Shown here piece after piece: positions 1-47,763 of a stretch of 47,763 nucleotides of DNA (its first letter is position 1; the number at the start of each line of letters is the position of its first letter). Location of the stretch: positions 1-47,763 of the forward strand of contig DAOUZE010000002.1 of NCBI GenBank assembly GCA_030665765.1. The letters are read 5' to 3'. The position numbers and the translations under genes were made by a program. The notes below the pieces were generated by a model. The model was not told the origin of the DNA and did not search any database. It saw only the letters and a list, made by a program, of their open reading frames with translations. The DNA comes from Filomicrobium sp. GTDB taxonomy: Bacteria > Pseudomonadota > Alphaproteobacteria > Rhizobiales > Hyphomicrobiaceae.

Positions 1-1151
1 GTCCATGGCTCACGAATCAAGGCGCGCAGAGAGTTGTCCAGTTGAGCCGCGTTGATGCGGACGTGAATGTGGGAGGTGCCCAATCCGGTGGCATCCAGCA
101 AACCACGCAAGGCAGCCAGAGACCGCTTCATCTGGGCCGATTCGACGACGTCAATCAGTGCATCAATCAACTTCACCAAAGGTTCCACGGACGTCAGGTT
201 GTAGCTGTCGCTCGCTGCAATGACGTTGGCGGCATTGGCAAGGCCGGCGAAATCACTGCCGACGCTATCAAGCGCTTGGACATGCTCTTGGACCGCCGCG
301 ATGGCAAGATCGAGTTTGCCGGTCAGCTGGCGGCTGATGCGTTCGACATCGGGCTCTTCGCCAAGGCGGTGCTTTAGCAAAAGAAAGCGTTGGCGGATAT
401 CGTTCAAGGCCGACAGCTTTTCCTGGAGGCGAAGCTTGAGGGAATCGATCCAGGTGATGTCGGTGCGACCGTCGAGATCATAACCGACCCAGGAGGCGAT
501 CGTCGCCAGCTTCGGCGTAGCCTGAAAGGCCTTATCGCCAAAGGTGTCGTGGGCGACGCGATAGAAGCGATTGAGCAAACCCTCAAGCGCATTACGAAGA
601 TTGGCAAGAGACGACTGTGCGCGGCGGTGCTCATAGGCTAGATCGATTGGTTCGTCGGGACGATGTGGCGGACGGGCGCGGTCGACAGCAAGCTCGTGAC
701 CGCTGGCTGCGATCTCCACCATTTGCGCGGCGAGCGCTTCGGAAACACCGAAGGTCGGATGAGCGGTTAGCACTATACCGGCTTTGGCGCGTGACCAAGC
801 TGCTTGGAAGGCTTCGAAGTCGGACGTGTTGCCTTGCTTTGAAATGGTCGATGCGACGAGTGCCGCAAAACCATTGCCATCCTCGGTTCCTACTCCAAGG
901 CCGACACGCTCGCGTAACGTGCGGGCGCGATTGAGGAGGGCGCGGTCCATCACCCGGGCGGCTACGTCCCTGAGGTCGGGTAGCGTTATTTCATCGGCTT
1001 CCAGTCGGCGGGAAAGCTCGAAAGCGACTGATACGATCGGATTGAGCCAGGGCGCGTCGGGCAGATTGCTGCGAAGCTCGCGTAACTCATCGCGGAGCTT
1101 GAACTCATCGAGCGGCAGTCCCGCCGTCGAAGACGTTTGATCTTTGAGCAC
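1..1151 (-). CDS. ppc: phosphoenolpyruvate carboxylase, partial (C-terminus beyond left edge)
   Basis: Hand translation of the minus strand from a GTG at 1151: VLKDQTSSTAGLPLDEFKLRDELRELRSNLPDAPWLNP...IVLTAHPTFGVSEALAAQMVEIA...GLGTSHIHVRINAAQLDNSLR. VLTAHPT and GTSHIHVRINAAQL are PEPC-type motifs. Lies in a serine-cycle cluster. Not in the supplied ORF track. Confidence 0.9.
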   Translation of the reverse strand, partial: MLKDQTSSTAGLPLDEFKLRDELRELRSNLPDAPWLNPIVSVAFELSRRLEADEITLPDLRDVAARVMDRALLNRARTLRERVGLGVGTEDGNGFAALVASTISKQGNTSDFEAFQAAWSRAKAGIVLTAHPTFGVSEALAAQMVEIAASGHELAVDRARPPHRPDEPIDLAYEHRRAQSSLANLRNALEGLLNRFYRVAHDTFGDKAFQATPKLATIASWVGYDLDGRTDITWIDSLKLRLQEKLSALNDIRQRFLLLKHRLGEEPDVERISRQLTGKLDLAIAAVQEHVQALDSVGSDFAGLANAANVIAASDSYNLTSVEPLVKLIDALIDVVESAQMKRSLAALRGLLDATGLGTSHIHVRINAAQLDNSLRALIREPW

Positions 1152-1227
1152 CGCTTTTGAGCCTTCCTTCAAACTGTTCCGTCTACACCAGGTGCGCCCT
1201 GGTCCGTCGTCGCGGGGTCCTTTACCG

Positions 1228-2121
1228 TTAGGCCGCCAACTTGGCGACGACCGCGGCGACGGTCGATCCCATGTCCGAGGGGGTTGGCGAGATGGCCACA
1301 CCGGCGGCTTTGAGGATCTCAACTTTCTCCGCTGCGGACTCGCCGAAGCTTGTCACGATGGCACCCGCATGCCCCATGCGGCGGCCCTTTGGAGCGGATA
1401 GACCCGCAATGTAGGCGATGACCGGTTTCGACATGTGGTCACGAGCGTACTCCGCACCTTCGGCTTCCTGAGGGCCGCCGATTTCGCCGATCATCAAAAC
1501 AGCATCTGTCTCGTCGTCCTTCTCGAACTCTTCAAGAATGTCGCGGAACGAAGTGCCGTTGATCGGGTCGCCACCGATGCCGACGCTGGTTGAGATGCCG
1601 AGGCCCAGAGCCTTCAGCTGCTCAGCTGCTTCGTAGCCGAGCGTGCCCGACCGTCCGATAATCCCGATGCGGCCGCGCTCGTAGATGTGTCCTGGCATGA
1701 TGCCAAGCATTGCGCGTCCTGGGGAAATCGTACCGGCGCAGTTGGGGCCAGCCAACTGCATGCGGTTCGCCTTCTTGTAGCGACGCATGTAGCGTTTGAC
1801 GCGGATCATGTCCTGAGCCGGAATACCGTCGGTTATGCACGTGCAGTATTTGATCCCTGCGTCGGCAGCTTCCATGATGGCGTCGGCCGCGAATGGCGGC
1901 GGCACGAACACAATTGATACTTCAGCCCCGGTCTCAGCAACAGCGCCCTTGACGGTGTTGAAGACTGGACGACCGAGATGTTCGGTGCCGCCCTTGCCTG
2001 GAGTTACGCCGCCAACGACGTTGGTGCCGTAATCAATCATTTCCTGAGCGTGGAACGTCCCAATACGGCCGGTGAAGCCCTGGATCAGGATCTTGGTGTT
2101 TTCGTTGACGAAAATCGCCAT
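1228..2121 (-). CDS. mtkB: malate--CoA ligase (malate thiokinase) alpha subunit, succinyl-CoA synthetase alpha-like
   Basis: ORF 297 aa; [40 protein letters not shown] and [10 protein letters not shown]; sits between mtkA and ppc. Confidence 0.93.
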
Positions 2122-2136
2122 TTCATGTCGCCTCCC

Positions 2137-3318
2137 TTAAGCGGCTTCAGCGTTTGAGTCTTTGGCCGCAGCAACCGCTTTCTCGGCGGCGTCGCGGAGG
2201 CTTTCGGCAGCCCGCAGCGTAAGACCACTTTCGGCAATAATCTTTCGGCCCTCTTCGACGTTGGTACCGGCGAGGCGGACAACGACGGGTACCTTGATGT
2301 CAAGCTCCTGGACCGCGAGCACGACGCCCTTGGCGACCCAGTCGCAACGATTGATGCCTGCAAAGACGTTGACCAGGACCGCCTTGACATTGGAGTCGCG
2401 CAATACCGCTCGGAACGACTTTTGAACCCGTTCCGGGCTGGCACCGCCGCCGATGTCGAGGAAGTTGGCGGGTTCACCGCCGGCGACCTTGATCATGTCG
2501 AGCGTCGCCATAGCGAGCCCCGCACCGTTGACGATGCAGCCGATATCACCTTCCAGGCCAACATAGGAGAGACCGCGGTCTGAGGCGTAGGTCTCGCGCG
2601 GATCTTCCTGCGACTTGTCGCGCAGCTCGGAAATCTGCGGGCGGCGGAACAGTGCGTTGTCATCAAACGACATCTTTGCGTCGAGGGCGACGACGGCGCC
2701 TTCCTGGGTAATGACCAGCGGATTGACCTCAACCATGGTGGCGTCAAGATCGCGGAAGGCACGATAACAACCAAGGATAGTGCGCTCGAACTTGTTGACG
2801 AGCTCGGGCTCAATTCCGAGACCGAAAGCGATTTCCCTGGCTTGGAAGCCCTGCATGCCGACAGCAGGGTCGACGACCACATTGAGTACCGAATCCGGAT
2901 CGCTTTCTGTGATCTCCTCGATGTCCATGCCACCGGCAGCGGAGGCGCAGACGACGATGCGTTCCTTGGCCCGGTCCATCACCAAGGAGAGGTATATCTC
3001 CTTGTCGATGTTGGTGCCTTCTTCGATGTAGAGGCGCGAGACCAGTTTGCCTTGCGGCCCGGTCTGCGTGGTGACCAGCTTTTTACCCAGGAGCGTGTCG
3101 GCGGCCTCCCAGATGTCCTCGTCAGTGCGGCACATCTTGACGCCGCCCGCCTTGCCACGCGCACCGGCGTGGATCTGGGCCTTTACGACCCAGACCGAAC
3201 CGCCGATCTCGTTTGCGCGATAGGTTGCCTGTTCTGGGGAATAGGCAAGGCCGCCGCGGGGGATAGGCACTCCGAACTTCGACAGAAGTTCTTTGGCTTG
3301 ATATTCGTGGATATCCAT
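2137..3318 (-). CDS. mtkA: malate--CoA ligase (malate thiokinase) beta subunit
   Basis: ORF 393 aa; [31 protein letters not shown] (ATP-grasp, SucC-like); adjacent to mtkB. Confidence 0.93.
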
Positions 3319-3369
3319 TCCGTCCTCCCTTGTTGATTTTACGGCAGCCTTCGCTGTCCGCTTTTTTGA

Positions 3370-4329
3370 TCAGCCCTTACGAGCCGACGCTGCTTCTTTG
3401 ATTGCATCGCTGGTTGCGATGACGTTGCGGGCCATACGCTCGGAAGCGGCATCTATCATCTTGCCGTCGAGAGACGCCGCACCTTTGCCTTGCGCCTCGG
3501 CTTCCTTCAAAGCGACAACCATCCGCTCAGCCTTTTCAACTTCCTTGTCGGTGGGCGAGAACACTTCGTTGGCCATTTTGATTTGGGAGGGATGGATGGC
3601 CCATTTGCCTTCGTAGCCGAGCGCGGCTGCGCGGCGGGCGGAGAGCATGTAACCTTCGGGATCATCGATGCCACCGAACGGACCATCAATCGCGCGCAGG
3701 CCGTAGGAGCGGCATGCGATCAGCATGCGGGTCAGCGAGGCGTGCCACTGATCGCCGGGATAATCGGGATTGAGGCCACCGATCACAACGGTGCGAGAAC
3801 GCAAGCTTGCCGCGTAGTCGGCAACGCCGAAGTGAAGAGCTTCGATGCGGTTAGGGTATTTGGCGACGTCTTCAACGTTGGCCATGCCGATCGCGGTTTC
3901 GATCAAGGCTTCAAGTCCGATGCGGCCCGGCTCGAATCCCTTGGCCTGCTCGATCTGGCTGAGCATGGCATCGACCATATACAGGTCCGCCGGGACACCG
4001 ACCTTGGGGACAAGGATGGTGTCAATGTGCTGGCCAACTTCTTCGATTAGCTCGACGACGTCGCGGTACATGTAATGAGTGTCGAGGCCGTTGATGCGGA
4101 TTGATACCGTCTTACCGGCGCCACTCCAGTCCATCCCCTTCAGAGCCGCGATGATGTTGGCGCGGGCCTTGATCTTCTCGGGCGGTGCAACGGCATCTTC
4201 AAGATCGAGGAAAATGTAGTCGGCTTCGCTATTCAAAGCCTTTTCAAACATAGTGGGGTTGGAACCCGGCACGGCAAGTTCGCTGCGGTGCAGGCGTGCT
4301 TTGCGAAGGTTGTATAGCGTATGACTCAT
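3370..4329 (-). CDS. mcl: L-malyl-CoA/beta-methylmalyl-CoA lyase
   Basis: ORF 319 aa; RSELAVPGSNPTMFEKALNSEADYIFLDLEDAVAPPEK, a CitE/malyl-CoA lyase signature; serine-cycle neighbourhood. Confidence 0.92.
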   Translation of the reverse strand: MSHTLYNLRKARLHRSELAVPGSNPTMFEKALNSEADYIFLDLEDAVAPPEKIKARANIIAALKGMDWSGAGKTVSIRINGLDTHYMYRDVVELIEEVGQHIDTILVPKVGVPADLYMVDAMLSQIEQAKGFEPGRIGLEALIETAIGMANVEDVAKYPNRIEALHFGVADYAASLRSRTVVIGGLNPDYPGDQWHASLTRMLIACRSYGLRAIDGPFGGIDDPEGYMLSARRAAALGYEGKWAIHPSQIKMANEVFSPTDKEVEKAERMVVALKEAEAQGKGAASLDGKMIDAASERMARNVIATSDAIKEAASARKG

Positions 4330-4546
4330 AGACGTTTTCCTTTGTCCAGTCTGCCATCGTGGTCGTGGCAGGGCCTTTCTAGCTTTTGATTGGTCTTGCT
4401 TGTTTCGGCGAACCCATTGCTATCTGAAAAGCACGCCGATGTGCGTGAGTTTCTTCTCAGGGCAGGGCACGGCTCCTGGTAACGCCGCGGAAGTCCGCGA
4501 CGTTGATCGGCATACCAGATGTGGTTTCGCCGGTGTTTGCTTGACG

Positions 4547-5782
4547 TTAGGCGGCCTTCAGTCCGGCGTCTTCGCGCGAAGAGGCGGATTTGGTTGCCGT
4601 CTCGCTGAAATATTGGGCCGCTGCGCCTGTTCCAGAACCGAGCTCGATTTTGATGCCACTATCGCGTAGCGCCATTTCGACACCGAACAGGGCGCCGCCG
4701 ATCATGACCTCGTCGAGTGCGCCGAGATGACCGATGCGGAAGACCTTGCCGGCGACCTTTGTGAGGCCGACACCGAGCGAAACATTGTAGCGGTAGTAGG
4801 CTGTCTTAACGACATTAGCGCTGTCGATACCTTCGGGCACGTAAATCGCGCTGACCGTGTCCGATTGCCATTTCGGCTCTTTCGCGCAGAGCTTGAGGCC
4901 CCATGCGTCAACCGCCTTGCGCACACCCGTGGCCATTCGGGCGTGACGGGCGAAGATGTTATCCAGACCCTCTTCCGCGATCATGTCGAGAGAAGTGCGC
5001 AGACCGCGAAGAAGCTGGGTTGCTGGAGTGTAGGGGAAGAAGCCGAGGTCGTTGGTCTTGATCATGTCCTCGAACGAGAAGAAGCAACGGTTCATCAGCG
5101 GCTGCTGTGACTTATTGGCCTGCAGGGCCTTGTCGCTGACAGCGAGGATTCCAAGACCGGTCGGCAACATGAAGCCTTTTTGCGAGCCTGAAACGCAGCA
5201 ATCGACACGCCATTCGCCCATCCGCATGTCGATCGAAGCGACGGAGGACACACCATCGACCATAAGAAGTGCGGGGTGATTTGCCGCGTCCATCGCCTTG
5301 CGTACGCCGGCGATGTCGCTGCTAACGCCTGTGGCCGTTTCGTTCTGGGTAGCGAAGACCGCTTTGATCTCGCGGGCGGTGTCTTTGGACAAGATATCGG
5401 CATACTTTTCCAGCGGCACCCCAGTGCCCCACTCTTCGTCGCAGAGGATGACTTCAAGACCCATCCGCTCAGCCATGTCGACCCAAAGGTGCGAGAATTG
5501 ACCGAAGCGGCTCATCAGCACCTTGTCGCCAACGGTGAGAGTGTTCTCGATCGCGGCTTCCCATGCGCCGGTGCCAGAAGCCGGGTAGATGAACACGCGC
5601 CCATCGTTCATCTTGAAGACCTTCTTGATGTCTTCGAACAGGGGCAGGGTGAACTTCGGGAATTCAGGGCTACGCATGTCTTCCATAGGCAAATTCATTG
5701 CCATGCGGACCCGCTCTGGAATATTGGTTGGACCGGGGATGAAAAGGTGCGGCTGTACGAGCATGAAGCAAGTCCCTCCCAA
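4547..5782 (-). CDS. sga: serine--glyoxylate aminotransferase
   Basis: ORF 411 aa; HLFIPGPTNIPERVRMAMN, VDGVSSVASIDMRMGEWRVDCCVSGSQKGFMLPTGLG (class V PLP aminotransferase). Confidence 0.93.
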   Translation of the reverse strand: MGGTCFMLVQPHLFIPGPTNIPERVRMAMNLPMEDMRSPEFPKFTLPLFEDIKKVFKMNDGRVFIYPASGTGAWEAAIENTLTVGDKVLMSRFGQFSHLWVDMAERMGLEVILCDEEWGTGVPLEKYADILSKDTAREIKAVFATQNETATGVSSDIAGVRKAMDAANHPALLMVDGVSSVASIDMRMGEWRVDCCVSGSQKGFMLPTGLGILAVSDKALQANKSQQPLMNRCFFSFEDMIKTNDLGFFPYTPATQLLRGLRTSLDMIAEEGLDNIFARHARMATGVRKAVDAWGLKLCAKEPKWQSDTVSAIYVPEGIDSANVVKTAYYRYNVSLGVGLTKVAGKVFRIGHLGALDEVMIGGALFGVEMALRDSGIKIELGSGTGAAAQYFSETATKSASSREDAGLKAA

Positions 5783-6041
5783 ATCTTTTTAGTTCTTACG
5801 AAGATTGGTCTTGGCCATGGCCGAGACTTCGGTATTGGCTGACCTCCTCGTTTTTATGGACTTTGGTCGAACGCCTCACAACACCCGCGCGGATAGGAAT
5901 TACCACCTGATCGGATAGGCGTCAGGTCAAGAAAATTCTCATCATTAGCAATGGGTTAATCGGGCTCAGCTACCCGAAGGGGTAGGGCGCCTGCCGGGTG
6001 GGTAGGCAGTTTACTACCTTTCATGATGAGAATAGGCGCTC

Positions 6042-6740
6042 TCAGAAGCGTTCGGGGCCCGCGGACAAGAACATCGCGACGGCCATTGCGCGGTTGTTAG
6101 CGCCGATTTTCTCGTAGAGATTCTTCAGGTGATACTTCACCGTGTTGCGCGAGATACCAATCCTTGTCGCTATCTGCTCATTGGTCCAGCCGTTGGCAAG
6201 TGCGCGCAGAAGCTCTTTCTCCCTGACAGTCAGGTTTTCCAGCGGATCGCTCATCAGGGAGCTGATATCAACGAAGGGAATGCTCATGCGTCCTTGCTGA
6301 ACGCACGCGATGGCGTCTATGAGCACGGAGGGATCATCGGCCTTGGAGGTAACACCCCATGCGCCGCTCTTGACGGCTTCACGCAGGACCGCGGGGCTGA
6401 AGTCTCCGGTGTAGATTATGACTCGAGTCGGCAGATTGCGCCTTTTGATGGCGCGAAGGACGTCGCCGCCAGTCATATCGGGCAGGCCCCAGCCGATGAC
6501 ACCGACATCTATTTTCTGGCGCTCACAGGCCGAAATGAACTCCGCACCGCTCGCCACCATTTCACGTACGGCAAAGCGCTCATCGCGGGCGATGTAGTCG
6601 AAAAGCCCCGCTCGCACGATCGGATTTTTATCGGCAACGGCTATCGTGACGCCGTTATGTTTGCGGTTCACCACAAGGTCGGAAGGATCGGAGACGCTGC
6701 GCGGCTCGGATTGGGCGTAGATCTGTGGTCGCGCCTGCAT
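6042..6740 (-). CDS. LuxR-family response regulator with degenerate receiver domain
   Basis: ORF 232 aa; receiver-like N-terminus VTIAVADKNPIVRAGL...VGVIGWGLPDMTG plus C-terminal HTH LTVREKELLRALANGWTNEQIATRIGISRNTVKYHLKNLYEKIG. Confidence 0.85.
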   Translation of the reverse strand: MQARPQIYAQSEPRSVSDPSDLVVNRKHNGVTIAVADKNPIVRAGLFDYIARDERFAVREMVASGAEFISACERQKIDVGVIGWGLPDMTGGDVLRAIKRRNLPTRVIIYTGDFSPAVLREAVKSGAWGVTSKADDPSVLIDAIACVQQGRMSIPFVDISSLMSDPLENLTVREKELLRALANGWTNEQIATRIGISRNTVKYHLKNLYEKIGANNRAMAVAMFLSAGPERF

Positions 6741-7132
6741 TGAGTTGCATGCTCCAGAGGTGTCGAATCGTACCGGCTATTGTGGCATTCAGTCTACCGT
6801 GAACCGGGTGGAGAAGACCAGCGTTAAGGGGCGCACACTCGAACCGCAAGGAATTGCGCCGCAAAAGGAAAATGCTGCACATGCGGGTTTAGCGCCGCCG
6901 CGAGCTTTGGAACAGCGCTATGAATCAGAGTGGTTTTTGGCGCGCAAGGCAACCGCAGTGCAGTTTTCTTAGCTGCTTGATCTCTAACATGTGGGTAAAC
7001 TTCTGTGCGTTCGCCGCTTCTCGGACGGGCAGTCGTTTACGCTCAACTGGAAGGCATCGACGAAGCCATCTCGGTGAAGCAATCCAACTTGCCCGCCATT
7101 GTCGTTTTAGTGCCATTAGAGCGGATGCGAGA

Positions 7133-8149
7133 ATGACTACAACGACCACTGCGTGTGCGTTCCTGCCCAACTTCCAAGATCGGTTCCCTTGGTGGGGTGG
7201 CGACCTGCAAACGCTTCGCAACCAACTCATCCCGGGACCGACGCAGCTCGGCGGCGACACCACCGAGGTTCAAGTTCCACTAAGCGACGGCAGCGGTGAT
7301 CGTCTCACCGCCTATATCGATACACCACCCAGCACTCCGAAAAGCCCTCTGGTCTTGCTGATCCACGGCCTGACAGGCTGTTCCGAAAGCACTTACATCC
7401 GTGAAAGTGCGAGGTTTCATCTTGAGCGCGGGCGGCGTGTCTGCAGGCTCAATCTGCGCGGCGCCGGATCGTCGCGACAAACATGCCAAGGCTATTACCA
7501 CGCCGGCTGCACGGATGATCTCATCGATGCTATTGCAGGCCTGGCTGTCGGCGTACTGGCCGAAGGCATCTTCGTCATCGGCTATTCGCTCGGCGGCAAC
7601 ATCCTGCTCAACTTCTTGTCCCGGCTCGGCGACCGCCGCGGCATGGTCGGCGGCGCCACGGTGTGCGCTCCCATTGAACCGCTTCAGGCGGCACATCAGC
7701 TGATGCATGTCCGTAACTTCATCTACCATCAATTCTTACTGCGTCGGATGAAGCGGGACGTACTTGATCCCAATGCCGGTCTCGATGTGAAGGAGGTGGC
7801 TGCTGTTCGGAGATCAAGCTCCGTTTATGAATTCGATGACGTCTTCACCGCGCCCCGCAATGGCTTTGACGGGGTTAAGGACTACTACCGGCGCACGGCC
7901 GGAGCGGCTCATGCCCATCAAGTCGAAGTGCCTTTGTTGATGATCCACGCATTGAACGATCCATGGATTCCAGCGGCGCCCTATCAAAGGCTTGCAGAAA
8001 GCCCGCCCAGGAATGTCGAGCTTGTCCTTGTGCCCAGTGGCGGGCATGTCGGGTTCCACGCGGCTGATTCCAATGAAACGTGGCATGACCGGCGCATTGA
8101 GCAGTTTATTTCGTCGATCCCCTCGCGCGCGAATATGCGAGCGCTGTAA
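7133..8149 (+). CDS. alpha/beta hydrolase, YheT-like
   Basis: In-frame ATG at 7133 inside ORF 6920..8149: MTTTTTACAFLPNFQDRFPWWGGDLQTLRNQL; LLIHGLTGCSEST and nucleophile elbow GYSLGGN. Confidence 0.82.
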   Translation: MTTTTTACAFLPNFQDRFPWWGGDLQTLRNQLIPGPTQLGGDTTEVQVPLSDGSGDRLTAYIDTPPSTPKSPLVLLIHGLTGCSESTYIRESARFHLERGRRVCRLNLRGAGSSRQTCQGYYHAGCTDDLIDAIAGLAVGVLAEGIFVIGYSLGGNILLNFLSRLGDRRGMVGGATVCAPIEPLQAAHQLMHVRNFIYHQFLLRRMKRDVLDPNAGLDVKEVAAVRRSSSVYEFDDVFTAPRNGFDGVKDYYRRTAGAAHAHQVEVPLLMIHALNDPWIPAAPYQRLAESPPRNVELVLVPSGGHVGFHAADSNETWHDRRIEQFISSIPSRANMRAL

Positions 8150-8216
8150 TAGCGAATGCAAGCCTACCCAGCCGTCCTTCCGAAGATCGATAGTGCTGCC
8201 GCAAACACCGAACCGG

Positions 8217-9395
8217 CTAGTACTCGAGATCAAGAAGCGCGCGCTTAAAACTCGATGCGCCGGAGGAACGCAATGGCACGAAGGGTTTCTCGAATTTCCT
8301 GCGAAGCGCCTTCGCGCGCTCGCAGGCGCCATGGCTGACGCAGTCGACCGGGCAAAAAACCGCATCACAGCGTGTAATGAGCCCGTCGATCAAGTCGACG
8401 GTCTGCTCAGGGCCGCCATCGTGATGAAACATCTCAGCGTTGGTTTCCCCGTCGATCGATTTTAGACGGTCTATGGCGCTTGGACGGCCGCCGAGATAGA
8501 GCACCCGCCGTGGCGGCAGTTTGAGTTCACATGCGTTTGCTCCCGGACAACTGCCAAGCTCCGCGACGCGCATGGCGCGACGTGCTGCGAGTTCAAGCTT
8601 GCGGATGCGGCCGTGAAGGTTCGCGTTTTGGGATTCCATATCGCGCGCGCGCTGGCGGGCGGAGATCAGGGCGCGTTCGCGGGAGACCAACAGACGCGCG
8701 GTGCGTTTGGTCCTGCGATCGACGTTGAGGGGGTTTTCTGGGGTTGTCTGCTTTTGCCCCCGCGCCGCAAGCAGGTCCGCTGTGAGGGCCGCGATCTGTC
8801 GATCACGCCACTCGATCGCACGTTTGTGACGATCCGCTTGGCGGATAAGCTTGTCTTCATATTCGGCCAAGCGAGCGCTCAAGTCGGCAGCTTTCAGGGC
8901 CGTCGCATGCGTTGTGCGGCCTAAAACGTGGCTCAGCATATGAACTTCGCCAAAGGCTCGCTTGCGCAGATCAACTGAAACATGGGTATGCGTGGTCAGC
9001 GCCCAATAGGCGCCTGGAATTTGCCCCGACGCATACGCGCTTTGCCACAATGCAACGAGCTCTGCTTCATTTGACAATCGCCCGACCCGACGCACCATGC
9101 CGCTGAACCGGCGTTCCAATTCCTTCTGAACCAGCCTCGATGTCTTGCCATATTGCGAGACCTCACGGACGAAGTGGGCATGAATGTCATAGTCAGCTGT
9201 ACCCGGATCGATCTGAAGATCAAGCCTCCGTGCAAGCTTCAAGATGTCAACCTGAGACAAGCAGGTGCCGATGATCGAACATTGAAGGTTGCCGGGAACT
9301 TCCCAGATCGCCCAACGACGTTTGCCATCGGGCGAACCCGGCTCGTCAGCGCCAGCATCGCAGCATTCGCCTTCGTGCTTGTTTGTATCTGGCAC
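8217..9395 (-). CDS. DUF2325-domain protein
   Basis: ORF 392 aa; coiled middle region and C-terminal RVLYLGGRPSAIDRLKSI...FHHDGG...DAVFCPVDCVSHGACERAK, typical of DUF2325. Ends with TAG. Confidence 0.75.
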   Translation of the reverse strand: MPDTNKHEGECCDAGADEPGSPDGKRRWAIWEVPGNLQCSIIGTCLSQVDILKLARRLDLQIDPGTADYDIHAHFVREVSQYGKTSRLVQKELERRFSGMVRRVGRLSNEAELVALWQSAYASGQIPGAYWALTTHTHVSVDLRKRAFGEVHMLSHVLGRTTHATALKAADLSARLAEYEDKLIRQADRHKRAIEWRDRQIAALTADLLAARGQKQTTPENPLNVDRRTKRTARLLVSRERALISARQRARDMESQNANLHGRIRKLELAARRAMRVAELGSCPGANACELKLPPRRVLYLGGRPSAIDRLKSIDGETNAEMFHHDGGPEQTVDLIDGLITRCDAVFCPVDCVSHGACERAKALRRKFEKPFVPLRSSGASSFKRALLDLEY

Positions 9396-9486
9396 AGCTC
9401 ACCTCAATTGCAGCATACGAAACCGCTTCGGCTGAAGATCCTAAGTCAGGGCGATCCAACCAGCATTTTGTATACTACAATTATCA

Positions 9487-9513
9487 ATAATCTGATGGGG
9501 TCAATCAGATTAT
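9487..9513. promoter_or_regulatory. Perfect 10-bp inverted repeat ATAATCTGAT-N7-ATCAGATTAT, candidate operator
   Basis: Read directly; lies between divergent DUF2325 and Rrf2-like genes. Confidence 0.55.
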
Positions 9514-9655
9514 CCGCTGATGGGGGCACTTTTCACGGCAGGTTTGAACAATGCAGCCCACTAGGCGGATTTGTTCGTTCTGATGTATACTTGAGCCATC
9601 GCCGGCTCTGACACGCAACGGGCGACAATAAGAGCAGTGCGCGGAGAACGCCTCG

Positions 9656-10144
9656 ATGAGAGTGCCGAAGCAGATTTCAGACGCCATACGGATTCTCGTG
9701 CGATGCCACGCCGCCGGCGATGATCTGATCAAGATCGCTGTTGTGGCGCAAGAACTTGGCCTGACGAAACAGATGGCGCTCAAGCTTTCGAACATTCTGC
9801 GGCAGCTCAAATTTCTCGATTCGGTCAGGGGACCAAATGGCGGCATCCGGCTTTCGACAGCGGCCAAAGATGCGACCGTCGGTGGAGTTGTCCGGGCTCT
9901 TCTAACCCGCCCAGAGCTGAGCCAAGTTGCCAGACAGGTCGTCGATCTCGACGGCCTCTACGATGAAGCCTTCGAAGCGTTTCTCGCCGTCCTTGACCGC
10001 CAGCAACTACAAGACCTGGCAGATCGCTCCGCGCAGTCAGCTACCAGCGCGCAGAAGCTGCGCTCAGTCCAAAAAGACACGAGCACATTGTCGGAGCCCC
10101 GGCGGCGCGGCACGCCCAAGCGCCTGCGTGGTCACCCCACCTGA
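9656..10144 (+). CDS. Rrf2-family transcriptional regulator without the usual Cys cluster
   Basis: ORF 162 aa; MRVPKQISDAIRILVRCHAAGDDLIKIAVVAQELGLTKQMALKLSNILRQLKFLDSVRGPNGGIRLS (winged HTH plus RGxxGG wing). Confidence 0.75.
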   Translation: MRVPKQISDAIRILVRCHAAGDDLIKIAVVAQELGLTKQMALKLSNILRQLKFLDSVRGPNGGIRLSTAAKDATVGGVVRALLTRPELSQVARQVVDLDGLYDEAFEAFLAVLDRQQLQDLADRSAQSATSAQKLRSVQKDTSTLSEPRRRGTPKRLRGHPT

Positions 10145-10228
10145 CAAGCAGCATACCTCTGGCTGGTCCGCGAGGCACCGTCGGTCGCCTGCCGCGTGTC
10201 TTGGAAGCAGCGTGGCGTTGATCTGGAT

Positions 10229-10737
10229 TTATCCCTTCTCAAAGATGATGGACAGCCCGATCAATTCATTGCCGAGGAACTGGACCTCGACGCTCTGTCG
10301 CTTGCCTTTCACAAACACCGTCATTTTGGCCTTGATATCGGTGCCGGAAACAGAGACGGGGAATCCCCCTTCGATAGTTTCGCCGAGGAGGTCGCCTTCG
10401 AACTCGTAGGTTCGTTCGCGCCAAGTACCCTCGAGCTGACCCCGACTTCTTGGGTCTCACTCTTGATGTTCACCTTTCCACTGGCGCTGGCGCATCTGAC
10501 GTCCTGCAGGAGATTGCCGCCGGCATCGTCCCAGCGGGAGGTCGCGCGGCATTTTACCGCCTCGCGCTTGCCATCCTTGAATTTGAGCCGACCCGTCCCG
10601 CTCCACCAGCCCAGCTGGCTCTGAAACGATCCGGCTCCCTCACCAGCAGCGATGCTGGGCTCTGCCGCGATCGGATTACCAACGATCAACCCAAGCAAAA
10701 GCATGCCGGCAACCGGAATTCCTCTGCGAACGGCCAT
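10229..10737 (-). pseudogene. Frameshifted small secreted conserved hypothetical protein
   Basis: N-terminal part MAVRRGIPVAGMLLLGLIVGNPIAAE...VNIKSETQEVG, then the reading continues one base out of frame as QLEGTWRERTYEFEGDLLGETIEGGFPVSVSGTDIKAKMTVFVKGKRQSVEVQFLGNELIGLSIIFEKG*. Junction near the G run at about 10438-10445. Confidence 0.65.
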
Positions 10738-11303
10738 GCATGGCTCATTCGCCCCCCTGAACCACTGGCTTGATGAGCTAGCAAGGACAGGAGCTGTGAG
10801 CAATCCTGACTTTTGCGAATCCGGCGACTAAAGCGGCTGCTCATTACTGACTAATTAAGTATAGATATATAGCTTTGAAGAACTGAAGACACCTTCTCTC
10901 GAAGACTACCCATCAGGCGGCAGCAATAGTTGGCGCCTTTTTTCGCCCTTGTCGGCACCCAATGGCGCGCGGCACCAGCACGTTGGTTTCTTTTTCAGTA
11001 TACAATTAGCTACTGCCTCGCCAGGGGTTACCAAGAGACCGCCGCTTCAATGTTGGGGACAGCCCCGATTCGGCCAAACCTTGCCGCAATGATCGTTACC
11101 GCTATCGCCCAGCATGCGAGATCTCTGCGGCGTGAGCGAAATGAAAATTGAGTTGAAACGTTCGCATCTAATTCGTTCTATCCGCGGCCAGTTAGAAAAC
11201 CGACCTCCGGCAATCACCCGGTTTCGTCAGTAGCATGAGAACGAGCTTACTGGTGCAGCAAATACTCCGCGCTGGTTTGTTCCGATGCGCTCGTTAGATA
11301 CAA

Positions 11304-12971
11304 GTGCGCCGCATCGAATTACGTTCATCACTTTCCTCTTTGCCATACGAAGGAAGACGATCAGTGTTGCATGGATTGGCGAACAAGCGGTCAGTCTTTC
11401 TGAGCATTCTTGCACTTCTCATCAGTGCGTTTCCGGTTTCCAGCAGGGCGCCAATACCCCAAGCCCGCGTCCTGCAGGAAGTCCGTTCGCACCTTGAAAA
11501 GCCCGAGGGTCTCCCGCTCGACGTTCGAGCACAGGCAACCGCACTGAAGCGCTATTACGATTCATCCACCGCCCGCACATTTTGGACGGAATCCGGGCGC
11601 ACCGACCAGCTGATTGAAGCGCTCGAAGCCGTGCAGCTCAGCGGTTTAACCCGAACGGACCGCTGGGTGAAACGACTGCGTTTCATGGAGCAATCACTGC
11701 GCGCCCAGGATGCTAGATTTGCGGCGCTTGCCGAACTCACTTTCAGCGCCGCGCTCCTGCAAATCGTGTCTGATCTCAGACTTGGGAAGTTTCAGCGCTA
11801 CAAGAAGCTGCTACATCCGCGCACGCTCGCCCGCCGTGTCATTGAAAACCCAGCTCTTGAGGCGCTGCAGGACGGCTTCTCGCTGTCCGAAGTCCTCGAT
11901 GCCGTGCAGCCTAGCGACATTGACTATCAGGCGATGAAGTCCCGTTTGGGCGAGTACGTAGCACTGCGCAGAAGGGGGGGATGGCCCCTGGTGCGCGTTG
12001 GTCTGCAGCTGAAGGTTGGGGACAGTGGACGCGATGTGCAGGACCTGAGGCGAAGGCTTGCGGCTTCCGGCGAATTGGCCTTGCCGCTGGCCGATGGCGA
12101 CAAATACGATGCGGCACTGCGAAACGCGGTAAAGCTCTTTCAAAGACGCCATGGACTAGCGACGACAGGCACTGTTGGACGGCGAACGCAACTGGCGATG
12201 AATGTGCCTGTTGAAACGCGCATCCGTCAGCTGCAGGTCAACTTGGAGCGGTGGCGGTGGTTCGCTCTGCCGCAGGGCGGGCCGCGGTGGATAATCAATA
12301 CCGCTGCCCGGCGCATATTCGTGCAGCAAGGTCAGGCCGAGTTTCGCGAAGTCCGGATCGTTGCGACACACGCCTGCCAGGATGCAGCGGCGTTTGATAC
12401 GGCGCTTGATGGCCTCACGTTTTATCCCGAGTACCGCGTCTCCAGGGACGCCGCCGCCCGCTACGTCTTGCCGCTTCTCAAGAAGAATGCTGGCTTGCTT
12501 GGCGAGAGCATAAAGATCGAACCGCAGCAAGCACTTCGAGCTGTACCAGACGTGTTTCGGCCGGACTGGATCGACTGGAAAAACTACAAAGAAAATGATT
12601 TTCCATTCGACGTGACCATAGAGCCAGGACCGGCCAATCCACTGGGAGCCTTCAAGCTGTCGCTTGGTGAGATCGATAACATCTCGATTCACGGACAGCC
12701 CAGGAAGAAGCTGCCGTTTCGGCAAGGCCTTTCCTGCGTTGCATTACGCAAGAGTGAGAACAACCTGAAAGTCCTGTTGCCTGGGCTGACAGGCGACTTA
12801 CCGCAGTATCGGAATGACGATACGGCAAACCATGCTCCGATCCAGGTCAATCTGCCCCGCCGTCCTTCGGTCGTCTTCATCTATGCAACAGTTTGGCTCG
12901 ACGCTGGTGGCGAGCTTGTCTTCGGACCCGACCCCTTGGGCAAAGATGCAAAACTGAACCGGGCTCTCTAA
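11304..12971 (+). CDS. L,D-transpeptidase, YcbB-like, with peptidoglycan-binding domain and divergent active-site motif
   Basis: ORF 555 aa; VGDSGRDVQDLRRRLAASGEL...LFQRRHGLATTGTVGRRTQLAMN (PG_binding_1); YkuD-like region NISIHGQPRKKLPFRQGLSCVALR. Start codon uncertain. Confidence 0.75.
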   Translation: MRRIELRSSLSSLPYEGRRSVLHGLANKRSVFLSILALLISAFPVSSRAPIPQARVLQEVRSHLEKPEGLPLDVRAQATALKRYYDSSTARTFWTESGRTDQLIEALEAVQLSGLTRTDRWVKRLRFMEQSLRAQDARFAALAELTFSAALLQIVSDLRLGKFQRYKKLLHPRTLARRVIENPALEALQDGFSLSEVLDAVQPSDIDYQAMKSRLGEYVALRRRGGWPLVRVGLQLKVGDSGRDVQDLRRRLAASGELALPLADGDKYDAALRNAVKLFQRRHGLATTGTVGRRTQLAMNVPVETRIRQLQVNLERWRWFALPQGGPRWIINTAARRIFVQQGQAEFREVRIVATHACQDAAAFDTALDGLTFYPEYRVSRDAAARYVLPLLKKNAGLLGESIKIEPQQALRAVPDVFRPDWIDWKNYKENDFPFDVTIEPGPANPLGAFKLSLGEIDNISIHGQPRKKLPFRQGLSCVALRKSENNLKVLLPGLTGDLPQYRNDDTANHAPIQVNLPRRPSVVFIYATVWLDAGGELVFGPDPLGKDAKLNRAL

Positions 12972-13032
12972 CAACTCCCAATGTACGGCCACGCATTGCA
13001 TCAAGAACAAAACCAATGGCTGGAGATTCAAA

Positions 13033-14046
13033 TTGCGAAAACTCTTTTATCTATGTCTGCTCGTTCTGACGGTATCTCAGAACTCCGCAGCGCAGGCGGA
13101 CACGATTGCTGATATCCGCGAACGCGGACATCTTAACTGCGGCGTGAGCCGAGGGATAGAAGGGTTCTCATCACGCAATAGCGCTGGCGACTGGCACGGC
13201 TTCGATGTCGATATTTGCCGCGCGGTGGCTGCAGCTATATTGGGAAAGGACGGTAAATCGGAGTTTGTACCCCTGTCGGCGGAGCAGCGGTTCAGCGCGT
13301 TGCGCGATAAACAAGTCGACATACTCTCCCGCAATACGACCTGGACAATGAAGCGCGATCTAGAGTTAGACTTGGCGTTTCCAGCGATCACCTATTTTGA
13401 CGGGCAAGGGTTTATGCTTCCGGCCAGCCTTGTGATTGACTCGATCGCGCAATTGTCCGGTGCGAAGGTTTGCATTTTATCGGGCACATCGTCGGAAACC
13501 AACATCCGCGCCTATTTCGAACTTGAAAGTCTCGAGTATTCGACCGTCGTGTCGTCAAGCAGGCCCGAGATGCTGTCGCGATATGAGCGCGGTGAATGCG
13601 ACGTTGTTTCGGCCGACCGGTCGGCGCTCTTTGGGGATCGGTTACAGCTCAAGGATCCAGCCGGGCACGTCGTGCTATCCGACATTATATCAAAGGAGCC
13701 TCTTGGACCTGTTGTCAGGGATAATGACCGGTCCCTTCAGGATATAGTCCGGTGGACGGTCAGCCTGCTCGTTACAGCCGAGGAGGCGCAGTTGCTGCGA
13801 TCGAGTATTGCCAAGCCGAACGAGGAACTGTCTGCGCTACAAAAATTGTTTTTGTCGCGTTCGGGGTCGCTCGGAAGCACGCTTGGCTTGGGAGAGACCT
13901 GGGCGCGTAATGTAGTCGCTACCGTTGGTAACTACGAAGAAATCTTCAAAAGAAATCTGGGTTCGGCCAGCCCATTGGGGATTTCACGTGGGAATAACGC
14001 TCTGTGGTACGATGGCGGCTTATTGTATGCACCGCCCATGCGGTAG
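13033..14046 (+). CDS. Amino-acid ABC transporter substrate-binding protein, AapJ/BztA-like
   Basis: ORF 337 aa (TTG start); signal peptide; IRERGHLNCGVSRGIEGFSSRNSAGDWHGFDVDICRAVAAAILG. Confidence 0.82.
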   Translation: MRKLFYLCLLVLTVSQNSAAQADTIADIRERGHLNCGVSRGIEGFSSRNSAGDWHGFDVDICRAVAAAILGKDGKSEFVPLSAEQRFSALRDKQVDILSRNTTWTMKRDLELDLAFPAITYFDGQGFMLPASLVIDSIAQLSGAKVCILSGTSSETNIRAYFELESLEYSTVVSSSRPEMLSRYERGECDVVSADRSALFGDRLQLKDPAGHVVLSDIISKEPLGPVVRDNDRSLQDIVRWTVSLLVTAEEAQLLRSSIAKPNEELSALQKLFLSRSGSLGSTLGLGETWARNVVATVGNYEEIFKRNLGSASPLGISRGNNALWYDGGLLYAPPMR

Positions 14047-14355
14047 TGACGCAGCAACTCATTGTTGCGATCGGTTGCTGTAAATGCGTGCGGGTTGGCT
14101 CTTCCTGGACGGCGCCGGGTTGCATGTCGTTCGGAATTCGCTCGACCGCTGAAAAAATACCACGACGATACATTATGCCAGTCGCCGCCTAAGGGGGCGT
14201 CGTCTCGGTGTCCGACCGCCATTATCCTTGGACTGGCCCAAACTATTCGGGACCAGCTAACAAAGGCCGGCTGCTTACCAACTTTCGCCACGGCGGACGG
14301 ATCAGTCGCAAACCCGCGTCAATTCTGGGATTCGTGCATATTTTGGATTATGGTG

Positions 14356-14432
14356 GTACCGCCTGCCCGGGTTGAACGGGCGACCTCTAGATCCACAATC
14401 TAGCGCTCTAACCAACTGAGCTAAGGCGGCAC
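14356..14432 (-). tRNA. tRNA-His (GTG anticodon)
   Basis: Reverse complement GTGCCGCCTTAGCTCAGTTGGTTAGAGCGCTAGATTGTGGATCTAGAGGTCGCCCGTTCAACCCGGGCAGGCGGTAC; 8-bp acceptor including G-1, anticodon loop TTGTGGA. Confidence 0.95.
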
Positions 14433-14652
14433 GACGCGCAGGATGAGCCCGCGCGCAAAGACCGGCTAGAAACATCGTCTCGGGGACGTTCGTCAAGAGG
14501 AAATAGCGCATCGGGGCAGCGCCGCCAAGGCCACAGCATGAATTCGCTCTTGGCCTGAGAGGCCGAAGAGCGCATGGTTGGTTCGAATTCCGGCTTCATA
14601 TGAGCGGCTCAGAAGGGCTTCCGCCTGCCCAGATGCCATAATGTAAAAAATA

Positions 14653-15471
14653 ATGTCCGATTCTGGCGCAGACGACAAAGACGAAGCGAACCCCGGCACG
14701 GAGCCCTGCGCGCAGCCAAAGGCCAAGTCCGAGGCGCTTGGGGAGGCCGGTTCTGCTGCGCCCCGCACGCCGGAAAAGCACTCCTACATCCGCAGGCTGG
14801 CGCATGAACTGAAGACGCCGATTTCCGCGATTGTGGCCGCCTCCGAGGTCATGAGGGACGAGCAGCTCGGACCCATCGGTGACGAACGCTACCGGCGCTA
14901 CGCTGCCGATATTCATGACAGCGCCAAACTAATGTTGGCGATCATCGACCGCATGCTGGCGCAGCGGTCGCGCGATCCAGATCAGCCGTCGTTGGATTTC
15001 ACCGAAGTCGATCCCGTCGACCTGCTGCACGCCACGATTTCGGCGATGTTGCTGCTTGCGGAGTCCTCCGGCATACGGCTGAAACTGGTTCAGCCTGGGC
15101 AATCGCTGCCAAGGGTGATCGCCGATGCCTCAACGCTGAAGCAAATCCTGATCAATCTGCTTACAAACGCGCTGAAGTTTACTGCCAGAGGCGGGCAGGT
15201 GGTGGCGACGGCGTCTTATGAACTGGACGGCCCGTTGTCATTCGAGATCCGCGACACAGGGCGAGGCATGACGGAAGCTCAAATATCGCAGGGGCTGAAG
15301 GGCCTCTTGCCCGAGGGGCAACACCGTGACGGCGGCGGACTTGGCGTCGGCTTGCCGCTCGTCAAGGCGCTGGCGGAAGCCAACGGAGGAAGGCTCGAGC
15401 TAAAGAGCACGCCTCCGCTGGGAACGACGGCGTTAATAATTTTTCCAAAAGAGCGGGTCGTCCTTGTGTGA
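14653..15471 (+). CDS. Soluble sensor histidine kinase (HisKA + HATPase)
   Basis: ORF 272 aa; RRLAHELKTPISAIVAASEVM H-box, ILINLLTNALKFT N-box, IRDTGRGM and GGGLGVGLPLVKALAEANGG G-boxes; no transmembrane segment evident. Confidence 0.85.
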   Translation: MSDSGADDKDEANPGTEPCAQPKAKSEALGEAGSAAPRTPEKHSYIRRLAHELKTPISAIVAASEVMRDEQLGPIGDERYRRYAADIHDSAKLMLAIIDRMLAQRSRDPDQPSLDFTEVDPVDLLHATISAMLLLAESSGIRLKLVQPGQSLPRVIADASTLKQILINLLTNALKFTARGGQVVATASYELDGPLSFEIRDTGRGMTEAQISQGLKGLLPEGQHRDGGGLGVGLPLVKALAEANGGRLELKSTPPLGTTALIIFPKERVVLV

Positions 15472-15626
15472 TCTTTGGCCCATCCACGACCTGGCTTGTT
15501 CCTGTTAAATTGCGACTGGCCAGGTAGATTTTGGCTGAGTGGCCGACGTCTAGCGGTGCTCGGCTTTGAACGGGTGACCCGGCATGTAAATGTCACGGAA
15601 CCTGAAAAACTGTTGGAGATCCGATT

Positions 15627-16406
15627 TTGATAAAAGTGCTGAAAGGTTTCGCCACCATTCTCTCGGTATTTTTCGTCTGCTGGGCGGCGCTTGCATTGGC
15701 CGATACATCCGGGGAATCGGAGGAAGCGCAATTTGTCTTTGGAACTCCCGACCAACCATCAGAAGCCTGGCTGCTCGCTGCTGGTGGCCGCATCTACGAC
15801 AATTGGTGGGATGCACTTGACCGCAAGGAGCCGACGGACACACACCCAGCCTATCCAGAAAGTGGCCGTAAGACGGGCTCGGCGACGTGGCGCTGTAAGG
15901 AGTGCCATGGCTGGGATTATCGAGGCCGCGACGGGAGATATGGCGAGGGTAGCCACTTCACGGGCATAAAGGGCATTGATGGAGCAAAGGGCAGAGATCC
16001 CGCCCAGATCGCGAAGTTTTTGCGCGAGAAACCGCACAGCTATTCGGCGGAAATGATCAAAGATGACGAACTCGCGCGGGTGGCTGCTTTTGTCAGCGCA
16101 GGCCAGGATGAAACGGCTAGATTCGTCGATCCCAAGACCGGCGCTGTCAAAGGCGACAAGAAACGCGGAGAGGCGATCTTCCAAACGACCTGTGCAGCCT
16201 GCCACGGCTTCAAAGGCCGATTATTGAACTGGGGCACGAGCGAGGAACCGGCCTACGTCGGCACCGAAGCCAATGCCGCGCCCGATGAGGTGCTCCATAA
16301 GATCCGCAACGCCCACCCGGGGGCAGCAATGGTCAACCTGCGAGTACTTCCGATTGAAGACGCGGCTGCCGTGCTGGCCTACATCAAAACGTTACCCCAG
16401 AAATGA
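15627..16406 (+). CDS. Diheme c-type cytochrome
   Basis: ORF 259 aa (TTG start); signal peptide and two CXXCH motifs (CKECH, CAACH). Confidence 0.85.
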   Translation: MIKVLKGFATILSVFFVCWAALALADTSGESEEAQFVFGTPDQPSEAWLLAAGGRIYDNWWDALDRKEPTDTHPAYPESGRKTGSATWRCKECHGWDYRGRDGRYGEGSHFTGIKGIDGAKGRDPAQIAKFLREKPHSYSAEMIKDDELARVAAFVSAGQDETARFVDPKTGAVKGDKKRGEAIFQTTCAACHGFKGRLLNWGTSEEPAYVGTEANAAPDEVLHKIRNAHPGAAMVNLRVLPIEDAAAVLAYIKTLPQK

Positions 16407-18280
16407 GCTGGCAATCGGGATTTCCAGTCCCCTCGTTGGGAGAGACGACGCGCAAACTAGCCGGCCTTGGCCAGCGGGTGAACCGGTGGCGTGGCAAGCG
16501 CCGCTCATCGCCGCTGTGGACCATCGCTGTTGCTTCGATCATGCTGGTCATGGCGTTGCCGATCGTTACGGTCGTCGTACTGGCCCTCACACCCGAAGAG
16601 AATATCTGGCCGCATCTCGTCGCCAACGTGCTGTTTGGTCATCCCCCTATGATTGCCATGTTCTTGGCCGGTCTCGGCTGTGTTGGCTTGTCGTTTTATG
16701 CGTGGCGGCCAACGGCACCGGCGGCAACGCCGCTTGGCTACCTTTCGGTTGCCGCGCTGGTGCTGGCTTTGGGATCTTTTCCCGGATCAATCGGCCAAAC
16801 CGTCCTGCTGATGAGCGGCGCTGGAATTTTGACGATCGTCACGGGCACGGTCGCCGCGTGGCTCGTCACGATGTACCGGTTCCCAGCCCGTGCCATTGTC
16901 GACCGGCTACTGGTCATCCCGCTTGCTATGCCGACCTACATCATCGCCTATGCGTACGTGGAATTGCTCGACTATGCCGGCCCTTTGCAGACCTTCGTGC
17001 GTGACCTATTCGGCTTCCGTTCGTCGCGGGATTACTGGTTTCCGGAGATCCGTTCGATCGGCGGTGCTGTCTTTATCATGGCCTCGGTTCTCTACCCCTA
17101 TGTCTATCTCACGGCACGGGCGAGTTTCGTCCAGCAGTCGGTGTGCGCGCTCGAAGTTGCCCGAACACTTGGGCGAACGCCGCTGGGCGTCTTTTGGGCC
17201 GTTGCGCTTCCACTCGCACGACCTGCGCTGGTTGCAGGTGTGGCCCTTGTTTTGATGGAGTGCCTCAACGACATAGGCGCTGTCGAATACCTAGGGGTAC
17301 AGACGCTGACCGCCAGCGTTTATAGCACCTGGATGCAACGTTCGAACTTGGGCGGCGCCGCGCAGATCGCAACCGTGATGCTTGGCTTCATCGTAGTGTT
17401 ATTTGCCGCCGAACGTATGGCGCGCGGTTCGGCGCAGATCCACCACACAACGGGGCGCTATCGGTCGATCCCTTTCCACGATCTCACAGGGTGGAAGGGC
17501 TACACAGCAGCGGCAGTTTGCGCGGCACCGTTCGTCGCAGGTTTCCTGGTACCGGTGCTGGTGCTGATCCGCTTGGCGTGGACCGCTTCGGAGGATGCCG
17601 CCGGCAACCGTTTTTTCGAAGCGGCTTCGAATAGTTTCTTTCTTTCTGCTGTCGCAGCGGGCGTTGCTGTTTGGCTGGCATTGACGCTCGGCTACGCCAA
17701 ACGAGTGGCGGCGAACGGATTCACACGACCAGCTGTCCGTATTGCCGGGCTTGGATATGCCGTGCCGGGCACCGTGCTGGCGCTCGGACTGCTGATACCA
17801 CTTGCCGGCCTCGACAACAGCATCGATGCGATGATGCGGTCGACTTTCGGTGTATCGACGGGACTGCTGTTTTCAGGGTCCATCTTCGCCTTGATCATCG
17901 CCTATTCGATCCGTTTTCTGGCGGTCGGGCTGGGAACGATAGAGGCTGGACTGGAACGGATTTCACCCAATCTCGATGCGGCGTCCCGGGCGCTCGGGGA
18001 GACCGCGCTATCGACGCTAGTGCGGGTGCATTTGCCGTTGTTGCTGCCGGCACTCGGCTCCGCCGGGCTGCTGGTGTTTGTCGATGCAATGAAAGAGCTG
18101 CCAGCTACCTTGCTATTGCGGCCGTTCAATTTCGATACCCTGGCCACTCACATCTACGGACTGGCCGCATTGGAGCAGTTCGAGGAAGCGGCCTTGGGCG
18201 CCCTGACCATCGTGGCCGTGGGGCTTATTCCGGTTCTCCTCCTGCACAGGGCCGTGGCGGGCGGACGCCCTGGAAGCTGA
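16403..18280 (+). CDS. ABC transporter permease, Fe(III)/thiamine FbpB-SfuB-like
   Basis: ORF 625 aa; two permease halves with EAA-type loops (ALEVARTLGRTPLGVFWAVALPLARPALVAG; AASRALGETALSTLVRVHLPLLLPAL); overlaps cytochrome stop by 4 bp. Confidence 0.85.
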   Translation: MSWQSGFPVPSLGETTRKLAGLGQRVNRWRGKRRSSPLWTIAVASIMLVMALPIVTVVVLALTPEENIWPHLVANVLFGHPPMIAMFLAGLGCVGLSFYAWRPTAPAATPLGYLSVAALVLALGSFPGSIGQTVLLMSGAGILTIVTGTVAAWLVTMYRFPARAIVDRLLVIPLAMPTYIIAYAYVELLDYAGPLQTFVRDLFGFRSSRDYWFPEIRSIGGAVFIMASVLYPYVYLTARASFVQQSVCALEVARTLGRTPLGVFWAVALPLARPALVAGVALVLMECLNDIGAVEYLGVQTLTASVYSTWMQRSNLGGAAQIATVMLGFIVVLFAAERMARGSAQIHHTTGRYRSIPFHDLTGWKGYTAAAVCAAPFVAGFLVPVLVLIRLAWTASEDAAGNRFFEAASNSFFLSAVAAGVAVWLALTLGYAKRVAANGFTRPAVRIAGLGYAVPGTVLALGLLIPLAGLDNSIDAMMRSTFGVSTGLLFSGSIFALIIAYSIRFLAVGLGTIEAGLERISPNLDAASRALGETALSTLVRVHLPLLLPALGSAGLLVFVDAMKELPATLLLRPFNFDTLATHIYGLAALEQFEEAALGALTIVAVGLIPVLLLHRAVAGGRPGS

Positions 18281-18399
18281 TCCTCGTCAGAAGCTCAATT
18301 GACGATGCGCAATGCAAATGGGATCGAAACGGACGAAAATATGTGTGACTTACACCAAGAAGGACGCCAAAACCGTCAACGTAACCGGAACAGGCACAT

Positions 18400-18651
18400 A
18401 TGTACTCAGATGTGTACAATGTCATCTTAAACACCGATCTGTTGGCCCTGACGGCACTTGGTGGGTTAGTGACCGTGTTCGCTGTGACCATCGGACTTTT
18501 CATATTCATAAATACCCATGGCGACACAAAGAAGCATACCGGCGCGCAGCAATCCTGCACACCCGTCCCGAGTGAAACGAGTGAAGCTCGATCGTTTTCT
18601 GGCGTTCGTCGACGTGCGGGAAGTGTGGCTGATGTGGTGTCCAGCGCGTAA
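18400..18651 (+). CDS. Possible small single-TM protein
   Basis: 83 aa ORF; LLALTALGGLVTVFAVTIGLFIFI is a plausible TM helix; C-terminus looks low-complexity. Confidence 0.25.
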   Translation: MYSDVYNVILNTDLLALTALGGLVTVFAVTIGLFIFINTHGDTKKHTGAQQSCTPVPSETSEARSFSGVRRRAGSVADVVSSA

Positions 18652-18888
18652 CTCTGAGTTCTCAACAGTTGCGTGTGCCGATGGCCTCGATTTCGGCTGA
18701 CGATGATCTATTGTCGCAACAGGTTCATAGTACGATTCACGTTTTCTTCCACCTCTAAGCTACTTGCCAGCCAGTCGTCTGCCCAATAGAACTAGGCCCC
18801 GTCGCTTCGGGGTGGGGTTGTGAGGCTTTACAGACTGTGACAGGTTCTTCTTGCGGCATGTACTGCGTAATCTTTTAATGGCAGGACG

Positions 18889-20763
18889 ATGAAGCGAGAA
18901 GACCATCGACAAACTCGTCGTATTTTGGCCTTCGCTGCATTCGCAGTTGTTATTGGTCTGACATTACCGTTTTTCCTGGCGGAAGATCCTGCTGAGACGA
19001 TTCTCAAAGCGTCAGCGGTCTACGCGGCGGACCAAGGCTCCTTTACGCTCAGCGAACCCCTGCAAATCATGAAAGAACCGCGCATTCTGGTGAGGCGCGG
19101 CACGGTCTCGTTGGCACAGCCCAAAGGCGCCACGCCTCTCAGTTCACGCGCCGTCACGAAGCTTTTGGACAGTGGTAAAGGCGTTCTCATCCTACAAGAT
19201 GCCGATATCGTCATTGGCGGTAGCAAGAAGGCGGCTAGCAGCAAGGCATGGCAAGCAAGACAAGCGCCGCTTGCACGTGCGCTCGCCGACATGCACCTCA
19301 GCGCGCTCATCGTCGAGGATGGAACTCTGCGGTTCGCAGCCGAAAAGGGGCCAACCACACTGCACCACGTGCAGTTGAGAGTGCGCCCGGTTCCGGGAGA
19401 GAGAATGACCGCAGCCGGCAGCTTCGAGTTGCTCGGCCGGACCTTGAAATTCGACACGACGATTGGCTTTAGTGCTGCCGACCGGTCTGCACAACAACTC
19501 CCAATCCGAGGCACTGTTGACGGTGGGACGCTGCTTCAAGCCTCATTTGATGGTCAATTCGCCCTCGGGGATGGCGGCCGGCTCAACGCGGATACCTCGC
19601 ACCTGCAGGTCAACGATGTTCCAATGTTTGCGCGTTGGCTTGGCTTGGCTTGGCAGACGGAATTCGGCCCCAAGACTTTCACATCAGACGGCCGGATGGA
19701 ATGGGCCGGCCAGGCGCTCCATTTTCCCAGCGCACGGTTCAAACTCGACGCCAACACTGCGGCCGGTTCCTTGATGATCAACTGCAATGGCGAACGGCCG
19801 CTGATCGATGGCACCTTGGCGTTCGAACGCTTCGAACTCAGCGGGCTAATGGCCCGAACCGACAGCGAGGCCACTTCATCTATTATTGCATCGACTGTGA
19901 AGCAAACTGTCGACTGGTTACCGCCGCACCTTCATAAATTCCTCAGCGAAGCGAGTCTGCCGATACTGCGACAGCTCGACATCGATCTTCGGGTTTCAGC
20001 ACAAAGCACCGTCGCCGGTGAACTTTCACTCGGTCGTACGGCCGCTTCGATGACACTGCACGATGGCCGCATTCTTGTGGACTTTGCTGAAATGCAGCTG
20101 CCTAACGGTGGCTCGGGTAACCTGCAGCTCACCGTCGATACGAGCCGACCCGTCGCGCAATGCGGCGTACGCGGTCAACTCAAAAGTGTTCGCCTCGAAC
20201 ACCTAACGGATTTCATTTTTCCGCATCAGGTCATTACTGGGCCAGCTGATGTCACAATTGACCTCAACTGCGACTGGTACACTGCCGACACCTTCATGCG
20301 CAGTCTAGAAGGTCCGGTCGAGGTGCAAATGCGAAACGGGGCAACGTTGCGCGCCAATTTACCCGGTCTCGTCAAAAGCATCGGAGTCGGCGAGGCTCCC
20401 ACGAGCGGATGGGGAGACGCGGCCAGAGGGCAGATGGGGCTGCAAAGCATATCCGCGCATGTGGTGTTTAAAAACGGCGTGGCGCGGATCAATCGGCTTC
20501 ATGGTGCACGGCGGGGACGCAGCGAGGTGGCAGTAACCGGGACGTTTAGCCTTCACCGGCGCAGTTTGGACCTCAGTTTGTTTCCACGTGACGAGCCGAA
20601 TGCTGGCGAAGAGCCAAGCGTGCTCTACATCACCGGCCAATGGGACAATCCAATGCTGTTTCGGCGGCCCTTCCCTAACAAAGCCCAAAATCCCCTCTAC
20701 CCTAATACAACACCGTTGCCGGCGGCGCCGAAATCACGGGGTCAAGCTTCGACTCGCGGATAA
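18889..20763 (+). CDS. AsmA-like protein
   Basis: ORF 624 aa; N-terminal TM (LAFAAFAVVIGLTLPFFLA), long beta-rich region and AsmA_2-like C-terminus (LNRLHGARRGRSEVAVTGTFSLHRRSLDLSLF-like). Confidence 0.65.
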   Translation: MKREDHRQTRRILAFAAFAVVIGLTLPFFLAEDPAETILKASAVYAADQGSFTLSEPLQIMKEPRILVRRGTVSLAQPKGATPLSSRAVTKLLDSGKGVLILQDADIVIGGSKKAASSKAWQARQAPLARALADMHLSALIVEDGTLRFAAEKGPTTLHHVQLRVRPVPGERMTAAGSFELLGRTLKFDTTIGFSAADRSAQQLPIRGTVDGGTLLQASFDGQFALGDGGRLNADTSHLQVNDVPMFARWLGLAWQTEFGPKTFTSDGRMEWAGQALHFPSARFKLDANTAAGSLMINCNGERPLIDGTLAFERFELSGLMARTDSEATSSIIASTVKQTVDWLPPHLHKFLSEASLPILRQLDIDLRVSAQSTVAGELSLGRTAASMTLHDGRILVDFAEMQLPNGGSGNLQLTVDTSRPVAQCGVRGQLKSVRLEHLTDFIFPHQVITGPADVTIDLNCDWYTADTFMRSLEGPVEVQMRNGATLRANLPGLVKSIGVGEAPTSGWGDAARGQMGLQSISAHVVFKNGVARINRLHGARRGRSEVAVTGTFSLHRRSLDLSLFPRDEPNAGEEPSVLYITGQWDNPMLFRRPFPNKAQNPLYPNTTPLPAAPKSRGQASTRG

Positions 20764-20882
20764 GGGGCGGAGTATCGGGAATTGGGGTCTTTGGGAAATC
20801 ACTAGCTCTCGGAGCGCTCCCTGCAAGACTGAGTATGTTTCCCCCCTACGTCCCCGTCGCGACACAAAAGGTTTGGTATCCG

Positions 20883-22409
20883 ATGAGCGAAATTTTGCCT
20901 CCGCCGCTCTACACGCTTAACAACACCCGCTTCTGCTCCAGGAAGCAGGTTGGTGATACAGCTTGGTTTAAGGTCGGCATCTGCGCCATTGCGCTCTGCT
21001 TTGTGATGCCAGTTCAGGAACTTCGCGCGCAGCCCAGCCCGCCGGCACAACAATCTAAAATCTCCGAAGGACAGGCGGTCCAACCCAAGAAGCAAGCTGC
21101 TGAGGTGCAGCGGCCCGATGCAGACACAGAACGCCCTGCAACAGCGATCGGCGTCACATCCGATGGCGCCCAAGATAAGAGTGCCGCGGAGCTCGACGAA
21201 GAGCCAAACGTCGAATCTGCCGTAACCACTCAGGACGGCTCTGAGCAACAGGCTCACCAGCCCGATAGAACTGTTGAACCCACGGCGGATACGCCATCCG
21301 AAGTAATAACCACGAAAGAGCCTGCCGCCAGCGAGCCAGAACCAAACAAGCTCAATGTTGCGATCTGGTCCGGCGCTTACGGTGCCGCTCAAAGGGAGGT
21401 GGTGATCAATCGCTTCAAGGAGAAGCGGGACATCGACGTCGATGTAACCGTCCGGACGAATGGGGCGCCGATTGACCTTGGCGAAGGGAAGCCAGGTGTT
21501 TCGCTCGACGCCGGGGAGTTTTCCGCTGTCGAGATCGACGCAGGATGCAGTGCCGGTCAACTTGTAAAAATCGCGTCGGGCGAACACGCGCATGCTGTGA
21601 CCGGCAGCGATGGGGCCAGAGCGGATTTCCTGCCGGGTAGCCTGAAACCTTGCGGAATTGGTACGTTCGCCTGGTCGCATGTGATCGCAATCAACCGCAA
21701 GGCGTTCAAAAAGCAGAAGCCTCAGAGGCTCGTTGATCTCTTCGACGCAAAACGGTTTCCCGGCAAACGCGCCTTGATCAAAGATCCACGTTTTTTACTT
21801 GAAACCGCGCTGATGGCGGATGGGGTTTTGCCTGGTGAAGTTTACGGGCTTCTTGCGACGACCGGTGGGCAGGACCGCGCTTTTGCAAGACTCGACCAGA
21901 TCAAGAAACAGATAATCTGGGTTGATTCAAGCAAGGCTGCGATCAAAGCGCTCGGATCTGGTGATGCAGCTATAGCGCAAACCTTTAGCGGACGCGCGTT
22001 CTTTTCCGTCGCGCGCGGTTTGCCGCTCGATATTATCTGGGACGGCCAAATCTATTCGATGACCTACTGGGCGATCCCTACGAAAAGCACGCGACAGGAT
22101 CTTGCTCTGGAATTCTTACGGTTCGCGACCGAGCCGCAGCAGATGGCGGCCATCGCACAGCGCTTTCCGTATGGCCCCACGCGGACCTCGGCATTGGCGT
22201 TGACCAAGCGACACATGACGGCCGGTCTCGACCTCGGCGCCTTCCTACCGACAGCTCCAGAAAATCTCACCACCGCGCTTGAACATAGCGAAACCTGGTG
22301 GCGGGACAACCGCGATAATGTTGAGGCGCGTTTCATGGAGTGGCTCTCCGGGGTGGAAGCAGCGAAGGTCGATGAAGCACAAAAAGCGACGCCCGCGAAA
22401 GCCGAGTAA
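20883..22409 (+). CDS. Extracellular solute-binding protein (PotD/Fe(III)-type family)
   Basis: Internal ATG in ORF 20835..22409; signal segment FKVGICAIALCFVMPVQELRA, Pro/Glu/Ala-rich linker, NVAIWSGAYGAAQREVVINRFKEKRDIDVDV...PIDLAL-type SBP fold. Confidence 0.78.
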   Translation: MSEILPPPLYTLNNTRFCSRKQVGDTAWFKVGICAIALCFVMPVQELRAQPSPPAQQSKISEGQAVQPKKQAAEVQRPDADTERPATAIGVTSDGAQDKSAAELDEEPNVESAVTTQDGSEQQAHQPDRTVEPTADTPSEVITTKEPAASEPEPNKLNVAIWSGAYGAAQREVVINRFKEKRDIDVDVTVRTNGAPIDLGEGKPGVSLDAGEFSAVEIDAGCSAGQLVKIASGEHAHAVTGSDGARADFLPGSLKPCGIGTFAWSHVIAINRKAFKKQKPQRLVDLFDAKRFPGKRALIKDPRFLLETALMADGVLPGEVYGLLATTGGQDRAFARLDQIKKQIIWVDSSKAAIKALGSGDAAIAQTFSGRAFFSVARGLPLDIIWDGQIYSMTYWAIPTKSTRQDLALEFLRFATEPQQMAAIAQRFPYGPTRTSALALTKRHMTAGLDLGAFLPTAPENLTTALEHSETWWRDNRDNVEARFMEWLSGVEAAKVDEAQKATPAKAE

Positions 22410-22430
22410 TTCAATCATCAGTCGACAGGG

Positions 22431-22468
22431 CCAGGGAGTGCGAGGGCATGCTCCCTGGTCTTTTTTTC
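22431..22468 (+). terminator. Rho-independent terminator
   Basis: CCAGGGAGTGCGAGGGCATGCTCCCTGG followed by TCTTTTTTT. Confidence 0.75.
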
Positions 22469-22495
22469 GTGGATCGCTATTAAGAGGACACCTGG

Positions 22496-23275
22496 TCACC
22501 ACGTCCGGCGCGGGCCAACATCGATGTGGAACAAGCCACCGCCGTAGTGCTTGTAGCCGCCCACCGAACCGTGGCTCTTCAGGTAGGCGTAGGCAGCGCG
22601 ATGATTGGCGTGCACGCGAAAATCAACCGCACTGCCCGACAGATGCTGTGACCGCTTCGCACCACCTGCTCTGGCATTACGCTTCTTGCTGCGGCAGGTC
22701 GAGGATACTGTCACAGGCCCGAATTTGGAGGCAACCTGATAGACGATCGATTTCAACGTGCCATTCAAGCAGTCAGCCGAGGCAACCCATCGGACACCGC
22801 CGCCGGAAAGGCTCTTGCGGCTTTTGGGCTTATATGACGGCGATAGAGACGCAACCTTTTTGTATTTCGTTTTGTAGGCATACCGCTTCGACGACTTGGA
22901 GCGCTTGGACTTGCGGTATTTTACGGTTTTTCCGCTATAGCGCTTTTTGCCGGAGCAACGACGTTTTCCGTTACGACATCTCTTGTACGACTTTTTTTTA
23001 CGCCATTTCTGATAGGTCTTTTTCGCTGATCGCCTGTATGTTTTTCGCGTTTTATAGGCCTGCAGCTTCTCAGCGCGGCGATTCCGATAGCCTTCGTAGC
23101 GGCCCGCCAGCTTCGACTGCATTCCTGTGTAGCCAGCTTGCGCTTGCCCAGCATCTCCCCCGAAGGGAATGCCAGCGAACAGCATCGCCGCCGTTATAAT
23201 GCTCAGAAACGCAAGAACTTTCTTTGTGAACGGACGCCGAGTGGGCGTTCCGCTGGGCTGTCGCAATGTGCTCAT
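22496..23275 (-). CDS. Secreted M15/YcbK-like peptidase-family protein with very basic linker
   Basis: ORF 259 aa; signal peptide; C-terminal TVSSTCRSKKRNARAGGAKRSQHLSGSAVDFRV...GGYKHYGGGLFHIDVGPRRTW; Lys/Arg/Tyr-rich linker. Confidence 0.75.
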   Translation of the reverse strand: MSTLRQPSGTPTRRPFTKKVLAFLSIITAAMLFAGIPFGGDAGQAQAGYTGMQSKLAGRYEGYRNRRAEKLQAYKTRKTYRRSAKKTYQKWRKKKSYKRCRNGKRRCSGKKRYSGKTVKYRKSKRSKSSKRYAYKTKYKKVASLSPSYKPKSRKSLSGGGVRWVASADCLNGTLKSIVYQVASKFGPVTVSSTCRSKKRNARAGGAKRSQHLSGSAVDFRVHANHRAAYAYLKSHGSVGGYKHYGGGLFHIDVGPRRTW

Positions 23276-23648
23276 TTACTTTCCCTCAAAAGCCGCGGCG
23301 CGATAGTTGATTATTCGTGGCACTCCGCCGCATCATTTCAAACGCCGCGAAATAGAATTCCTCTCGCATTTTTTTTATGGGGTGCGCAAAGAAAAAATTG
23401 AACCAAACTGTTGATATTGAGTATGGTTAACGGCATAGATTTTTTCTATGCCCCAATGTCCAGCGCGGGGGTAGTGACTTAAACGAATTTGTCGCAGCCA
23501 AAGAATTCCGCACTCAATCCCGAAAGCTATTTCCGAGTTATTGCAATTATTCCGGCTAATTGGGGTCAGGGGGGTGACACGTTGCGCGCTCACGCAACTT
23601 GTGCGGACACAGAACATTAGGTGGTGCAAACAGGCGTGATGGACGGGC

Positions 23649-25691
23649 TTATAACGGACGTCGCCAAGTGGAAGGCGACAGAACGGCGGCCACGAGCGTC
23701 ACGACGATACCTAGCGGGCCGCCAATTGCAGCGCCCGCGCGCCCGTCGATCCCGAACCAATTCGCCAGCTCGGGGCCAAGTTCAAGTGCGTTTCGACATG
23801 CCTGCGGACTTTCGGCGGTCTCAGAGGCGCAAGTCTGAAGAAGCTCTCGCAACTCATCCAGGAGCCATGGCGGCGCATCGGAGACCGACGCCCAAGACAG
23901 AGCGAACTGCGGAGCGAATATGCCGGTTGTCCCGACGACGTAATAGAGACAGGCCGCAAGTCCGGTGAGTCCACCCAGCGCCAGCGCGACGCCGCTGATC
24001 CGTGGCATCAACGCTGCCAGCAGCAGCATCGGAAACAATGATGCGCCTAACACCGCGAAGGCCCAATAGAGCCGATTGACTGGCGACTCACCCAGCAGGA
24101 CGACGATCACGGTAGCTGCGGTCGCGAAAGCAATCGTCAAGAGAATGCGCAGCACCATGGAAGGCGGGGCTCTGACTTGATCGGCGTTAGAATTTCGCAA
24201 CCCGCCGGTCGAGACTTCCACCGTCATACGCAAAGTGGCCGCCGAGGCAAGAACTGCAAACAGCCCGATCAGTGCCGCAAATGCCGAGGGCTTGGGCTCA
24301 CTGAAGCCGGCAAAGGCCGGCATTAAGAGAACGACGGCGCCCGGATTAATCGCAAGATCGACGATGCGCAAGCGGCCTGTAGTATCGCCGCAGGCAGCGG
24401 GCATCTCCTTGGATGCCGCCGTTACATTTTCCGCGTCGGGCGCTATGTCGCTAGGCGCTTGTGCCCGGCAAACCCTCATATATCCGGCTTTCTGAGCTTG
24501 TTGCAGCCATGTCGGTTGCTCCTTAACCTGAAGCCCGGCGGCGACCTTCTGGTATAGCTCAAGCTTTGTGAAGACAGCGGCGGCAGGCAATGCTGTCAGT
24601 ATTATGGCCGCCACGACAAGCCCGAAAGCGGCCTTGTGTCGCGATGGAAACGCATCGCGCGACGAGGTAGCCTCGTTAGACGGGTCCGCGGCAGCGGTTC
24701 TACGCCGCCACAGCATGTGGGGAAGGACCGCCGCTCCCAGAAGCATACTCAATGTGAGCACGACGAAGTTGAGTTGCGAAACTTGAACGAATGGCCTTGC
24801 AAAGGGCGGCATACTTAGCGGATCGCCCAATCCCTCAACAAGCAGCGCCCGTTCCGTCAGGGTCAACTCGCTGAGAGCCGGGCCGTAAGCCAATTGCGGA
24901 ACGAAACCGACAGGCAGTTTGCCGGAGACCCCCCACACCAGGGTCCAGATTACCGATGCGAGTCCTACCAGCGCAGCAGCCAGCAGGGCGTGCCAGAACC
25001 GACGTCCCGGAATGAACGATAGAAACACCGCCAGCACGGACACGCCGCCGATGACGGCCGGGGTCTGCCAGCCTTGCTTACTGGCGGCCACCGACACGGC
25101 AAGACCAGCGACTTCCATTTCGATGGAGACCAAGATGAGGAGACCAGCAGCCATTCCTAGACCCGCCGCGGCCGCAGTGAAGGCGCTGCCGGTAACGCGG
25201 CCAAGAAGATCATCGACGTGGAGAGCACCGGCCCGGTCGAGAGCTGGAGCGATGAACACCAGCGAGACAAGAAGGCCGGCGCTGAGCCCAAGATAGAGCG
25301 GCAGCCCATCGTGGCCGTAGACAAACAAGGCGCCCGTCAAGGTCAAGACGGTCCCGGCTGTCAGCCAGCTTCCGCAGGCCGTGAGTGAGGCAAGGAACGC
25401 GCTTAATCTTTGCCCTCGAGCGGTACGGTTCCAGGGACCAGAGAGCCAGAGCCCAAGTAGCGCGACCAGAAGCAGACCGCCTTGAGCGGCTAGGTAATAG
25501 CCAAGCGGAAGACCGCCAATGCCTAGCCCGTTGAGAGTCGGCGCTGCAAGCGGCAACAGAAGGGTGAGAAAAGCGGCACAGACAATCGTGAAGGCCGCAG
25601 CCCACGGCCTTGGCCGAATGGGTCGATGCGGTGTCGCGGCCACCACGCTCTCGGCGCCGTTTTCGACAGACGAGCCGTGCGTCATCCTCAC
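23649..25691 (-). CDS. Sodium:solute symporter family protein (VC_2705-like)
   Basis: ORF 680 aa, many TM helices; LSAFLASLTACGSWLTAGTVLTLTGALFVYGHDGLPLYLGLSAGLLVSLVFIAP. Confidence 0.75.
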   Translation of the reverse strand: MRMTHGSSVENGAESVVAATPHRPIRPRPWAAAFTIVCAAFLTLLLPLAAPTLNGLGIGGLPLGYYLAAQGGLLLVALLGLWLSGPWNRTARGQRLSAFLASLTACGSWLTAGTVLTLTGALFVYGHDGLPLYLGLSAGLLVSLVFIAPALDRAGALHVDDLLGRVTGSAFTAAAAGLGMAAGLLILVSIEMEVAGLAVSVAASKQGWQTPAVIGGVSVLAVFLSFIPGRRFWHALLAAALVGLASVIWTLVWGVSGKLPVGFVPQLAYGPALSELTLTERALLVEGLGDPLSMPPFARPFVQVSQLNFVVLTLSMLLGAAVLPHMLWRRRTAAADPSNEATSSRDAFPSRHKAAFGLVVAAIILTALPAAAVFTKLELYQKVAAGLQVKEQPTWLQQAQKAGYMRVCRAQAPSDIAPDAENVTAASKEMPAACGDTTGRLRIVDLAINPGAVVLLMPAFAGFSEPKPSAFAALIGLFAVLASAATLRMTVEVSTGGLRNSNADQVRAPPSMVLRILLTIAFATAATVIVVLLGESPVNRLYWAFAVLGASLFPMLLLAALMPRISGVALALGGLTGLAACLYYVVGTTGIFAPQFALSWASVSDAPPWLLDELRELLQTCASETAESPQACRNALELGPELANWFGIDGRAGAAIGGPLGIVVTLVAAVLSPSTWRRPL

Positions 25692-25826
25692 TCACTCCGG
25701 AGACGTTTCCAGCTAGCTGCTGGCGGCCTTGCTGGGTCATTTACCGCTGCGGCTGCTGGATGTCGATGAAACGTTGGAATTGGATTGGTAACATTGCCGA
25801 ACAATGTGGCCGGCCGGCGTCCCGCG

Positions 25827-26621
25827 CTAACGGAATGCCGCGTGTAAGAGATCGTCCCGGATTGCCCGCACCTGCGCCTTGGCTGCGTCGGTCAACAAAC
25901 GGACGTCATTTTGCAAAGTGCACATGCCGAATCCCTCGGCAAAACGTTTCTTGGCCGTTTCGGGACCGTCCGTATGGATTGCCGCGAAGCGATTGTGTTG
26001 CTGCGCCGCCGAGAGCGCCGAGCTGATCGCTGCAACAACGGTGGGATCACTTGGCGCCATAGATGGGGGAGCCCCGAAAGCCAGCGAGAGGTCGCCCGGG
26101 CCGACATAGATACCATCCAGCCCAGGGACTGACAGGATCGCATCCAAATTCTGCATACCCTCACGGGTCTCGATCATGGCCAACAATATTAACTCGGCGT
26201 CGGCGGCTGCGGCGTAGTCTCCGCTTGATCCAGCATCGGAGTATAAAGTGGCCCGATTGGGACCGAATGATCGCATCCCTCGTGGGGGATAACGACAGGC
26301 AGCGACAAACGCCTCTGCCGATTCTGCAGAGTTGACCATCGGGCAAATCAACCCGTAGGCACCGGCATCGAGGAGCTTCATCATCAAGCCGGGATCGTGC
26401 CAGGGAACCCGTGCTAAGGGGATTGTCTGCGTCGAGGAAATGGCTTGTAGCATCGCGAATGCGGTCTCGTAAGACATGGCGCCGTGCTGGAGATCAATCG
26501 TCAGGCTGTCGTAGCTCTGATGGGCCATGATTTCTGCGGCATAAGAGCACGGAATTGAACACCAACCATTGATCACAGGCGGCCCCTGCTCCAGGAGAGT
26601 TCGCAAGATGTTTTTGCGCAT
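25827..26621 (-). CDS. HpcH/HpaI aldolase family protein
   Basis: ORF 264 aa; EIMAHQSYDSLTIDLQHGAMSYETAFAMLQAI, CPMVNSAESAEAFVAACRYPPRGMRSFGP, LLAMIETREGMQNLDAILSVPGLDGIYVGPGDLS. Confidence 0.9.
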   Translation of the reverse strand: MRKNILRTLLEQGPPVINGWCSIPCSYAAEIMAHQSYDSLTIDLQHGAMSYETAFAMLQAISSTQTIPLARVPWHDPGLMMKLLDAGAYGLICPMVNSAESAEAFVAACRYPPRGMRSFGPNRATLYSDAGSSGDYAAAADAELILLAMIETREGMQNLDAILSVPGLDGIYVGPGDLSLAFGAPPSMAPSDPTVVAAISSALSAAQQHNRFAAIHTDGPETAKKRFAEGFGMCTLQNDVRLLTDAAKAQVRAIRDDLLHAAFR

Positions 26622-27017
26622 CGTTTACCCTGATCTTTCCTTCCGAACGCGGAACAGTCAGTCCCAAGAATGCCTGGAGAAGGAATGCTTCGCATTAGCG
26701 AACGGCCTTTCCAGGGCGCATCGTCCTCATGTACACAATCGGAAGCATTACTCACTTTTTCCTGACATGGCGCAATTATCGTCCTCCGAATTCAACCTCA
26801 GAACCTATTATTTTGCTCAATGTAGACAAGCTTTCATAAAGTGCGCTGCAAAATTTATTGTTGCGCCGCGGTGCAAGTCGCTAGGAATGGGTGTACACTA
26901 TCTCCTGAAGACGTTTGCATAACTGAGGGCCTGTGGCCAAGCACAGCTCATACAAAACGAGGCTGGCTAACCCAGTCACAATTACGTTGTACAAGCGTGG
27001 GCCACCTTTCGATTGGA

Positions 27018-27947
27018 ATGGGAATGGCAAAACACTCTAATGGCATCCCGAGCGAAGCACGGCGGGGGTCCGAACCGGCTGATGAAGCCTATCTGCGACT
27101 CGTTGGAGAGCGCGTTCGATTGATGCGTCTGCAGATGGGCATGTCGCGCAAGGCGCTGTCACATACTTCCGGCGTATCGGAGAGGTATCTCGCTGAACTC
27201 GAGAGGGGTTCGGGCAACGCTTCGCTGTTGGTATTGAGAAGCATCGCCGACGCTCTCGGAACTCGCGTGCACGACCTGACCATCGAGGATGATGATCGAC
27301 CGATCGACAAGACACTGGCCATCCATCACTTGGAGAAACTCGGCGCAGCGCAAGCTGCGGAGGCGCGCCAGCTGCTCGTCGACCGGTTTGGACGCAAGCC
27401 GCCTTCCCGTGTCGCGCGTATTGCGCTTGTCGGGATGCGTGGCGCTGGCAAAGCAACATTGGGTGGCGCGCTGGCACAGGCTCTATCGTTGCCCTGCGTC
27501 GACTTGGATCGCGAGGTCGAGCGCGCTAGCGGCATCGAAGTGTCGGAAGTGTTCTCGGTTCATGGTGAAGAAGTCTACCAACGGCTGCAGCACGAATGCC
27601 TGAGCAACGTTCTGAACAGCCTGCCGCGCGGTGTCATCACGACGGGAGGTGGGATCGTCCGGTCGAAGACCACCTATGATCTCTTGCTGGCTGGATGCTT
27701 TGTCGTTTGGGTGCGCGCGTCGCTCGATGAGATCCATCGCGGCTGGGGTGAGGAAACCTTCGACGGTGACGATGCCTACGCGGCAGAAGTGCACCCCAAG
27801 CTTGAAGCAGCACTGGCTGAAAGAGTGCCGCTCTACGAGATGGCAGACGCTGTTGCCGACACCACGGGGCGGACCGTCGAACAAGCAGTTAACGAGGTCC
27901 TCAAGCTGATCGAAGAACGTGCGGTGCGGCCGGGCCGAGCCGCATAG
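27018..27947 (+). CDS. BoxR/BzdR-type regulator: XRE HTH fused to shikimate kinase-like domain
   Basis: ATG at 27018 or 27024 within ORF 26841..27947; HTH GERVRLMRLQMGMSRKALSHTSGVSERYLAELERGSGNASL; kinase-like RIALVGMRGAGKATLGGALAQALSLPCVDLDREVERASG. Confidence 0.85.
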   Translation: MGMAKHSNGIPSEARRGSEPADEAYLRLVGERVRLMRLQMGMSRKALSHTSGVSERYLAELERGSGNASLLVLRSIADALGTRVHDLTIEDDDRPIDKTLAIHHLEKLGAAQAAEARQLLVDRFGRKPPSRVARIALVGMRGAGKATLGGALAQALSLPCVDLDREVERASGIEVSEVFSVHGEEVYQRLQHECLSNVLNSLPRGVITTGGGIVRSKTTYDLLLAGCFVVWVRASLDEIHRGWGEETFDGDDAYAAEVHPKLEAALAERVPLYEMADAVADTTGRTVEQAVNEVLKLIEERAVRPGRAA

Positions 27948-28134
27948 AACTCGTTCGAGCCGTCATCAAGCTAACTGGCTGGTCGCGCACTTTACCCTCC
28001 ACACTGGTTTAGGGAGTAGTCGCATGCGATCGACGCCTCCGCCGCGCGTTTATCAAAATCGCGCACGTTCTCCTTGAAACAATAGCTCAGATCGCGCCTG
28101 AAACCGAACGCTTTGTCGCTAGATGGAAAATGCC

Positions 28135-28773
28135 CTAGGACGTCAGACGGCGGCATTCCTCGTCGCCCGGAAGCGGGTCGCAACCTAGGTTTTTCACACA
28201 GGTCTCTAGTGCGCTGCGGAGTTTTTCTGAAAAGATCCCGCTCAGCACTCCATTGTAGAGACCGTGCGCTTGCAGTCCACATTGATAGAGCTTGACCATG
28301 CGGGCTTTGCCGTAACGCATCGCCGAAGTGTAATCCTTAAGAGCACCAAGCTGATCGCCTAGCGCTTGACGGACGTGCGCGCGTGTGTCGAGGGCGTGAG
28401 GGCTGTTGGGTGAAAGTTGAAGGGCGCGCGCCACATCGGGCTTGGCTTTTTCGTACAGACCGGATTTGTAATAGGCCCAAGCCCGGTTATTGAGCGCTAC
28501 TGCAAAATCCGGCGAGATATCGATGGCGCGATCATAGTCGGGAATTGCCAGCTCGTAGCGTCCCTGTAATGAATACGCGAGCGCACGCATCGCGAAGGCG
28601 TAGCTCTTTTCAAGCGGCGGAAGCGGCAACTCCAATAGGCGCGAGCAGGCATCAATGCGATTGCCGCCGTTCGGACCAAAGCAATCTTGCTGCGTATCGG
28701 CAGCCCCCGGCGCCGTCAGAGCCATTGAAGCCGCCGCTAAAAGTGCGCCTAGCCTTAAACCCAGCTTTTTCAT
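28135..28773 (-). CDS. Tetratricopeptide repeat protein, secreted
   Basis: Internal ATG: MKKLGLRLGALLAAASMALTAPGAADTQQDCFG; TPR units GRYELAIPDYDRAIDISPDFAVALNNRAWAYYKSGLYEKAKPDVARALQLSPNSPHALDTRAHVRQALG. Ends with TAG. Confidence 0.8.
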   Translation of the reverse strand: MKKLGLRLGALLAAASMALTAPGAADTQQDCFGPNGGNRIDACSRLLELPLPPLEKSYAFAMRALAYSLQGRYELAIPDYDRAIDISPDFAVALNNRAWAYYKSGLYEKAKPDVARALQLSPNSPHALDTRAHVRQALGDQLGALKDYTSAMRYGKARMVKLYQCGLQAHGLYNGVLSGIFSEKLRSALETCVKNLGCDPLPGDEECRRLTS

Positions 28774-29342
28774 ATTGCTCAAAGGCAGCACTCCCCACCC
28801 CAGACACCATTGTATTCGGATCTTGGCTTGATGGTTTTGACCAACATCGGACCAATCTCGGGGACCTAATATATATGCCAAAAAAGCCTGAATCACTGAC
28901 GTGTTTAGCCCTGATGTCCAAGTTTTGAGCTTGGTCAACCCAATCGCCCTAACGGACAGAAAGGCCTCTTCTATAACGTGACCCTGCATCGTGACAGGAC
29001 AAAGACCTTAGCATACGATCCAGGCGGAAACGCATATTACGTCGGGACCGATGAAAAAGATGCCAACCCCGATGTCTCACTTTTACTCGCGCTTGGTCAG
29101 CGAATGCTCAAGTTAAGCGGTAGCGGCTTCAGCCCTGCCGCTGGAGAACGAAGCCAGACACAAACGGGCACGGCACTTGCTCTATCACATGAACGAATCC
29201 TGAGTTGCCCATTCAGATTGCACTCATTTCGATTGTGGCACTCGATTGCTCAAGCCATGATGCCAAGAAGACACTTGTCCTACGGAATGATCCTGATCTC
29301 AACCGGACGTTCCAACTTTTGCATTAAATTTGGAGAGCTCTC

Positions 29343-29675
29343 GTGCTCGTCGCTAACGTCGGAAGATTTTTCACCGCCAGTATCTTTAGCGCTGTAGCGG
29401 CGTCTGCCTTCCTCGTGATGCCAGCGCCAACTGAATTTGACCGCGCGCAGGCCTTCGACTGTGCCCATGGCCCTCACAACTATCGCGTACGCGGGGTGGC
29501 GGACTAGGATGTCCTCAATATTCGCAGCCAGCCCTCCTCACGTTCTAGAGTTGTCGGACGCATCGGACCAGACGGCTTAGGAATACACTGCCTTGGTCCA
29601 TGCAAACGGAGTTGGTGCCTGGTGAGCTGGCGCGGCGGCGTCGGCTGGACCAATATGAAGTACCTTGGCGAGTAA
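29343..29675 (+). pseudogene. Bacterial SH3-domain protein with one in-frame TAG
   Basis: GTG start: VLVANVGRFFTASIFSAVAASAFLVMPAPTEFDRAQAFDCAHGPHNYRVRGVAD*DVLNIRSQPSSRSRVVGRIGPDGLGIHCLGPCKRSWCLVSWRGGVGWTNMKYLGE-TAA; TAG at 29505-29507; the SH3 domain continues in the same frame after it. Confidence 0.75.
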
Positions 29676-29874
29676 TAGCTCGACAGCGGAGGCCGCTTCT
29701 CGCACGAGAAGAGGGGCGACCTCTGGTCATGCGTTCTTGTGGTGGTGTATGGAACCGCGCGGTCAATGAGGGCTCTGATAAGCAAGGCAAGTTTGCCTAA
29801 TTGCGACGGTCATTAACCGGTTAACGAAGCCCCCGCCGGGGTCGGCCAGGCTTAACCCTTCAAAACGTACCGGT

Positions 29875-31212
29875 ATGCTAGGTTGTCGGCGAATTCGGCC
29901 GCAGCACACCGACGAAAGCATCTCAAGAGTGGAACACAAGCGCATCCTCCTTATTATAGGCGGCGGTATTGCCGCCTACAAATGCCTGGAACTCATTCGA
30001 AGGCTGCGCGAACGCGGGGTGGGCGTGCGCGTGGTGATGACAACGGCAGCGCAGCAGTTCATCACGCCACTGTCAGTTTCGGCGCTGACCAACGAGCGCG
30101 TTTTCACCGAACTGTTCGACCTCGACGACGAAAGTGAGATTGGTCATGTCCGGCTCAGCCGCGATGCCGATGTCATCCTGGTCGCTCCGGCCACGGCCGA
30201 CCTTATTGCCAAAATGGCCAACGGACTTGCCAATGATCTGGCAAGTTCGGTGCTGTTGGCTTCCGACAAGCCACCATTGATTGCCCCAGCGATGAACCCC
30301 CGGATGTGGCTTAAACCGGCAACCCAGCGCAACGTCCGCCAGCTGTATGCGGACGGCGCTCGTTTCGTTGGACCGGAAACCGGCGAAATGGCGGAGCGCG
30401 ACGAAGCCGGACCAGGGCGGCTTGCCGAAGTCCCGGCTCTGATCGAGGCCATCGAAGAGATGACTGCTTCCGATCGCTCGGCAAGGACTCATAGCTCGAC
30501 AGGCCCGCTCCATAACCGGCACGTTGTTGTGACCAGCGGACCGACGCATGAGCCGATCGATCCCGTACGCTACATCGCCAACCGCTCTTCTGGAAAGCAA
30601 GGCCATGCCATCGCAGCTGCCGCCTTAGCAGCTGGCGCACGCGTAACGTTGATCTGCGGACCCGTCAATCTACCCGACCCGGCCGGAGTGGAGACGATCA
30701 AAGTTGAAACTGCCGCCGAGATGCTCTTCGCCGCAGAGCGGGCCCTGCCGGCAGATATCGCCGTCTTCTGTGCGGCAGTTGCGGATTGGCGGGTTGCCCA
30801 GCAAGGCACACAAAAAATCAAAAAGCAGAAGGGTGAGCCTGCTCCGGCGTTGGAGCTGGTGCCCAATCCCGACATTCTGAGAACGATTGCAAAGCAAAAA
30901 AAGGGTCGTCCGGAACTCGTGATCGGATTTGCCGCCGAGACCGAAAAGGTTATCGAGCATGCCAGCGCAAAGCTGAAGCGCAAGGGATGTGACTGGATCG
31001 TCGCCAACGACGTCTCAGCCGAGACCGGAATCATGGGCGGCAACCGCAACAGTGTGCACCTGATCCGTGAGGATGGACACGAGAGCTGGCCCGAATTGTC
31101 GAAAGACGAGGTTGCAGTAGCGCTTGTTAAAGAGATGGCACGGGAGTTCGCCGTCGCCGAAGAAAAAACGCAAATAAACAAGACCATGAGAGCCAAAACT
31201 CACAAGATATGA
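29875..31212 (+). CDS. coaBC: Bifunctional phosphopantothenoylcysteine decarboxylase/phosphopantothenate--cysteine ligase
   Basis: ORF 445 aa; [28 protein letters not shown]...APAMNPRMW...[30 protein letters not shown]. Start codon uncertain. Confidence 0.95.
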
Positions 31213-31799
31213 TGAAGAGTAGCAAGCCAAAATCCGGCCCGGTTACCGTGAGATTCACGCGACTTTCGCATGGTGCGGACCTGCCGCTGCCTGCCTATCA
31301 GAGCGCTTTTTCAGCGGGTCTCGACCTGGTTGCGGCGGTTGGCTGGGATACACCTATAACCCTGTTACCTGGTTCGCGGACGCTGGTGCCAACCGGTCTC
31401 CAGCTCGCCCTGCCGGAAGGTTATGAGGGACAGGTTCGTCCCCGCTCCGGACTTGCGTTGTCGAGCGGAATCACAGTGCTTAACTCCCCTGGGACCATTG
31501 ACGCTGATTACCGGGGGGAAGTTGCCGTTTTGCTGGCGAACCTCGGTGGCGCTCCATTCGAAATCCGTCGCGGCGAACGGATCGCGCAGCTTGTCGTTGC
31601 CCCAGTTGCAAGGGTGGAGCTCGTTGAGGTCGAGGCGCTTGCGGAGACGGAACGCGGCACCGGTGGATTCGGCTCAACGGGGAAGGGTACCGCAGCAGCA
31701 GAGGCGAACCAGCCAAGCAACAAAGCCGATGGCAAACTGGAAAAGAAGACAAACAAGAAGGTAGCTGCAAGGAAGCCCGTTAAGAAGGGACGCAAGTAG
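31209..31799 (+). CDS. dut: dUTP diphosphatase with Lys-rich C-terminal tail
   Basis: ORF 196 aa; [56 protein letters not shown]; overlaps coaBC by 4 bp; tail [26 protein letters not shown]. Ends with TAG. Confidence 0.95.
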
Positions 31800-31976
31800 G
31801 ATCGCGAGCGGAGCCGCGGATCGTTCATTGAGCTAGTGGAGAGGCAAATCCGCATGACTGCGGTTTCGACTTGCGCTTTATTAGGTTCGCCAACCGTCTT
31901 TCGACGCATATTCAGGTGCCGCTCGTGAACGCCTTCGATCAGGCCGCATTATTCCAGGTGCGCCGACACCATGGAT

Positions 31977-32534
31977 CTACTTGCCTCCTAAAAGCTCAGT
32001 GGCGTTGTGACCCGCCTGGCTCCGGGGCTCGTTTCTCGAAGCCGCTTCAGATTCCTGCATACGGGCAATCAAATTCATCAAGTCAGCTCGAAGCGACATA
32101 ATCTGCTCTTTGGTCATCCCGAGCTGTGTGGCCACGTAACGTCTGTCGTCCAGTGTGCGAGCCTGCATGACCTTGCCTTGATCAGTGACATTGACCTGCA
32201 CTTCTCGTTCGTCACGCATACCGCGGTGGCGTTCTACGAGCTCCATGCTCTTGAGCAACGGAGTAAGCGTGCCCGGATCGAGCATCAGCCTGTCCCCGAT
32301 CGCGGATATCGTAGACCCCTTGTGTTCCCACAGGACAACGAGCACCAAGAATTGCAGATAGGTGAGACTCAGCGGCGTGAGTTTGTGTCTATAGGTCTTG
32401 GTGACAGCCCATGTTGACGCGTATAGCGCAAAACACAGCGGTTTTTCTAGCCGAAGTAGCTCGTAGGCTGATTCACGACGCCTGGCTCCTCTTCTTGGCG
32501 CTAGTTCTTGATTATGAGCGCGATACTCAGAAAT
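31977..32534 (-). CDS. OhrR/MarR-like regulator; open frame without recognisable ATG/GTG/TTG start for the N-terminal helix
   Basis: ORF track begins at internal Met (32348); the same frame reads upstream as EYRAHNQELAPRRGARRRESAYELLRLEKPLCFALYASTWAVTKTYRHKLTPLSLTYLQFLVLVVLWEHKG, an OhrR-like N-terminus with LCFALYA Cys. The frame is closed upstream by TAA near 32532-32534. Confidence 0.6.
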   Translation of the reverse strand: MSEYRAHNQELAPRRGARRRESAYELLRLEKPLCFALYASTWAVTKTYRHKLTPLSLTYLQFLVLVVLWEHKGSTISAIGDRLMLDPGTLTPLLKSMELVERHRGMRDEREVQVNVTDQGKVMQARTLDDRRYVATQLGMTKEQIMSLRADLMNLIARMQESEAASRNEPRSQAGHNATELLGGK

Positions 32535-32646
32535 TTATTCGAGCACTCCCGGTCTAGCGCTCGTAATTGTTCGAAGTGCTTCTCACTTGAATTCCATCGT
32601 AGCAATGCGGTTCGTCTCAGCCTCCCATCCGGCCTCAAAAAAACCT

Positions 32647-33612
32647 CTACGAAATACGGCTCCCAACTTCATCGGGGGCTCCGAAGTGCCCGAAGTAGCG
32701 CGGGTCGATATTTTCCACCGGTAAGACTATCAACACGTCGGTGGTCCCAAATTGGCGATCGATAACGGCACCGTCACCGACAACGGCTCCCAACCGCAGG
32801 TACCCCTTGATAAGCGGCGGCATGGCTTTGAGAGCGGCACGCGCATCGACATCCTCTTTCGCCATCCTATCCATTGGAACGTGAAGTCGATCATGGGCGC
32901 GACAACGCCACTTATTTGGCGCGAGGGCATTGTGATGTAGGAAGCTCAGCGAGACTGAGTGCACATCTGGGTCCGTGCCAGGGAAGCTGGCGCAGCCAAT
33001 CATGACGTCGACTTTATGCTCACGCACGTAAGCCCATAGACCGTGCCAGAGTAGTTCAACGGTACGTTTGTTGCGGTAAGGCTTCAGCACGCAAGAACGC
33101 CCCAGTTCCATAAATTCGTAATTGCGGCGATGGAGTTTTATCAATGGCGCTATGTCATATTCGCCCTGCGTGTAGAACCCGAGACTGCGTTCGGCCTTCA
33201 ATTGCCGCAGAACCCGATAAGTCCCGACTACTGCAGGCCGACGATGCTGTCGCCACCCGCCGCCGGTGGTGGGGGCGGCGTGGTCGATGACCAAAAGATG
33301 ATCGCAGATCGCGTCGTAGGCGTCTTCATCGCGTTTGCGCATCCGAGCGGTGATGCTCGGTACTGCTGACATTTCTTCGTAGAAGACATTAAAGCGGAGT
33401 GCCTGCGCCTCGCGGACTTCATCTCGGCTTTGAGCGAGCCGTACTTCCATGGAGCCAACCCTGCCAAACGAGCGTGGGGCTAGTGGGCGACGGCGAGGCT
33501 GCAGCGCACTCATGCGATTCTGAGCGGCATAAGGACCAGCCAAGCGACGGCCGAATGCCGATACGTCGTAGTTCCCCGTAAAGCCGTTCGTTGCCAGTCG
33601 CTCTCGTGTCAT
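32647..33612 (-). CDS. olsB: L-ornithine N-alpha-acyltransferase (OlsB/hemolysin-like GNAT)
   Basis: GSMEVRLAQSRDEVREAQALRFNVFYEEM...EFMELGRSCVLKPYRNKRTVELLWHGLWAYVREHKVDVMIGCASFPGTDPDVHSVSLSFLHH. Confidence 0.8.
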   Translation of the reverse strand: MTRERLATNGFTGNYDVSAFGRRLAGPYAAQNRMSALQPRRRPLAPRSFGRVGSMEVRLAQSRDEVREAQALRFNVFYEEMSAVPSITARMRKRDEDAYDAICDHLLVIDHAAPTTGGGWRQHRRPAVVGTYRVLRQLKAERSLGFYTQGEYDIAPLIKLHRRNYEFMELGRSCVLKPYRNKRTVELLWHGLWAYVREHKVDVMIGCASFPGTDPDVHSVSLSFLHHNALAPNKWRCRAHDRLHVPMDRMAKEDVDARAALKAMPPLIKGYLRLGAVVGDGAVIDRQFGTTDVLIVLPVENIDPRYFGHFGAPDEVGSRIS

Positions 33613-33872
33613 TGACTTGGATCCCCATATGGACGCGATCACCACAGAATACCGGCATGCGCTCGTCATGTTTGTCTATTTTTGTGCGGTGGCAACCCCC
33701 CGGATTCCATGGTGCGACTTCTAGCAATGTCAAAGGCTGTAAATGTGACCTCTTGCTACTGGCTCATTTGCAACCACGACCCATATGCAGCACACGACAC
33801 TTTGAAATCATATGAAGGTGTGTTTCCGGAGCTGTCAAATAGGGGGGCCGTCAGCATAGCGATTGTTTTCCC

Positions 33873-36371
33873 TTAGGCAGCGGAGCCACGCTGATAGGAG
33901 AAATTTCGAAACGCATTTTCCAAGACGCGATGCAGGTCTGGGGGGACTAAGGGCTTCGTCAAGAAGTCGTCGAGACCAGCCTCGAGGTAACGTTGCCGAT
34001 CCTCGGCAAAAGCATGCGCTGTGAGCGCAATGATCGACGGGCAGGTCCGTTCCTTTTCGTCGTCAGCGAACAAGGCTCTAATGCGTTGCGAGGCTTCCAT
34101 GCCATCGAGACCGGGCATAAAAATGTCCATCAGGATAGCATCGGGCATGCGCGCTGCCCCTTGCAGAGCGCGGCGCATGTATTCCAGCGCATCGAGTCCA
34201 TTTCGCACCGTGAGCGCCTCATGGCCGGCACGCTCGACGACCTTCACTGCAAGCAACTCATTGATTGCATTATCCTCAGCGATAAGAACGACGCGCCGTT
34301 GATGCGGGATCGTCGCTACGAGAGAATTTGGCCACCCTTGTCTAGTTTCTTCCCCGATGGGCTTCGGCTGACGTTTGAGCTCTTCATCAGACCGACCAAT
34401 CTACTCAATCAATGACGCTGGGCGAACGGGACGGATTGCATATCTTTTGAAGCCCGCTGAATGGAGTTGGAGGAGTTTCGCACGGGAGTTGATTTCCGTT
34501 AGGGCAACACCAACGGGATCCTTCGCCCGGAGGGTGGCCTCTTGCATGAGCACTGCGGCTTCAACTGGATCGGCTGTCGTGTCGACCACGACGCAATCAA
34601 AGCCTGTGCCCGATTTGCAACTGCGGAGGGCGTCCACTGCGCCGGCGAAGGACGTCTCGACAACCTGCAACCCGTTGGCCAGGAGTATTCTATCCATAAC
34701 ATTCCGCTCGATCAGTCTATCGAATGCGAGAAGCACGCGACGCGCCGGCTGGGGAAGGTGGACTTCTTGATCACTCTGCGGCACGCTGATCAATGCAAGG
34801 TCGGCGGTATATGTCGACCCGGCTGCAAGAGCGCTGATGACGCTGATATCGCCGTCCATCGCCAAGGCTAGGCTAAGCGAGATCGCGAGTCCCAATCCAG
34901 TCCCACCGAGCCTTTGGCCCAAGCCAGATCTGGTCTGCTCGAATTCCTCGAACAGCTTGGCGCGATCTGCCGCGGCCAGACCGACACCGGTATCTTTCAC
35001 GGAAAACAGGAAGTGCTGACGCTTGTTTGTGGCATCGGCGCCGGGCTCACACCCGCCCATCTCAACCGACAAGGTTATACCGCCGGTATCGGTGAACTTG
35101 ATAGCGTTGGAAAGCAGATTAAGGAGAACTTGACGCACTCTCGCTGCATCGCCGATGGATTCTTGCGGAACACCCGGCGACACCCTCAAAGCCAGCTCAA
35201 GGTCATTCTCGTATGCCCGAGGTGCCAGTAACTCCACCGCCGCCTGCACCGTGTCAACGATAGTGAAGCGCTCCTCACGTAGTGTCAGCTTGCCCGCTTC
35301 GATCTTGGAGAAATCAAGGACCTCATCGACTAGCGACAACAGGATGCCCGCAGATTGATGGATCGCACTGACGAAGTTGCGCTGTTCGTCGCTCAGCTTG
35401 GTCTCGAGCAACAGAGCCTACATGCCGAGGATACCGTTCTTCGGCGTGCGAACCTCGTGGCTCATCGCGGCGAGAAAACGCGACTTGGCTTGATTGGCGG
35501 CCTCGGCGAGTTTTCGAGCCTCGGAAAGGTTTTGTTGGTATGCGCATTGCTCGGTTATGTCCCTGCCAACGAGTTCGAACGAGCGTAGGCGATGCTCGTC
35601 TGCAGGGAGTCTATGGACCTGCCAGGAAACCCAGCGAGTCCTCTGCGGTGTCACGATCTGCTTATCCTCAAGGGCGCCTACTGTCTCTTGAAGCGGATCT
35701 GCGGTGGAAAGGACCTCCGAGGATAATGGTGAGCCCAACACATCCTCGCGCCCGACATCGAACATCTGGCAGAATGACTGGTTGGCGAAGGTTACGCGAC
35801 GCTGACGGTCTATGCGTAAGATTAGATCGGATTGCGCATCGAGCAATTCACCGTAGCGGGTTTCGCGATCAAAAACTTCGGGGCGCAAATCCTGCAGTTT
35901 CTCGATGCGCTCCTCAAGCCGGTCGCCAAGCCCCTTAAGCTGGTTCAGATCCGGTGGCGAAGCTGCCGCATCGCGTTGAAAAGCGGTGCTGTGGAAGAAC
36001 CAAAATGCCAATCCACTCAGAGCCGTGCCGAGAATTGCGAGCGCGTGCGCTGCTCCAAATGGTTCGGGAAGCGACGCAAGCGCTGTTATCAGCAGCAGCC
36101 CACCTAGCAACGCACACGCGTCGGGTAGGCGCGCAGCTGCATACTCCTTCAAGCGTCCGATACTGTTGACGACCGCGTACAAAAAGCCTCGCTTAAAATC
36201 GATCCGATGCGGCGTTGCATGCCCGGTCCGAGCCCGCGAAAACTGCTTATATGGAAATAAAGACTCGGTGCAGAGCGGTGTTCTGCACTTTGTAACAGGG
36301 CCATACGAAGCACGCGGATCGTGAAGAATACCTGAATGAGTTTGGTAAACGCCACTATTCAAGCGGCACAA
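33873..36371 (-). pseudogene. Hybrid sensor histidine kinase (TM-PAS-HisKA-HATPase-REC-REC) with two in-frame TAG codons
   Basis: Three track ORFs (35418..36371, 34401..35411, 33873..34256) share one frame. TAG at 35418-35420 directly after [15 protein letters not shown] and at 34401-34403; frame resumes as ALLLETKLSDEQRNFVSAIHQSAG and IGRSDEELKRQPKPIGEETRQGWPNSLVATIPHQRRVVLIAEDNAINELLAVKVV. Terminal stop TAA. Confidence 0.8.
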
Positions 36372-36471
36372 CAGAAAGCTTGGTTAAAGCCTTGCAATAT
36401 AATAATTTTTAGAGGCTTGTGAGAACTCGACCAGGCGGCACTCTAATTTAAGCCGCTTGCGAGAATGTGCT

Positions 36472-36678
36472 CTACTCATCGTCCAGATTGCGGGCCGCTT
36501 CGCGCGTCATCAGCGGGACGCCATTGCGGATCGGAAATGCGAGAGCTGCGGCCTTGCTCACCAACTCTTCGTTGACCCGGTCGTAGGTCAAACGCGTCTT
36601 GGTAAGAGGGCAAACCAGTAGTTCAAGCAAGCGAGGATCGGGTTGTTCGTTAGGTTTGTTAGGAGGATTGTCAGCCAT
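36472..36678 (-). CDS. Trm112 family protein
   Basis: 68 aa; [41 protein letters not shown]. Confidence 0.9.
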
Positions 36679-36723
36679 GAACTTGCCTTACAATTACCTT
36701 TGCCCACAGAACCCGCAGCAACT

Positions 36724-37407
36724 CTACTGCAACGTCCCGCCCGGCTCGCCACCACCTGACGCCATCTCCATCTCCGCCAAGGCGATCAGGACATCGGCAC
36801 GGGACTTCAAATCACTGGCTTCAAGTAGCGCCTGCTTTTCCTCGGGGCCATAGGGGCTCATAACGCACAATGCGTTGATCAGCATTTCGCTGGAGGCGCG
36901 GACAATGGAGTTCCAGTCGCCCTGCAGGCGGTTGGCGTCGAGATACTTGCGCAGAACCGAAAGGAGTCTCTCACGATCGACCGCGTCTTCACCGAGACCG
37001 TGCTCGAAATCTCCGGTAAAGCGGTCATAGCTGACGTGCATGAGCCGGAACGGTGTGTCGGCGTTTAGTTCTTCGCGCACCTGAAACCGAACGATGCCAG
37101 TCAAGGTGATAACTTGACGCCCGTCATCTAGTTCCTGATAGGAAGTCAAGCGGCCTGCACAGCCAACTGAGCGCAGATCGAAATCTTTGCCGTGCGGGCT
37201 TTCTTCGTCTTCAGCGCCACCCGTAGGTTGTATGACCCCAATAACCCTATCATGGCGCAGAGCCCAGTCGACCATCGCCAGATAGCGCGGCTCGAAGATG
37301 TTGAGCGGTAGCGATGCACGTGGCAGCAGTATTGCCCCGCGTAGGGGAAATACTGGAATCTCGGTCGGCAGGTCTGACGGCTTCAAGTAACGTTCGGCCG
37401 TTGGCAA
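36724..37407 (-). CDS. LON peptidase substrate-binding (N-terminal) domain protein
   Basis: 227 aa; LPTEIPVFPLRGAILLPRASLPLNIFEPRYLAMVDWAL. Confidence 0.9.
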   Translation of the reverse strand: MPTAERYLKPSDLPTEIPVFPLRGAILLPRASLPLNIFEPRYLAMVDWALRHDRVIGVIQPTGGAEDEESPHGKDFDLRSVGCAGRLTSYQELDDGRQVITLTGIVRFQVREELNADTPFRLMHVSYDRFTGDFEHGLGEDAVDRERLLSVLRKYLDANRLQGDWNSIVRASSEMLINALCVMSPYGPEEKQALLEASDLKSRADVLIALAEMEMASGGGEPGGTLQ

Positions 37408-37453
37408 TGGCCTGGTCCTCTCGCAGTGTCTCTAAGATAGATCCTATGGATCC

Positions 37454-38377
37454 TCAGGCGAATAAAATTGCGGCCAGCCGCTTGCGGCCTTCGATACTGG
37501 CGGGATCTTTGAAACCCCATGCGTTGAAAAGTTCGACAAGCTGCTTTCGTGCTGCTTCGTCATTCCAATCCCGCTCAGTCTGAACGATTTGCAGGAGGTG
37601 GTCGAGCGCCGCCGACTTGTCGCCATTGGCCGCGAGCGCCACTGCTAGATCGTAACGGGCCTGAGGGTCTTTCGGATTGGCCTCCACGTTTGCTTCCAAC
37701 TCCGCGGTCGGCGCAGTATCACCAGCCTTGCGCGAAAGAGCCAGTGCGGCAAGCACGGACTGTACGGATTCCGTCTGCAGCGCGTTCGGCGGGACCAAGG
37801 CGATGGTCTGCTCGGCACGGTCGTTGTCGCCGCTTTTGAGATAGCAACGGGCGAGGCCGGCCAAGGCATCGGGGTTTTGCTGGTCTTCTTGCAAGGTGGC
37901 CGCGTAAATTTCCGCCGCGCCTTGAAGATCGCCGGCTTCTAAGGCTTTCTCGGCAGTTTCAAGCACATCTTCCATGCCACCGCCGCCAGATTGGCGGAGG
38001 ATGCGCTCGACGAATTCACGCAACTGGCTTTCCGGCAAGGCACCCATGAACCCATCGAGAGGACGGCCCTCGCTGAATGCGTAGACAGTTGGCAACGACT
38101 GGATGCGTAATTGCTGCGCTAGTTCCTGATTCTCGTCGGTGTTTACTTTCACCAAACGAACCTTGCCTCCATAGCTCTGGACGACCTTCTCCAGAATCGG
38201 CGTCAGCTGCTTACAGGGACCGCACCACGGTGCCCAGAAATCGACTATTACAGGCACATCCTTGGAAGCTTCAATCACATCAGCGTTGAAGCTTGCCGTA
38301 TCTGCATCCTTGATCGTGGCTGCGACGTTCGCGGTGCTATCGGCAGCGCCCTGCTTCTTGCCCGAACCGAACAGCAT
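37454..38377 (-). CDS. Thioredoxin with C-terminal TPR (CnoX/YbbN-like)
   Basis: Internal ATG MLFGSGKKQG; VIVDFWAPWCGPCKQLTPILEKVV active site and tetratricopeptide C-terminus. Confidence 0.9.
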   Translation of the reverse strand: MLFGSGKKQGAADSTANVAATIKDADTASFNADVIEASKDVPVIVDFWAPWCGPCKQLTPILEKVVQSYGGKVRLVKVNTDENQELAQQLRIQSLPTVYAFSEGRPLDGFMGALPESQLREFVERILRQSGGGGMEDVLETAEKALEAGDLQGAAEIYAATLQEDQQNPDALAGLARCYLKSGDNDRAEQTIALVPPNALQTESVQSVLAALALSRKAGDTAPTAELEANVEANPKDPQARYDLAVALAANGDKSAALDHLLQIVQTERDWNDEAARKQLVELFNAWGFKDPASIEGRKRLAAILFA

Positions 38378-38517
38378 ATCTGCCTTCTCCTTGGTGACAG
38401 CGCGGCTCCCTCTTAAATGGTCAAGCATGCCGCACATACCTGTTTGAAATCTTTGTTGAGTGCGTTCTTAACACGCTTCCTGCGTTTTTTGAGCTTGCGA
38501 TCGGAATTCCTGTCCTG

Positions 38518-39090
38518 TTAGCCAACGAGCGTGGGCAGTTGCACGATCATCGGTTCGTGGCCACAAGCGCGCATGAACGCCAAGAGATCATCGCGGCCGA
38601 TATTGGTCGTAGCGGTATTTTCGAGCGGGTGGCAGTTGATTGTCGGGTGTTCCATCAAAGCGGCGTCGATCACGACGCTGACGCGCTGATCGGGATCGCT
38701 GATGAGGCTGAAGGCGGTGACGGATCCGGGTGTCACGCCGAGTACCTCCATCAGCAAATCGGGCTTTCCAAAACTGAGGCGGGCGCACTCGAGTACCTTG
38801 GGCAGAGCCTTGAGATCGATCCGCGACGTGCTTTCGGCGACGACCAAAAACAATCGACCCTTGGCGTCTTTCAGAAACAGGTTTTTGGTGTGACCGCCAG
38901 GCATCTCGCGGTGTAGTGCCTCGCTTTCGGCGACAGTGAAAACCGCCGAGTGCTCTTGAGTTGTTGTTTCGATCCGCAGCTGTTGCAGCCTTGCGAAGAG
39001 CTGTGCGCGCTGTTTTGGTGCGGCTGTCATGGACAATGAGGTCGCTTTAATTGGATCTACGACGTTACGAGGTGACCCTCCCGATAGCAC
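38518..39090 (-). CDS. YbaK/ProX-type aminoacyl-tRNA deacylase
   Basis: 190 aa; HSAVFTVAESEALHREMPGGHTKNLFLKDAKGRLFLVVAES...LLEVLGVTPGSVTAFSLI-type motif. Confidence 0.88.
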   Translation of the reverse strand: MLSGGSPRNVVDPIKATSLSMTAAPKQRAQLFARLQQLRIETTTQEHSAVFTVAESEALHREMPGGHTKNLFLKDAKGRLFLVVAESTSRIDLKALPKVLECARLSFGKPDLLMEVLGVTPGSVTAFSLISDPDQRVSVVIDAALMEHPTINCHPLENTATTNIGRDDLLAFMRACGHEPMIVQLPTLVG

Positions 39091-39228
39091 TAGAACGGCA
39101 CCTGGCCAATGGCCACCAGAAGGTTTGCGAACGCCCAGATGCTGTCTTCTTCCGGGCTTGAATTCTCACTGCACTTGCGTCATAAGACCTGCCTCACGCG
39201 TCAATCACCACCTCGTGGCGCGGATCAA

Positions 39229-39303
39229 GCGGATGTAGCTCAGGGGTAGAGCATCACCTTGCCAAGGTGAGGGTCGCGCGTTCGAATCGCGTCATCCGCT
39301 CCA
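39229..39303 (+). tRNA. tRNA-Gly (GCC anticodon), CCA encoded
   Basis: GCGGATGTAGCTCAGGGGTAGAGCATCACCTTGCCAAGGTGAGGGTCGCGCGTTCGAATCGCGTCATCCGCTCCA; anticodon loop TTGCCAA. Confidence 0.96.
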
Positions 39304-39375
39304 AGTTTCCTCATAGATATCTGTGCCTTAGCTTGACCCGGCGATCCACGGGGCTTGTTTAACTCCAGCTTCTAG

Positions 39376-40263
39376 TCAGCTTGCCACGCGGTTTGCAGCC
39401 TGCGTGTGAGCTTCGGGCGGCTGCAGTTTGGCGGGAGCTTCGACTATCCCATGCAGAACCTCCAGGCTCAAAGCGCGGATCGCTCCACCGACTGCTCCAG
39501 GATACTTGGCTCCGTAAGAGCGGTTCTGGGGCTGGAAGCGGGCAGCATCCTGCAGGGAATTGGCACGCGGCACGACTGCGTCAAAGCAGCGATTGGCCGG
39601 GTTGGACCTGAGCCACTTGATGTATTCTTCATCGGTCTCCGAGGTGACATCCCGCATGTTGATCATGACACCCATGTTCTCGGCGAAGCCCATCTCGGGG
39701 TTGAGTGATTTGAAGCGGCGAAAGACTTCAAGGCCGCAGACGGAGACATAATCGGCCTTGGTCGGAGAAATATGGAAATCGGCTTCGCGCAACCAACTTT
39801 CGGTGAGGACCGACAAGCCCGGAGGGCAGTCAATCAAGACGACGTCAAAGACACTGCGCACCGCATTGAGAACGTCGGCTATCGAATTGCGCAGCCTACC
39901 GTGAGCGCCTTCCTTGGAGACTTCACGCTCAAACAGCGTGAGTTGCATGTCACTTGGCATCAGATAGACCGAGCGCGCGTCATCAATGTCGGAAACATCC
40001 CGGATCACGAAGTCCGACCATTTCGCTTCTTCCTCGCGCAGCACTTGGGTGACGAGAAAGTCTACTATGGTCAATCCGTCCCGCTGCAGGCGGTACAGGT
40101 CGCTGACCGTCATCAGCATATTGGAGACGGTCGCCTGCGCATCGCTGTCAATGACCAAGACGTTTTTGTTGTGCTCGGCCGAAAGCGTCTCGGCCAAGGC
40201 CAGCACAAGCGTCGATTTGCCAACGCCGCCCTTGGTATTCATCACTGCGATGGTGTTTCTCAT
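39376..40263 (-). CDS. ParA-family ATPase
   Basis: 295 aa; NTKGGVGKSTLVLALAETL deviant Walker A, VIDSDAQATVSNML, VLIDCPPGLSVLTESWLREAD. No parB seen nearby. Confidence 0.88.
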   Translation of the reverse strand: MRNTIAVMNTKGGVGKSTLVLALAETLSAEHNKNVLVIDSDAQATVSNMLMTVSDLYRLQRDGLTIVDFLVTQVLREEEAKWSDFVIRDVSDIDDARSVYLMPSDMQLTLFEREVSKEGAHGRLRNSIADVLNAVRSVFDVVLIDCPPGLSVLTESWLREADFHISPTKADYVSVCGLEVFRRFKSLNPEMGFAENMGVMINMRDVTSETDEEYIKWLRSNPANRCFDAVVPRANSLQDAARFQPQNRSYGAKYPGAVGGAIRALSLEVLHGIVEAPAKLQPPEAHTQAANRVAS

Positions 40264-40387
40264 TGTCCCCTGATTCCCTAATCCGCTCGCTCGCGAAATC
40301 CTTCCCGATCCTCCGCAACACTCAATTGCGCGTGGAATGTGGCAGGCACAGGGTTGCGACGCACGATAGAGCAGAAAAGCAACAAAA

Positions 40388-40413
40388 AGGGCAAGACGAT
40401 GCGTCTTGCCCCT
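40388..40413 (-). terminator. Rho-independent terminator for the 40438..41031 gene
   Basis: 10-bp stem GGGCAAGACG-atg-CGTCTTGCCC; on the minus strand followed by a T-rich tract. Confidence 0.75.
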
Positions 40414-40437
40414 GGTTTCATTTGATGTTGCAACCGA

Positions 40438-41031
40438 TCAGTAGCGAGGGTGCGAGCGAACCCAATGGCGGCGGCCGGAGGGCACCGCAACGCGATGGCG
40501 GACCGTGCGATAAACCGCCGGGACGTGGACCTTGCGAGCGCGGGCTCCTCGGACGAGTACGCGCCGCGGGATAGTGCCGTAAACGGCCGGAATATGTCGG
40601 CGGATACGACGGGCAGGGCGCACAACGACGTGGCGGACAACACGGCGGGTGACAGCTGGAACACGGACCTTGCACATCCGGTCCCGCCGGAACAGGCCGC
40701 GACGGTGAACCCAGCGCGTTGTTGCGGGACGAACGACGACGGTTTCATAAACCCGACGCGTTACGGCAGGCACCACTTCGTAAGCCGTGTGGGCGGACTC
40801 CAAAAGCACGCGGCGATGAACCGTGCGATAACGGGCGGGAGCGTGCTCGTAATGCACGCTCCGCGGTTCGACCATAACGTCACGTTCAACGGTCCGGTAA
40901 ACGTCCGGGGCGCGAACCCTTTCGTAGCACTCGAGCGAACGATGACAGCCGCGGTCGAAAGCGGACGCGGCTTGCGGCATCAGCACTAGGGTGACCGCCA
41001 CGGCCGCTCCGGCGATTGCTCTGGTCTTCAT
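40438..41031 (-). CDS. Secreted Arg/Val-rich repeat protein
   Basis: Internal ATG: MKTRAIAGAAVAVTLVLMPQAASA signal peptide, then degenerate units of the form (V/I)PAVYRTVxxRVxVxP. Confidence 0.7.
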   Translation of the reverse strand: MKTRAIAGAAVAVTLVLMPQAASAFDRGCHRSLECYERVRAPDVYRTVERDVMVEPRSVHYEHAPARYRTVHRRVLLESAHTAYEVVPAVTRRVYETVVVRPATTRWVHRRGLFRRDRMCKVRVPAVTRRVVRHVVVRPARRIRRHIPAVYGTIPRRVLVRGARARKVHVPAVYRTVRHRVAVPSGRRHWVRSHPRY

Positions 41032-41293
41032 GAGGCACGCAACTCCAAAATACATTGTGGCACCGCTCCGGCGCCTCGGGGAAAAGCCCAACTCTTTGGT
41101 GCCTCGCAGCGAAATGGCCGCAATCTACCCGCACCAAGACGCCATATTTTGCCGAAGGCCCCGCAACCTGTAGAGTATTGCTGTCGACAGCCTGACTGAA
41201 GTCATTAATCGTTACGTGGTAAACTCTATTTTGTTAAGCGTCAGTATAGTACACCTAAATCGAGATCTCGTAACGATTTCGTATCAATGAGTA

Positions 41294-41941
41294 TTGGCCC
41301 TGTACTTAATCAGGACCATTTTAAACGAAAGAGAAACTTCGACTAACGGAAGGTTGACGCTAGTGTCGGTGCGTAGTTTAGCAAATGTCGGCGGATGGAG
41401 CGTCAGGATCGCGGTGCTATTCAGCCTCCTGGCTGTTGCTGGCTGTGGCTGGGGCGATCTTGCTAGACATGACCAGGAGGCGCGCGCCAGCTGGGCTGCG
41501 CTGACGGCCGCGGACAGGATCAACGTGCAACTGGCGGACCGGTTGCTGACTGGCAGACATAACTCGGTGGTCAATCAGCCCAAAAAGGAAGCACGGCTGA
41601 AGCGCGCAGTGGCGCAGCTAAGACAGCTAAATACCGCATATGCCGTTGATCTGAGCGATAGCGCTGGCATGTCGAGCTACGGAGCGGCGCGTCAGCAGGT
41701 GGTGGGCTCGCTCAAGGAAATCGCGATCGCACTGGCCAACCGAGGCAACGCCAATCGAGCGTGGAGATCGCGATCACTGCGGCGGGAATGCGAGGCAGCG
41801 GTTTTTCGGTCCAACATTGCCATAAAATCTTACAATGCGGCTGCGCGTTCCTACAATCGCATCCTGGGTACTAGCCAAGCCAAAGTCTCTAAAGCGCTGC
41901 TTTATCCCGGGCTGCGTCAGTTCGCGTTGCTGGAGCCGTAG
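41294..41941 (+). CDS. LemA-like lipoprotein
   Basis: 215 aa; lipobox-like LFSLLAVAGCGW; C-terminal IKSYNAAARSYNRILG. Start uncertain. Confidence 0.45.
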   Translation: MALYLIRTILNERETSTNGRLTLVSVRSLANVGGWSVRIAVLFSLLAVAGCGWGDLARHDQEARASWAALTAADRINVQLADRLLTGRHNSVVNQPKKEARLKRAVAQLRQLNTAYAVDLSDSAGMSSYGAARQQVVGSLKEIAIALANRGNANRAWRSRSLRRECEAAVFRSNIAIKSYNAAARSYNRILGTSQAKVSKALLYPGLRQFALLEP

Positions 41942-42155
41942 AACGGCTTCGCCTGGAGTTTACCGGTAACTTCGAGGCCAGGTGGCAGGACCGAAAACGG
42001 AATGAAATAACATAACTAAGCTTATGGAATAACGTAACACCCATCAGGTGAGCTTATCTTTCGCCGGTCAATTTCCAATTTCACGGCGTCCTCGGAAAGC
42101 AGTATGACGTAATCGTGCGGTCGATAGAGACCGATTAACCCGAGGAGAGATGATC

Positions 42156-42245
42156 ATGAAAGTTTGGAGCAAGCCGCAGGTTCGCGAACAAGAAGTTGGT
42201 CTCGAAGTCACCAGCTATCTTCCAGCTGAAATCGACATCATCTAA
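42156..42245 (+). CDS. pqqA: Pyrroloquinoline quinone precursor peptide PqqA
   Basis: 29 aa: MKVWSKPQVREQEVGLEVTSYLPAEIDII*; EVTSY holds the Glu-x-x-x-Tyr pair cross-linked in PQQ; RBS GAGGAGA just upstream. In-frame ATG also at 42150. Too short for the ORF track. Confidence 0.92.
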   Translation: MKVWSKPQVREQEVGLEVTSYLPAEIDII

Positions 42246-42291
42246 TCGATTTATAGCTCTTCTTCCTTGATGGGAAGAACACTGTTTTAAA

Positions 42292-42332
42292 CGATGGCCC
42301 AAGCAGAGCGCTTGGGTCATCGATTTTGTTTT
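42292..42332 (+). terminator. Rho-independent terminator downstream of pqqA
   Basis: 13-bp stem CGATGGCCCAAGC-agagc-GCTTGGGTCATCG (one G-T pair) then ATTTTGTTTT. Confidence 0.75.
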
Positions 42333-42350
42333 GGGCACTGCTTAACGCCT

Positions 42351-42869
42351 TCAGGACGGGCGTTGACGCAGCATCAGCCATTCCGGACCCACGATCGGGT
42401 CTTCCCAGACGGTCACCCACTGAAATCCGGCGCGTTCGTATGCGCGCACCGCAGCCTCGTTGCGCACGGAGACAAAAACGCTGAGCGCCATGGCGAGCGT
42501 CGATCCGAATACTTCGGCGGTAAGCTGATCCAACGCCGCACCGCCAATGTTGCGGCCTCGAAATTCCGCCTCGCCAATGAAAAGATCGACGTCCCAAGTC
42601 CAAGGCGGCAGGACATCGGGCAGGTTTTCGCCCCAGTAGACGGCATCGATGGCATGCGCATAGCCGACGGGTTTTCCCGAGACCTCGATAATCCTGCCGA
42701 TGGCTGACGGCGTTTCCAGTACTATGCGCACTTCCGCTTCAGCCGCTGACGGGTTGCCCCACCAGCGTTTGACCGCCGGTCCATGCAGCCAGTTGAGCAG
42801 CATCGGCCAGTCGGACGGCGTGACAGGCCGCAATGCAACGTCTTCACCGCTGTCGCTTGGGCTACCCAT
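42351..42869 (-). CDS. GNAT acetyltransferase, AAC(6')/RimJ-like
   Basis: 172 aa; VALRPVTPSDWPMLLNWLHGPAVKRWWG...GRNIGGAALDQLTAEVFG...NEAAVRAYERAGFQ. Confidence 0.82.
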   Translation of the reverse strand: MGSPSDSGEDVALRPVTPSDWPMLLNWLHGPAVKRWWGNPSAAEAEVRIVLETPSAIGRIIEVSGKPVGYAHAIDAVYWGENLPDVLPPWTWDVDLFIGEAEFRGRNIGGAALDQLTAEVFGSTLAMALSVFVSVRNEAAVRAYERAGFQWVTVWEDPIVGPEWLMLRQRPS

Positions 42870-42898
42870 TGACGTTGCTCGGGTTGAAGTTGCTGCCG

Positions 42899-44491
42899 CT
42901 AATGGCGGAAATGGCGGACGCCCGTGAATACCATCGCTAATCCGCGCTCGTTTGCCGCCGATATGACTTCTTCATCGCGCATGGAACCACCTGGTTGAAT
43001 GATCGCGGTGGCGCCCGCCTCGGCAGCCGTGATCAAACCATCCGCGAATGGGAAAAACGCATCGGAAGCAACGACCGATCCTTTGGTCAACGGCTGCGAT
43101 AGCCCGCCAGCTTTGGCCGCATCTTCAGACTTCCAAGCTGCAATGCGTGTCGAGTCAACGCGGCTCATCTGGCCCGCGCCAATACCGACTGTTGCACAAT
43201 CCTTGGCATAAATGACGGCATTCGACTTGACGTGCTTTGCGATCTTGAAGGCGAAGCGCAGATCGGCCAGCTCCTCTTCCGTCGGAGCCCGGTCGGTGAC
43301 GACCTTGAGCTCGATGTCCTCGATGACTGCGGCATCGCGGTTTTGAACCAGCAACGCGCCGGCCAGAGACCGAACCGCAAGCCCGGGGCTGCGAGGATCA
43401 GGAAGCCCGCCCGTCGTCAGCAATCGCAAGTTTGGCTTCTTGGCGAAAACTGCCTTGGCCGCGTCAGTTGCGGACGGCGCAATGACGACCTCGGTGAAGA
43501 TCTTTGTCATCGCCAACGCGGCACCCTCGTCGATTTCCCGGTTGGTCGCGATGATGCCACCGAAGGCGCTGACCGGATCGCAGCGCAACGCGGACCGGTA
43601 AGCCTCCATGAGTGAAGCGCTGACGGCAACCCCACACGGATTAGCGTGCTTGATAATCGCAACGGCGGCGCCGGCTTCTGGAGTAAACTCCGCGACTAAT
43701 TCGAAAGCGGCATCGGTGTCGTTGAAGTTATTGTAGGAGAGTTCCTTGCCTTGAATCTGAATTGCGCTTGCGACGCCTGCACGCCGCTCTCCCGTGACAT
43801 AAAGGGCCGCCTTTTGATGCGGATTTTCACCGTAGCGCGTGACCTGTGCTAGCCGTCCAGCAAAGGTCCGCCAAGCCGGCGCGGATTCGTCGGTGATTTG
43901 GGCCATCCAGTTACTAATGGCGGCGTCATAGGAAGCGGTTCGCGCGTAAGCCTTGGCGGCAAGCGCGCGGCGCAGAGTGAGGGTCGTGGCGCCATTATTA
44001 CTCTGCATTTCCGCGAGGATTCGATAATAGTCGGCGGGATCAACGAGGACGGTCACGCCGTCGTGGTTCTTCGCCGCTGCCCTAATCATGGCCGGGCCAC
44101 CGATATCTATGTTTTCGATTAAAGCGTCGAAGTCACGGCCAGCGGCCAGAGTTTCCTCAAAGGGATACAGAGAGACCGCCAGCAGGTCGATCGGCAGAAT
44201 ACCGTGCTCGGCGGCAGCGGTCTGGTGACTGAAATTGTCGCGAACCGCGAGCAAGCCGCCATGAACCTTATGGTGCAGTGTCTTGACGCGGCCATCCATC
44301 ATTTCCGGCATGCCGGTGATTTCTGATATGTCGCGTACAGGCAAGCCGGCATTCTTCAATGCCGCTGCCGTTCCTCCGGTTGAAACCAGCTCCACGCCCT
44401 GCGAGACAAGTGCGTTGGCGAACGGAAACAATCCTGTTTTGTCGGAAACCGACAGCAGAGCGCGTGTGATCTTGCGCGGCTTTTCGGGCAT
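42899..44491 (-). CDS. purH: Bifunctional AICAR formyltransferase/IMP cyclohydrolase
   Basis: 530 aa; [62 protein letters not shown]. Confidence 0.97.
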
Positions 44492-44593
44492 AGCTTTTGT
44501 TCTTTCCTGGCATCAGCTCGATCCGTGACGGCTCCAGGTAGCATGTTGTCGAGTCTTTCGAAATGCGGCGCAGGTAGCAGCAAGTGGATGGCG

Positions 44594-46297
44594 TCAATCA
44601 GCGCTGAACGACCAGATGATTTCGCTGCTGCCGAAGGTCGCACCGCGCAGGACAATCTGCCAGGTGCGCATGGGGCCAGTCGAGTCGGAGAAATAGACTG
44701 CTTCCTCGATCGTTTTTTTTGCCCCGCGGGCGCGAAAACGCCAGGTGGTTCCGTCGGCCAATTCGATTAAAATCGAACCGTCGGCATCGGGGTCAGAAAC
44801 TCCGACATCCGGATGTAGCCGGAAGTGGATGGAATACGGCAGATCCTCCTTGAGGCGAACCTCTTTTGACTTACCTCCGATCCGATCGAAGCCGTCCATG
44901 CGCAGACCGTTCTGCGACAGACGCAAGCGGCGGAAATGAATCAAGCCGAAACGGCGCAAATAGCCGTCATGTTCAGCCTCCATAGTCCATGCATCATCAG
45001 CAACCAACACCTTCGCGGTGACATTGTTTGGGTAACGAATGGGGTGGGCTCCGACGAGATCCTCCAAAAACGGATGGCGGACCATCTTTGAAGAGGACTT
45101 TTCGCCTAGGCACAGCGTGTTGTGAGAGACTGTGGCACGCGATTTGTTGATCCACTCGGTCTCTCGCGGTCGGGGAGCGCCGCCGTTGACGAAGATCAAC
45201 TGGGACCCATAGCTCAGCTCGAATGACAGGCAACCTGCATGCGCGGTCCCAGCATATTCCAACGGAGGAGGTGGGCCGGCGTCGCAGATCAGAATTGACT
45301 CTCCGGCATTATTGCGGAAGTAGCCGCAGTGCGGTGCCCGGTCCATATGCTCTGGGTTGCTTCCGGCATCGTAGGCTAGGACTGTCGCAATGTGGGCTGG
45401 GTCGGCAATGCCGGCTCCGTTGAACCTGGCTAGCGAACCATCGCCCATGCGCATGAAGCGCAACATGCCAAATGCCCGCTGGATGGCCGAAGAAATCTCA
45501 GGCGGAACCTTCCGGTCGCGGGCAATAAAGCACTGGCTCAGTGGCAGCAGGTCGAGCATCAGCTCAACCAACACCGCAGGGTTGCGGCTAATATGGCCAC
45601 CGTCCGGCAGGATTTGACGAACGAGCTCATCGGCAAGAAGGCGTTCGGCTTCGGCCAGCTGACGGTCATGATCGGCTATGGTGAGGTCGCCCAGCACGAT
45701 CGCCATCAGCGACTGGAGCCTAGGCGGTCCAACAGGGGCGGTGCGCCAGGTCGCTGACAAGCGCACCAGTTGTATGCCGAGGCTCTCGGTAATGGCGTCG
45801 TAAGTCTTGGGGTCGGCATCCTCAAGCAGAAGGCCTGCGTGAGAGATCCACGAAATCATGCGACGGGCGATGACTTCGGGCAGCCAGGGTACGCCGCCGC
45901 CGCCACCCCGATAGCGTCCAGTCCACTCGACGGCAAGGCGGCGCGCCTCATCGCGGGCTTCAGGAGACTCGGCCGCTTCGAGATGGCGTAGCCAATCGAA
46001 GCCATGCAGAGTACGGGCCCAGGCGTCGCTCGGTGGGCGGGTTTCGAAAGGAGATCCTCCATCGACCATGGCAAGGGAACCGGCAAGTCCAAATTGACCA
46101 ACTTCGATCTCGTCCCAGAAGCTCGGGTCGCGGGTGCGTAAATCCTGGGGGAGAATGAGCAGCTGATCGGCAACCGCCGAACCGTAACGCCAACGCAGCA
46201 GCCTCGAATAGAGCGCGCGGGACACCAGCCTGCGCCGAGCTCGCTCGGCCGCCAGAGACGTGATCCGGAGGCGCTCGATCAAGCTCAGTCGCGGCAT
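44594..46297 (-). CDS. Heparinase II/III family protein
   Basis: Internal ATG MPRLSLIERLRI chosen because the track ORF to 46615 would overlap rsmB; TLHGFDWLRHL, DGGHISRNPAVLVELMLDLLPL, RATVSHNTLCLGEKSSSKM. Confidence 0.88.
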   Translation of the reverse strand: MPRLSLIERLRITSLAAERARRRLVSRALYSRLLRWRYGSAVADQLLILPQDLRTRDPSFWDEIEVGQFGLAGSLAMVDGGSPFETRPPSDAWARTLHGFDWLRHLEAAESPEARDEARRLAVEWTGRYRGGGGGVPWLPEVIARRMISWISHAGLLLEDADPKTYDAITESLGIQLVRLSATWRTAPVGPPRLQSLMAIVLGDLTIADHDRQLAEAERLLADELVRQILPDGGHISRNPAVLVELMLDLLPLSQCFIARDRKVPPEISSAIQRAFGMLRFMRMGDGSLARFNGAGIADPAHIATVLAYDAGSNPEHMDRAPHCGYFRNNAGESILICDAGPPPPLEYAGTAHAGCLSFELSYGSQLIFVNGGAPRPRETEWINKSRATVSHNTLCLGEKSSSKMVRHPFLEDLVGAHPIRYPNNVTAKVLVADDAWTMEAEHDGYLRRFGLIHFRRLRLSQNGLRMDGFDRIGGKSKEVRLKEDLPYSIHFRLHPDVGVSDPDADGSILIELADGTTWRFRARGAKKTIEEAVYFSDSTGPMRTWQIVLRGATFGSSEIIWSFSAD

Positions 46298-46338
46298 CAC
46301 AGTCCTCCCTCTGCTTCGAACACATAACACTCGGCAAT

Positions 46339-46427
46339 GCGGTGTCGGGCTTACCTTCCGCCAACACCTCGCGCCGGCGTTGGGCTTACCCTTCGCCAAC
46401 ACATCGCAAGCCGGTGTTGGGCTATCT
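46339..46427. repeat. Short imperfect tandem repeat, about 2.6 units of ~34 bp
   Basis: GCGGTGTCGGGCTTACCTTCCGCCAACACCTCGC / GCCGGCGTTGGGCTTACCCTTCGCCAACACATCGC / AAGCCGGTGTTGGGCTATCT. Confidence 0.7.
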
Positions 46428-46451
46428 ACAGACTCCTTGATCCGCGCGCAC

Positions 46452-47756
46452 CTATCCGCTCTCGCGGTGGCGTAGGCGGGCGGCGAAGAAACCATCCATA
46501 CCGGATTTCGTTGGGTGCTCATCGTTTCCCGTGTCGTTGTCACCCAAAGTTTTTGGACACCAAGACGGAAGCGTTCGCAGGAAGCCCTCAAAAGTGACCC
46601 ATTGCGGTTCGACACCGGCTACGGTATCCGCGATGGGGATCACTTCGAATGTATCGTGAGTTTCCATGAAGCGCGCGATCTGTTGCTCGCCTTCCTCGGG
46701 TTGGAGTGAACAGGTGGCGTAGACGAGTTGGCCGCCGGGGCGAACAAGCCGAGCTGCATTCTCAAGAATGCGCTGCTGCACTTGTGTGAGCGCGGCGACG
46801 TCGCTGTCGCGTTTCAAGTGAAGTATATCGGGATGGCGGCGGATGGTTCCGGTTGCCGTGCAGGGTGCATCAAGCAGCACAGCATCAAAAGACCGCCCGG
46901 GTTGCCAATGAGCTGCATCCGCGACAACGAATTCAGCTTCAAGCTGAAGGCGATGCAGGTTCTCCTTGACTCGCTCAAGGCGTGAAGCGGAGCTGTCGAC
47001 GCAGGTTACACGTGCACCCGCGGCGGCGAGTTGGGCCGTCTTACCACCAGGGGCGGCGCAGAGATCCGCGACTTCAATACCTGATACCGCACCGAAGAGG
47101 CGAGCAGGTAATGCCGAGGCAGCGTCTTGAACCCACCAAGCGCCTTCGGCATAGCCGGGCAATTCGACGACGCGTCCGGATTCGCTGAGTCTCAGTGAAC
47201 CTGTCGCCAGCTGCCGCGCACCGAGATGCCGGGCCCAGTCTTCAGCCTCGTCGAAATTCTTCAAGCTGAGATCCAGCGGTGCTTCGCGCAGGCTTGCTTC
47301 GGCAATGGACCGGGCCGTATCGGCACCGTAGGCCACCGTCCAGCGTCGCCATAGCCAATCCGGAATCGCTCTGATGAAAGATTCGCGTTCGGCGAAAGCC
47401 TTCGGCCCTTGATCAGCAACCTTGCGCAAGACGGCGTTCACGAACTTTTTGAGATGGGTGGAGTGGCGTCCTCGGGCGGTCTGCTCGACAGCCAGGCTGA
47501 TTGCGGCATGGGGGGGAGTGCGCAGCAAAAGCAGCTGGGTGGCGGCGGCAAGCAGGATTGCTGCGACGCGCTCCTGGCGTGCGGGTAGCGGCTTTTCGAT
47601 GAAGCCGGCGACGACCTCGTTAAGCGGCAGGGCAAAACGCAAGGCATTGGCTGCCGTGGTTCGCGCCAGGCCGAGGTCGCGTCCGGCGAGGTCTTTATAG
47701 GCGGGAGCCGCGACAAGCCTTGCCCACGTCTCGTCGAAGGCGCGTTGATCATGCAA
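46452..47756 (-). CDS. rsmB: 16S rRNA (cytosine-5)-methyltransferase RsmB/NOL1/NOP2/Sun family
   Basis: 434 aa; NusB-like N-terminus; VADLCAAPGGKTAQLAAAGA, VLLDAPCTATGTIRRHPDI, YATCSLQPEEGEQQI. True start may lie beyond the right edge. Confidence 0.92.
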   Translation of the reverse strand: MHDQRAFDETWARLVAAPAYKDLAGRDLGLARTTAANALRFALPLNEVVAGFIEKPLPARQERVAAILLAAATQLLLLRTPPHAAISLAVEQTARGRHSTHLKKFVNAVLRKVADQGPKAFAERESFIRAIPDWLWRRWTVAYGADTARSIAEASLREAPLDLSLKNFDEAEDWARHLGARQLATGSLRLSESGRVVELPGYAEGAWWVQDAASALPARLFGAVSGIEVADLCAAPGGKTAQLAAAGARVTCVDSSASRLERVKENLHRLQLEAEFVVADAAHWQPGRSFDAVLLDAPCTATGTIRRHPDILHLKRDSDVAALTQVQQRILENAARLVRPGGQLVYATCSLQPEEGEQQIARFMETHDTFEVIPIADTVAGVEPQWVTFEGFLRTLPSWCPKTLGDNDTGNDEHPTKSGMDGFFAARLRHRESG

Positions 47757-47763
47757 AACCGAT

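Follow-up and report, generated by a model that had tools for sequence, protein, structure and literature searches.

Why methylotrophic bacteria should keep several stand-alone copies of pqqA, the gene for the precursor peptide of PQQ, beside a full pqq operon is a question raised by published examples. In Methylorubrum extorquens AM1, the orphan genes pqqA2 and pqqA3 stand alone beside a full pqq set elsewhere and are expressed differently from the main operon (PMC11317620; PMC6520949), while Methylovorus sp. MP688 (Ge 2015, cited in PMC11317620 and PMC9851590) and Hyphomicrobium strain FJNU-6 (PMC9851590) each have five copies, some of them apart from the operon and differently expressed; in the portions of these accounts that were available (PMC11317620, PMC9851590), the regulators are not identified and a fixed promoter element is not mentioned. 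Here, we describe a copy from Filomicrobium sp. that, like those of M. extorquens, stands alone beside a full set elsewhere. It lies in a stretch of 47,763 nucleotides (the window), which is the entire contig C534 of a draft genome of 4.0 Mb and 94% completeness, and is preceded by an operator-like dyad that bears directly on the question.

The gene, its signals and its neighbours are collected in Table 1. Its product scores 31.2 bits against Pfam PF08042 (cut-off 21.1) and 28 bits against NCBIfam TIGR02107 (cut-off 20), and its translation contains, as EVTSY, the Glu-x3-Tyr core that is the substrate for PqqE cross-linking. The 3' region of the gene folds with an energy of -34.9 kcal/mol (z = -5.0). 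A preliminary description of this DNA had listed a 29-aa PqqA, a ribosome-binding site, a terminator with a 13-bp stem and convergent unrelated genes, all of which were recovered in place. An Rfam scan of 41400-43000 gave no match up to E = 0.1, and thus no known riboswitch or RNA lies there. The lipoprotein-like ORF upstream has no Pfam match, and a related ORF precedes pqqA in most of the Filomicrobium genomes examined.

Further away in the window are some other genes of interest. The minus strand of 1228-6740 carries serine-cycle-like ORFs, by translation malate thiokinase subunits, malyl-CoA lyase and serine-glyoxylate aminotransferase, together with a LuxR-type regulator; 26841-27947 (+) encodes, again by translation, a fusion of a helix-turn-helix with a shikimate-kinase-like domain that resembles BoxR/BzdR-type regulators; and 40438-41091 (-) encodes a 217-aa protein of repeated VPAVYRTV/VPAVTRRV-like segments with no Pfam match.

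Table 1. Features in and around the stand-alone pqqA of the window
Feature	Position	Strand	Remarks
Lipoprotein-like ORF, 215 aa	41294-41941	+	5' of pqqA; context only
Box 1, GGAATGAAATAACATAAC	41999-42016	+	Holds first repeat, 42006-42016
Box 2, CTTATGGAATAACGTAAC	42021-42038	+	Holds second repeat, 42028-42038
OxyR-type dyad, ATCAG-GTGAG-CTTAT (LysR-type T-N11-A box)	42043-42057		Inverted repeat
Place of second OxyR contact, ATTTCACGGCGT	42078-42089	+	20 nt after dyad; degenerate; overlaps presumed -35
Presumed -35, TTTCAC	42079-42084	+	
Presumed -10, GTATGA	42102-42107	+	17 nt after presumed -35; inferred from promoter alignment
Ribosome-binding site, GAGGAGAG	42142-42149	+	From sequence
Stand-alone pqqA, 29 aa and stop	42156-42245	+	CDS 42156-42242, stop 42243-42245; translation MKVWSKPQVREQEVGLEVTSYLPAEIDII; E-x3-Y core EVTSY; PF08042, TIGR02107
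Intrinsic terminator	42292-42332	+	Stem 42292-42322, 13 pairs, 8 G-C; then T-rich tail, ATTTTGTTTT
GNAT acetyltransferase	42351-42869	-	Convergent with pqqA; Pfam PF13523; context only
PurH-like ORF	42899-44491	-	Convergent with pqqA

The ORFs of the window include no pqqB, pqqC, pqqD or pqqE. A search of the rest of the genome, which the preliminary description had proposed along with its idea of a precursor gene standing apart from a distant pqq operon, located pqqA-B-C-D-E together on contig C128, with pqqBCDE each above the NCBIfam cut-offs and with exactly one further pqqA, that of the operon itself. The window pqqA is a true extra precursor gene, and the full pqqABCDE operon lies on another contig. 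The two PqqA proteins are identical and their genes differ by seven synonymous and no non-synonymous codon changes, which argues that the stand-alone gene has been selected for the same product, and the stand-alone copies of the genus, with mean pairwise codon differences of 6.3 synonymous versus 1.0 non-synonymous, are under strong purifying selection.

Copies of pqqA are found in all nine Filomicrobium genomes, at two to four copies in eight and as a single copy in one that is incomplete (67%). The stand-alone copy occupies the same position across the genus, convergent with the GNAT and purH genes, where the contig allows this to be seen, and is tandemly repeated in two genomes (G003 and G004). 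In a survey of 103 genomes of the family, most of those from Hyphomicrobium-like genera carry 3-8 copies; the ‘orphan’ pqqA of the preliminary description does stand alone but is not exceptional, being of a kind already known in methylotrophs and usual in Hyphomicrobiaceae. One of the G003 copies (L027, G003:C1:3568561-3568644) is a divergent pqqA (MRVWTMPIIRETEIGLEVTSYLPAEIEIA) directly 5' of a PQQ-dependent dehydrogenase gene.

The region upstream of the window copy had first drawn attention through a direct repeat, AATAACATAAC at 42006-42016 and AATAACGTAAC at 42028-42038, identical at 10 of 11 positions with a 22-bp spacing. The repeat is present as described and far beyond chance, such a pair at this spacing matching once in the window against 0.00 expected from shuffles. 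Each of its units forms the right-hand portion of an 18-bp box; the two boxes lie 22 bp apart, centre to centre, and each can be read by eye as an imperfect palindrome. Both boxes occur in all ten aligned Filomicrobium stand-alone promoters, as part of a conserved block (AATAACATAAC-N4-CTTATGG-AATAACGTTAC-N2-C-N-AT[CT]AG-N5-CTTAT) within otherwise divergent sequence. A profile of this block built from the ten promoters (R1) finds only stand-alone pqqA at E < 1e-15, with the next match, at E = 0.0064, being the pqq operon promoter of genome G008. Across the genus, the boxes lie almost only upstream of pqqA, and the Filomicrobium pqq operon promoters carry related boxes; in one contig (G005:C215) the double box occurs twice. 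The stand-alone promoter differs from that of the operon and is kept in the genus, in line with the earlier proposal that the gene is separately regulated.

Outside Filomicrobium, the boxes are rare. A double-box scan of named genomes gave pqqA loci that, where they could be identified, all belonged to Filomicrobium (including F. insigne) or to MAGs of the genus. A match in Rhodospirillaceae lies 5' of a Zur/Fur-like gene, and several in AT-rich Bacteroidetes look like chance. Those further matches to the single-box pattern within the genus that were inspected are mostly intragenic or have no left half, and were also taken as chance.

Directly 3' of the boxes lies an element that is more widely shared than the repeat, namely a dyad of the pattern AT.AG-N5-CT.AT, which occurs only once in the whole window, at 42043-42057, and is conserved in 10 of 10 aligned Filomicrobium stand-alone promoters. 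We compared 83 upstream regions of pqqA from Hyphomicrobiaceae, 56 of them from stand-alone copies and 27 from operons. The exact dyad precedes 34 of the stand-alone genes, 102-129 nt before the ATG, and none of the operon genes, against a frequency of 0.2% in shuffles. The stand-alone copies share a fixed module, AT(C/T/A)AG-N5-CT(T/G)AT followed by 13 nt and AAAnnCGATT, which lies some 110 nt upstream of the start codon. In this comparison, about a dozen stand-alone copies scored no better than shuffled sequence, which counts against the reading proposed below. The core promoter is less distinct: a sigma-70 consensus scan gave no promoter match at pqqA, and the -10 is CTATAT-like in relatives. 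Two further loci carry stand-alone pqqA genes in tandem over ~1 kb, three in L242 (G080:C50) and four in L243 (G022:C109); the strict dyad was found before one gene of L242 and two genes of L243.

A likely identity for this dyad came from a second profile (R2), trained on stand-alone pqqA promoters only. Among 14 genomes, its strong matches were pqqA copies, and the next were promoters divergent between catalase genes and a LysR gene with OxyR features. An order-wide scan of 199 evenly drawn genomes at E of 0.005 or better gave 14 matches outside the family, of which 12 are at oxyR, katA or katG. The remaining two are a pqqA divergent from oxyR and one other site. In the former, from another family (L264, G238:C12), an OxyR-type site near 40312-40357 lies between oxyR and a pqqA (MREWHKPTIEETESGMEVTSYLPAELDRA) with pqqC downstream; among the 199 genomes of the order, only this genome and Hyphomicrobiaceae have such a site at pqqA. 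The other (L268, G265:C49:70371-70412) lies just 3' of purH and is followed by neither a pqqA nor a catalase gene that could be recognised; it may serve a short gene that escaped recognition, or a small RNA.

Independent evidence comes from Filomicrobium oxyR genes located through protein similarity alone. Their products contain the redox-cysteine motif GHCLRDQALxYC. The genome under study has its own OxyR (G000:C483, GHCLRDQALSYC) with the redox cysteines present; its highest-scoring NCBIfam family is OxyR, although the 243 bits fall short of the cut-off of 329, and the homologous query protein has OxyR as its best PDB match. The dyad, as AT[CA]AG-N5-C[TC][GA]AT, is found in the oxyR promoters of 7 of 7 Filomicrobium genomes, two of them by eye (CCGAT and CTAAT half-sites). 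When a 15-bp matrix built from these seven promoters was scored on both strands of the window, the pqqA dyad ranked first of 95,434 positions, at 18.8 bits versus 14.8 for the next; this is the minus-strand reading, the plus-strand reading ranking 11th. A broader matrix of 26 oxyR/kat operators gives 49 of 56 stand-alone and 4 of 27 operon promoters scores that exceed the 99th percentile for random DNA of the window, a comparison that is partly circular because most of these operators were found with the pqqA-trained profile; the non-circular evidence is that of the protein-located oxyR promoters and the matrix built from them.

The likeness extends to the spacing within the site. In the order, operators at oxyR, katA and katG consist of ATnAG-N5-CTnAT, a 20-nt spacer and a second contact, ATTnGnnCTTAT, over the -35, and the stand-alone pqqA promoters keep this spacing. 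The dyad at pqqA is that of the oxyR and catalase operators, from which the window copy differs in that its third and fourth half-sites (ATTTCACGGCGT) are degenerate, though the 20-nt spacing is kept in the family. LysR-type activators classically bind a dyad centred near -66 and make a second contact at the -35; given that the -35 and -10 elements here are weak, this layout suggests OxyR-dependent activation.

We therefore consider it probable, at roughly 70%, that the locus is a functional extra pqqA with its own promoter and terminator, predicted to be an OxyR target through the dyad. Binding of OxyR, activation and a peroxide signal at pqqA are what we infer from the promoter comparisons. 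The stand-alone gene would make the same PqqA as the operon, whose PqqB-PqqE would process it. Its promoter would be weak alone, with a LysR-type operator of the OxyR kind at about -66. As H2O2 rises, oxidised OxyR at the dyad would contact RNA polymerase and switch the stand-alone pqqA on, adding precursor without raising the operon, while in Filomicrobium the two boxes with their 22-bp spacing may provide a second, pqq-specific input common to the operon. Possible reasons for peroxide control are the redox activity of PQQ, a quinone, and the use of oxygen and peroxide in the final step of its synthesis.

Other regulators might of course account for the same promoter. T-N11-A sites are common to LysR-type regulators in general and not confined to OxyR, and an ordinary extra pqqA could be regulated with growth on methanol or lanthanides, without OxyR, by a methylotrophy regulator whose site happens to be a similar dyad, be it QscR of the LysR type or the response regulator of a two-component system. 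The genomic setting would suit such control: there are serine-cycle-type genes in the window, C1-type genes adjoin the pqq operon on C128, and the genome has two dehydrogenase genes with a WDYDG signature, read as XoxF type, with no MxaF-type dehydrogenase found. In M. extorquens, moreover, expression of the orphan pqqA2 and pqqA3 is reported to vary with the neodymium source (PMC11317620). Against this, the dyad with its 20-nt spacing recurs at oxyR, katA and katG, and in 213 genome scans hardly anywhere else besides pqqA promoters; there is no second dyad in the window and so none at its serine-cycle genes; and the dehydrogenase promoters examined are without boxes. The preliminary description, which had connected the gene with methanol, had suggested looking for the direct repeat elsewhere; the mxaF/xoxF-type genes examined do not have it, whereas the pqq operon promoters have the related boxes. 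We found no sign of control by methanol; the element with the widest distribution among these promoters matches OxyR operators, and we regard the methylotrophy reading as unlikely.

About equally unlikely is that the boxes are sites for the Fur-family regulator Zur, or a close relative, with a metal as the main control and the dyad secondary. With a matrix of the Paracoccus denitrificans Zur motif (PMC5387054), box 1 (17.8 bits) and box 2 are the best and second-ranked matches in the whole window, the operon boxes (GTAACGATATAACAG) match a site in a Paracoccus zur promoter at all but a single base, and a Zur-like protein is encoded on C251. The genus's own genes do not support Zur as main regulator: Filomicrobium zur promoters, where visible, have a different palindrome (ATGTTATAACAT), and the zur/znu regions examined (G000, G001, G003 and G006, one of them cut by a contig end) contain no pqq-type box; the boxes are also rare outside Filomicrobium. 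That the gene is a decaying, functionless duplicate whose promoter likeness is simply inherited might be entertained given how many pqqA copies the family has and how often they stand in tandem, but the identical protein with its silent differences, the strong purifying selection and the conservation of promoter boxes across species make this very improbable.

Predicted OxyR control of a stand-alone pqqA appears to be new. No published link between OxyR and pqqA was found in the literature searched, most subscription papers lying outside its coverage, and none is reported for pqqA2 and pqqA3 of M. extorquens (PMC11317620; PMC6520949). It would also widen the range of such operators, which at oxyR, katA and katG drive peroxide-removing enzymes and here would drive a cofactor precursor. 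A fixed OxyR-type operator on most copies in the family offers a testable answer to why methylotrophs keep several stand-alone pqqA genes beside a full operon, namely that precursor supply is raised under peroxide. If this is true, it would provide a handle for PQQ production strains, because PqqA supply has been reported to be rate-determining in Methylovorus (cited in PMC11317620). More tentatively, the peroxide response of Hyphomicrobiaceae may include PQQ synthesis, with OxyR raising precursor through several dedicated stand-alone pqqA genes, the operon promoter remaining separate and a second pqq-specific regulator, possibly a Fur-family metal sensor, acting on both through the paired 18-bp boxes in Filomicrobium. 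OxyR control of the stand-alone genes, if true, would connect the response to oxidative stress with a redox cofactor used in the metabolism of methanol and lanthanides.
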